Source of the DNA: a virus
IMG/VR virus record: IMGVR_UViG_3300032246_000378
Coordinates: 1 to 33,776 of that record
Strand: one strand, 5' to 3'
Length of the DNA: 33,776 bases
Notes under the pieces: model-generated
The model's database searches: none
Told to the model about the DNA's origin: nothing
Seen by the model: the letters and a program-made list of their open reading frames with translations, nothing else
Part shown: positions 1 to 33,776 of the stretch, piece after piece
Position numbering within the stretch: the first letter of the stretch is position 1
Layout of the letters: the number at the start of each line of letters is the position of its first letter
Translations under genes and position numbers: made by a program

Positions 1-2
1 CT

Positions 3-659
3 CTTGCTGGTGGCACTATGACTGGTGCTATTGCAATGGGAACTAATAAAATTACAGGACTAGGTACACCTACTGCAACTACTGATGCAGCAACTAAATC
101 ATATGTAGACGGTGTAACAATTGCACCAAGTAATTTAACTGGTCCTATTACCTCTGTTGGTGCTGCAACATCCATTGCATCTCAGACTGGAACTGGAACT
201 AAGTTTGTAGTAGATACAAGCCCTACCCTTGTTACCCCAGTTCTTGGTGTGGCTACTGCTACATCTATCAATGGAACTACAATTCCATCAAGTAAAACTC
301 TGGTTGCTACTGACTCAACTACTTATGTTGTTCCCAGCCAAACAGGTAACTCTGGTAAGGTTTTAGTAACAGATGGTACAACTTCTTCTTGGAGTACGAC
401 CATCAATGGAACTGCTATTCCAACATCTAAAACTTTAGTTGCTACAGACTCAACAGCGTATGTAGTACCAAGTCAAACTAGTAACTCAGGTAAGTATTTA
501 ACTACAGATGGAACTACTTCATCTTGGGGAACTGTAAATGCTTTACCTTCTCAAACAGGAAACTCTGGTAAATACCTAACAACAGACGGAAGCGCAGCAT
601 CTTGGGCAACCGTAACAACTGACCCAACGGCTGACATCTTTATGATGATGGGCGCCTAA
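3..659 (+). CDS. tail fibre protein, C-terminal part (5' truncated by window edge)
   Basis: The reading frame is open to the left edge: codons before the first ATG (18) read LAGGT and continue as MTGAIAMGTNKITGLG, a motif typical of the shaft of phage tail fibres (LAGGTM.GAI.MG.NKI). The true start is therefore outside the window. From the ATG, residues 84-128 and 129-172 form a 45-residue tandem repeat (INGT.IP.SKTLVATDST.YVVPSQT), and a third partial copy follows at about 175-198 (SQTGNSGKYLTTDG). It is rich in Thr, Ser and Gly and has no catalytic motif, as expected of a trimeric beta-rich fibre. The next gene follows after 20 bp with its own GGAG ribosome binding site. The role in host binding is inferred from the motif and the neighbours. 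Confidence 0.75.
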   Translation, partial: LAGGTMTGAIAMGTNKITGLGTPTATTDAATKSYVDGVTIAPSNLTGPITSVGAATSIASQTGTGTKFVVDTSPTLVTPVLGVATATSINGTTIPSSKTLVATDSTTYVVPSQTGNSGKVLVTDGTTSSWSTTINGTAIPTSKTLVATDSTAYVVPSQTSNSGKYLTTDGTTSSWGTVNALPSQTGNSGKYLTTDGSAASWATVTTDPTADIFMMMGA

Positions 660-679
660 GAAACTAAGGAGAAATACAA

Positions 680-1000
680 ATGGCAAAAAAAGTACTTGGA
701 CAATTAAACCCAAGCGCAACTACAGCAACTACTCTTTATACGGTACCATCCGCTAAAAGTGCAGTTGTTTCATCTTTAACTATCTGTAATCAAACTTCTA
801 CCGCAGCAACATTCCGCGTAGCAGTACGACCAGCAGGTGCTACATTAGCAGCATTACATTATGTTGCATATGATGTAACTGTAGGTGCTTCAGATACTAC
901 TGCTCTTACACTTGGTATTACACTTGCTACAACAGATGTAATTACTGTTTACGCATCAACTGCAACACTTTCATTCCACGCTTATGGAGACGAGTCTTAA
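680..1000 (+). CDS. small virion-associated protein, beta-rich, unknown function
   Basis: A 106-residue protein starting at an ATG with AAGGAG 9 bp upstream. It is rich in Ala, Thr and Val, with alternating hydrophobic stretches that suggest a small beta-sandwich, and has no catalytic motif, signal peptide or membrane segment. It lies between a tail fibre and a glycine-rich adhesin gene, so a small fibre-associated or decoration protein is the most likely role. I do not recognise a named family. Confidence 0.65.
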   Translation: MAKKVLGQLNPSATTATTLYTVPSAKSAVVSSLTICNQTSTAATFRVAVRPAGATLAALHYVAYDVTVGASDTTALTLGITLATTDVITVYASTATLSFHAYGDES

Positions 1001-1003
1001 TCA

Positions 1004-1954
1004 ATGTCAACTTCCCGCGTAAAAACATCTTCTATACTTCAGGGTTTTCCCAAGAGTAGGTCTTTGCTTGCGGGAAATGCTTTTTACAATCCAGTAACTC
1101 CAACTATTGATTACCTTGTAATTGCAGGTGGCGGTGGTGGTGGAAAAGAATATGGTGGTGGTGGAGGTGCGGGCGGATTAAAATGCACTGTTGGAGCAAC
1201 TGGTGGTGGAGGTACTTTACCTTCTGCTGCTTCAGTTAGCCCTGGAGTTGTTTATACAATAACTGTTGGTGCTGGCGGAGCAGGTGGTACAGGAACTACA
1301 GGTTTTGGTCGCACAGGTACCAATGGTTCCACTTCATCTATTTCAGGTTCAGGATTTACAACAATATCTACAGCAGGCGGTGGCGGTGGTGCATCCAGAC
1401 CTGTTGTTCAAGATGCTGGAACTGGTGGTTCTGGCGGTGGCGGTGCTGGACTTCGTGCTGCTGGTGCAGGAACTGCTAATCAAGGTTATGCAGGTGGTGC
1501 TGGAGTAAATACAGGTGGTATTGGTTGTGGCGGCGGAGGCGGTGCTGGTGCAGTAGGAGTTGATGGTACTACTAGCGCAGGTGGTAATGGTGGAATAGGA
1601 ATACAAACATCTATTTCAGGAACTGCAACTTATTATGCTGGTGGCGGTGGAGGAGCATCTGCTTATAACCCTCCTTTTGATTATACTCCTCTAGGTACTG
1701 GTGGAACTGGTGGTGGTGGTGCAGCACAATATGGCACTGGAACTGCAGGAACTGTTAATACAGGTGGTGGTGGTGGTGCTAATGGAAGTGGCGCTGCTGG
1801 ACAAGATGGTGGCGCAGGTGGTTTAGGTGTTGTAGTTATTCGTTACTCAAATACTTATAATGCAGCAAGTGCAACAACAGGTTCACCTACAGTAACAAAT
1901 ACTGGTGGATATAGAATTTATACCTTTACAGGAACTGGGAGTATTACTTTCTAA
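1004..1954 (+). CDS. glycine-rich tail-tip/adhesin protein
   Basis: 316 residues. After an N-terminal segment (residues 1-30, containing SRSLLAGNAFYNP) comes a domain that opens with YLVIAGGGGGG and runs through many GGGG/GGAGG blocks to about residue 280, closing with LGVVVIRY. This is the layout of phage glycine-rich domains; polyglycine sandwiches of this general type form receptor-binding tips in some phages (established for S16-like adhesins; homology here is inferred). The N-terminal segment resembles that of the gene at 2251 (SFLAGNSAFIP), suggesting a shared attachment peptide. The ATG at 1004 follows the previous stop by 3 bp with GGAGACG upstream. The stop overlaps the next ATG by one base. 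Confidence 0.75.
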   Translation: MSTSRVKTSSILQGFPKSRSLLAGNAFYNPVTPTIDYLVIAGGGGGGKEYGGGGGAGGLKCTVGATGGGGTLPSAASVSPGVVYTITVGAGGAGGTGTTGFGRTGTNGSTSSISGSGFTTISTAGGGGGASRPVVQDAGTGGSGGGGAGLRAAGAGTANQGYAGGAGVNTGGIGCGGGGGAGAVGVDGTTSAGGNGGIGIQTSISGTATYYAGGGGGASAYNPPFDYTPLGTGGTGGGGAAQYGTGTAGTVNTGGGGGANGSGAAGQDGGAGGLGVVVIRYSNTYNAASATTGSPTVTNTGGYRIYTFTGTGSITF

Positions 1955-2250
1955 TGGCAAATTTTGCAGAAATAAATAGCAATAATATTGTTATAAGAGT
2001 ATTAGCAGTTGATGATTCATTAGAAGATAGAGGCGCAGAATTTCTAGCCAATGACCTTGGCTTGGGTGGCACTTGGATTCAGACTTCATACAATAATAAT
2101 ATCCGATATAACTATGCTGGTATTGGTTATACTTATGATTCAGAACGCGATGCTTTTATCCCACCAAAGGCTAATTGCCACTTAGAGGAAACTCTTGATG
2201 AAACAACTTGCCGTTGGGTATGCACAAACCAAGAACACGAGGGGATATAA
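1954..2250 (+). CDS. hypothetical tail-region protein
   Basis: 98 residues. The start ATG overlaps the preceding stop (TAATG), and the gene ends one base before the next, so it is co-translated within the fibre cluster. It starts MANFAEINSNNIVIRVLAVDD and is rich in Asn, Tyr and acidic residues. The C-terminal third has two Cys (CHLEETLDETTCRW). Short proteins of this style (NNIV.RVLVVDD opening) are common beside fibre genes in aquatic phages, but the function is unknown. A fibre-associated or chaperone-like role is only a guess from position. Confidence 0.65.
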   Translation: MANFAEINSNNIVIRVLAVDDSLEDRGAEFLANDLGLGGTWIQTSYNNNIRYNYAGIGYTYDSERDAFIPPKANCHLEETLDETTCRWVCTNQEHEGI

Positions 2251-2835
2251 ATGGCAATAACAAAACTTAGTTCAGGTTCATCATTTACCAATCAAACAAA
2301 GTATGATAGTTTTCTTGCTGGGAATAGTGCCTTTATTCCTAACTCCTACGAATCTATTGCAACTGCATATGGAAACAATTCTTCGGACACAATAACTTTC
2401 TCAAGCATTCCTTCAACTTATACTCATTTACAATTAAGAATATTTGCTTGGGCATCAGGCGCATCGGCTGCAACAATTCAATTTAATGGTGGTGGAACAT
2501 ATTCAGACCATTATCTATATGGCACTGGTGCAGCAGCGGCAAGTGCAGGAGATGTATCTGATACTGTAATTAGAGCAAATATTCGTGTTGGTGGTGGTAC
2601 AGCAAATATTTATGGAACAGCAATTATAGATATTTTAGATTATGCAAATACGAACAAATATAAAACTGTTCGTTCTTTAACTGGTAGAGATGAAAATGGA
2701 AGCGGAATTGTGTCATTAGCATCAGGTTTATATCAAGCCACAACTGCTATTTCTTCTATAACTATTGTTGGTAATGCTTCTACTGCTTGGACTACTGCAT
2801 CATCTTTTGCCCTATACGGAATTAAGGGGTCATAA
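2251..2835 (+). CDS. tail fibre/receptor-binding module, paralogue A
   Basis: 194 residues. An N-terminal segment (about 1-35) ends FLAGNSAFIPNS, like that of the glycine-rich protein at 1004. The rest starts YESIATAYG and matches the two following proteins in order: an FSSIPSTYTHLQL motif, a central polar beta-rich stretch, and the C-terminal end YGIKGS. All three look like versions of one beta-sandwich module. It is packed directly against its neighbours. No catalytic residues are seen. A carbohydrate- or receptor-binding role is inferred from its place among fibre genes. Confidence 0.65.
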   Translation: MAITKLSSGSSFTNQTKYDSFLAGNSAFIPNSYESIATAYGNNSSDTITFSSIPSTYTHLQLRIFAWASGASAATIQFNGGGTYSDHYLYGTGAAAASAGDVSDTVIRANIRVGGGTANIYGTAIIDILDYANTNKYKTVRSLTGRDENGSGIVSLASGLYQATTAISSITIVGNASTAWTTASSFALYGIKGS

Positions 2836-3338
2836 TGGCAAGTACATACGAAAAGATAGCGACTACTACTTTAAGTAGTGATGTAGCAACAGTAACTTTT
2901 AACTCTATTCCTGCAACTTATACAGATTTGGTATTAGTAACTAATTTTGCTACAGATAGTAATGGCACATATAACCATTATCTACAGTTTAATGGCGATA
3001 CGGCAACTAATTACTCGCATACAGTTTTATACGGTACAGGGTCGGCAGTAGCCTCTGCAAGACAATCAAGTGTAAGCGCAATTTATATTGGGCCTTGGGG
3101 TACTGCTATCGATACTACCCATAGAGTAGCAACTATAATTCAGATAAATAACTATTCCAATGCTACAACCTATAAAACAACATTAGGACGCTGGAATAAT
3201 ACAGCAAATGAAGTTGGCACAGGGGTTGGTTTATGGCGTAGTACTGCTGCAATTACTAGTATTTTATTCAAAGGTTATTCAACTGTTAAATATACTGCTG
3301 GCTCAACTTTCACGCTCTACGGAATTAAGGCGGCATAA
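2835..3338 (+). CDS. tail fibre/receptor-binding module, paralogue B
   Basis: 167 residues, starting YEKIATTTLSSDVATV. It shares FNSIPATYTDLVL and the terminal LYGIKAA with the genes on either side, but lacks the N-terminal extension of paralogue A. The start ATG overlaps the previous stop by one base, and its own stop overlaps the next ATG the same way, so the three paralogues form one translationally coupled block that looks like tandem duplication followed by divergence. Function is inferred to be virion surface binding. Confidence 0.65.
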   Translation: MASTYEKIATTTLSSDVATVTFNSIPATYTDLVLVTNFATDSNGTYNHYLQFNGDTATNYSHTVLYGTGSAVASARQSSVSAIYIGPWGTAIDTTHRVATIIQINNYSNATTYKTTLGRWNNTANEVGTGVGLWRSTAAITSILFKGYSTVKYTAGSTFTLYGIKAA

Positions 3339-3853
3339 TGGCTAATACATATACTTTAATTTCAAGTTCTACTGTTGGTAGTGGTGGTGCTAGTTCTATT
3401 GACTTCACTTCTATTCCTTCTACTTATACTGATTTATTGTTTAATCTTTCTACTCGTCAAAGTCCAGCAAGCACGCAAGATACAACTTGGATTAATTCAA
3501 TTAATGGTGTAACTAACGCTTTTACAGATAGAATTTTAAGAGGAGACGGTTCAGGGGCATCTTCACTTGTACCAAGTGAAACGCCTTTATATATTGGACA
3601 AAGTCCTTGCGCTAGTGCAACAGCGAACACATTTGCTAACCATTTAATCTATATACCAAATTATTTGTCTAGTAATAATAAATCAATAAACATTGATAGT
3701 GTTCAAGAAACTAACGCATCAACCGCTTATATGGGATTTACGGCTGGAATATGGGCAAATACTTCAGCAATAACTTCAATTAGTTTTACGCCAAATTCAG
3801 GAACTTTTGTCCAATACTCAATCGCTTATCTATATGGAATATCTAACGCATAA
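3338..3853 (+). CDS. tail fibre/receptor-binding module, paralogue C
   Basis: 171 residues, starting YTLISSSTVGSGG, with DFTSIPSTYTDLLF and ending YLYGISNA. This is the same three-landmark pattern (start, SIP.TYTDL, LYGI end) as the two upstream genes, with a different centre. It is the most divergent copy. The gene is followed by a short gap with a GAAAGGAAAAAC ribosome binding site for the next small gene. Confidence 0.65.
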   Translation: MANTYTLISSSTVGSGGASSIDFTSIPSTYTDLLFNLSTRQSPASTQDTTWINSINGVTNAFTDRILRGDGSGASSLVPSETPLYIGQSPCASATANTFANHLIYIPNYLSSNNKSINIDSVQETNASTAYMGFTAGIWANTSAITSISFTPNSGTFVQYSIAYLYGISNA

Positions 3854-3867
3854 CGAAAGGAAAAACA

Positions 3868-4083
3868 ATGCCAACTAAAATAATCGTAGATTGCTCTACT
3901 GGAATTACTACTGAGGTTGAACTAACTGCGGAGGAAATTGCAGAGCGTGAGGCTATGGCTGCAGAGTATGCAGCACAGAAGGCTCAAGAAGAAGCAGACA
4001 AAGTTACAAAGGCTGTTGCTAAGGCAGCACTACTAGCACAACTAGGTATTACAGAAGAGCAAGCAAAACTTTTACTTTCTTAA
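3868..4083 (+). CDS. small coiled-coil protein of the tail region
   Basis: 71 residues: MPTKIIVDCSTGITTEVELT followed by a highly charged helical region (AEEIAEREAMAAEYAAQKAQ and onward) ending LGITEEQAKLLLS. The layout, a short beta start (metal- or assembly-type 'DC.TG' motif) followed by a long Ala/Glu helix, is common in small proteins beside tail-fibre genes. The function is unknown; an assembly or chaperone role is a guess. The ATG is preceded by GAAAGGAAAAACA. Confidence 0.6.
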   Translation: MPTKIIVDCSTGITTEVELTAEEIAEREAMAAEYAAQKAQEEADKVTKAVAKAALLAQLGITEEQAKLLLS

Positions 4084-4095
4084 TTAAGGAGCACT

Positions 4096-6030
4096 GTGGT
4101 CAGTCGTGACATAACCGAAGGCCGAGGTTCGGCAACTGCCAGCATTGGTCGTTCTATTGCCGTTGACCTTGGTATTACAGCAGACAGTTCTGTCTGGACA
4201 AATACAGATGTAGCCTATGATGTAGCCCTTGGTGGTATGCCATTTATCTATGCAGTATCAGATGCTCGGCCATACATTAGACAGACTGCACCTTACAAGA
4301 AAGACCAATTTGATAACAATCAAGAGCCAGGTGAGCAATCACTTACTGGCTGGTGGATTAGAAGTCAATCATCTTTTCATTCTGGTACAGGTATTAAGTT
4401 CTATGACCCATCTGGTGGCGAGACAACAGCACACAGATTTGCTGATTCTTCAAATGTAGATGTATGGACTAAAGGACAAGTAACCCTACTGAAAGAGACC
4501 AGTAATAGCGTTACTTCTAGTGGTATATATAAACTTTTATCAAATATATCTGGAAGTACAGATGTAGTTACTGCATACATTCCCGCAAGTAGCACACTTA
4601 AAGACATTACAACTACTGGTTCACCTAATACTACATATGCAACAACCTCATCTGCAATTATAGATGTAGTAAGCAATGGAACCACACTGTTTATTGCTGA
4701 TGCTACTCGTATTTATTATCAAACAATTGGTGCTACTGGTGCTTTAAATAATCATTACAGTACTGGTAATGCTAAAGTAAAATTAGGTTGGGTTAAACAA
4801 CGTCTTGTTGCTGCTATAAATACATCTATATATGAATTAACTGGTGCTCTTGGCACTACTACTCTACCTACTGCTATATACACACACCCTAATACTGGTT
4901 GGACTTGGACATCCATATCAGAAGGTGGCTCTGCTATTTATGCTGCTGGCTACGCTGGTGGTGAGTCTGCTATTTATAAATTTGTTTTATCTACTGCTGG
5001 TGTTATGCCAACTCTTACTTCAGGTATTGTTGCAGCAAAATTACCTAGTGGTGAGTATGTAAATAAGATTGAATCTTATCTAGGCTACCTAGTAATTGGC
5101 ACCAACAAGGGTGTACGTGTGGCTTCTATATCAGATACTAATGGAGACCTAAGTTATGGTCCATTAATTATTGAAGCAACCAACACAGGATTAGACTTTG
5201 CATTTAGAGATAGATTTGTATGGGTAACTGGTTCTATTGGTGGATGTCCTGGACTATATAGAATTGATTTAGGTAATGAACTTGAGACTTTACGTTTTGC
5301 TTATGCTACCGATACTTTCCTTAGCGGAGTAGGTGGCTATGCTACTAGCGTAGATTTTATAGGTAATTCAAACCAGATAGCATTTACTACATCTGGTAGT
5401 AATGGTATTGCTATCCAATCAACTACAGTTCTAGCCGAAACTGGCTACATCAAGACAGGCAAAATTAGATACGGAACCTTAGAGCCTAAAAACTTTAAAC
5501 GTTTAATTGCTAGAGGTTCATTTACTTCTGGAGAAACATTACTATCTTCTGTTGCTACCAATGCTGGTGGTAGTGAAACAGAGTATGACCACATTGGATA
5601 CTCAGTAAACGTAGAACCAGTAGAAGTAACTACTTCTCAACCTGCTACAGCCCAAGAATTTTTAGCATATAAGTTTACATTAACTCGTGACAGTACTGAT
5701 ACTACCCTTGGTCCTACCTTCAAGGGATACCAGGCTAAATCAACTATTGCTACACCTCGCGTAAGAGTTATTAAGTTTCCTGTTTACTGCTTTGATGTAG
5801 AGACAGATAAATATAATACTATTGTTGGCTATGAAGGTAGAGCGTTTGACCGTATTAGATTACTTGAAGAGATTGAAAAGACTGGTGATGTTATCACCTG
5901 GCAAGACTTAACTACATCTGAATCCTTACAAGCAGTTATAGAACAGGTATCATTTACTCGTATGACACCACCTGACAGACGATTTGATGGCTTTGGAGGA
6001 ATCATAGAAATTATGATTAGGACAGTATAA
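4096..6030 (+). CDS. large tail/virion structural protein (possible beta-propeller)
   Basis: 644 residues from a GTG start with a good AAGGAG 7 bp upstream. The protein is beta-rich with repeated short strands around Tyr, Thr and Gly (for example TTLFIADATRIYYQ, SAIYKFVLSTAG, GYLVIGTNKGVRVAS), which suggests a propeller-like middle. The C-terminal 150 residues (RVRVIKFPVYCFDVETDKYN and onward) resemble a tail-associated domain. No enzyme motif is seen. It sits between the fibre genes and the lysis cassette, where tail-tip proteins usually lie. The exact role is unknown. Confidence 0.65.
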   Translation: MVSRDITEGRGSATASIGRSIAVDLGITADSSVWTNTDVAYDVALGGMPFIYAVSDARPYIRQTAPYKKDQFDNNQEPGEQSLTGWWIRSQSSFHSGTGIKFYDPSGGETTAHRFADSSNVDVWTKGQVTLLKETSNSVTSSGIYKLLSNISGSTDVVTAYIPASSTLKDITTTGSPNTTYATTSSAIIDVVSNGTTLFIADATRIYYQTIGATGALNNHYSTGNAKVKLGWVKQRLVAAINTSIYELTGALGTTTLPTAIYTHPNTGWTWTSISEGGSAIYAAGYAGGESAIYKFVLSTAGVMPTLTSGIVAAKLPSGEYVNKIESYLGYLVIGTNKGVRVASISDTNGDLSYGPLIIEATNTGLDFAFRDRFVWVTGSIGGCPGLYRIDLGNELETLRFAYATDTFLSGVGGYATSVDFIGNSNQIAFTTSGSNGIAIQSTTVLAETGYIKTGKIRYGTLEPKNFKRLIARGSFTSGETLLSSVATNAGGSETEYDHIGYSVNVEPVEVTTSQPATAQEFLAYKFTLTRDSTDTTLGPTFKGYQAKSTIATPRVRVIKFPVYCFDVETDKYNTIVGYEGRAFDRIRLLEEIEKTGDVITWQDLTTSESLQAVIEQVSFTRMTPPDRRFDGFGGIIEIMIRTV

Positions 6031-6242
6031 TGACACCGAATGATTACGCAGCACTAGTAGTAGCAATAACAACACTTGTTGGAGCCCTTGCTGCTGCGAT
6101 TAGATGGATGGTAAAGCATTACCTTGCTGAACTTAAACCAAATGGTGGCTCAAGCCTCCGTGATAAAGTCAATCAACTAGACGACAAGGTAGAATTTTTA
6201 ACAGAGTTAGTAATACAATCATTAAAGAATTGGCAAAAATGA
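6030..6242 (+). CDS. holin-like membrane protein (one TM plus coiled coil)
   Basis: 70 residues. One membrane segment (about residues 8-26, ALVVAITTLVGALAAAI) is followed by a basic patch and a predicted coiled coil (about 44-66, LRDKVNQLDDKVEFLTELVI). Start ATG overlaps the previous stop (TAATG); its TGA overlaps the endolysin ATG (ATGA). A single-TM protein coupled directly to an endolysin gene fits a holin, antiholin or spanin-like helper. A second membrane protein follows the lysin, so which one sets the lysis clock cannot be told from sequence. Confidence 0.65.
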   Translation: MTPNDYAALVVAITTLVGALAAAIRWMVKHYLAELKPNGGSSLRDKVNQLDDKVEFLTELVIQSLKNWQK

Positions 6243-6694
6243 GCGTAGTAGATATAGCCAAGTCTCAAGTAGGATACAAAGAAGTTGGCAAGAACAATGA
6301 CAGTATGTATGGCAAGTGGTATGGACTAAACAATAACCCTTGGTGTGCAATGTTTGTATCTTGGTGTTTTGACCAAGCGGGACTAGCATCTAAGGTAGCG
6401 GCTCAGACTGCTAAAGGATTTGCCTCTTGTAATGCGGGACTTAAATGGTTTACAAGTAAAGGCAAGATAGTTCCAGTTGGTAAAGCCCAACCTGGTGATA
6501 TAGTTTTCTTTCAATTCGATGCTGACGCAGAGGCTGACCACGTGGGCATCTGCTCTAGTAATGATGGAAAGAAATACCTTATGGTCTATGAGGGTAACAC
6601 CTCAGGGGATAATAAGGGCAGTCAATCAAACGGAGATGGTGTGTTTCTAAAGAAGCGTGCTTACTCCCTAGTAATGGGCGTTGCTCGCCCTTAA
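6239..6694 (+). CDS. CHAP-domain endolysin (peptidoglycan amidase/endopeptidase)
   Basis: 151 residues from ATG 6239, which overlaps the holin-like stop as ATGA; an in-frame TTG nine bases upstream is possible but less likely. One domain only, the CHAP cysteine peptidase fold: nucleophile C36 in NNPWCAMFVSW, catalytic H101 in EADHVGI, and E118 in VYEGN as probable third residue; the QPGDIVFF strand lies between them. CHAP enzymes cut peptide or amide bonds of peptidoglycan. There is no cell-wall-binding domain and no signal peptide, so release would need a holin, and membrane genes flank it on both sides. The call is firm; the cleavage site is unknown. Confidence 0.88.
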   Translation: MSVVDIAKSQVGYKEVGKNNDSMYGKWYGLNNNPWCAMFVSWCFDQAGLASKVAAQTAKGFASCNAGLKWFTSKGKIVPVGKAQPGDIVFFQFDADAEADHVGICSSNDGKKYLMVYEGNTSGDNKGSQSNGDGVFLKKRAYSLVMGVARP

Positions 6695-6702
6695 AGGACA
6701 AT

Positions 6703-6894
6703 ATGAATACAACTAAATTAAAAGCAATTGTTGCTACCTATGTACGTGCAGCCGTTGCTGCCGTACTTGCGCTATATCTTTCTGGCGTAACTGACCTAAA
6801 GACTTTAGCATTAGCAGGAGTTGCAGCCGTTGCAGGCCCTGTTTTAAAGGCATTAGACCCAGCATCATCAGAGTTTGGTATTGGAAGCAAATAG
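6703..6894 (+). CDS. holin (small hydrophobic membrane protein)
   Basis: 63 residues with AAAGGAC upstream of the ATG. Two hydrophobic segments (about 10-27, IVATYVRAAVAAVLALYL, and 33-49, LALAGVAAVAGPVLKAL) are separated by a short GVTDLK turn, and the C-terminus is short and polar. This order and the TYVRA.VAAVLALYL.GVTD motif resemble short holins placed after endolysin genes in actinophages. It is the last gene before the strong terminator at 6940. The call rests on topology and context. Confidence 0.7.
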   Translation: MNTTKLKAIVATYVRAAVAAVLALYLSGVTDLKTLALAGVAAVAGPVLKALDPASSEFGIGSK

Positions 6895-6939
6895 TTATAT
6901 ACCCCTAAAAAGGCTTTAAACGCCCTTTAGAGACACGAA

Positions 6940-6983
6940 AACCCCCTCGCCTAGTATCACTACTGGGTAAGGGGGTTCTTTTG
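6940..6983. terminator. bidirectional intrinsic terminator of the late operon
   Basis: Long hairpin: AACCCCCT (6940-6947) pairs with AGGGGGTT (6970-6977), and an inner stem CCTAGTA/TACTGGG closes on a TCAC loop. A CTTTT tract follows on the plus strand and a TTTTCG tract on the minus strand. It lies between the last lysis gene (ends 6894) and the convergent leftward gene (ends 6996), so it can serve both. Confidence 0.85.
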
Positions 6984-6995
6984 TCGTTTTAAGAC

Positions 6996-7163
6996 TTAAT
7001 CGTGCTCGTATGACTCTAGTTGCTCTAGTAATAAATCCATATCCCTATGATGTTTCATATGTCGATATTCATCGACTAGAGATGTGGTTAGGTATACGGT
7101 TAGGGTTCCTAAAGTTGAGCCAAAAAATACAGCCCAAAATGTATTATTTATAACATTAGACAT
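6996..7163 (-). CDS. small membrane protein, leftward, unknown function
   Basis: 55 residues: MSNVINNTFWAVFFGSTLGT, continuing to an acidic/His-rich tail (DEYRHMKHHRDMDLLLEQLE). One likely membrane segment spans residues 8-30. The start is well supported by AAGGAG six bases upstream, and a TATAAT-like element lies at 7194-7199 on the minus strand. It is a lone leftward gene between two rightward operons, converging on the late terminator. Such an isolated small membrane protein next to the early control region could be an exclusion or immunity-type protein, but nothing in the sequence proves that. Confidence 0.65.
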   Translation of the reverse strand: MSNVINNTFWAVFFGSTLGTLTVYLTTSLVDEYRHMKHHRDMDLLLEQLESYEHD

Positions 7164-7193
7164 AGTACTCCTTAGAGATATAATTAATTATAT

Positions 7194-7199
7194 ATTATA
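7194..7199 (-). promoter_or_regulatory. -10 element of leftward promoter
   Basis: On the minus strand the sequence reads TAGTATAATATA; the TATAAT lies 31-36 bp upstream of the ATG at 7163 and would give a leader of about 24 nt that includes AAGGAG. No good -35 is seen; the hairpin at 7204-7220 occupies the space just upstream. Confidence 0.45.
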
Positions 7200-7203
7200 C
7201 TAT

Positions 7204-7220
7204 AGACCCCTTTGGGGTCT
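7204..7220. terminator. short hairpin: terminator or operator
   Basis: AGACCCC/GGGGTCT with a TTT loop (7 bp). On the plus strand it is followed by TTTATATATT, acceptable for a weak terminator, but rightward transcripts should already have ended at 6983. On the minus strand there is no T-run and it sits directly upstream of the leftward -10, so it may instead be an operator. Confidence 0.5.
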
Positions 7221-7243
7221 TTTATATATTATATTAATATTAA

Positions 7244-7311
7244 TTATACACATAGGTACCAATCTATGGAAGTCACATTCGACTTCCATCTAACCCTATA
7301 CCTGTGTATAA
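7244..7311. promoter_or_regulatory. nested inverted repeats, operator-like, before replication operon
   Basis: Outer arms TTATACACATAGGTA (7244-7258) and TACCTGTGTATAA (7299-7311) are inverted copies apart from a 2-nt insertion. Inside them lies a perfect 9-bp inverted repeat ATGGAAGTC/GACTTCCAT (7266-7289) with a 6-bp spacer. Each outer arm holds a GTGTATAAT sequence, one per strand, giving a symmetric pair of possible divergent promoters. This looks like a control switch for the early operon. Confidence 0.55.
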
Positions 7312-7312
7312 T
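7307..7312 (+). promoter_or_regulatory. -10 element of early promoter; probable leaderless transcript
   Basis: TGTGTATAAT carries an extended -10. The ATG at 7320 begins 8 bp after the TATAAT, where transcription would be expected to start, and there is no Shine-Dalgarno sequence before it. A leaderless mRNA, common in actinobacteria, is the simplest reading. The -35 region coincides with the right arm of the inner inverted repeat. Confidence 0.55.
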
Positions 7313-7319
7313 ATATCTA

Positions 7320-7511
7320 ATGTCAATAAAACTTGAAGAATATACATTACCAGAACATATATCCTATAGTGCTTTCAGCACCTATCTAACCTGTGGATAT
7401 CAATACTACCTAGGTAGACTATTGGCAAAGCAGGAAGAGCCATCTGTTTGGTCTGTAGGAGGTTCAGCATTCCACTTGGCTTGCGAAGAATACGATAGGC
7501 GTACTCTATGA
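7320..7511 (+). CDS. Cas4/RecB-like nuclease, N-terminal half (split gene)
   Basis: 63 residues from ATG 7320. It carries the start of a Cas4/RecB-type PD-(D/E)XK exonuclease: ISYSAFSTYLTCGYQYY, with C25 in the position of the first iron-sulfur Cys, and GGSAFHLACEEYD with H52 of the first nuclease motif. It then stops at TGA, which overlaps the ATG of the next ORF (ATGA, 7508-7511) that holds the rest of the enzyme. The two chains add up to 287 residues, about the size of single-chain phage Cas4-like nucleases. The family role is DNA end resection in replication and recombination. Either two subunits assemble, or a -1 frameshift joins them, although no slippery heptamer is evident. Confidence 0.7.
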   Translation: MSIKLEEYTLPEHISYSAFSTYLTCGYQYYLGRLLAKQEEPSVWSVGGSAFHLACEEYDRRTL

Positions 7512-8182
7512 AATATAACTTTAACAAAGTAATGATTGATGATATACCAGTATCTGTCGACCCAGATTTTCTTTGGAAAGAAGCGTGGGAATCAGAGTCT
7601 GATGGTATTGATTTAACCAATGCTCGCATAGGTGGTAAGGCTACCAAACTTAATCCAAATAAGGAAGACATTAATTTTTGGCAGACTGCAGGACCTATGT
7701 GGGTGAGCGAGTATATCGCTTGGCGTAAGCATAATCCCAACTGGAAGATTTGGATTGCTCCAGATGGGCGACCAGGAATTGAGTTGGAACTAATGCCAAT
7801 AGTGGCTGATGTTCCTATCAAGATGGTGATAGACCGAATTTTTGAGGTTAATGGGCAATTAGTAATTGTTGACCTCAAAACATCTAAGAACACTCCAATT
7901 AGTACTTTGCAACTAGGTTTTTATAAACTTGGTTTAGAAGTTACTTTTGGTACTGATGCTTTAGGTGGAGAAATCAATTGGGGAAATTATTACATGTCTC
8001 GCGGTAGTAATACTGTGGAGATGGTTGATTTATCAGGATATACATATGACAAAATGGAGTTCCTGGTAAAAGGATTTGACAAGGCACGAAAAGCAGGTAT
8101 ATTCTTGCCCAACACAAACTCTTGTCAATACATGTGCGGACTTACCGCTCATTGTGAATTCTCAGCAAAGAAGGAAGTATAA
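7508..8182 (+). CDS. Cas4/RecB-like PD-(D/E)XK exonuclease, C-terminal half
   Basis: 224 residues. Catalytic core: D109 in KMVIDRIFEV, then D122-x-K124 in LVIVDLKTSK, then the QxxxY motif (Q135, Y139, LQLGFYKLGL). The C-terminal SCQYMCGLTAHC supplies three Cys (C206, C210, C216), which with C25 of the upstream ORF would complete a four-Cys iron-sulfur cluster. So both the nuclease and the cluster need the two polypeptides together. Start ATG overlaps the upstream stop; the stop overlaps the next ATG. This is the first enzyme of the replication operon and probably acts on DNA ends. Confidence 0.8.
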   Translation: MKYNFNKVMIDDIPVSVDPDFLWKEAWESESDGIDLTNARIGGKATKLNPNKEDINFWQTAGPMWVSEYIAWRKHNPNWKIWIAPDGRPGIELELMPIVADVPIKMVIDRIFEVNGQLVIVDLKTSKNTPISTLQLGFYKLGLEVTFGTDALGGEINWGNYYMSRGSNTVEMVDLSGYTYDKMEFLVKGFDKARKAGIFLPNTNSCQYMCGLTAHCEFSAKKEV

Positions 8183-8565
8183 TGGCAGAAGACTGGAAGT
8201 TACAAGTATCATACAAAACTGGAACTGGCGATTTAATTAACGTCAGAGCCAACACAGCGGACGAACTTAGTGTATTGCTTGAGGGCATTGGTGACTTTGC
8301 TACTCAAATTGCAGCAGTACAAAAGTTGGTGGTGGGAGCATCGACAACTGCCCCTTTATCAACGTCAAGTTCCACGCCAAGCACAGAGCCTCAGCGCTCC
8401 TCAGCACCACCCCAGGCAACGCCTCCGTCCGCTGGAGCAGGTCCAACTTGTCAACACGGAGCACGCAAGTACAAGTCGGGAATCTCAAGCAAGACGGGGA
8501 ATCCTTACGCGATGTGGGTGTGTCCAATGCCTCAGGGCGCGGACCAATGCAAGCCAGTAAATTAG
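8182..8565 (+). CDS. zinc-ribbon protein of replication operon (possible ssDNA-binding accessory)
   Basis: 127 residues in three parts: an N-terminal folded domain (1-55, WKLQVSYKTGTGDLINVRAN), a disordered Ser/Pro/Thr/Ala linker (about 56-90), and a C-terminal zinc-binding module (about 92-124: CQHGARKYKSG, KTGNPYAMWVCP, QC). Small proteins with this kind of zinc module occur beside recombination and replication genes in actinophages. The flexible linker suggests a tethered nucleic-acid-binding tail. The function is inferred from context only. Confidence 0.6.
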   Translation: MAEDWKLQVSYKTGTGDLINVRANTADELSVLLEGIGDFATQIAAVQKLVVGASTTAPLSTSSSTPSTEPQRSSAPPQATPPSAGAGPTCQHGARKYKSGISSKTGNPYAMWVCPMPQGADQCKPVN

Positions 8566-8610
8566 TAGACGAACAATTTCCGTTTTAACAATTAGGTAGG
8601 GGGCAGTAAA

Positions 8611-9393
8611 ATGCGTACACTAGTGAGGTCTGTAGGGCGGGCTTCTATTGGCGGGGAACCTCTACCTAGTTGTTTTAAATCATTTGAAGCCTCTAAGATT
8701 ATTATCAGACGTGCAGAGGTTTCAATGTTTGCGGGTGCTCCTGGGGTAGGTAAATCAACACTTGCCCTAGCGATTGCATTAAAGACTAATGTTCCAACTC
8801 TTTACATATCTGCTGATACTAATGCACATACAATGGCTATGCGATTAGCATCAATGATATCAGGTAAGAACCAAACAGATGTTGAAGAAAAACTTAATAA
8901 TGATATTGGATGGACTAAGGCTATCTTACAAAAGGGTAGCCATATAGTTTGGTCATTTGATTCATCACCAACCTTACAAGACATTGACGAGGAAGTGCAA
9001 GCCTTTGAAGAACTATGGGGATGTGCTCCAACATTAATAGTTTTAGATAACCTAATGGATGTAGCCACCGATGGTGGCGAAGAGTTCGCATCAATGCGGG
9101 CTATTATGAAGGAGTTGAAGTATCTTGCTAGAGCAACTAATGCTGCGATTGTCGTACTACACCACACTTCGGAAGCAGTTCCTGGAAATCCTTGTCAGCC
9201 AAGAAGCGCAATACAAGGGAAGGTTTCTCAGTTACCTGCCCTCATATGTACGCTTGGCACTGTTGGCACGTCGCTTGGCGTTGCTGCAGTCAAGAATCGC
9301 TACGGAAGAGCAGATGCGGGAGGGACGCTTATGACTTGGTTAGCATTTAATCCTGAATATATGTATGTAGAAGATATCCCAGAGAACTCATGA
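8611..9393 (+). CDS. RecA/DnaB-fold ATPase (replicative helicase-like or recombinase)
   Basis: 260 residues. Walker A GAPGVGKST at 42-50; Walker B TLIVLDN at 141-147; a DnaB/RadA-type motif AAIVVLHHTSE at about 178-188, then QGKVSQLPAL. This is the single RecA-fold domain of the AAA_25/DnaB-like group; it is shorter than DnaB because the N-terminal primase-interacting domain is missing. Expected activity is ATP-driven DNA unwinding or strand exchange. A split primase is encoded 1 kb downstream, so helicase partner of that primase is the favoured role. ATG 8611 follows GGTAGGGGGCAG. Confidence 0.8.
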   Translation: MRTLVRSVGRASIGGEPLPSCFKSFEASKIIIRRAEVSMFAGAPGVGKSTLALAIALKTNVPTLYISADTNAHTMAMRLASMISGKNQTDVEEKLNNDIGWTKAILQKGSHIVWSFDSSPTLQDIDEEVQAFEELWGCAPTLIVLDNLMDVATDGGEEFASMRAIMKELKYLARATNAAIVVLHHTSEAVPGNPCQPRSAIQGKVSQLPALICTLGTVGTSLGVAAVKNRYGRADAGGTLMTWLAFNPEYMYVEDIPENS

Positions 9394-9527
9394 AACTAAG
9401 AATTCGTAATCCATTTTACTTTATTGAGGATGATTGGACGTCTATCAATTGTTTTCATTGTGGTAAACAGTTTGTAATGTATATACCAAACATTCGTGCA
9501 TACAACTATTGTATGGAGTGCGAATGA
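9390..9527 (+). CDS. small zinc-ribbon protein
   Basis: 45 residues with ATG overlapping the ATPase stop (ATGA) and TGA overlapping the next ATG (ATGA). Two CxxC pairs, NCFHCGK (C21, C24) and YCMECE (C41, C44), form a minimal four-Cys zinc ribbon. Too short for an enzyme; probably a nucleic-acid- or protein-binding accessory in the replication operon. The perfect double overlap supports real translation. Confidence 0.65.
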   Translation: MKLRIRNPFYFIEDDWTSINCFHCGKQFVMYIPNIRAYNYCMECE

Positions 9528-10102
9528 CAATATATCCTAATTGGTTTGTCGAACGACAGAATAACTTTGAACTTTATCTATCTTCATTTGCAGACAAGCC
9601 TGACCTACAATTCTTGCAACTCGGGGTATTTAATGGAGATGCAAGTATATGGATGTTAGACAATATCCTAACTGATGAATCATCAGAACTAATTGATGTT
9701 GATACTTGGCTTGGTTCTCCTACGGAGGACGTTCACAGTAAAATGGATTTTGAAGATGTGTGGAAAAGTTACCTTCACAGAATAAAAGATTACAATAATG
9801 TATTTCCTATAAGAGGTGCCAGTAACCAATTTTTTAACAACTATGAAGATGATGGCGATTGGTGGTATGACTTTATCTACATAGATGCAAGTCACACCGC
9901 ATCGGATGTATTAGATGATGCAGTAATGGCGTGGCAACACTTAAAGTCTGGTGGCATTATGGCATTTGATGACTACACTTGGACTCACGAAAAGGGTGGA
10001 CTATATGAGCCTAAATTAGCAATTGATTTTTTTTGCTGGGCTAAACAATTAGAACTTGATATCATTGAAACTAATGAACAATTATGGATACAAAAGAAAT
10101 GA
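9524..10102 (+). CDS. class I SAM-dependent methyltransferase
   Basis: 192 residues from ATG 9524, which overlaps the preceding stop; an upstream in-frame TTG at 9509 is less likely. Rossmann motif I is FLQLGVFNGDAS (30-41), the acidic strand-2 region ELIDVDTW (55-62), and motif IV-like FIYIDASHT (117-125) is followed by LKSGGIMAFDDYTW. This is the Methyltransf_24-type pattern, often found in O- or N-methyltransferases that act on small molecules or sugars rather than in DNA methylases (no DPPY/NPPY). The substrate is unknown. Its place among replication genes leaves nucleotide or DNA-linked modification possible. Confidence 0.75.
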   Translation: MTIYPNWFVERQNNFELYLSSFADKPDLQFLQLGVFNGDASIWMLDNILTDESSELIDVDTWLGSPTEDVHSKMDFEDVWKSYLHRIKDYNNVFPIRGASNQFFNNYEDDGDWWYDFIYIDASHTASDVLDDAVMAWQHLKSGGIMAFDDYTWTHEKGGLYEPKLAIDFFCWAKQLELDIIETNEQLWIQKK

Positions 10103-10467
10103 CAACTAGGAAATCCCACAAAGCCAGAGGAGCAACATTTGAAACCGACCTACGAGATTATTTTAGACGAATTGGACTTGATAGTGAGAGACTTGCAAGA
10201 ACAGGTGCAAGAGATGAAGGCGACGTTGTCGTCCGTTCAAACTTCCTTGGGTTCATCGGAGTCATTGAGGCGAAAGCGCCAGGTCAATCAGGTCGCATTG
10301 ACCTCTCTGGTTGGACGAAAGAGGCTCAGATTGAAGCAACACATTATTCGGAGGCAAGAGGGATTCAAAGAACATCCATCTTACCAGCGGTGGTTATTAA
10401 AGCGCGAGGAAAATCAATAGCAGATTCTTATTTAGTATTAAGGTTGGGCGATGTATTTGACGGATGA
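10099..10467 (+). CDS. PD-(D/E)XK endonuclease (Holliday-junction-resolvase-like)
   Basis: 122 residues from ATG 10099, overlapping the previous stop (ATGA); another ATG lies 15 bases upstream in frame. The order is an N-terminal helix with GATFETDLRDYFRR, then GARDEGDVVV with D42, and GVIEAKAPG with E57-x-K59, the classic D...E-x-K core. A helix with EAQIEATHYSE and a strand AVVIKARGK follow. The size and order suit a small resolvase or VRR/Hjc-like nuclease for branched DNA. It lies directly before the primase ORFs and overlaps the CHC2 ORF by 17 bases. Confidence 0.75.
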   Translation: MTTRKSHKARGATFETDLRDYFRRIGLDSERLARTGARDEGDVVVRSNFLGFIGVIEAKAPGQSGRIDLSGWTKEAQIEATHYSEARGIQRTSILPAVVIKARGKSIADSYLVLRLGDVFDG

Positions 10468-10825
10468 TTTGCCAGACATAGTTTTGGTGTTAAAGCACTA
10501 TGGTGCTAACCCACCAAGGACTAGTGGACAAGTTAATCTGAAGTGTCCGTTCCATGACGACACTCATAGTTCGGCAAGTTTTAACACGAAGGAAAACATA
10601 TTTAATTGTTTTGCTTGTGGTATGAACGGCAACAGTTTACAGATTATAGCGAAGCAGGAAAGGGTGGACATACGTGAAGCAAAGTCTTTCGCAGAAGGAA
10701 TTACTGGGCAGAGCAACGGCAAAGTACGCGGCAAACATTTATCAGGCGGAAGACTACCTAGCAAGCAGGGGAATAACAATGGAGGCGGCACGTCTGGCTC
10801 GATTCGGCGTAGTCGTGGAGCCTGA
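10451..10825 (+). CDS. DNA primase zinc-binding (CHC2) domain ORF
   Basis: 124 residues. The CHC2 zinc ribbon is clear: C32-P-F-H35 in LKCPFHDDTHSSASF and C53-x2-C56 in NIFNCFACGMNG, followed by a helix (LQIIAKQERVDIREAKSFAE). This domain recognises the template during primer synthesis. From about residue 77 the sequence turns low-complexity (GGRLPSKQGNNNGGG), unlike primases, exactly where the other frame begins to encode typical primase sequence. The ORF overlaps the TOPRIM ORF by 152 bp. The tail may therefore be junk read-through of a frame that normally shifts, or is simply not needed. Confidence 0.75.
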   Translation: MYLTDDLPDIVLVLKHYGANPPRTSGQVNLKCPFHDDTHSSASFNTKENIFNCFACGMNGNSLQIIAKQERVDIREAKSFAEGITGQSNGKVRGKHLSGGRLPSKQGNNNGGGTSGSIRRSRGA

Positions 10826-11300
10826 GATTGGACACGAAGCGTTCCAAGGTCGTCTCTCGATTCCTTACATTACTAAAACTGGTGTTGTTGACTTACGTTT
10901 TAGGTCGCTTAATCCAGCGGTGGAACCGAAGTACATGGGAATGACTGGTGTTGAAACTAAGATGTACAACGTATTAGATATCGAAAGAGCAGGCGATTGG
11001 ATTGGAGTATGCGAAGGTGAATTGGATACAGTTACTCTCAGTAAGTGCGTTGGCATCCCTTGCGTTGGAGTTCCTGGTGCAAACTCGTGGAAGAAACATT
11101 ACACAAGACTCCTCGCAGATTTCGAAAGAGTATTTGTCTTTGCAGATGGAGACCAGCCAGGAAAAGAATTCGCCGCATCTTTGGCAAGAGAACTGCCTGT
11201 CACAATTGTATCGATGGGAGACGGAGAAGATGTCAACTCTTCCTACGTTAAATACGGGTCTCAGTTTATTCGAGAAAGAGCAGGACTAAATGAAGTTTAA
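10674..11300 (+). CDS. DNA primase TOPRIM domain ORF (split primase)
   Basis: 208 residues from GTG 10674, with AGGAAAGGGTGG upstream as a plausible ribosome binding site. It begins with a primase linker (YLASRGITMEAARLARFGVV), then FQGRLSIPYITKTG. The TOPRIM core has E114 in CEGELDTVTL and D158/D160 in VFADGDQPG, the metal-binding residues for primer synthesis. The zinc domain is in the overlapping ORF, in another frame: a +1 (or -2) shift would join them. Options are internal initiation giving two chains, a programmed frameshift, or a mutation/assembly error. The stop overlaps the next gene by 11 bp. Confidence 0.8.
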   Translation: MKQSLSQKELLGRATAKYAANIYQAEDYLASRGITMEAARLARFGVVVEPEIGHEAFQGRLSIPYITKTGVVDLRFRSLNPAVEPKYMGMTGVETKMYNVLDIERAGDWIGVCEGELDTVTLSKCVGIPCVGVPGANSWKKHYTRLLADFERVFVFADGDQPGKEFAASLARELPVTIVSMGDGEDVNSSYVKYGSQFIRERAGLNEV

Positions 11301-11658
11301 GAAGATACCTGACTGTAAGTTATGTGGTCAACAGTTTGATAATATATTTGAAGCAACAGACCATCTGTTAGATGATGCTGGTGAGGAAGAGTTTGACCCT
11401 AAGTTAATACTACCTAATGGCTATACACTTATGATAGGTTCTTTATTGAGATGTATATATGGATACGCTGATAGTCCAGAAGAAGTTAAAGGTATTGCTC
11501 AATCTACATACGCTACACTTTATGCAGCAGAAAAAAATCCTGGCGAGATGAAACATTTTATTGAAGACATGGTAGTGCATGAGCATATGATTAACTTTGA
11601 TGACGATTTAGTTAACTTATTAGAAGAAGAGACCAACAATGAAGAAGATGGAGAGTGA
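11290..11658 (+). CDS. hypothetical acidic protein with zinc-finger-like start
   Basis: 122 residues. It begins with a C2H-type element, CKLCGQQFDNIFEATDHLL, that could bind one zinc ion with help from later His residues. The rest is helical and acidic, ending EEETNNEEDGE. It is in the replication operon, ATG overlapping the primase end. I do not recognise a family. A protein- or DNA-binding accessory role is possible. Confidence 0.6.
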   Translation: MKFKKIPDCKLCGQQFDNIFEATDHLLDDAGEEEFDPKLILPNGYTLMIGSLLRCIYGYADSPEEVKGIAQSTYATLYAAEKNPGEMKHFIEDMVVHEHMINFDDDLVNLLEEETNNEEDGE

Positions 11659-11664
11659 AGAAAT

Positions 11665-12030
11665 ATGGCAGATTATAACCCACTTGGAAATGCAAGGTTT
11701 CCATATAACCAAGAAGCAGATAGAGGAAAAATCACTCATATTGACGCTCAAAATACCACTTTTGAGTACAATGTTGGAAAAACCTACCAAGAATTATTAG
11801 ATTTATTACTGTCTAAACATAGAGATTACGGCGCAAAGAATATTGCTGATGCACCTGGCGGTGCCATCAATGGACTACGTGTTCGTATGCATGACAAGTT
11901 GGCTCGTATCAATAACTTAGTTGATAACAAGCAAAGTCCAGAGCATGAATCATTTGAAGACTCATTCAAGGACATGGCTAACTATGCAATCATAGGATTG
12001 CTAGTACTAAGAGGAGAGTGGGACAAATGA
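11665..12030 (+). CDS. DUF1599-like (MazG-related all-alpha) protein
   Basis: 121 residues with the DUF1599-type pattern: LLSKHRDYGAKNI, then INGLRVRMHDKLARINNL, then HESFEDSFKDMANYAIIG. These helices carry conserved acidic and Arg/Lys residues like those of all-alpha NTP pyrophosphatases of the MazG group. The family is linked to nucleotide-pool or nucleotide-modification pathways in phages, but its reaction has not been settled to my knowledge. Context in the replication operon agrees. ATG 11665 follows GGAGAGTGAAG. Confidence 0.7.
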   Translation: MADYNPLGNARFPYNQEADRGKITHIDAQNTTFEYNVGKTYQELLDLLLSKHRDYGAKNIADAPGGAINGLRVRMHDKLARINNLVDNKQSPEHESFEDSFKDMANYAIIGLLVLRGEWDK

Positions 12031-12101
12031 TTGAGATACTATTCGCATTTCAATTACAACTAACGGCTCTGCTGGCTTTGATAGCAGCACTACTAAGATA
12101 G
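12027..12101 (+). CDS. 24-residue hydrophobic peptide
   Basis: ATG overlaps the previous stop (ATGA) and GAGGAGAGTGGG lies just upstream. The peptide is almost entirely one membrane helix (ILFAFQLQLTALLALIAALL). It ends 7 bp before the next gene. It may be a real small membrane protein or a coupling ORF that carries ribosomes to the next start. Confidence 0.4.
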   Translation: MIEILFAFQLQLTALLALIAALLR

Positions 12102-12108
12102 GAATAAG

Positions 12109-12390
12109 ATGAAAATATTTGGACCTTATAAAGGAAGCAAGCAAAATGGTGGTCGTCCCATCTATGTCATCAAGCGCAAGAAAAAAGATGGCACAACTGA
12201 GACTACATCTACAAACAAAGCCCGTTTAGATTATAAGAAGGCTACTGGCAAAAAGTTAAAGCGTAACCAAGAAGTAGACCATAAAGATAATGGTGGTCGT
12301 GCTGGCAGAGATGGCATATCTAACTTAGGTGTTCTATCTAAAAGTAAAAATGTGGCTAAAGAGAATAAAAGACGAGCCAAAAAGAAATGA
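12109..12390 (+). CDS. HNH-endonuclease-like protein
   Basis: 93 residues, very basic. The centre reads EVDHKDNGGRAGRDGISNLGVLSKSKNV: H58 in VDHKDN and N72 in SNL match the first two HNH landmarks, while the usual third His appears replaced by Asn/Lys (N81 region). There is no zinc CxxC. It could be a small HNH nuclease (free-standing or homing type) or a DNA-binding derivative with altered chemistry. It overlaps the phosphoesterase start (ATGA), so it is part of the operon and not an obvious late insertion. Confidence 0.7.
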   Translation: MKIFGPYKGSKQNGGRPIYVIKRKKKDGTTETTSTNKARLDYKKATGKKLKRNQEVDHKDNGGRAGRDGISNLGVLSKSKNVAKENKRRAKKK

Positions 12391-13127
12391 AAACTATAGT
12401 CTGTATCTCAGACCTGCAAGTACCGTATCATGACGTAGAAGCCGTGAATGCAATCGCAAAGTTCATCAAGTGGTACCAACCCGAAACTGTTGTATCCTGT
12501 GGTGATGAAATGGATATGCAGACTATTAGTAAATGGAGTAAGGGTACCGAGTTAGAGTTTGAGCGTTCTATTGGACGCGACAGAGATACAACTAAAAAAG
12601 TTCTTTATGACTTAACTATTGAACATATGATTAGAAGTAATCATACTGATAGATTATTTAATACAGTTGCAATGAGAGTGCCAGGATTACTTGGCTTACC
12701 TGAACTGCAATTAGAAAACTTCTTAGGACTTGATGAACTAGGAATTAAATACCATAAAGACCCATATGAACTAGCCCCTGGCTGGTTGTTAATGCATGGT
12801 GATGAAGGTAATGTTCAGCCTACGGCTGGTGCTACAGCCCTTGGATTAGCCAAGCGTAGTGGTATGTCAGTAGTCTGTGGGCATACGCACCGTATGGGTT
12901 TGACACATCATACTCAAACATATCGTGGTGGTAAACCTAGAACTGTTTGGGGCATGGAACTAGGAAACTTAATGAACTATGCTAATGCTAAGTATATTAA
13001 GGCTGGCTTATTTACATGGCAACAGGGCTTTGGTATCCTTCATGTTGATGGTAAGACAGTAGTCCCACAGTTAGTTCCTATTGTTAACAAATCATTTACT
13101 GTGGAAGGTAGAACTTTCAAATGGTAG
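12387..13127 (+). CDS. calcineurin-like metallophosphoesterase
   Basis: 246 residues with all five metal-site motifs in order: ISDLQVPYHD (D9, with Gln11 instead of the usual His), CGDEMD (D40), RSNHTDR (N85, H86), MHGDEGN (H137) and CGHTHR (H166, H168). The two-metal phosphoesterase fold is certain. The substrate could be DNA (SbcD-like), cyclic nucleotides or phosphoproteins. The D-x-Q variant of motif I occurs in several phage members. Its position in the replication operon suggests nucleic acid. ATG overlaps the HNH stop. Confidence 0.85.
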   Translation: MKTIVCISDLQVPYHDVEAVNAIAKFIKWYQPETVVSCGDEMDMQTISKWSKGTELEFERSIGRDRDTTKKVLYDLTIEHMIRSNHTDRLFNTVAMRVPGLLGLPELQLENFLGLDELGIKYHKDPYELAPGWLLMHGDEGNVQPTAGATALGLAKRSGMSVVCGHTHRMGLTHHTQTYRGGKPRTVWGMELGNLMNYANAKYIKAGLFTWQQGFGILHVDGKTVVPQLVPIVNKSFTVEGRTFKW

Positions 13128-13849
13128 ATGATAAGCATTTAGCCTGGAATCGTATAGAAAGATGGGACTACATTGTAACTGCCGTTGCATCTGAGTACCA
13201 TAGAAAATATGATATGGTTGAGTTAGAAGATATCAAACAATCATTATATAAGTGGTTCCTTGAGCATCCCAATAAGTTAAATGAGTGGGAAGCAATAGGT
13301 GAGAAAGATGCTAAGAATCTAATCTATCGTTGCCTTCGTAATGATGCATTAGATTATTGTTTGGAGTGGAAAGCCAAGTCTGTTGGCTATGAAACTTCAG
13401 ATGTATTCTTTTATGAATCAGATATTATTGAAGCACTCTTACCTTCAGTTCTACGAGGTGAGTTTGGCGTTTCACATAAGTTAAATCTAGTCGGTCCAAG
13501 TAAGCCACCTGCTCCCGCTGAAGGCGGTAACATGATGGTAATGATGATTGAAATAGATAAAGCGTACCGCAAACTCAGCACCGAGGATAGGACGGTACTG
13601 TTTTATAGGTACGCTGAATCTATGGATTACAACGACATCGCTACCGAGATGAAATTAGGTAGTGAAGACGCTGCTCGCATGCGTCACAATCGTGCTATTA
13701 AGAAATTAATTGTTCGAGTTGGTGGATTCAGACCTTGGTTAGATAAAGACATTGAGAAAGAAGTTAAAGATACCAAGGACGAGGAACCAACCGTAGACCA
13801 TGAGCATGATGGCAGCAATAGGAATGAAGATGGGTTTGAAGATAATTAA
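13121..13849 (+). CDS. sigma-factor-like protein (region 4 HTH)
   Basis: 242 residues. The N-terminal helical part (1-85, ELEDIKQSLYKWFLEHPNKL and RCLRNDALDYC) looks like a divergent sigma region 2. Residues about 148-193 (YRKLSTEDRTVLFYRYAESM, YNDIATEMKLGSEDAARMRH, NRAIKKL) match the sigma region 4 helix-turn-helix. The last 45 residues are acidic. Phage proteins of this type redirect host RNA polymerase or act as activators. Last gene of the rightward early operon, so it could switch on later or accessory promoters such as the palindrome-linked ones, though this is inference. Ends 11 bp before the convergent gene. Confidence 0.65.
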   Translation: MVDDKHLAWNRIERWDYIVTAVASEYHRKYDMVELEDIKQSLYKWFLEHPNKLNEWEAIGEKDAKNLIYRCLRNDALDYCLEWKAKSVGYETSDVFFYESDIIEALLPSVLRGEFGVSHKLNLVGPSKPPAPAEGGNMMVMMIEIDKAYRKLSTEDRTVLFYRYAESMDYNDIATEMKLGSEDAARMRHNRAIKKLIVRVGGFRPWLDKDIEKEVKDTKDEEPTVDHEHDGSNRNEDGFEDN

Positions 13850-13876
13850 GAGTGTCTGAATCAGATTGGATACTCC
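13850..13876. terminator. possible convergent-gene hairpin
   Basis: GAGTGTC and GATACTC (one G-T wobble) can pair across a 12-nt centre in and beside the 11-bp gap between two convergent genes. There is no T-tract, so this is at best a weak terminator that partly lies inside the end of the leftward gene. Confidence 0.25.
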
Positions 13877-14298
13877 TGTTCCATATAATTTTTATATGCT
13901 TCTCCAGCCCTATCAAATTCTTCGTTCTTAACTCTCTTATAATTAATTAACTGTGCTGGTGTAATGAGATGCCCCTTAGATTGATTAGGTGGTTGCTTAT
14001 TTTCTATTGGTCTTCCATAATCTCTAACCACATTTATTAAGTGGTCTATTGGAACTATGATTACATTAGTATCCAATATGAAAGCCCAATGAGTAGCCTT
14101 GCTTACTGCTAGTCCTGATGGTTCCCATTGTCCACTTCCTTGATAGAAACACGATTCCTCTATAAATAGATTACCTGTTTCCATCCAGCGTCTATCTGTT
14201 TTAACTTCTACTGTATCCATGTGCAACAGGTCAGCAATTTTACTTTCACCCGCTTCACCATCACGCAAGTCTAAGTCCCAGTCAGAGTTCTTCGTCAT
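13861..14298 (-). CDS. PD-(D/E)XK nuclease-like protein
   Basis: 145 residues with GAAAGGAAAAG before the ATG. The start GEAGESKIADLLHMDTVEVK has the E (17/18)...D28...E31-x-K33 pattern of small restriction-endonuclease-fold enzymes, followed by LFIEESCFYQG and SGLAVSKATHWAFIL (as in Hjc/VSR-type domains). It is the last gene of the leftward arm. Likely a DNase or branch-cutting enzyme; the substrate is unknown. It overlaps the 39-residue ORF upstream by 17 bp. Confidence 0.65.
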   Translation of the reverse strand: MTKNSDWDLDLRDGEAGESKIADLLHMDTVEVKTDRRWMETGNLFIEESCFYQGSGQWEPSGLAVSKATHWAFILDTNVIIVPIDHLINVVRDYGRPIENKQPPNQSKGHLITPAQLINYKRVKNEEFDRAGEAYKNYMEQEYPI

Positions 14299-14401
14299 CT
14301 CTTTTCCTTTCTTCTATATTAGAATTAATTATACTTATTGAGTGCATAATACTAGCAATCAGTTCTTCCCTTAACTTAGCATCTTCTATTGATTCATCCA
14401 T
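14282..14401 (-). CDS. 39-residue hypothetical protein
   Basis: Starts at the ATG directly after the FmdB-like gene's stop (TAA then ATG) and ends inside the nuclease-like gene. The peptide (MDESIEDAKLREELIASIMH and onward) is helical and charged. GGGGGAT lies just upstream in the end of the previous gene. It is short, so coding is likely but unproven. Confidence 0.45.
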   Translation of the reverse strand: MDESIEDAKLREELIASIMHSISIINSNIEERKRDDEEL

Positions 14402-14578
14402 TTATCCCCCTGTCGAATAGAATCCAGTCCCATTAAACTTAACTGGTGGTGCATGATATACTCGTTTCATTTCTGTATTACAGTTTTTACATATTGGTAT
14501 AACTTCTTCTTCTGTCATACCGCGTTCAATAGTTATCATCTCATTTCCGAATGGGCATAGATAGTCATAACTCGCCAT
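14402..14578 (-). CDS. FmdB-like zinc-ribbon protein
   Basis: 58 residues from ATG 14578, which overlaps the previous stop as TAATG; a longer frame upstream lies inside the neighbouring gene. The order MASYDYLCPFGNEM, PICKNCNTEMKRVYH, VKFNGTGFYSTGG matches FmdB-type putative regulators (Y.Y.C..C, C..C, then GTGFY). The second Cys of the first pair is replaced (CPFG), leaving C8, C30 and C33, so zinc binding may be altered. The family function is poorly known. Confidence 0.7.
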   Translation of the reverse strand: MASYDYLCPFGNEMITIERGMTEEEVIPICKNCNTEMKRVYHAPPVKFNGTGFYSTGG

Positions 14579-14952
14579 TAATACCATCCGTTTTTTTGCC
14601 AATGTTTCCATGCTTGACATGGAGTTCCATAACGGTATGAGATATAATCGAGACCTCTATCAATTTGCTCAGTTGGGTTTGTGTCGGGTGAAAGTCCCAA
14701 TATCTGTGGGATACCACCTGCGTTCTTACCCATAACCTTGATACTGTTATAGGCTTCGTGTCGCCAGTTTGATTCTTTTGTCCACAACTTATCCAAGCAC
14801 AGCCATTGATTATGTTGCCATGCAAGCAAAGATTCTCTTGCGTATGACTTGCTATCATTGACAGTCCATTCTATCTGCGCTGGTAATGTTTCTACTCTTG
14901 ATATCCCAGCAATAGAAAATATTGCTATAAATAGTAGCAACAATCTCTTCAT
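14578..14952 (-). CDS. secreted lysozyme/transglycosylase-like protein
   Basis: 124 residues. Signal peptide or membrane anchor at 1-20 (MKRLLLLFIAIFSIAGISRV). The lysozyme-like core has WLCLDKLWTKESNWRHEAYN with E60 as the probable catalytic acid, AGGIPQILG, and EQIDRGLDYISYRYGTPCQAW; C52 and C112 could form a disulfide outside the membrane. This is the SLT/Rpf-like pattern that cuts glycan strands of peptidoglycan. It is separate from the CHAP lysis cassette and in the accessory arm beside WhiB, so it may act from within on the host wall, in superinfection control or as part of lysis. Confidence 0.75.
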   Translation of the reverse strand: MKRLLLLFIAIFSIAGISRVETLPAQIEWTVNDSKSYARESLLAWQHNQWLCLDKLWTKESNWRHEAYNSIKVMGKNAGGIPQILGLSPDTNPTEQIDRGLDYISYRYGTPCQAWKHWQKNGWY

Positions 14953-14955
14953 ACT

Positions 14956-15309
14956 TCACCGCCTTAGTAGGTTTCTTGTCAGATTGTATAGTTTGTAGGC
15001 TTGATAAGAAGCACTACTCCTAGATTCACTAGGTTTAATCCCAGCCATCTCTAAGCGTTCAGCAGCCATCTTGCCTCCCCATATTCCAAATGGTAGATTA
15101 CCCCATCCAGTTTTACCTGATGGCATATGCTCCATCTTCATACCTTCAGCCAAACACTCTTCCTTGACAGGACACGAAGCACATAATTGTAGCGCATAGT
15201 TAACCTCTGATGTAAGTCTAACTATTTTTTCTTCGGTAATTCTACCCGTTGGTACTTCAGGAAACCACCAATCAGGATTAGCATCACCTGTACAATTACC
15301 TACAATCAT
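14956..15309 (-). CDS. WhiB-like iron-sulfur transcription factor
   Basis: 117 residues with the full WhiB signature: C6, then C43-x2-C46-x5-C52 (LCASCPVKEECLAEG) for a [4Fe-4S] cluster, then the turn GIWGG at 75-79, and a basic C-terminus (YKLYNLTRNLLRR) for DNA contact. WhiB proteins occur only in actinobacteria and their phages, so this fixes the host phylum. Phage WhiB proteins can block or redirect host WhiB/sigma control. The ATG overlaps the upstream stop (ATGA). The transcription unit begins at palindrome 15455-15471. Confidence 0.92.
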   Translation of the reverse strand: MIVGNCTGDANPDWWFPEVPTGRITEEKIVRLTSEVNYALQLCASCPVKEECLAEGMKMEHMPSGKTGWGNLPFGIWGGKMAAERLEMAGIKPSESRSSASYQAYKLYNLTRNLLRR

Positions 15310-15440
15310 TCATCCTCCCACATGCGGTCAGGTTCTCCGCTATCATCTTCATCACACTTACATTCTGATTCGTCACATCCATTACAAGGATTCAAATCTA
15401 AAGCAGCATCATCTCCTTGTAAATACATTGGTTCACTCAT
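15306..15440 (-). CDS. small acidic Cys-rich protein
   Basis: 44 residues with an excellent AAGGAGG six bases before the ATG and the 17-bp palindrome 14 bp upstream. It carries PCNGCDESECKCDEDD (four Cys in 11 residues), which may bind zinc or an iron-sulfur cluster; the rest is acidic. The stop overlaps the WhiB start (ATGA), so the two are co-translated and might act together. No known family. Confidence 0.65.
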   Translation of the reverse strand: MSEPMYLQGDDAALDLNPCNGCDESECKCDEDDSGEPDRMWEDE

Positions 15441-15454
15441 ACTATCCTCCTTAG

Positions 15455-15471
15455 TGTATTAAATTAATACA
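15455..15471. promoter_or_regulatory. palindrome site 1
   Basis: Perfect 17-bp palindrome TGTATTAAATTAATACA, 14 bp upstream of the small Cys-rich gene that leads the WhiB unit. One of eight identical sites; see findings. Confidence 0.8.
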
Positions 15472-15472
15472 G

Positions 15473-15637
15473 TTAGTTATGTAATCCGTAGTCCCAGCAT
15501 ACCTTTTGTACGGCTAGTCCTAGAGCATTGATAAACAACTGCCTCTCCTCCTCAGACATATTGTAAACATCTGAATACTTTACAGTTGCTTGCCACATTA
15601 TATCCTTTGCCTCTATATCATTAAAGTAATTAAACAT
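15473..15637 (-). CDS. 54-residue hypothetical protein
   Basis: ATG overlaps the preceding stop by one base (TAATG), with AGAAGGACAT upstream. Sequence MFNYFNDIEAKDIMWQATVK and onward is helical, with MSEEERQLFINALG and a C-terminal VQKVCWDYGLHN. It ends next to palindrome site 1. No family recognised. Confidence 0.6.
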   Translation of the reverse strand: MFNYFNDIEAKDIMWQATVKYSDVYNMSEEERQLFINALGLAVQKVCWDYGLHN

Positions 15638-15888
15638 TACTTATGTCCTTCTGTGATAGAATCTAATACATACTCAAACTCAGGACGATACGCCTCTTTG
15701 GGCGCTCTATCATTGTCCCATATCATTGTGTAGCCGTCATTAGAATCCCAATGAAGCCTACCAGTATACTCGCCATTAATTGAGCCAGTATGTAATCTAA
15801 TATGCTTAGTCCAGCCAGTTGACTCTATGCTACTTGATTGAACCATGTACTTATTTAATATCTCCTCACGAGTTACTTCAGCCGTCAA
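15637..15888 (-). CDS. hypothetical protein (TTG start)
   Basis: 83 residues if read from TTG 15888, which has GGGAG eight bases upstream and overlaps the previous gene by 11 bp; the first ATG would be at residue 15 and lacks a ribosome binding site. The C-terminal two thirds (RLHWDSNDGYTMIWDNDRAP, FEYVLDSI) look like a small alpha/beta fold. Function unknown. Confidence 0.6.
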   Translation of the reverse strand: MTAEVTREEILNKYMVQSSSIESTGWTKHIRLHTGSINGEYTGRLHWDSNDGYTMIWDNDRAPKEAYRPEFEYVLDSITEGHK

Positions 15889-16105
15889 GGTTTACTCCCA
15901 TCTCTATTAGTTTATTTTCTATTACCATACTTGTTGTATCATAACTCTCAGCACCCTCACCATCTATGCCTTCACGCCATAGTGCCTTACCTCTATATGA
16001 GATATGAGAACCATCTCCATATAGGCTCATCAGTAATGCGCCAGCAGCATAATCATATACCTCTGCTATCACATCACCACTAGGGTCATGTACTTTTAGT
16101 TTCAT
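15878..16105 (-). CDS. hypothetical protein
   Basis: 75 residues, ATG with GAGAGGATAG eight bases upstream and the 17-bp palindrome 11 bp upstream. It begins MKLKVHDPSGDVIAEVYDYA, an alpha/beta pattern with no catalytic motif. First gene of a three-gene unit (with 15888 and 15637). Confidence 0.6.
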   Translation of the reverse strand: MKLKVHDPSGDVIAEVYDYAAGALLMSLYGDGSHISYRGKALWREGIDGEGAESYDTTSMVIENKLIEMGVNLDG

Positions 16106-16116
16106 GCTATCCTCTC

Positions 16117-16133
16117 TGTATTAATTTAATACA
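16117..16133. promoter_or_regulatory. palindrome site 2
   Basis: TGTATTAATTTAATACA, perfect 17-bp palindrome, 11 bp upstream of the ATG at 16105 and just after the stop of the previous small gene. Confidence 0.8.
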
Positions 16134-16136
16134 CTA

Positions 16137-16271
16137 CTACAGATTTTGTAGTAGCAACCTTGCTCTAGCAATTATAGCGTCATCTCTCTCATCAGTCAAA
16201 TTAGCGATAGAGATTAACTCTATAATTGTTTTTCTGACTTCTTCTTTAGAAGCCGTAGTCATACTGTCCAT
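16137..16271 (-). CDS. 44-residue hypothetical protein
   Basis: ATG with GGGAGGATATA upstream, starting inside the end of the amidotransferase gene (26 bp overlap). Helical peptide (VRKTIIELISIANLTDERDD, IARARLLLQNL). It ends 4 bp before palindrome site 2. Real translation is likely from the ribosome binding site; function unknown. Confidence 0.55.
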   Translation of the reverse strand: MDSMTTASKEEVRKTIIELISIANLTDERDDAIIARARLLLQNL

Positions 16272-17076
16272 TATATCCTCCCGTTAATTGTTTGTGTCGG
16301 GCTGACGCATCCCTCTCAGGAGTCCAGCATAGGCAACCACTATCTTGTACCATATTACATTCGAAACATGTACCACAGTCATAGCAATAGAATTCATTAC
16401 CATCACCTAATTGCGGGATACCGCAACCATAACAGATGTAATCATCTTCGCTACCAGTAATATCATCTAAGTCATAATAGTCATTAGACTTCTTAAACAT
16501 ATTACTCCATTGACTAGGCTTGTAGCCATCATTAGACCACCAGTTGCCCTCATTATCCCAATGACCTAAGTCCTCATTGATAATGTAGCAGTCATACTCA
16601 GCATTAGGGTCTAGGGTAAACACCGCTATCTTGTTGCCACTAGACCACTTCTCTATCATGCCATACAGATTAGGATTATCTAGTGCTGTGATACCACCCA
16701 TAGATGGGAGAATATCCTCAGCAAAGATACGCGTATCACTACGCTTATCAGTAGGCTCAATATGTACATCTAGTATGCCATTGTGTGCTAAGTATGTAAG
16801 GTCGCTACCACCCACCTTAAATGGATGACAATTTTCCTCGTTCTTGACACCATGCGTAGCAAATCTAGCATGATACATAGCATAACTATTTGGGTATTGC
16901 TTGCGTACCTCTAAGAACTCTTTGATAACCTTCTTAGCGGACATACCCTTGCCAGTAATAATCTTATTACCAGCAAGTACAGCATAGCCAAAGCCATGCG
17001 GGTTATTACATGAAGCACACTCTAAATCCTTGCGCTTCGGTGTACTATTCGGGGAACTTACTACCAATAGGCACAT
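16246..17076 (-). CDS. class II glutamine amidotransferase (Ntn) with C-terminal zinc ribbon
   Basis: 276 residues. The nucleophile is C2, directly after the initiator Met (MCLLVVSS), as required for class II glutaminases. Other landmarks: HGFGYAV (27-33), HARFATHG (69-76), CHPF (83-86), AHNGIL (97-102) and D114 in KRSDTRIF. The domain releases ammonia from glutamine. The last 65 residues are a Cys-rich zinc module (C215, C218, C231, C234, C237, C240, C248, C250). The gene starts inside the end of the amidoligase gene (32 bp overlap, GAGAGGAAAG site), so it should feed ammonia or act with that ligase. Palindrome site 3 lies 92 bp upstream. Confidence 0.8.
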   Translation of the reverse strand: MCLLVVSSPNSTPKRKDLECASCNNPHGFGYAVLAGNKIITGKGMSAKKVIKEFLEVRKQYPNSYAMYHARFATHGVKNEENCHPFKVGGSDLTYLAHNGILDVHIEPTDKRSDTRIFAEDILPSMGGITALDNPNLYGMIEKWSSGNKIAVFTLDPNAEYDCYIINEDLGHWDNEGNWWSNDGYKPSQWSNMFKKSNDYYDLDDITGSEDDYICYGCGIPQLGDGNEFYCYDCGTCFECNMVQDSGCLCWTPERDASARHKQLTGGYNGQYDYGF

Positions 17077-18277
17077 ATTCTTTCCTCTCTATTTTAGTTA
17101 TTACATTGGACATGGCATTTAATCTTTGATTAAGAGAAGGATATAACTCTGCTCTCTCTCGGATATACTGTATTAAATTAATACAGTCTAACTTGTGCTC
17201 TCGGACTTCGGGAACACTCATCACTCTTGTAAACTCAACGCTGGCATGCGCTAAGTCAATACATGACTTGATGAATCTAGTATTTAGACTACCTCTAAAG
17301 ATTCGCATCTCTAGTGTTTGCCTATTGTTGGTATTAACCGCAGAATATCTATCATTATCTCTGTGGGTTCTGCCCAATTTATGAGCAAAGGTTTTCTTAC
17401 CAGTATTAGGGTCAAAGACATCATCAAACTTAGCCCAATGACTAGATGACCTACCAGCAAGCACCTCATAGAAATCCTTATTGTTGTATACCAACTGTAA
17501 GAATCTATGCTGATGAGAGCCACCACTAAATCCAGCACGAGAAATATGTATATGAAGTCCGCAGGTTTTTGTACCCCACGCCATCATGTCGTATCTCTCT
17601 TTAAGTATACCTATGGTATTCCATAGAGTACTAGCATCATTCATAAAATAACTATGGGACAATGGATGAGTTACTATCTCAAACCCACACTCAAGTGAGC
17701 CATCAGATTTTAGATAGGCTAATCCTTCTGATTCTAACTTTTGAGCATACTCGGCAGCAACCCTTCTCTGACCATAATCGCCACCTCGCACCTCAGTTTC
17801 TATCTCTATGCCAAAGTATAAGCGTGTCTGCTCATCCTCTGAACTGTGAAATCTAGGGTCAGGTCGGTAAGAATAATCATGTATTAATCTACCATCATTA
17901 TCCTCATCATGATTATACTCGCAACCATTTAGATAGGTACTATCGCAATCCTCACAGTAAGTGGTGTTATTCTCATAACATCTCTCACACATAGTATCAT
18001 CACTATCATCTGTGCCATAGGTATAACCTGTGAAATAGTTATCGCACAAGTCGCACCAATGAGCATCATTACGGGTACAACCTTGACACCATAACTCACC
18101 CTCTACATCACTATACTCATCATCAACAGTTATTACCTGTTCGCAATGAATACACATTATGACGCAACTGTCGCAGACAGGGTCGCCACTAGTAGTGGTA
18201 GTGCCGTCATCATCACTATTTAATTCAGTATTACAAGCGATACAACACTTGGTATCTACTTCATCAATAGTATCCAT
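17045..18277 (-). CDS. amidoligase-family enzyme with N-terminal zinc ribbons
   Basis: 410 residues. Residues 1-120 hold about eight CxxC-type pairs (CCIAC, CDSC, CIHC, CQGC, CDLC, CERC, CEDC), a stack of zinc ribbons. From about 150 comes the glutamine-synthetase-like amidoligase domain: YFGIEIETEV (154-163), YLKSDGSLECGFEIVTHPLS (188-207), CGLHIHISRAGF (239-250) and EMRIFRGSLN (323-332). The family joins a carboxylate to an amine using ATP. Its next-door class II amidotransferase matches the gene pairing described for this family by Iyer and co-workers, who proposed peptide tagging or new metabolites. The target is unknown. Confidence 0.8.
   Translation of the reverse strand: MDTIDEVDTKCCIACNTELNSDDDGTTTTSGDPVCDSCVIMCIHCEQVITVDDEYSDVEGELWCQGCTRNDAHWCDLCDNYFTGYTYGTDDSDDTMCERCYENNTTYCEDCDSTYLNGCEYNHDEDNDGRLIHDYSYRPDPRFHSSEDEQTRLYFGIEIETEVRGGDYGQRRVAAEYAQKLESEGLAYLKSDGSLECGFEIVTHPLSHSYFMNDASTLWNTIGILKERYDMMAWGTKTCGLHIHISRAGFSGGSHQHRFLQLVYNNKDFYEVLAGRSSSHWAKFDDVFDPNTGKKTFAHKLGRTHRDNDRYSAVNTNNRQTLEMRIFRGSLNTRFIKSCIDLAHASVEFTRVMSVPEVREHKLDCINLIQYIRERAELYPSLNQRLNAMSNVITKIERKEYVPIGSKFPE
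17169..17185. promoter_or_regulatory. palindrome site 3 (inside coding sequence)
   Basis: TGTATTAAATTAATACA lies within the 3' end of the amidoligase gene (codons for CINLIQ) and 92 bp upstream of the amidotransferase start. With AC/GT it extends to a 21-bp perfect palindrome. Keeping it inside a gene suggests selection for the DNA site. Confidence 0.75.
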
Positions 18278-18301
18278 AACCTATCCTCTCTCGGTATCTA
18301 A

Positions 18302-18318
18302 TGTATTAATTTAATACA
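18302..18318. promoter_or_regulatory. palindrome site 4
   Basis: TGTATTAATTTAATACA, 24 bp upstream of the amidoligase ATG (18277), with GAGAGAGGATAG between site and start. Confidence 0.8.
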
Positions 18319-18346
18319 CTAGGCTTACTGACTTACATGAACTAAT

Positions 18347-18568
18347 TTACACTAGTTCCTTAGACTTGTCAAGCCTACGCTGAACACTATCAAGGATAAT
18401 GTTTACAACCTTATCCCGTAAAGCGTCAGCGTGTACGGCACGAGCCTCAAACCCATGCCGTGTGTTATGTATAGAGAATTGCCGTAATGATTCCCTGATA
18501 GTTTCTAGTTCATCCCTAGATAACGCAAGGATAACATCATTAGCAAAGTCTACCTCTCTACTTGACAC
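18347..18568 (-). CDS. hypothetical helical protein (GTG start)
   Basis: 73 residues from GTG 18568, overlapping the end of the small membrane-protein gene by 11 bp. Charged helices (DVILALSRDELETIRESLRQ, DKVVNIILDSVQRRLDKSK) suggest a small helical-bundle protein. No family recognised. Confidence 0.6.
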   Translation of the reverse strand: MSSREVDFANDVILALSRDELETIRESLRQFSIHNTRHGFEARAVHADALRDKVVNIILDSVQRRLDKSKELV

Positions 18569-18686
18569 TTAACTCACGCAGTTTGCGAGTTAGTTTAGCG
18601 TTCTTGATAGCGGTAGTAATGACTAGTGTAGAACTTACACTCAGCGCAATTACTATTGCTATCGTATCTGTTATCTCTATGTACAT
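18558..18686 (-). CDS. small single-TM membrane protein
   Basis: 42 residues: MYIEITDTIAIVIALSVSST, then LVITTAI and a basic tail KNAKLTRKLRELSVK. One membrane helix (about 7-27) with the positive tail predicted inside the cell. GAAAGG lies 8 bases before the ATG and palindrome site 5 is 21 bp upstream. Function unknown. Confidence 0.6.
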   Translation of the reverse strand: MYIEITDTIAIVIALSVSSTLVITTAIKNAKLTRKLRELSVK

Positions 18687-18707
18687 GATTACCTTTCGTT
18701 AGTTAAG

Positions 18708-18724
18708 TGTATTAATTTAATACA
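18708..18724. promoter_or_regulatory. palindrome site 5
   Basis: TGTATTAATTTAATACA; with AG/CT it forms a 21-bp perfect palindrome (18706-18726). It lies 21 bp upstream of the membrane-protein ATG at 18686. Confidence 0.8.
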
Positions 18725-18727
18725 CTA

Positions 18728-18844
18728 GTGGAAGTGAGGCTCAGGGGACACTCGCTACAAGTAGCATGGAACGCAGAACCTCACTCGCGCCCACCATAGG
18801 AATCGAACCTATGTATACACGCACCAGCGTGGGCTATCCAGCCG
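18728..18844 (-). ncRNA. structured, tRNA-like element (not a complete tRNA)
   Basis: On the minus strand, after the stop at 18845, come GGCT-GGAT-AGCC, CACGC-TGGT-GCGTG and a hairpin CATAGG-TTCGATT-CCTATG that is an exact tRNA T-arm (T-loop TTCGATT), followed by GTGGGC. Upstream GCCCAC could pair with that GTGGGC as an acceptor-like stem. There is no D-arm and no seven-base anticodon loop, so it is not a normal tRNA. Next is a second structure in which AGTGAGG and CCTCACT pair at long range. Possible readings: tRNA-like RNA, tRNA fossil, or attachment site taken from a host tRNA 3' end. Confidence 0.35.
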
Positions 18845-19009
18845 TTAGTTGGTGTCCGAGTCCAACTCAGCATCCATCAGCAAGTCATCATACTCATCAT
18901 CATACTCGTCAAAGGTACCCATATCAACCTCTAACAATTCTTCGGTGGCGAGTATCTCGGCAACCTCATCCTCACTCATAAAGTCTAATGCTATATCGTC
19001 GCCACTCAT
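18845..19009 (-). CDS. small highly acidic protein
   Basis: 54 residues with ATG overlapping the previous stop (ATGA). Extremely acidic: MSGDDIALDFMSEDEVAEIL and FDEYDDEYDDLLMDAELDSD, with no Lys or Arg. Acidic mini-proteins of phages often mimic DNA or bind host nucleic-acid enzymes, but that is inference from composition. Located directly upstream of the tRNA-like element. Confidence 0.6.
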   Translation of the reverse strand: MSGDDIALDFMSEDEVAEILATEELLEVDMGTFDEYDDEYDDLLMDAELDSDTN

Positions 19010-19158
19010 GATAGCAACCCCATAGCCCTTAGATAATCGTAGTTCGGACGATTACGATTTGCTTGCTCTTGCTTATTGCGCTCTATCTCATCATGAAGTA
19101 ATTGCTGAGTAAACTCGGCAACCTCATCAAAAGAGTTAATCAACTCTGTTGCGTTCAT
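19006..19158 (-). CDS. 50-residue hypothetical protein
   Basis: ATG with GAGAGGATAG 4 bases upstream and palindrome site 6 at 23 bp. Helical sequence MNATELINSFDEVAEFTQQL, then a polar stretch (EIERNKQEQANRNRPNYDYL). It forms a two-gene unit with the acidic protein. No family recognised. Confidence 0.6.
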   Translation of the reverse strand: MNATELINSFDEVAEFTQQLLHDEIERNKQEQANRNRPNYDYLRAMGLLS

Positions 19159-19181
19159 GACCTATCCTCTCGTTCAGCAGG

Positions 19182-19198
19182 TGTATTAATTTAATACA
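19182..19198. promoter_or_regulatory. palindrome site 6
   Basis: TGTATTAATTTAATACA, 23 bp upstream of the ATG at 19158. A second copy (site 7) lies 96 bp further upstream, the only doubled case. Confidence 0.8.
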
Positions 19199-19277
19199 CT
19201 CTGTAATCGGTAATTAACCTCATAAGATAACTATACTCTCATCTCCCAACTAATCAAGTATATTCGGGATTTATTTT

Positions 19278-19294
19278 TGTATTAATTTAATACA
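19278..19294. promoter_or_regulatory. palindrome site 7
   Basis: TGTATTAATTTAATACA, upstream of site 6, with no start codon of its own in the 83-bp interval; probably a second operator for the 19158 unit. Confidence 0.75.
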
Positions 19295-19356
19295 CCTATC
19301 CGCCCATGCGTTTTGCGCCGCCAATATCCGCCCATGTTTGCCCATGCTTCGCGCCG

Positions 19357-19388
19357 CCGCCAAAAGTTTGTGTTGGCGGATTTTTTTT
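19357..19388 (+). terminator. hairpin with T-tract (plus strand)
   Basis: CCGCCAA (19357-19363) pairs with TTGGCGG (19373-19379), loop AAGTTTGTG, followed by ATTTTTTTT. This is a textbook intrinsic terminator for rightward transcription, though no rightward gene precedes it closely; it may block transcription into the divergent region. Confidence 0.6.
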
Positions 19389-19480
19389 GGTCAAAGCGCA
19401 CACTCCTCGCACTTATGGAAAGTTTGTGTTGGGCTTTTGTTTTTCCCCCCGCGTTCGGGCGTGTCGCGGTTGGACAAAAA

Positions 19481-19508
19481 AATAACCCCCGATTTCTCGG
19501 GGGTTATT
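19481..19508. terminator. bidirectional terminator after the 201-residue gene
   Basis: Perfect 12-bp stem AATAACCCCCGA/TCGGGGGTTATT with a TTTC loop. On the minus strand it is followed by a run of T's (TTTTTTTGTCC) 10 bp after the stop at 19519; on the plus strand by TTTTTGG. It should separate the 19519-20124 gene from the next leftward unit. Confidence 0.85.
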
Positions 19509-19518
19509 TTTGGTCGGT

Positions 19519-20124
19519 TTACTTTTTGGCTGTTGCTGAGTTTCTTGCGATTACTTTCAGAATCTCGTTTAAGTTTGCGAGGGTCTGAAGGTCGCTAGTT
19601 TTGATACTTTCCCATGAGCCATTACCCTTTAGCGCTTTTAGGTCGCTAACTGTTTTAGTGAAGATGGTTTCCACGCTTGCTGGCGCTTTTGGCGCTGTTG
19701 CGTTTTTGCGTTCACGGGTTTTTTGTAGCGTTGGGGTTTCGCTGGCTAGTTGGGCATAATCGGCTACCTTCTCCAATGTTGCTTCTACTTCAGCCTTGCC
19801 AACGGCTGTTTGTAGGCGCTGTGCCATTTTGATTAACTCAGCGATGGATACTGTTTTAGCGCCTACTGTTTTGTTCAGAATCTCATCCATAGTAATAAAA
19901 TACTGAACATGGCTTGCGCGGATGGTTGGGGCTGTGCCGTTTGCTTTCTCAATGCTTGCTTGAATATCGCGCACGCTTGAGGTGTTTGCCTTTAGGCGTT
20001 TAACGCATAAGGCAATAAAGCCTTGCTCGCCTTCAAGGTTGATTAACTTGCTGTAAGCATCTACAACCACATTTGAGATAGTTGCGGATGGTGTTGCCTT
20101 TTTTGTTTTTGTTGCTGTTGCCAT
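19519..20124 (-). CDS. basic Ala/Thr-rich protein, possible DNA-binding
   Basis: 201 residues, ATG at 20124 with GAAAGAGAG upstream and palindrome site 8 at 28 bp. Basic ends (MATATKTKKATPS and ARNSATAKK) flank a helical core (GEQGFIALCVKRLKANTSSV, ASHVQYFITMDEILNKTVGA, IAELIKMAQRLQTAVGKAEV). SSVRDIQASIEKANG could be a helix-turn-helix part. No known family. It is a one-gene unit with its own site and terminator, next to the iteron region, which suits a regulator or replication/partition protein. Codon use is richer in G+C than its neighbours. Confidence 0.6.
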   Translation of the reverse strand: MATATKTKKATPSATISNVVVDAYSKLINLEGEQGFIALCVKRLKANTSSVRDIQASIEKANGTAPTIRASHVQYFITMDEILNKTVGAKTVSIAELIKMAQRLQTAVGKAEVEATLEKVADYAQLASETPTLQKTRERKNATAPKAPASVETIFTKTVSDLKALKGNGSWESIKTSDLQTLANLNEILKVIARNSATAKK

Positions 20125-20152
20125 TTTGTTTACTCTCTTTCGGACTTTTTAC

Positions 20153-20169
20153 TGTATTAATTTAATACA
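20153..20169. promoter_or_regulatory. palindrome site 8
   Basis: TGTATTAATTTAATACA, extended by C/G to 19 bp, 28 bp upstream of the ATG at 20124. Confidence 0.8.
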
Positions 20170-20240
20170 GGTAATCATTTGATTACAGGAGAATCGTCTC
20201 ATTTTTTTATGGATAAGGCAAGCCAATTCAGCACTTTTTT

Positions 20241-20363
20241 AGATGAACAGCAGATGAACAATACCTGAGAGAATCCTGAGAGAATCTGTCGAACATTTGT
20301 TCGAATACCCCTCGCCTTCGGCTCGGGATTCCTGAGAGTTTCCTGAGAATTGGCTGAGAAAAA
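20241..20363. repeat. 11-bp iteron-like array
   Basis: Two AGATGAACA units start at 20241 and 20252 (11 bp apart). Two exact tandem copies of CCTGAGAGAAT follow at 20264 and 20275. After the LexA-type box come CCTGAGAGTTT (20331), CCTGAGAATTG (20342) and GCTGAGAAAAA (20353), again every 11 bp. The spacing of about one DNA turn puts all copies on one face of the helix, as in origin iterons or partition/packaging sites. Confidence 0.65.
20289..20304. promoter_or_regulatory. actinobacterial LexA/SOS box
   Basis: TCGAACATTTGTTCGA is a perfect palindrome and an exact match to the actinobacterial LexA consensus TCGAAC-N4-GTTCGA. It lies between the two groups of 11-bp repeats. Confidence 0.75.
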
Positions 20364-20683
20364 AGGTTTGTGTTGGGTTAATAAGTCTTTAGTCCTTTAT
20401 CTTTTGTTTTTGTTTTTTGCTTTTATCTTTTAATTCTATAAACGCCTTTAGTCCTTTAATCTTGTTTTGCTTTTTGGTTTTTATTATTACTTATCCCCCA
20501 CTAATATCTCTATTGGATAGTCTAATCACCACTATTAGCCTTATCACTCAGCCACCAATAGCCAACCTGTACAGAGGGAAAGAGTGTGATTATGACCCAG
20601 AGGTTATTAAACGAGGCTCGGTGTTGTACTGTACTATCCCATAAAAAATTACTGTTATATTATAGGGGGGATATATATATTAT

Positions 20684-20700
20684 ACGCTCAGAATGAGCGT
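20684..20700 (+). other. hairpin upstream of terminase
   Basis: ACGCTCA/TGAGCGT with a GAA loop (8 bp counting one flanking T-A pair), embedded in AT-rich DNA. No T-tract follows; could be an operator. Confidence 0.4.
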
Positions 20701-20713
20701 AATATTTACCTAT

Positions 20714-20762
20714 CTGTTCGGTTTTAGTACTTTGAACAGGTTATCTATAGTATATATATAAT
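20714..20762 (+). promoter_or_regulatory. probable promoter of terminase/structural operon
   Basis: TTGAAC (20732-20737) and TATAAT (20757-20762) have a 19-bp spacer, somewhat long. The -35 is part of an inverted repeat CTGTTC (20714-20719) / GAACAG (20734-20739), a possible operator. Confidence 0.45.
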
Positions 20763-20764
20763 AT

Positions 20765-20790
20765 ACGGAGTCGCTCCGTTTAAGACTCCG
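20765..20790 (+). promoter_or_regulatory. mutually exclusive hairpins in terminase leader
   Basis: ACGGAG (20765-20770) can pair with CTCCGT (20774-20779), or CGGAGTC (20766-20772) with GACTCCG (20784-20790). The two structures share the same left arm and cannot form together, as in attenuators. Confidence 0.4.
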
Positions 20791-20882
20791 CTCCTCCTAT
20801 AATAGTATTATAATTTATAATTATATTGGGGATAGTCTGCCCGTTTATAGGGACCGTTAAATAAGCGTTATTGGGGGCAACT

Positions 20883-22751
20883 GTGGGTCGTAAGCCAGGG
20901 GTACAAAACATCCCTAAGGATGCTGCCCAACTGCAAGTGTTAGAACTGCTAGCCCAGGGGGCTACCGTAGTAGATGCTATGAAGGCTGTAGGTAGGAATG
21001 ATGTTACCTTCCGTCAATGGTCTATGGCAGATGCCGACTTTAAGAATAAGGCTGACAAGGCTCGCCTATCTGGCAAAGGTATCAAAACAGACCTTGCCAA
21101 TCTTAAGGATATCTCTTTCGAGGATTTCTCAGAGCAATTCCTAGAGACTAAGTTGTTTGACCATCACAAGTCTTGGATTGATTTGATAGAGGGCAAGCCA
21201 CCTAGGTTTATGCATCCTAGCATGACCTACGAGCAAGCAGCAACCAATCGTATTTTAATTAACGTACCACCTGAGCATGCTAAGTCAACTGTGCTTACTA
21301 TCAACTATGTTACCTACCGTCTATCTATAGACCCTAACATAAGAATCATTATTGTATCAAAGACGCAAGGTATGGCTCGTAAGTTCTTGTCTGCGATTAA
21401 GACAAGATTAAGCCATCCTAACTGGACCAAGATGCAAGTATCTTTTGGACCTAACGGTGGCTATAAGGCAGATTCACCAACCTGGTCTGCTGACATGATT
21501 TATCTGGGTGCAGGACGAGACTCAGGTGAGAAGGACCCAACTGTACAAGCATTAGGATTCGGGTCACAAATTTACGGTGCTCGCGCCGACCTGATTATCC
21601 TTGACGATGTGGTGATGAATGCAAACGCCCATGAGTGGGAGAAGCAAATTGAATGGCTTCAAAAAGAAGTTATCACCCGCCTAGGGCGGCACGGAAAACT
21701 GCTTATAGTAGGAACCCGTGTCGCACCTATAGATTTATATAAAATGATTAGAGACCCTGACCAATGGACTGGCGGCAAGTCTCCATTTACATACATGGCA
21801 ATGCCATCAGTTTTAGAATTTGATGAAGACCCAAAGAACTGGAAAACACTCTGGCCTTGGACAGACAGAGCAGAAGGCGATGTAGATGAAGCAAACGCAG
21901 AAGGACTATACCCCAAGTGGGATGGACCTTCGCTTTTTACAAGGCGGTCTGAAGTTGCTCCGAGTGTCTGGGCTATGGTCTACCAACAAGAAGACGTCCA
22001 ATCCGATTCCATATTCTCGCCAACAATTGTCGCAGGATGTGTTAACGGTATGCGAAAGCGTGGACCGCTTAAACGAGACACGGCAGGCCACCCGAAGAAC
22101 ATAGATTCAATTTATACAATTATTGGTTTTGACCCAGCAGTAGCAGGACGTTCCGCTTTCGTAGCGGTCTCTTACAATCGTGCTGATGGTCGTATATATG
22201 TTTTAGACTGTGTTAACATGGTTGACCCTACTCCTCAAAAAGAAAATGCTCTTATCAAGGAATGGGTAGAGAAGTTTAAGCCTCAAGAGTTTCGGGTTGA
22301 AATTAACGCCCACCAGAAATATTATGCTATGGATACAGAACTGCGTGACTATCTTGCATCCTATGGATGTCAACTTAACTCACACTTTACTGGTAAGAAT
22401 AAATGGGATATTGGATTTGGTGTAGCATCTATGGCAAGCCTTTTCGGCTCAGCCAAAGATGGTAGATTCCAAGACAACAACTTAATAGAATTTCCAAGCA
22501 ATCAAGGCTCTGAAGGACTTAAGTCTTTAATACAGCAACTTATCATTTGGAAGCCTGATACTAAGAATCCTACCGACTGTGTAATGGCATTATGGTTTGC
22601 CATTATCCGTTGTAGAGAACTTATGCAGACATCAAGTAGAGTTGGACAGTACCAGACAAACAGATGGGCCACTAGAGCACAGATGGCTGGTAGAGGTTCA
22701 CTTAATTTAGACGAAGCCTTTGCAGAGCAATGGCAAGAAACTTATAGTTAG
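20883..22751 (+). CDS. terL: terminase large subunit
   Basis: 622 residues from GTG 20883 (GGGGG five bases upstream; an in-frame TTG at 20871 has none). Residues about 10-50 (LQVLELLAQGATVVDAMKAV, GRNDVTFRQW) look like a helix-turn-helix of the small-terminase type fused to the front. The ATPase follows: Walker A-like PPEHAKST (129-136), Walker B LIILDD (about 237-242), coupling motif VGTR. The nuclease domain starts IIGFDPAVAG (D417), with VEINAHQ and PTDCVMALWF later. It cuts and pumps phage DNA into the prohead. First gene of the structural operon. Confidence 0.9.
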   Translation: MGRKPGVQNIPKDAAQLQVLELLAQGATVVDAMKAVGRNDVTFRQWSMADADFKNKADKARLSGKGIKTDLANLKDISFEDFSEQFLETKLFDHHKSWIDLIEGKPPRFMHPSMTYEQAATNRILINVPPEHAKSTVLTINYVTYRLSIDPNIRIIIVSKTQGMARKFLSAIKTRLSHPNWTKMQVSFGPNGGYKADSPTWSADMIYLGAGRDSGEKDPTVQALGFGSQIYGARADLIILDDVVMNANAHEWEKQIEWLQKEVITRLGRHGKLLIVGTRVAPIDLYKMIRDPDQWTGGKSPFTYMAMPSVLEFDEDPKNWKTLWPWTDRAEGDVDEANAEGLYPKWDGPSLFTRRSEVAPSVWAMVYQQEDVQSDSIFSPTIVAGCVNGMRKRGPLKRDTAGHPKNIDSIYTIIGFDPAVAGRSAFVAVSYNRADGRIYVLDCVNMVDPTPQKENALIKEWVEKFKPQEFRVEINAHQKYYAMDTELRDYLASYGCQLNSHFTGKNKWDIGFGVASMASLFGSAKDGRFQDNNLIEFPSNQGSEGLKSLIQQLIIWKPDTKNPTDCVMALWFAIIRCRELMQTSSRVGQYQTNRWATRAQMAGRGSLNLDEAFAEQWQETYS

Positions 22752-22759
22752 GATATAAC

Positions 22760-23044
22760 ATGTCAATGATAGGACCTATAGTGGGAGCCGTAAGAGCAGC
22801 AAGAGCCGCTCAAATTGCTGCACGAGTTGTTGGTGGCATTAAAGGTGCTAAGACTGTTAGCCAAGTTTACAAAGAAGGTTCTGCAGGTCCGATTATTCCA
22901 TCTATTGCTGAGTCTAAAGCATTGATAGAAAAAACATTTAACATTCCAGCAAAAGGAACTCCACAAAGAGCAGCCTACGATGCAAGCCTACAACGCAAGG
23001 CCGAAACTGCTTTAAGTAAAAATAGAATTAAAAGGGGTAACTAG
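22760..23044 (+). CDS. small basic Ala-rich protein between terminase and portal
   Basis: 94 residues. N-terminal Ala/Gly helix (MIGPIVGAVRAARAAQIAAR), basic throughout, ending SKNRIKRGN; likely DNA- or membrane-associated. Its stop overlaps the portal GTG. The position suggests a head or packaging accessory. No family recognised. Confidence 0.6.
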   Translation: MSMIGPIVGAVRAARAAQIAARVVGGIKGAKTVSQVYKEGSAGPIIPSIAESKALIEKTFNIPAKGTPQRAAYDASLQRKAETALSKNRIKRGN

Positions 23045-24825
23045 TGTCTTTATCAATTGAACAGATAGCAGCACGAGTTCAATCTCTTCGTTATCGTAAT
23101 ACCGAAAGAGATGCTCGCAATCTTGACGTACTTGCTGTTCGCAAAGGTAAAATATCTGAAGTCTATCCTGACTTCTTTCCAGATGGTGTAGATGCTAATG
23201 TCGTTGCAAATTTTATTGATGTTGTTGCCAGAGACCTTTCAGAGGTTATGGCACCTCTTCCAGCGGTTAACTGCTCAGCCGCTAATCAAGTCAGTGACCG
23301 TGCTCGTACTTTTGCCGATAAGCGTACTCGTATTGCTAGCAATTATTTTTCACACTCTGACCTATCAGTCCAGATGTACTCAGGAGCCGACTGGTATATA
23401 ACCTACGGTTTCGTTCCGTTTATTATAGAATTAGATGATGAAGCAAAACTTCCTCGTATTCGCATCGAAAACTCAATTGGAGCATATCCAGAGTTTGACC
23501 GATATGGCCGTTGCGTTGCTTTTGCTAAAAGATACAGTTTAACATTAGGTGAATTAGTAAGCCAGTTCCCAGAGTTTGATAACATACTCTTAGGTGGAAT
23601 GGGTTATAAGCAAGACCTAAATGGCATGATTGAAATGATTCGTTATTACGATAAAGACCAATCAGTTATTTATATTCCTTCAAGGGGTAATTTAGTATTA
23701 TCACGAGCCAAGAATCCTCTTGGTAAGATGATGGTAGTTGTAGCACGCAAGCCGTCTATTGACAGTGAACTACGTGGACAATTTGACGACGTACTTGGAA
23801 TTCAATTACTCCGCAACCGTTTCGCCTTATTGGCAATGGAAGCAGCGGAGAAATCAGTACAGGCACCTATTGTACTTCCACAAGATGTACAAGAACTACA
23901 GTTGGGTGGCGATGCGGTTATTCGTACCGCTAACCCAGCAGGTGTTCGTCGAGTAGAACTTACTCTACCACAAGGCGCATTCACAGAACAGAATTTACTT
24001 AACCAAGAACTTAGAGTTGGTGCTCGTTATCCAGAAGGACGTACTGGTAACATTGATGCATCTATCGTTACTGGTCAAGGTGTACAGGCTCTTATGGGAG
24101 CATTTGATACACAGGTTAAATCAGCCCAAGCAATTTTTGCTGCAGCACTTCGTGATGTAATCCGTATCTGTTTTGAAATTGATGAAACAATCTACCCAGA
24201 AGAAAAAACAATTCGTGGTGTAGACTCTGGTTCACCTTATGAAATTACATACAAGCCAACCAAAGACATCAAGCAAGATTACTCTGCTGATGTTCGTTAC
24301 GGAATGCTTGCTGGTCTTAATCCAGCCCAAGGTCTTATCTTTATGTTACAGGCTCTTGGAGGCAAGTTAATCTCTAAGGATATGGCTATGCGTGAGTTGC
24401 CATTTACTGTTAACGTAACACAGGAACTTGAGAAAATTGAAATTGAAGATATGAGAACCGCATTACTTGGCTCATTGACTGCTTACACACAAGCAATACC
24501 ACAGATGGCAACACAGGGACAAGACGCTTCTGATGTAGTTAGAAAGATTGCTGCGGTAATCAAGGCTCGCCAAAAGGGACAAGCATTAGAAGATGCTATT
24601 GAGGCTACCTTTACACCGCAACAACAAGTCCCTCCTGCTGGTGCCTCTAATCCTATGGTTGAGCAAATGTCCCCTGCTCCCTCTGGTGCTCCAGTAGGAG
24701 GCTCTCCTTCTCCTGAGCAAGGCGGACAAATGCCAACACCATCAGCCCCACCAGATATTCAAACAATTTTAACAAGTTTAACATCAGGTGGAAAAGGAAA
24801 TGCAAGAGTAGTAACAAAGGGCTAA
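23044..24825 (+). CDS. portal protein
   Basis: 593 residues from GTG 23044, overlapping the previous stop (TAGTG). It shows the portal layout: an N-terminal helical clip region (VVANFIDVVARDLSEVMAPL), a central beta part (WYITYGFVPFIIELDDE, IENSIGAYPEFDRYGR), a long helical stem (QLLRNRFALLAMEAAEKSVQ), and an acidic, Pro/Gly-rich disordered C-terminus (MVEQMSPAPSGAPVGGSPSP). Dodecameric portals form the DNA channel at one capsid vertex. The order terminase-portal-protease-scaffold supports the call. Confidence 0.85.
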   Translation: MSLSIEQIAARVQSLRYRNTERDARNLDVLAVRKGKISEVYPDFFPDGVDANVVANFIDVVARDLSEVMAPLPAVNCSAANQVSDRARTFADKRTRIASNYFSHSDLSVQMYSGADWYITYGFVPFIIELDDEAKLPRIRIENSIGAYPEFDRYGRCVAFAKRYSLTLGELVSQFPEFDNILLGGMGYKQDLNGMIEMIRYYDKDQSVIYIPSRGNLVLSRAKNPLGKMMVVVARKPSIDSELRGQFDDVLGIQLLRNRFALLAMEAAEKSVQAPIVLPQDVQELQLGGDAVIRTANPAGVRRVELTLPQGAFTEQNLLNQELRVGARYPEGRTGNIDASIVTGQGVQALMGAFDTQVKSAQAIFAAALRDVIRICFEIDETIYPEEKTIRGVDSGSPYEITYKPTKDIKQDYSADVRYGMLAGLNPAQGLIFMLQALGGKLISKDMAMRELPFTVNVTQELEKIEIEDMRTALLGSLTAYTQAIPQMATQGQDASDVVRKIAAVIKARQKGQALEDAIEATFTPQQQVPPAGASNPMVEQMSPAPSGAPVGGSPSPEQGGQMPTPSAPPDIQTILTSLTSGGKGNARVVTKG

Positions 24826-24839
24826 CTAAGTAGGGGACA

Positions 24840-25382
24840 ATGACAACAATAATTGGTTTAGAATATAAAGACCGTTGTTTCTTGGTTGCAGATAGCCAAA
24901 CGACTGATGAGGGTGGTCGTATTTATACACATCCTGAAGTTGAAAAGATTACAGCAAATGGTTCATTTTTAATTGCAGGCTCTGGCGAAACATTACCTTG
25001 CGATATAGCACAACATATTTGGGAATCACCTATTCCTACAAAGCAAGATAGAGAAGACCTTTATCGTTTTATGATTAGAAAAGCAATGCCATCTCTTCGC
25101 AAGTGTATGACAGAGAATGGTTATAACTTTGATGAAGATACTAAAGAAACTCGCTTTCAGTTTATAATTGCTGTTGGTGGGGAAATATTTGATGTTGACC
25201 AAGAATTGTCTATAAGCAAATCTGCAGATGGAGTATACGCTGCAGGTTCTGGAGCACCATACGCATTAGGTGCTATTCATGCAGGAGCAGATGCTTTTGA
25301 AGCAATGGAGATAGCATCTAAACTTACAGCATTTACATCAGGACCTTACATATCAAGAGAACAACCAAGAAAAATTAAGTAG
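24840..25382 (+). CDS. proteasome/HslV-like Ntn hydrolase, probable capsid protease
   Basis: 180 residues. After removal of Met, Thr2 would be N-terminal: TTIIGLEYKDRCFLVADSQT matches the proteasome beta-subunit start, with T1, D17 (in ADS) and a Lys at EKI (K36 of the precursor) in the catalytic places. Later AAGSGAPYALGAIHAGADAF matches the GSG..YA.G motif, followed by EIASKLTAFTSGPY. This is a full Ntn threonine peptidase core. It sits right after the portal, where phages usually encode the prohead protease, so capsid maturation is the favoured role (inferred). Start ATG has TAGGGGAC upstream. Confidence 0.8.
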   Translation: MTTIIGLEYKDRCFLVADSQTTDEGGRIYTHPEVEKITANGSFLIAGSGETLPCDIAQHIWESPIPTKQDREDLYRFMIRKAMPSLRKCMTENGYNFDEDTKETRFQFIIAVGGEIFDVDQELSISKSADGVYAAGSGAPYALGAIHAGADAFEAMEIASKLTAFTSGPYISREQPRKIK

Positions 25383-25391
25383 GAGGAAATC

Positions 25392-25820
25392 ATGGCTGAA
25401 AATCGTGGCGGTCCAAATGGCGGACCACAATACAATCCAGCAAATATTTCTGCCACAGGCGGAGCAGGACAATCTGGCACACAACCTGCACGTTACATTT
25501 CAGGCCTTCCTTATGGTGAAGGACAAAAGACAATGGCGCAACAACAGAGTGCTCCTATGGCTGGACCAAATAAACCTACAACATCAAATGCAAATCCTAT
25601 GGCTGCAATGTTAAAGCCTATGACACCTTTGACTGCCCCTACTGAGCGACCAAATGAACCATTAACCGCTGGCATGGATTTTGGTGCAGGTCCAGGAAGT
25701 GAAGCACTTAATTTACCTCGTGAGCGCTCATTGTCTGAGGTTCTTGCGTCAATGATTGATATTGACCCTACTGGAGAAGTACAAGACCTTTACAACTTTG
25801 TAGCATCACGAGGTCTTTAA
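25392..25820 (+). CDS. disordered Pro/Gly/Met-rich head-region protein
   Basis: 142 residues with AGGAGGAAATC before the ATG. The first 95 residues are low-complexity (GGPNGGPQYNPA, AQQQSAPMAGPNKPTTSNAN). The last 45 look folded (RSLSEVLASMIDIDPTGEVQ, DLYNFVASRGL). The stop overlaps the next ATG (TAATG). It could be a substrate or adaptor of the Ntn hydrolase, or bind the giant protein next to it. Unknown family. Confidence 0.6.
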   Translation: MAENRGGPNGGPQYNPANISATGGAGQSGTQPARYISGLPYGEGQKTMAQQQSAPMAGPNKPTTSNANPMAAMLKPMTPLTAPTERPNEPLTAGMDFGAGPGSEALNLPRERSLSEVLASMIDIDPTGEVQDLYNFVASRGL

Positions 25821-28800
25821 TGACTGAAGAAAGAAAACCATTAAGTAGAATTGCTGAGTCCGCACCTGGTGTGGCTGTAGCAGCGGCTCAAAGAGCCTTA
25901 CCAAAGAATGAAGTTAATCAACTTGCTGCGATGGTTGACCTACGCAATATACACAATGAACTTACTTCACTTTCACAAGCAGATGCTTATAAAAAGTTTC
26001 AAGCGATGGACAAAGTTACCCGTGATGCTCTGACATCAATCTATAGTCCAAAGTATGCTAAAGAAAATAAAAGTTTTTTAGGTAATATCTTATCATCGGT
26101 TAAAAGTGCTGTATGGTATGGTGGCGGAACTACAGCAGTAGATGCTGTTAAGAATCTATCATCACTTAATCCATTAGGTGCTGTTCAAGCAGGTGGAAGA
26201 GCCGTAATTGGTGGCGCAAAAGGTGTATATAAGGATTTAACTGAAACTGAAGTTGGTGGCAAGGCTGTCACTAAAGTTGAAAAAGGACTACAACTTTTAG
26301 TACGCCCTCAAGAGAAACTTATTAAACAACCTTATATGGCTGCTAGCCTAGCGGCTGCAGAGGGTGCAAATCCTATCACATCTCAACTTAGATATACAGT
26401 AGAAGGATTTAAAGAATTACTTCCTGGCGGAGAAGATGCACTGCCAACAGATGATTCAACCACATGGAAAAAATATTGGGAACAGGCTGCTGCACCAAAC
26501 AGAGTATTTGATGAAAAAGCAGTTGCTCAGTTTAATAATGATTTAACTCCTGCCGCCTCATATGTTGGTAGATTACTTGCTTCTAAAGAAGACTTAATTG
26601 ATAATTTTGAGCAATATCAAAACAACGCAGGTGTTTTAGATTTAATTAATCGTTATGTAAGTGGCGAAGAAGAAGCATTAAAAGAAGTCTCTAATGCTGT
26701 AGCAAGATTTGAAAAATCTAAATTTAGTCCTGGCCGTGATATGGCTCGTGCAGTAATTTCATTACTTCCACATGAATATGAACAAGCAGTTTTAGGTGAT
26801 GGCAAAGCAAGAGCATTATTTAGTGTTATATCAGCACCAATTGATTTTGCTGTAACTTTTGCACTTGACCCACTTATTATCGGTGGTAAAATTAATCGTG
26901 GATTAATGGTTGCTAAGTATGGATTCATTAAGGTTGGCGAAGGCGCTATTCCTCTTGAACAAGCATTTACTAGAGTTAAAGTTCGCAACTACTGGAATGA
27001 AGCAGGAAAGTTAATTGAAACTTTCCGCAATGGTGATTTGCCAACAAAGGCTCAAGCCCTTAATCGTCTACAAGATAGATTTCCTGAAATCAATGTTAAC
27101 GTAGTTAATGACTTGGCTAAAGCCGATGTCCGTAATGCTGATGATGCATTAACATATTTTAGCAATGGTAAACGTTTTACAGAAATTTTATCAGGTAATG
27201 CTGGAATTGCTGGCAAAGATACACTTATACCATATATGAGTCGTACTCGTAGTGCAACTAACAAGTTTAAAGATACAGTTTCTAAGACTTTAGGAACTGA
27301 GCGTTACTCAGCACTTGATGCAACTAAAACTCAAGAAGAATTTGTTAAGCAATTTTCTCTTGACCCTTTAATTTGGGCAAAGAAAATAGGGTTTCAAGAA
27401 ACCGCTGTTCCTAAAATATTTGCAGCAAAAGACCAGTCAACACTTGCTAGAATTGACAGAGTAGTTCGTGTCTTTTCAATTGCTCCTAAAAATGAACGCA
27501 TTATTAGTATTAGCGATGGTACTAGCGCAACTCAAATCTTTAGATTAGCACGTACAGTTCTTGATAAAACATCTGCTGGGGAAATGCGTGCAGTTTGGTT
27601 AAATGCTAGCGAAGGTGACCGCCTTCTTATACTTAAAGGTTTGCTTAAAACATTAGGTACTGGAATGGGACTCAACCTATCTAATGAAGGAAGACTTGCT
27701 CTTTCTAAACTTGATGATATGTCAAGAGAACTTTATTCACCAAGTCAAAGTGCTGTTGATATAGGCGACCTTGCTGATGTTCTTAGAACTGTAAAAGGTG
27801 GCTCTGCAATTACTACACCTAAGGGTGTACGCAAGAAAGTACAAGAGGCTCTTACCTCAGCCAATGCAGAAGGCAAGGCTGTTCGTCTTATTGCTTCCGT
27901 AAACTCAAAAATTGCAGAATATACTTTACGCTCAAAAGCCCTTAAGGCTGATAAAGCAGATGCACTTGCCGCTGGTGATTTAGACCGCGTAAATGCAATT
28001 GATGATGAACTTAAAATTGTTGCTGCAAGACTTGGTAGAGAGAAGAAAACCAAGAAAGAACTTAAAGGCAAAATTAAAGAAATTGAAATTGGCCAAATTG
28101 ATGAAGCGGCTACTGACAGTATGTTTCTTGATAGATTCAATGCTGGTCAAACATTAGATGGCACTCCTCGTGCTATTCGCCAGTATCAATTAAGTGATTA
28201 TCGTTCATTACCTGATTTTACAGAATGGCGTGAGATAGCCCAACGTGGCGGAATTCTTACTTCAGTATTTGGTCGCGCTACAAACAGTGTTTGGAGCAAA
28301 GGTATTGCAGATGGATGGTCTTTTGTAAACCTTTACCCACGTCTTGGACTTCGTTCTTCAGTAGAAGAACTTGGCATGTTCGGAGTGATTGCTGGAGCAG
28401 AAGGATTTGGAAATTACTTAAAGGCACGCGCAATATCTCGTTCTATTCGCAACGTAAGACCTTCTGGAGTAAAAACAACTGTTTTTGGGAATGAAAAAGA
28501 AGACAGAAACTTAGGATTTATTTATAATACAGTAAATAAGATTACTGGAAAACATTATAGCCAACAAGAAAAACTTAAATTGGCTGATGATTCAGTAGCA
28601 CTTAATAAAGCCGTAGCAACCTCTTTAGTTAAAGGTAAGTTTAATAACATATCTAAACAAGAGGCTGGCTGGGCTGGTGACTTTGCAGAGTTTGAGGGAT
28701 ATAAAGTTCTTGATGAACTTAATGGAGCAACTGTTAAAGCAGAACGTCCTTATACTGAAGCAGAAGAAATGTCTAAGTCATTAAAAGACTTTGGCCCATC

Positions 28801-31111
28801 TGTACGATTCAATGTACAAAATCAAGAAGCATTAAAAGGACTTTCCTTTAAGGGAGAGTTTAGCGAATTTTCAAGTATGAATGACAAGGCAGTTTTGCAC
28901 TGGTTGTTTGAACTTAACAATACAGTTGGTAGACCTAATGGTCAATTTGGCAACATTGTTCTTTGGAATATTGGCAAAAAGCAAGATATAGTAATTGGAA
29001 AACTTGTTGATTATATTAAAGGTCCAGGAAATGATATTGCTAAGAAGTTTGCAATATACTCTGAGCAGGGCGCAGAAGGCTTAGCAGCGCATATATACGC
29101 TGATGCATCTTACGCATTAAGAGATTTTTCTGGTCGCATTAATATGGACCTAGTAACTGCTATCCGCAATAAGGGTGGCATGGACAACTTTACAATTGAT
29201 GATTTAGTAAAATTAGATAAGCCATTTGCTCGCCCAGAAACTCTTATGGGCAAGGAAATTGTTCCATTAGTTGGAAAAAGTCCTTCAGAAGTAATGTATA
29301 GAGTTATTAACTCTGGTTACGGATGGATGGGCAAGCAAATTGCATTAATTGATAGAGAACCAATTACTCTAGCAAATTATATCATGTTTCGCAAGCAATT
29401 AGTAAAGACAGAGGCAAATACCAAGAAGAGCCTTATGGCTAATGGTCTTGGCGAAGAAGGTGCTGATTCAATAGCACGTGCTTCTGCTCATGAAACAGCA
29501 ATGAACCTTGCTCGCAACAGAACATTAGCATTTGTTGACAATGGTGATGTTCGTACCAACTTGGCTTATAGCCTTCGTACACTTGGCCGTTACTATCGTG
29601 CAACTGAAGATTTCTATCGCCGTGCTGGACGTTTAGCCAAGTACGAAAAGCGTGGATTAGTACGTCTTGCAATCCTTAATCAAACATTTGAAGATTCTGG
29701 ATTCATCCATGAGGATGATAAAGGACAAAAGTATTTTACTTATCCAGGTGATGACTTGTTTGCAGGCGCAATTACAAGAACCCTTTCATTAATGGGATTA
29801 ACATCATATACTCCAATGCCAGTTAATTTTGGTGGGTATGTAAAGATGTTAACACCATCTCTAGACCCTGAGTTCTGGAACCCTACTCTTTCAAATCCAC
29901 TTGCATCACTTGCTGTAGATGCAATGACTAACCTGCCATTTATTGGTGAGTATATAAAGGGTTACGAGCGGAGCATCACTGGTACATTAAATCCAGATGC
30001 TCCAGCATGGGAAAAGGTAGCACCAGCGAACATTAGACGTGCATATAACTATCTTGCTGGCTCAGTTGAAAATAGTGAGTCAAGATTCTCATCTGCTGTA
30101 AAATCAATTAAATTGCTAACATCAACTGGAAATGGTCCTACAAATGCAAGCGACCTACAATCATTTTTTGAAAATGTGTCAATCCAAGCCAGAAACATTG
30201 ATGCTGTAAAGTTAATAATGGGTCAAGGCACAATTGCTTCAATTGTAGCATTTGATACTAAGAGTGTTCCTAATGAACTTATTGATGCTGGAGTATTTAC
30301 TTGGGATTCTGAGTTCCAGAAATTTATGAAGAAATATGAAGGTCAACCAAATTCTTTAAACAAGGCGCTTGTCTCTTTTGCTAAACTTTATCCATCTAAA
30401 TTGGTATATACTAACTTTGCTAGAGATACTGCGGGATTTGCAGAATTTCGTAAAACAATTGAAGCCGAAGACTTTGTTCGCAAGAACGAAAAGTTCCTTA
30501 TTGACCATAGAGATGCTGGTTCATTCTTTATCCCAGTAAGTGGAACTACTGATTTAAGTTCATATTCTTACTTAAAGAGCAAGGGTTACATATCTAATCA
30601 GCCATTAAATCCAGCCGTAGCACAAGGTAAAGAAAACTTTATCCGTGAGGCTGCAACTAGTGCTGCTAGATTAGCATATTACGCTTTAAAGGATGAGTTT
30701 AATCCTAAGATTCAGGCAGCAACTAATCCAAATGAAAAGCGTTACTGGAGAGAACAGTTGTCTACTCGTCAAAAAGGATTGCTGACTGCGTATCCATTAT
30801 TGGGTGTTCAAGTAAGCCCTACGGCTGAAAGTAATAAACGCAGAGTTGAAGTAATTGATGACATGAAGAAGTTACTTAGAGAAAACAAGGCTCCAAATAA
30901 AGACCTTGGCGAAACATTTGCCGCTATGATTGCAGCATATGAGGACATGAATGCCACTCTTAGTAAAGTACAAGGTTCTTCAGATAAAGCAGATGAATTT
31001 AAGAGAAATACTAGAGCCGATGCTCAGGAACTTCTAACTAAATTATCTCAAGGTAATGAAAATGCAACAATATTTTTTAATTCAGTTCTTAGTCCATTGA
31101 TAGGAGATTAA
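25820..31111 (+). CDS. giant virion protein (1763 residues), probable internal/ejection protein
   Basis: The longest gene here. Mostly helical, with Lys/Glu-rich stretches (KADKADALAAGDLDRVNAID and EIVAARLG-type repeats around 700-760). Several hydrophobic helices could insert into membrane (FSVISAPIDFAVTFALDPLI near 335). The C-terminal third has short folded motifs (LGRYYRATEDFYRRAGRLAK, NLPFIGEYIKGY). I see no transglycosylase, polymerase or protease motif. It is not placed like a tape measure, because it precedes the scaffold. Size, position and composition resemble internal virion proteins of short-tailed phages that are ejected ahead of DNA; this is inference. Confidence 0.6.
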   Translation: MTEERKPLSRIAESAPGVAVAAAQRALPKNEVNQLAAMVDLRNIHNELTSLSQADAYKKFQAMDKVTRDALTSIYSPKYAKENKSFLGNILSSVKSAVWYGGGTTAVDAVKNLSSLNPLGAVQAGGRAVIGGAKGVYKDLTETEVGGKAVTKVEKGLQLLVRPQEKLIKQPYMAASLAAAEGANPITSQLRYTVEGFKELLPGGEDALPTDDSTTWKKYWEQAAAPNRVFDEKAVAQFNNDLTPAASYVGRLLASKEDLIDNFEQYQNNAGVLDLINRYVSGEEEALKEVSNAVARFEKSKFSPGRDMARAVISLLPHEYEQAVLGDGKARALFSVISAPIDFAVTFALDPLIIGGKINRGLMVAKYGFIKVGEGAIPLEQAFTRVKVRNYWNEAGKLIETFRNGDLPTKAQALNRLQDRFPEINVNVVNDLAKADVRNADDALTYFSNGKRFTEILSGNAGIAGKDTLIPYMSRTRSATNKFKDTVSKTLGTERYSALDATKTQEEFVKQFSLDPLIWAKKIGFQETAVPKIFAAKDQSTLARIDRVVRVFSIAPKNERIISISDGTSATQIFRLARTVLDKTSAGEMRAVWLNASEGDRLLILKGLLKTLGTGMGLNLSNEGRLALSKLDDMSRELYSPSQSAVDIGDLADVLRTVKGGSAITTPKGVRKKVQEALTSANAEGKAVRLIASVNSKIAEYTLRSKALKADKADALAAGDLDRVNAIDDELKIVAARLGREKKTKKELKGKIKEIEIGQIDEAATDSMFLDRFNAGQTLDGTPRAIRQYQLSDYRSLPDFTEWREIAQRGGILTSVFGRATNSVWSKGIADGWSFVNLYPRLGLRSSVEELGMFGVIAGAEGFGNYLKARAISRSIRNVRPSGVKTTVFGNEKEDRNLGFIYNTVNKITGKHYSQQEKLKLADDSVALNKAVATSLVKGKFNNISKQEAGWAGDFAEFEGYKVLDELNGATVKAERPYTEAEEMSKSLKDFGPSVRFNVQNQEALKGLSFKGEFSEFSSMNDKAVLHWLFELNNTVGRPNGQFGNIVLWNIGKKQDIVIGKLVDYIKGPGNDIAKKFAIYSEQGAEGLAAHIYADASYALRDFSGRINMDLVTAIRNKGGMDNFTIDDLVKLDKPFARPETLMGKEIVPLVGKSPSEVMYRVINSGYGWMGKQIALIDREPITLANYIMFRKQLVKTEANTKKSLMANGLGEEGADSIARASAHETAMNLARNRTLAFVDNGDVRTNLAYSLRTLGRYYRATEDFYRRAGRLAKYEKRGLVRLAILNQTFEDSGFIHEDDKGQKYFTYPGDDLFAGAITRTLSLMGLTSYTPMPVNFGGYVKMLTPSLDPEFWNPTLSNPLASLAVDAMTNLPFIGEYIKGYERSITGTLNPDAPAWEKVAPANIRRAYNYLAGSVENSESRFSSAVKSIKLLTSTGNGPTNASDLQSFFENVSIQARNIDAVKLIMGQGTIASIVAFDTKSVPNELIDAGVFTWDSEFQKFMKKYEGQPNSLNKALVSFAKLYPSKLVYTNFARDTAGFAEFRKTIEAEDFVRKNEKFLIDHRDAGSFFIPVSGTTDLSSYSYLKSKGYISNQPLNPAVAQGKENFIREAATSAARLAYYALKDEFNPKIQAATNPNEKRYWREQLSTRQKGLLTAYPLLGVQVSPTAESNKRRVEVIDDMKKLLRENKAPNKDLGETFAAMIAAYEDMNATLSKVQGSSDKADEFKRNTRADAQELLTKLSQGNENATIFFNSVLSPLIGD

Positions 31112-31113
31112 CA

Positions 31114-32031
31114 GTGTCAGGTAGTTATCAAGATTTAGATGGTGATAGCCTGGTTTCTTGGTATCCAGACCCTAAGATGCCAAACGAGAAGCCTCCTGCA
31201 GGACAAGATAAAAGCAAAGTTGAAAGCATTGAATCGGATACTCCAAAGGCTGGAACTGCTGCGGAAACTATAACTTTTGCTCCAGAAGGAAAACCTTATT
31301 CAAGCGTATCTACAGTTGGTGAAGCAGTTGCTGAGTTTACAACCGCATTTACAAACATGTTTGGAGAAATTGCTCCTAAAGCATTAACAACAGCATTTAC
31401 CAATGAACTTCAAGTACTTCAAATGTCACGTTCAACAAAGCGTGTTGGTAAAAATGACAATATCATTTACCAGGGAGTATCTCCTCAAGAACGTGCTAAT
31501 ATTCTTAATAAGTATCTTACCACACATGCCAAGAACATAACTAGTGCTGCTAAGTTAGGTGATGTTAAGGCTAAGGCTGCCCTTCAAAAGGGTAACTTTG
31601 GAGTTACATATACTACCCTAAAGAATGCCTATGCCGATAATGGCATTCCATTTAATGAGGATTCACTGTTAAAAGTAACAACTGAATCAGCAATTAATCC
31701 AGATAGACTTAAGGCTAATATCAATTTGATTAACCTACAGGCTAAAACTTATTTCCCTGCATTAGCAGATAAGATTGATAAGGGTTATACTGTAAAACAA
31801 CTATTAAGCCCATATCTTCAGACTCGTGCAAACATACTTGAAGAAGACGCAGATGCTATTGACTTAAAAGAACTACAAAGTGTTGCTAAAGACCCTAAGG
31901 GTTTAATGGGACTATATGATTATGAAATTTCTTTACGTAAAAGTCCTAAGTGGGCTTATACAAAGAATGCTCAAGACCAATTGGGCGCACTTGCAAGGGA
32001 TATGACTAAGATGTTTGGATTGGGAGCGTAA
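31114..32031 (+). CDS. head-region protein, unknown function
   Basis: 305 residues from GTG 31114 with TAGGAGAT upstream. The first 60 residues are polar and disordered (SWYPDPKMPNEKPPAGQDKS); the rest is helical (VGEAVAEFTTAFTNMFGEIA, ERANILNKYLTTHAKNI). The stop overlaps the next ATG. It may be a minor head or internal protein that works with the giant protein before it. No family recognised. Confidence 0.6.
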   Translation: MSGSYQDLDGDSLVSWYPDPKMPNEKPPAGQDKSKVESIESDTPKAGTAAETITFAPEGKPYSSVSTVGEAVAEFTTAFTNMFGEIAPKALTTAFTNELQVLQMSRSTKRVGKNDNIIYQGVSPQERANILNKYLTTHAKNITSAAKLGDVKAKAALQKGNFGVTYTTLKNAYADNGIPFNEDSLLKVTTESAINPDRLKANINLINLQAKTYFPALADKIDKGYTVKQLLSPYLQTRANILEEDADAIDLKELQSVAKDPKGLMGLYDYEISLRKSPKWAYTKNAQDQLGALARDMTKMFGLGA

Positions 32032-33392
32032 TGGCAACAGGAGATAGAGTTAGAGATTACGGAGCATTTAATGAACTTCCCGCTCCAACACCTACTGCAC
32101 CAGTAACTCCTACTGCCCCTGTAACTCAAGCACGTAGTTCAGCAAAAGAAGCAGAAGCAATATCTATTGGATATAGTAAAGAATACATTAATTCTCGTGG
32201 CGGTATAAATGCACAGGGTTATTACAATGATGTTCCATTAAGTGGACAATTAACTGCTGCAGAACAGGCACAAGTAAGAAATCCTGATGGAAGTACTAAT
32301 ACTGCCGCAATGGCTGCAATTCTTCAAGAAAAACAAATTAAAGAACTTGTTTCTAATGGTGCATCTTTGGCTGAAGCAACTAATCAAGTTTCATCTCAAT
32401 ATGGACAATACGGGGTACCAAAAGTTGGTGGTTCTACTACGGACACAAGCACTTTAGGTACAACATCTACATCTGGAACAACTGCAGGTTCAGTAAATGC
32501 AATTGCAGCAATTAACGCATTGCTTTCTTCATATGGACTTGGTGATTTAAGTGCTTCAATAACTGAGGCAGTCCAAAAGGGATACACAAGCGATACTATT
32601 CAGTTAATTATGCAAGACCCTAACAGCAAAGACCCATTAGCGGTTGCATTTCAAACAAGATTTCCTGCAAATAAAACTCGTCTTGCTGCTGGTAAATCAG
32701 TATTAAGTGCAGCAGAGTATTTAGCGGCAGAACGAACATACACACAGGTGTTACAGTCTTATGGTGCATCTAGTCTTGCTACTAAAGATAGAATGAACTC
32801 TTTTATCTCTAATGACATATCAGCCGCAGAAGTATCTGACCGAGTAGGTTTAGCGGTAGACAGAGTAAAAAATGCTGACCCATTTACAAAGGCTGCTTTA
32901 ACAGAATATTATCCTATGCTTACCCAGGGAGATATTGTTGCTGCAGTACTAGACCCAGCAGAAGGATTGCCTGCATTAAAACGTAAAATCACAATTGGTG
33001 AAATCGGTGGTGCTGCTGCAGTCCAAGGTCTTAAGACTGGACTTGCTACTCAAAGTAATATTGCGACTGGTTATGAAGGTGTAACAACTGGTTCATTAGG
33101 GGCAGAAGCATTGGCTCAATTTGGTATTACTCAAGAAGAAGCACGTAAGGGTTATCAAACCGTAGCAGAGATTGCACCTCGTGCAGAATTCTTATCAAGT
33201 ATTTCTGGTGGAGAAGATTACACAAGACTTCAAGCAGAACAAGAAGCATTCCTTGGTTTAGCATCTGCTAAAAGAGCAAGACAAGCACTTGTTGAACAAG
33301 AACAAGCAAGATTTCAAGGTTCAGCAGGCGTAGGTCCTGCGGGCCTAAGCACTACTTACTTAAGAAAATCAACTAGCGCAGGCCAGTTCTAA
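32031..33392 (+). CDS. head-region protein, Ala/Thr-rich, unknown function
   Basis: 453 residues. A Pro/Thr stretch near the start (PAPTPTAPVTPTAPVTQARS), a Thr/Ser/Gly linker around 135-155, and helical parts in the second half (AAEYLAAERTYTQVLQSYGA, LQAEQEAFLGLASAKRARQA). Ending in Gln/Ala-rich helices, then SAGVGPAGLSTTYLRK. No enzymatic motif. Third of three large proteins between the Ntn hydrolase and scaffold; probably part of an internal core or vertex complex. Confidence 0.6.
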   Translation: MATGDRVRDYGAFNELPAPTPTAPVTPTAPVTQARSSAKEAEAISIGYSKEYINSRGGINAQGYYNDVPLSGQLTAAEQAQVRNPDGSTNTAAMAAILQEKQIKELVSNGASLAEATNQVSSQYGQYGVPKVGGSTTDTSTLGTTSTSGTTAGSVNAIAAINALLSSYGLGDLSASITEAVQKGYTSDTIQLIMQDPNSKDPLAVAFQTRFPANKTRLAAGKSVLSAAEYLAAERTYTQVLQSYGASSLATKDRMNSFISNDISAAEVSDRVGLAVDRVKNADPFTKAALTEYYPMLTQGDIVAAVLDPAEGLPALKRKITIGEIGGAAAVQGLKTGLATQSNIATGYEGVTTGSLGAEALAQFGITQEEARKGYQTVAEIAPRAEFLSSISGGEDYTRLQAEQEAFLGLASAKRARQALVEQEQARFQGSAGVGPAGLSTTYLRKSTSAGQF

Positions 33393-33400
33393 ATAGAATC

Positions 33401-33484
33401 CTATGTGAATCCATCGGCCTCACATAGCGTATTAGACCGATAGCAAGAGCCAGTCTGGTTCCCCGACCAGAATCTGAGGCTTGC
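33401..33484 (+). ncRNA. structured leader upstream of scaffold gene
   Basis: Two strong hairpins in the 121-bp gap: CTATGTGA (33401-33408) with TCACATAG (33420-33427), and a compound hairpin GCAAG (33443-33447)/CTTGC (33480-33484) enclosing TCTGGT (33454-33459)/ACCAGA (33466-33471). There is no T-tract, so they are not terminators. They may protect or process the mRNA for strongly expressed capsid genes. Confidence 0.45.
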
Positions 33485-33513
33485 GACTACAACGAATAGA
33501 AGGGTGGGTTGCT

Positions 33514-33776
33514 ATGAGCAACAACTACTGGGATGAAGACGAAGACGACCAAGATACCGACACCGATACACAAATGGATGGAAGCGATTTACTTAAAAAA
33601 TTGCGAAAAGCCAAGCGTAACGATGAGAAGCGTATTAAGGAACTTACTGAGCAACTTGAGGGATTATCCAAGTCGCAGCGTGAGCGTATAGTCAAAGATG
33701 TCCTAGACAAGAAGGGTGTCAATCCAAAGGCACAACGTTTAATCCTTAAAGACTTAGAAGACGTTAACGAAGAGTC
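33514..33776 (+). CDS. capsid scaffold-like protein (3' truncated by window edge)
   Basis: The first 87 codons of a gene with AGAAGGGTGGG before the ATG. It opens with a strongly acidic stretch (MSNNYWDEDEDDQDTDTDTQ), then a charged coiled coil (LLKKLRKAKRNDEKRIKELT, EQLEGLSKSQRERIVKDVLD) and KGVNPKAQRLIL. This acidic head plus coil is typical of scaffold proteins of actinophages, which are usually followed by the major capsid gene. That gene would lie just outside the window. Confidence 0.7.
   Translation, partial: MSNNYWDEDEDDQDTDTDTQMDGSDLLKKLRKAKRNDEKRIKELTEQLEGLSKSQRERIVKDVLDKKGVNPKAQRLILKDLEDVNEE

Follow-up and report, generated by a model that had tools for sequence, protein, structure and literature searches.

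Stoperators of cluster A phages (L5, Bxb1, and Trixie) are asymmetric 13-bp sites that are present in 20-30 copies per genome and are mostly not associated with promoters; their motif differs between phage groups in correlation with repressor distance, and cognate sites are preferred (PMC6550527). In cluster K, the ribosome-binding position 3-7 bp upstream of start codons is occupied by SAS, an asymmetric 13-mer (GGGATAGGAGCCC) with no known binder, and ESAS are 17-bp imperfect inverted repeats with a consensus that differs between groups (PMC3203893). In RK2, several promoters are silenced via repeated OB operators by KorB, a protein that slides on DNA and carries an N-terminal CTP-binding domain of the ParB type (PMC11790492). 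The palindromes that we describe here, from an uncultured and probably actinobacterial phage, resemble cluster A stoperators in that many sites, oriented with transcription, share one regulator (here proposed) and a motif that covaries with it. Unlike stoperators, they are 17-bp palindromes, number 5-9 per well-covered record, are located in one gene block, and are tied to promoters and starts. In addition, unlike the L5-type repressor, the proposed regulator (a 201-aa protein) has no PHROG match, and no integrase or ParA was found. An earlier note on this DNA had likened the layout to stoperators, a likeness that would hold for the mode of working but not for the sequence or the protein family. 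With the cluster K repeats, the sites share a position just upstream of start codons in the non-structural half; unlike SAS, they are compact palindromes of a different sequence, are located upstream of the Shine-Dalgarno (SD) sequence, end 11-28 nt before most starts, and have a candidate binder. The proposed control of repeated operators by one protein is shared with RK2 KorB, and structural models of the 201-aa protein weakly recall the KorB DNA-binding domain (1r71, Z 4.0 and 4.3) but show no visible ParB-type CTP-binding domain; there is no sequence match to KorB. Our best reading is that the system operates in the manner of cluster A stoperators or of KorB, without claiming membership in either. 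Operators of P1 C1 are scattered and asymmetric. Like the sites here, they measure 17 bp and, as the annotation of NC_005856 shows, are placed at a promoter of a phage genome; homology to C1 was compared by PHROG and phage tblastn only.

Within the 33,776-nt window (i.e. the whole stretch of DNA that was analyzed), the palindrome TGTATTAAWTTAATACA occurs in exactly 8 copies by exact match, all confined to the leftward gene block. No ninth copy appeared when the window was scanned at 3 mismatches, and a search of the whole record returned the same 8 sites. Dinucleotide shuffling (100 shuffles) yielded 0.45 copies on average and at most 3 with 3 mismatches allowed, which rules out a chance origin; recent duplication is ruled out by the flanks, which differ between sites and resemble each other only about as much as expected by chance (28-30%). 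The earlier note had placed the eight copies exactly here and none elsewhere in the window, and a scatter of copies through the rightward genes, which it had held to speak against a regulon, was not observed. Its description of the copies as identical applies to the arms, while the center base is either A or T (A in 6 of the 8 copies on the sense strand of the leftward genes). Symmetry extends into the flanks as it had described, in four copies rather than three: to 21 bp at 17169 and 18708, and to 19 bp at 19182 and 20153.

Seven of these candidate operators precede the first gene of a unit by 11-92 nt, and the eighth doubles one of them, as had been noted. The site at 15455..15471 (TGTATTAAATTAATACA, exact match) lies 14 nt before a 44-aa gene that opens the operon of a WhiB-like protein (14956..15309, minus strand; Pfam PF02467), followed downstream by a transglycosylase-like protein (14578..14952, minus strand; phrog_15428, phrog_12661). 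The site at 16117..16133 lies 11 nt before a 75-aa gene, with a promoter 37 nt upstream. One copy (17169..17185) lies, as had been reported, within the coding sequence of an amidoligase-like protein (17045..18277, minus strand; Pfam PF12224), 92 nt before the start of a class-II glutamine amidotransferase-like gene (GATase; 16246..17076, minus strand; weak Pfam GATase_4/6, phrog_25883), and the amidoligase start itself is preceded at 24 nt by the site at 18302..18318. We propose the WhiB-like, amidoligase-like, and GATase-like proteins as regulon members. Further upstream, 18708..18724 lies 21 nt before a 42-aa gene, and a doublet precedes a 50-aa gene (19006..19158, minus strand): its proximal member (19182..19198) is 23 nt from the gene, whereas the distal member (19278..19294), 96 bp from 19182 and upstream of the -35 box, ends 119 nt from the next start codon. 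The last site (20153..20169) lies 28 nt before the 201-aa gene (19519..20124, minus strand), which is directly followed on its 3' side by a terminator-like hairpin (AAATAACCCCCGA-TTTC-TCGGGGGTTATTT, 19475..19512).

Strong sigma-70 promoters are predicted 19-37 nt upstream of the sites or, at the doublet, between two sites spaced 89-96 bp apart (the range in alleles A-F, defined below). The amidoligase promoter consists of a -35 box TTGACA (18367..18372, minus strand), a spacer of 17, and a -10 box TAAATT (18344..18349, minus strand) 25 nt before the palindrome; this -35 box is present at all 29 orthologous sites, and the palindrome follows the -10 box by 19-30 nt in 29 out of 29. For the 75-aa gene, the sequence contains a -35 box TTGACT (16194..16199, minus strand) inside the 44-aa gene and a -10 box TATAAT (16171..16176, minus strand), a layout matched at 15 out of 24 orthologous sites. 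Between the doublet sites we found TTGATT (-35; 19252..19257, minus strand) and TATAGT (-10; 19230..19235, minus strand), the latter 31 nt before the proximal palindrome.

We compared the locus with about 40 related viral contigs that carry the same leftward genes. Each related genome has its own palindrome allele at the orthologous places (5-9 copies in well-covered records), again confined to the one gene block, and the at least 8 alleles all consist of 7-bp arms and a 3-bp center, with arms connected by 1 or 2 substitutions (for example, TGTATTA in allele A and TGTATGA in allele H). No genome contains the allele of another genome, except for a decayed A-like copy inside the amidoligase gene of allele B/C genomes (the 17169 site) and a few one-mismatch overlaps. 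In allele E, the 17169 site keeps its own palindrome, and the encoded amino acids are different. At the WhiB operon site, the flanks of allele E relatives are near-identical to those of A and the 17-mer is TGTCTGAAATTCAGACA, a near-exact 17-bp swap (flanks 90% and 100% identical); the same is seen at the 42-aa gene between B and D (flanks 95% and 100% identical). When orthologous sites within allele A were aligned, the palindrome was conserved while the spacers drifted, in line with the earlier expectation: the arms are 99.8% identical, versus 69% for the 20 nt upstream and 71% for the 10 nt downstream. Across alleles, within-allele conservation is 95-99.8% for arms and 44-82% for flanks. Relatives with the same genes but without sites had been named as evidence against a regulon; these relatives instead keep the sites in place and change the palindrome sequence. 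The cultured relatives E7 and F5, which are Planktophila phages, have neither the 201-aa protein nor the sites, and mycobacteriophage Marvin has amidoligase and glutamine amidotransferase genes, with neither the sites nor the 201-residue protein in its end region. Over 41 site-class/allele groups, the center base is A in 37 and T in 4, a strand bias that is unexpected for a plain symmetric operator and counts against one.

Among the 14 genes tested, only the tree of the 201-aa gene follows the alleles fully: it requires 6 allele changes, as few as 7 alleles allow, compared to a mean of 16.8 with shuffled labels (0 out of 200 as low as 6) and 9-19 for the 13 other genes, including TerL. A single phage regulator had been suggested earlier, with a WhiB, a sigma-like, and the 201-residue protein as candidates, and this suggestion is supported with the last of these favored (6 changes versus 18 for WhiB and 13 for the sigma-like protein). 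As the site binder we reject WhiB, the sigma-like protein, and ten further phage genes, whose trees need 12-19 changes, and the tree of the 83-aa gene takes 9. The congruence cannot be put down to linkage alone, since the amidoligase and GATase genes have sites on both sides and require 15 and 16 changes. Between alleles, the amidoligase and GATase are up to 92% and 96% identical, and the 201-aa proteins on average 14-46% (highest pair 49%). Within alleles B, C, and D, 201-aa identity is 75-86%, and between these three it averages 37-46%. Counting against the pattern, contig L116 has D-type sites and a far-diverged 201-aa protein outside the group of the other D proteins. Given that all sites changed in step with it, the 201-aa protein is very probably the binding regulator.

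Based on these sequence comparisons, we consider it likely that the phage encodes, in the 201-aa protein, an autoregulated DNA-binding regulator that acts on the palindromes, most likely a dimeric repressor. We infer DNA binding, dimerization, repression, looping, and timing for this system as follows. A 201-aa dimer would bind the 17-bp palindromes and hold down all transcription units of the leftward block together. In most units, a sigma-70 promoter directly precedes the putative operator, which falls in the interval from the start site to the SD sequence; protein bound there would act as a block to promoter escape or to early elongation. The 50-aa gene has its promoter bracketed by a pair of operators 89-96 bp apart, an arrangement that would suit a repression loop, and the site preceding the 201-aa gene suggests autoregulation. 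The family would have diversified into at least 8 specificities, with all operators of a genome changing along with the protein. The 201-aa family has no PDB sequence match and nothing convincing in Pfam or PHROG, and tblastn against 50,697 phage records gave no match. AlphaFold2 models are all-helical and have no significant Foldseek match in PDB or BFVD; weak listings, on closer look, were RFC, Raf1, KorB, and ParB domains; the KorB/ParB DNA-binding domain recurred among these (1r71 and 6s6h), at Z values of 3.3-4.3 that do not reach the stated noise level. KorB PF08535 is absent from the record, KorB and ParB profiles are absent from the Pfam matches of 17 family members (E up to 1), and the lambda-type repressor domain HTH_3 (PF01381) has no match in ten records.

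Alternatively, the palindromes could function at the RNA level, folding next to the SD sequence in 5' leaders into hairpins with a 7-bp stem and a 3-nt loop, which the 201-aa protein would bind to repress translation. The location of most sites between the predicted start site and the SD sequence would fit this, as would the bias of the sense-strand center base to A and a weak excess of sense G-T over A-C arm mismatches (23 versus 13). However, the distal doublet site is upstream of its -35 box and the autoregulatory site of B-type genomes precedes TTGACA, and these sites are therefore not transcribed from those promoters; moreover, near-complete 17-bp symmetry fits a protein dimer on DNA. We regard the hairpin reading as unlikely. 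Even less likely, in our view, is that the regulator is the 50-aa protein, or that both proteins act jointly (as co-repressor or antirepressor). The 50-aa gene adjoins the 201-aa gene, is predicted to be controlled by the doublet, and nearly tracks the alleles (6 changes, minimum 5), making its product a possible co-factor, but it encodes no recognizable DNA-binding motif, and its products in B, C, and D look almost the same in the alignment (judged by eye) despite different operators, whereas the 201-aa proteins share only 37-46% on average. It is very improbable that the sites form a centromere-like (parS-like) array for partition or DNA organization: several palindromes do occur within about 5 kb, and the 201-aa models weakly resemble ParB/KorB DNA-binding domains, but the sites have near-fixed offsets to start codons and promoters, and no ParA-type ATPase (AAA_31) was matched in ten records, which may be incomplete. 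Similarly improbable is that the palindromes are phage or host promoters by virtue of an internal sigma-70-type -10 box, which reads TATAAT in alleles B, C, D, F, and G. In sense orientation, positions 7, 9, and 11 do retain A, A, and T across most alleles and positions, but separate TTGACA-N17-TANNNT promoters lie upstream, alleles A and E match a -10 box poorly, and the tree of the sigma-like protein needs 13 allele changes.

Under repression by the 201-aa protein, a role in lysogeny is unsupported, since no integrase, resolvase, or ParA was found in ten records; a host/prophage search for a TerL relative found none in the scanned genome contigs. This raises the question of why operators diversify in phages without recognizable lysogeny genes, for which superinfection immunity is the usual explanation. 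Tentatively, we speculate that an undescribed repressor family radiated in seemingly lysogeny-gene-less phages, possibly driven by competition or exclusion during co-infection rather than by prophage immunity. A protein family without a detected library match would thus be linked, from sequence alone, to a function and to exact DNA targets through inferred binding. The at least 8 proposed protein-operator pairs, with arms 1 or 2 substitutions apart, form a natural series in which the joint change in specificity of a regulator and all of its sites becomes directly testable. We also observed single-copy matches to the palindrome in some other contigs.

We found that each of the eight copies of TGTATTAAWTTAATACA reported in the earlier note is exact and lies where it had been placed, and the count stays at eight with three mismatches allowed (shuffled sequences average 0.45). 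The distances from site to start codon also agree with those reported, and symmetry does extend beyond 17 bp in some copies, in four rather than the three counted before. All eight sites in this virus contig record of 33,776 bases fall within a leftward gene block, between the rightward genes for a sigma-like factor (13121-13849) and terminase (20871-22751). The block encodes the 201-aa protein (19519-20124, minus), small proteins, an amidoligase, and class-II glutamine amidotransferase-like (GATase), WhiB-like and transglycosylase-like proteins, among others. These include a conserved phrog_13596 protein, which nearly all relatives have and whose gene closes the WhiB operon (13861-14298, leftward). 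Virion, packaging, and replication proteins are encoded rightward, as is the sigma-like factor. No prior account of these sites turned up in our searches of the open-access literature.

We gathered relatives by scanning for the 17-mer, which gave about a dozen related contigs, and by searching with the amidoligase (31 loci) and the sigma-like protein (57). Many that share the window's genes have no copy of its palindrome and instead repeat another one at the same places. We named these alleles by the left arm, with the right arm as its complement around a 3-bp centre: A (the window, TGTATTA), B (TGTCATA), C (TGCTGTA), D (TGCCGTA), E (TGTCTGA), F (TGCTTTA), G (TGCTATA), and H (TGTATGA). Some copies of F and G differ at the outer bases (CACTTTA, CGCTATA). 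One symmetric step separates the arms of A-H, H-E, D-C, C-F, C-G, and F-G, and two steps separate B and D. Allele exclusivity was counted strictly in sixteen sequence sets, namely fourteen family records and two cultured Planktophila phages, E7 and F5. Each record of the family contains its own allele, and E7 and F5 contain no sites of any allele. Foreign alleles are limited to a decayed internal amidoligase copy in B and C genomes, one-mismatch C/D overlaps, and two isolated G-like matches. Two related contigs (L068 and L069) have one site each by the strict count and four to five by a looser count. In near-complete 40-kb relatives, the sites span only a few kilobases.

The 17-mer can differ between alleles despite unchanged flanks, as seen for the WhiB operon (ctacggattacataactaac[TGTATTAATTTAATACA]ctaaggaggatagt in the window vs ttacggaatacataactaac[TGTCTGAAATTCAGACA]ctaaggaggatagt in the related contig L050) and for the 42-aa gene, where the 17-mer is swapped and the flanks are kept for B vs D and C vs D. 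Within alleles, identity is 95-99.8% in the arms, 44-79% in the 20 nt upstream, and 54-82% in the 10 nt downstream. Judged from sequence, the amidoligase gene's internal site offers a natural control for putative selection on the palindrome. Here, a perfect palindrome accompanies CINLIQ in most A genomes (the copy is absent from the related A contigs L063 and L065), and E genomes have CLKFRQ or CLNFRQ together with a perfect palindrome of their own allele. In several B and C genomes, CINLIQ is encoded by TGTATTAACCTAATACA or a similar sequence, and the palindrome is not intact.

When the allele was mapped onto trees of 14 genes, the tree of the 201-aa gene contained 6 allele changes, the smallest number that 7 alleles allow. 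A careful tree method again gave 6 (shuffled mean 16.8, 0 out of 200 as low). Trees of other genes contained 9 to 19 changes, including the 83-aa gene (9), the 73-aa gene (12), the sigma-like gene and TerL (13 each), the amidoligase (15), GATase (16), and WhiB (18). Linkage alone is insufficient as an explanation, because the amidoligase and GATase genes do not track the alleles even though they lie between sites. The 50-aa gene, which adjoins the 201-aa gene, nearly tracks them (6 changes, minimum 5), and its B, C, and D protein versions look nearly alike despite their different alleles. E7 and F5 have the backbone and sigma genes, and WhiB was detected in E7, yet both are without the 201-aa protein and without sites. 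The end region of mycobacteriophage Marvin has the amidoligase and GATase and neither the 201-aa protein nor sites. One misfit is the related contig L116, with D-type sites and a strongly diverged 201-aa homologue (16046-16762, minus) outside the D protein group; this might reflect convergence of specificity or wrong placement. In the allele-B contig L041, the 201-aa homologue opens with MTTATKVKAPK, an exact match to allele-A proteins (e.g. that of contig L059), and continues with B sequence, a switch that likely marks a recombination point for regulator exchange.

Searches of Pfam, PHROGs, PADLOC, and PDB sequences yielded nothing convincing for the 201-aa family. AlphaFold2, run on two alignments, gave all-helical models (mean pLDDT 76 and 82), for which Foldseek returned no significant match. 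Among weak structure matches at a second look, KorB and ParB DNA-binding domains recur, all below the stated noise level (1r71, Z 4.0 and 4.3; 6s6h, Z 3.8 and 3.3), and we treat this likeness of the models as a lead only. A helix-loop-helix at residues ~51-85 is alike within alleles and different between them, as would be expected of a recognition element.

We searched for promoters with a TTGA-type -35 box, a spacing of 16-18 bp, and TANNNT (background rate 0.10 per stretch). Promoters were predicted at all 29 amidoligase sites (with the palindrome lying 19-30 nt past the -10 box), at 29 out of 35 proximal sites of the doublet upstream of the 50-aa gene (mostly 30-33 nt), and, for the 75-aa gene, at 15 out of 24 (33-37 nt). 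The doublet sites (19182 and 19278 in the window) are spaced 89-96 bp apart, and the distal one ends 14-20 nt ahead of the -35 box; the doublet therefore brackets the predicted promoter. In B genomes, the site ahead of the 201-aa gene stands before a TTGACA. Operators just past the start site would repress through steric block, and the bracketing pair could form a DNA loop. The centre base on the sense strand is A in 37 out of 41 class/allele groups, of which those of one allele are perhaps not independent, and a symmetric operator would not require such a bias. In cluster A repressor-stoperator systems, the motif covaries with the repressor (PMC6550527). The sites there are likewise oriented with transcription (PMC6550527), and the proposed regulator may therefore block elongation in a polar manner. 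Next to the putative regulator gene and the doublet and in the stretch between them (19295-19430 and 20365-20375), the window also contains GCGCATGGGCGG-like GC-rich repeats and three copies of GTTTGTGTTGG (near 19367, 19422, and 20365), and relatives have CAACACAAACT at similar places.

The palindrome set would work like the cluster A repressor-stoperators (PMC6550527) and resembles KorB operators (PMC11790492) and the cluster K ESAS (PMC3203893) in layout. However, it lacks tested defining features of each system, and we therefore call the palindromes and the 201-aa protein a putative global repressor-operator set with multiple alleles. The window's TerL shares 74% identity with its counterpart in the Planktophila phages E7 and F5 (PMC10202952), and the host is therefore probably a freshwater actinobacterium. 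Ten records were searched for an integrase, a serine recombinase, a ParA-type ATPase, and an HTH_3 repressor, and none turned up; this absence is not proof, because the records are listed as linear and could be fragments. A scan of genome contigs gave no TerL relatives.

Upstream of the 42-aa gene operator, we observed a tRNA-like minihelix (18789-18834, minus), present at about 35-40 related loci and in nearly all family contigs (expectation 0.07 per shuffled window). It consists of a 6-bp acceptor-like stem (GCCCAC/GTGGGC), a 12-17 nt linker, a 6-bp T-stem, and a T-loop (TTCGATT), with neither a D arm nor an anticodon arm, and ARAGORN called no tRNA there in the window. Pairing holds in 99.3% of pair cells across 12 distinct sequences, and 9 out of 12 pairs changed on both sides, vs 1-2 with partners slid. 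A tRNA-processing enzyme may recognise the minihelix, either as a substrate or as a decoy. At the same place in the allele-H contig L123 (16372-16456, minus), ARAGORN called a tRNA-Arg whose sequence also fits the minihelix (GCTTGC/GCAAGC); this could be a false call, or the minihelix could represent a reduced tRNA.

Follow-up and report, generated by a model that had tools for sequence, protein, structure and literature searches.

Amidoligase genes paired with glutamine amidotransferase (GAT) genes are reportedly known from the comparative genomics of Iyer, Aravind and co-workers. In phages, the same adjacent pair as in the locus described here occurs in Marvin (gp105 and gp106) and relatives (19 Mycobacterium phage records), with about 29-31% and 34% identity, and the two Marvin proteins are annotated only as GAT-domain proteins. 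The eight-Cys tail recurs in the Marvin GAT, and the Marvin ligase has part of the front array, which is shorter there (4 CxxC against 7), while the neighbouring genes differ and no repeated palindrome is present in the 9.4 kb examined. A possible secondary-metabolite system has been suggested for this pair (Mageeney 2012, as cited in an excerpt of PMC10580990). According to the same excerpt, the OM43 phages MEP401 and MEP402 also have an amidoligase (PF12224) adjoining a class II GAT; unlike the pair studied here, MEP402 has only a partial front array and a GAT without the eight-Cys tail. The "peptidoglycan modification" cassettes of phiEco32/LUZ24-like phages likewise have an amidoligase and a class II GAT among the early genes but, in the excerpted texts, add an ATP-grasp protein, a second COOH-NH2 ligase and/or a GGCT (PMC5498523, PMC3890496). 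Outside this group, the pupylation enzymes PafA and Dop use a GS-like fold on protein carboxylates and match our ligase (Dop, 9cku, E = 3.8e-4; PafA, 4bjr, E = 3.1e-3), which differs from them in having a GAT partner and no Pup-like gene identified in its surroundings. MurT/GatD joins the Mur ligase and class I GAT folds, and to our knowledge has no zinc-finger array. Its ligase is fed by a separate GAT subunit (PMC3267633, excerpt), a likeness of logic only.

Since such pairs have already been published (for Marvin, OM43 phages and LUZ24-like relatives), as the preliminary description of the locus had indicated, the one reported here is a zinc-ribbon form of a known system. Invariant zinc fingers, mobile-element spread and putative control by a rapidly changing palindrome switch were not found in the amidoligase literature searched. 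Iyer 2009 and Mageeney 2012 may already mention zinc ribbons, and the excerpt of PMC12419801 has amidoligase in its reference list only.

The locus

The window, i.e., the whole stretch of 33,776 nucleotides analysed, belongs to a freshwater bacterial virus colinear with the cultured "Ca. Planktophila" phages E7 and F5, sister phages that are without the pair. It carries neighbouring ligase and GAT genes, in the same leftward block as a marker of actinobacterial hosts:

14956..15309, minus strand: WhiB-like protein (PF02467, 2.9e-8)
16246..17076, minus strand: class II GAT gene, 276 aa (AF2 pLDDT 86.6; GlmS glutaminase, Z 14.2)
17045..18277, minus strand: amidoligase gene, 410 aa (PF12224, 6.9e-8; AF2 pLDDT 90.8; fold match to YbdK, GCL and GS)

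The two ORFs overlap, as previously described, by 32 nt, and their assignment to an amidoligase and a Cys2 glutaminase is upheld by the PF12224 match, the folds and the intact catalytic residues. No ATP-grasp protein, second COOH-NH2 ligase or GGCT was identified among the 40 window ORFs scanned (PHROGs), in a window of 33.8 kb that may be incomplete (E7 and F5, 39 kb). None of the PADLOC defence-system models matched the 6 proteins tested, and the window has no Rfam match and no tRNA.

Catalytic domains

17048..17830, minus strand: ligase catalytic domain, residues 150-410 (VIA Z 13.3, rmsd 3.7 over 227 residues to 1tt4)
17071..17073, minus strand: Cys2 of the GAT, predicted N-terminal nucleophile once Met is removed (C in 56/56 GATs)

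The ligase scores 33.1 bits against PF12224 (Amidoligase_2), above the curated cut-off of 22, and its residues 150-410 compare with YbdK at Z 13.3, plant GCL at 12.9 and GS at 12.4, values that, differing by no more than 1, are counted as ties. The VIA comparisons of both models hardly cover the zinc regions. Conservation was read from the alignments used for modelling (62 ligases, 56 GATs), in which G156, E158, E160, K190, D192, E200, H204, H242, H244, R276, N315, E323 and R325 are present in all 62 ligases; the loss of ATP- or metal-binding residues, named beforehand as an outcome that would speak against a ligase, is thus not seen. We take the acidic, His and Arg/Asn motifs to be the metal, ATP and substrate site by analogy with GS. 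Among 383 ligases the strict patterns DGS..G.E, G.H.H and N..T.E.R.F occur in 350, 378 and 378, respectively, the presence of FGxExE in 383/383 being a result of selection. On the model, the protein looks like a GS-fold COOH-NH2 ligase, predicted to form amides in an ATP-dependent manner.

The GAT falls below the curated Pfam cut-offs for GATase_4 (21.4 against 23 bits), GATase_6 (22.3 against 27) and GATase_2 (14.5 against 19.9) and is therefore filed in none of them. Its model folds as the GlmS glutaminase domain (residues 2-186), tied with the match to EgtC (VIA Z 13.9). R71, T74, N99, G100 and D114 are found in 56/56 aligned GATs, and the H.R..T, HNG and D motifs presumably form the glutamine site, as in GlmS; at what we assume to correspond to the ammonia gate of GlmS, an aromatic residue occurs in only 203/351. 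EgtC acts as a gamma-glutamyl hydrolase and donates no ammonia, so that the shared fold is no proof of glutaminase activity or ammonia transfer.

Zinc-binding regions

17918..18247, minus strand: LIM-like zinc-finger array, ligase residues 11-120, 7 CxxC (A3 profile hits and conserved Cys)
16321..16440, minus strand: eight-Cys zinc domain, RING/ribbon-like, GAT residues 213-252 (Cys conservation; pLDDT about 71-84)

The front of the ligase, where about seven CxxC pairs had been noticed, contains exactly 7, a number reached in none of 10,000 shuffles of the protein (maximum 6). In 51 representative ligases of the family all its Cys are invariant except C78 (41/51) and C11 (7/51), and C64, C67, C75, C100, C108 and C119 are present in 62/62 sequences, which makes the putative zinc ligands nearly as conserved as the catalytic residues across the 62 aligned ligases. 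The array may be related to tandem LIM domains: the best A3 profile match is 2cup (E = 1.4e-4, profile positions 11-100) and Foldseek with the ligase model returned one LIM entry (2miu, E 0.023), but Pfam gave no LIM family at E ≤ 0.1. The eight Cys reported at the end of the amidotransferase also hold, with exactly 8 between residues 215 and 250, all invariant in 34/34 GATs and each at ≥90% in 56; the protein has 5 CxxC against a maximum of 4 in 10,000 shuffles.

Conservation of the pair

A search for the pair in other phages, recommended in the preliminary description, found it. A GAT lies within 3 kb of 370/379 distinct ligases with enough flank, the remaining 9 having none nearby, a tally skewed towards pairs because the GAT served as query for some loci. 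In 363 of 376 pairs the GAT gene follows that of the ligase, with a median gap of 1 nt. Homologous loci thus share a nearly constant partner gene, and their neighbours are not all unrelated. Tandem ligases are present in 39/74 genome loci, and tandem duplication is found in Nocardia genomes. In the tandem loci, ligase copies have a median identity of 63% to their counterpart elsewhere and 57% to their neighbour, and the GATs of 36 tandem loci behave likewise (65-66% against 58%), which implies that the two genes were duplicated together and have stayed together since.

A third gene that recurs across loci and could encode a substrate peptide, which the preliminary description proposed to look for, was not found: in an all-against-all BLAST of ORFs of at least 45 aa from 63 divergent loci no neighbour family is widespread, the most frequent, which by sequence reads like a terminase, reaching 13/63, in a comparison that would miss substrate genes shorter than 45 aa or diverged beyond the reach of BLAST. 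Several of the other neighbour families listed seem to be antisense shadows of the two genes themselves. In a C. difficile phage, the gene next to the ligase encodes an RlaP-like protein.

Three further leads were not retained. Ribbon-bearing GATs are paired with ribbon-rich ligases in 238/241 raw cases, as ribbon-to-ribbon docking would lead one to expect, but the association is not significant after collapsing to 61 clusters (Fisher p = 0.11). A 681-aa ORF matching both genes in an Atopobiaceae MAG (locus L270, 5173-7218), considered as a natural fusion in proof of docking, was set aside because the Arg/Pro-rich stretch joining the two parts looks out of frame and the Cys of the GAT would not be N-terminal. 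Finally, the Lokiarchaeota-labelled locus L235, considered for an archaeal host, carries SSB and DnaB-helicase genes and may thus be a phage contig; no archaeal claim is made.

Palindromes and a candidate regulator

The palindrome TGTATTAAWTTAATACA has 8 exact copies between 15455 and 20169, where 0.45 are expected (no strand assigned):

15455..15471: copy 15 nt before a 44-aa gene
16117..16133: copy 12 nt before a 75-aa gene
17169..17185: copy within the ligase gene, 93 nt upstream of the GAT start
18302..18318: operator-like copy, 25 nt before the ligase start
18708..18724: copy 22 nt before a 42-aa gene
19182..19198: copy 24 nt before a 50-aa gene
19278..19294: copy 120 nt before the same 50-aa gene
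20153..20169: copy 29 nt before the candidate regulator gene

One palindrome does precede each gene of the pair, as had been observed, but these are 2 of the 8 copies and hence not specific to it; the palindromes are a feature of a wider, presumably early, block of genes and lie mostly just upstream of start codons. In relatives their positions are kept and their sequence is altered. Their candidate regulator lies in the same region:

19519..20124, minus strand: 201-aa protein, candidate DNA-binding regulator of the palindromes (identity tracks operator type, 32 loci)

This protein diverges rapidly, its identity follows the operator type in 32 loci, and profile searches gave no family match. 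The operator types include TGTATTAAWTTAATACA and GTATGATNATCATAC. Palindromes and protein together form a candidate system, defined from sequence, of diversified operator-like sites with a putative cognate protein. The palindromes share with the 7-3-7 dyad repeats of Cluster O phages a length of 17 bp, 7-bp arms, a 3-bp centre and TG...CA ends (PMC4351075, excerpt). In the excerpt those repeats are numerous in a leftward operon and of unknown function (PMC4351075); in 33 kb of the Cluster O phage Firecracker we counted 25 copies and found no homologue of the 201-aa protein. Unlike the Cluster O repeats as excerpted, the window palindromes occur in the early block alone, for the most part close upstream of start codons, and are diversified between phages and linked to a candidate regulator.

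The earlier interpretation is thus partly supported: the enzyme assignments, the zinc ribbons and the known pairing stand, docking of the partners through the ribbons stays putative, and a third substrate-peptide gene finds no support.

Proposed mechanism and alternatives

It is about an even call that the two genes together encode a two-subunit amidoligase that depends on glutamine, with zinc fingers for binding either the partner or a macromolecule of the host. The GAT subunit, its mature form starting with Cys, would hydrolyse glutamine and might pass the ammonia to the ligase subunit, which would activate a carboxylate with ATP and convert it to the amide. The LIM-like array and the eight-Cys domain would be protein-interaction modules, holding the partner or, more likely, a macromolecular, perhaps protein-like substrate supplied by the host; with no general neighbour family, a host-supplied substrate is the simpler reading. 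The pair would be made early in infection, presumably to the benefit of the phage, from the leftward block in which palindromes precede the genes and may function as operators.

An alternative that we consider unlikely is a gamma-glutamyl cycle, in which the ligase adds gamma-glutamyl to an amine, the Ntn hydrolase removes it and the "GAT" is not an ammonia donor. EgtA and EgtC carry out such an addition and removal in ergothioneine synthesis, the closest solved folds of the ligase are the gamma-glutamyl ligases YbdK and plant GCL, the GAT matches EgtC as well as GlmS, and a GGCT gene lies near the amidoligase and GAT genes of Stenotrophomonas phage StenR_269 and, in excerpted reports, of other phages (PMC5498523, PMC10945688). 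The window ORFs scanned yielded no GGCT, however, Z values within 1 of each other are ties, and tight coupling with near-constant pairing better fits a two-subunit enzyme than two opposed ones.

Less probable again is a role at the cell surface, in which the pair would change peptidoglycan or some other surface structure, by amidation or in another way, and thereby keep further phages from adsorbing, an explanation put forward for phiEco32-like cassettes (as cited in excerpts of PMC10580990, PMC5498523 and PMC11318856) and in keeping with the established amidation of wall acids by GAT-dependent ligases (MurT/GatD; PMC3267633, excerpt). Against it, the ATP-grasp and/or GGCT genes of the phiEco32/LUZ24-type cassette are missing from the ORFs scanned, no wall gene is linked to the pair across the 63 divergent loci, and the zinc-finger arrays suggest a cytosolic macromolecule. 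A helper of nitrogen metabolism, releasing or fixing ammonia for nucleotide and amino acid supply, has been suggested for a different phage that carries both kinds of gene (PMC10945688, excerpt). For this pair it is very improbable, since bulk supply needs neither a dedicated ligase partner nor an invariant zinc-finger array nor the unit duplication in Nocardia. That the ligase amidates a carboxylated base is hardly credible: phages do hypermodify bases and the window has a methyltransferase-like protein at 9509-10102 (PF13578; DNA-methyltransferase PHROG), but no gene for base modification was recognised next to the pair, and the top neighbour family covers 13 of 63 divergent loci.

Implications

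For years, amidoligase/GAT pairs have appeared in descriptions of phage genomes with no substrate assigned to them. The pair described here defines a subfamily by invariant zinc ligands that moves as a two-gene unit and is duplicated as such in Nocardia. Taken further, it might be a zinc-finger-guided glutamine-dependent ligase, borne by mobile elements, that amidates chosen acidic residues of host proteins, which would make it a system of post-translational modification carried from host to host by actinobacterial and Firmicutes phages and by conjugative-element-like Nocardia loci, and placed, in freshwater phages, under a diversifying repressor/operator switch; as a whole we regard this extension as rather doubtful. 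With an isolated model in Marvin gp105/106 (Mycobacterium smegmatis) and the pair-less cultured phages E7 and F5, the function is directly testable, and the operator-like set with its candidate cognate protein provides a way into the 17-bp repeats described in Cluster O.

Sequence and predicted structure of the two proteins

The two genes lie at the positions assigned to them in the preliminary description and overlap by 32 nt:

17045-18277, minus strand, ligase gene (410 aa), with a match to Amidoligase_2
16246-17076, minus strand, class II glutamine amidotransferase (GAT) gene (276 aa), with weak matches to class II GAT families

The proposed identity of the ligase was borne out by its Amidoligase_2 profile match (6.9e-8, over the cut-off), and the matches of the 276-aa protein to class II GAT families fall under the family cut-offs. 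The seven CxxC pairs described at the ligase front and the eight cysteines at the GAT end were both recovered, and the CxxC counts of the two proteins were not equalled in any of 10,000 shuffles. The AlphaFold2 models are confident (pLDDT 90.8 for the ligase and 86.6 for the GAT, with a weaker GAT tail). Residues 150-410 of the ligase model align with YbdK (Z 13.3; 227 residues at rmsd 3.7), with plant glutamate-cysteine ligase (Z 12.9) and with glutamine synthetases (Z 12.4), Dop and PafA also among the fold matches, and residues 2-186 of the GAT model match the glutaminase domain of GlmS (Z 14.2, rmsd 3.5, 170 residues) and, tied with it, EgtC (Z 13.9). By profile search, the front array of the ligase resembles tandem LIM domains (2cup, E 1.4e-4), and the GAT tail gives a weak RING match (0.084).

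The cysteines of these putative zinc ribbons are highly conserved. In 51 representative phage-family ligases the front cysteines are invariant except C78 (41/51) and C11 (7/51), and all eight tail cysteines are invariant in 34/34 GATs. When the alignments are widened to Firmicutes and to actinomycetes such as Nocardia, all 62 ligases still have six of the front cysteines, and 54-61 have each of nine more. The catalytic residues are retained: G156, E158, E160, D192, E200, H242, H244, N315, E323 and R325 of the ligase, where such losses would have counted against a glutamine-synthetase-like enzyme, in 62/62 each, and Cys2, R71, T74, N99, G100 and D114 of the GAT in 56/56 each. By these counts, the zinc ligands are constrained almost as strongly as the active site.

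Proposed activity

The pair is best read as a glutamine-dependent amidoligase of two subunits, which would act on a carboxylate supplied by the host and probably macromolecular. The main competing reading, a gamma-glutamyl ligase with its hydrolase, would agree with the YbdK/GCL-like fold of the ligase and with the tie between EgtC and GlmS. Surface modification by the pair, an idea already in print, agrees with the chemistry of an amidoligase, but the extra genes of the published cassettes were absent among the 40 window ORFs scanned.

The pairing itself, described beforehand as known from comparative genomics, is indeed in print for OM43 phages, with Marvin and phiEco32 cited in the same paper (PMC10580990), for LUZ24-like phages (PMC3890496) and for Pseudoalteromonas phages (PMC5498523). 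No paper on zinc ribbons of amidoligase or GAT enzymes was found in the literature searched, the primary Iyer 2009 study lying outside its scope.

Distribution and neighbours of the pair

Adjacent ligase and GAT genes are found in the annotated phages Marvin and MEP402 and in a Manatee Spring podovirus. Among the dereplicated loci collected, 397 ligases have at least 280 aa, and exclusion of seven with no recognisable FGxExE left 390. A GAT lies on the same strand within 3 kb of 370 of these, a count inflated by loci retrieved with the GAT as query; nine have no such GAT although more than 2.5 kb follows downstream, and 11 are at a contig edge. The GAT is downstream in 363/376 pairs (median gap, 1 nt). 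The partnership recurs in other phages, and the partner gene is nearly constant across homologous loci. Almost all ribbon-bearing GATs (238/241) accompany ligases with at least four CxxC; over 61 clusters, the association between the two ribbons is not significant (p = 0.11). In one Atopobiaceae MAG locus (L270, 5173-7218), a single ORF across ligase and GAT is probably a frame artefact.

A consistent third gene encoding a substrate peptide, suggested beforehand, did not emerge: among ORFs of at least 45 aa with BLAST similarity, the most widespread neighbour family, the pair itself aside, is limited to 13 of 63 loci (representing 65 ligase clusters). Two very acidic small proteins adjoin the pair in the window (54 aa, 18845-19009; 44 aa, 15306-15440); both are conserved in close relatives only and are possible but unsupported substrate candidates.

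A genome scan (best 80 of 325 matches, 76 distinct loci) placed ligases in numerous Nocardia species, in further actinomycetes and in Clostridia. Two tandem ligases occur in 39 of the 74 genome loci examined:

L203, L204, L209 and other Nocardia loci, tandem ligase-GAT-ligase-GAT arrays

Median ligase identity is 63% for A vs A and for B vs B copies and 57% for A vs B within a locus, and the GAT copies of 36 loci follow the same pattern (65%, 66% and 58%). Since copies are closer to their counterparts than to their same-locus neighbour, these identities show that the pair was duplicated as a unit. Neighbours carry Prim-Pol and DUF2637 domains at one examined Nocardia locus, with homologues recurring in 8 and 7 loci, respectively, and DUF4192 at three other actinomycete loci; from these few loci, the setting looks like a mobile element. 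One Butyricicoccus pullicaecorum genome holds five ligase loci on separate contigs (L248, L257, L260, L268, L272).

Palindromes and a candidate regulator

The preliminary description placed one palindrome before each gene. The sequence TGTATTAAWTTAATACA has eight exact copies, all within 15455-20169; the rest of the window holds no copy, even when three mismatches are allowed. Six copies, the one ahead of the ligase among them, lie 12-29 nt and one 120 nt upstream of start codons; the remaining copy does precede the GAT, 93 nt ahead and inside the ligase gene, but others stand before other genes. Of 112 family loci, the 85 with long enough flanks were surveyed. Three or more copies of a perfect palindrome with 7-bp arms are present in 58 of them, vs 0/85 shuffled controls, and none reaches three copies in the other 27, which include the most divergent clade. 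These operator-like sites stand ahead of putative early genes. Their sequence varies among phages (about 20 types), and positions relative to the ligase are alike, as in the relatives L018, L088, L193 and others. In relatives such as L018, L088 and L094, a sequence like the 3' half of a tRNA lies immediately before the operator that precedes the ligase by about 400-600 nt, whereas a search of the window detected no tRNA.

Right after the first operator, a fast-diverging 201-aa protein is encoded (19519-20124) whose divergence follows operator type. Among 32 sequences, compared over locus pairs with ligases at least 75% identical, its identity is 68-99% between same-operator pairs (n = 35) vs 13-40% between different-operator pairs (n = 29). 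Searches of Pfam (family cut-offs applied), PHROGs and the phage collection gave no match for this protein. Together, protein and palindromes are read as a candidate swappable regulator/operator switch, which by analogy may resemble immunity systems (PMC6550527). The palindromes can also be likened to the 17-bp 7-3-7 repeats of Cluster O phages, whose function is given as not known in PMC4351075; the stretch of the Cluster O phage Firecracker examined has 25.

The pair within the phage family

The window, an IMG/VR virus record of 33,776 bases, and two cultured 'Ca. Planktophila' phages, E7 and F5 (OX376640/1; PMC10202952), are colinear, with 74% identity in the terminase and 87% in the portal. 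We infer the host of the window phage from this kinship and from WhiB. Directly after the portal gene, an HslV-family peptidase-like protein (PHROG 1040; 24840-25382) is perhaps the capsid protease. The window also encodes a metallophosphoesterase (12387-13127), for which no counterpart was found in E7 and F5; an enzyme of this kind is frequent in OM43 phage genomes, a group also having the pair (PMC10580990).

Both E7 and F5 lack the pair, the window palindromes and any palindrome repeated at least three times. Both genes are present in 22/22 closer terminase relatives with at least 5.5 kb upstream (from 80 loci fetched). The family therefore does not require the pair, which one lineage gained and stably kept, unless the other lost it.
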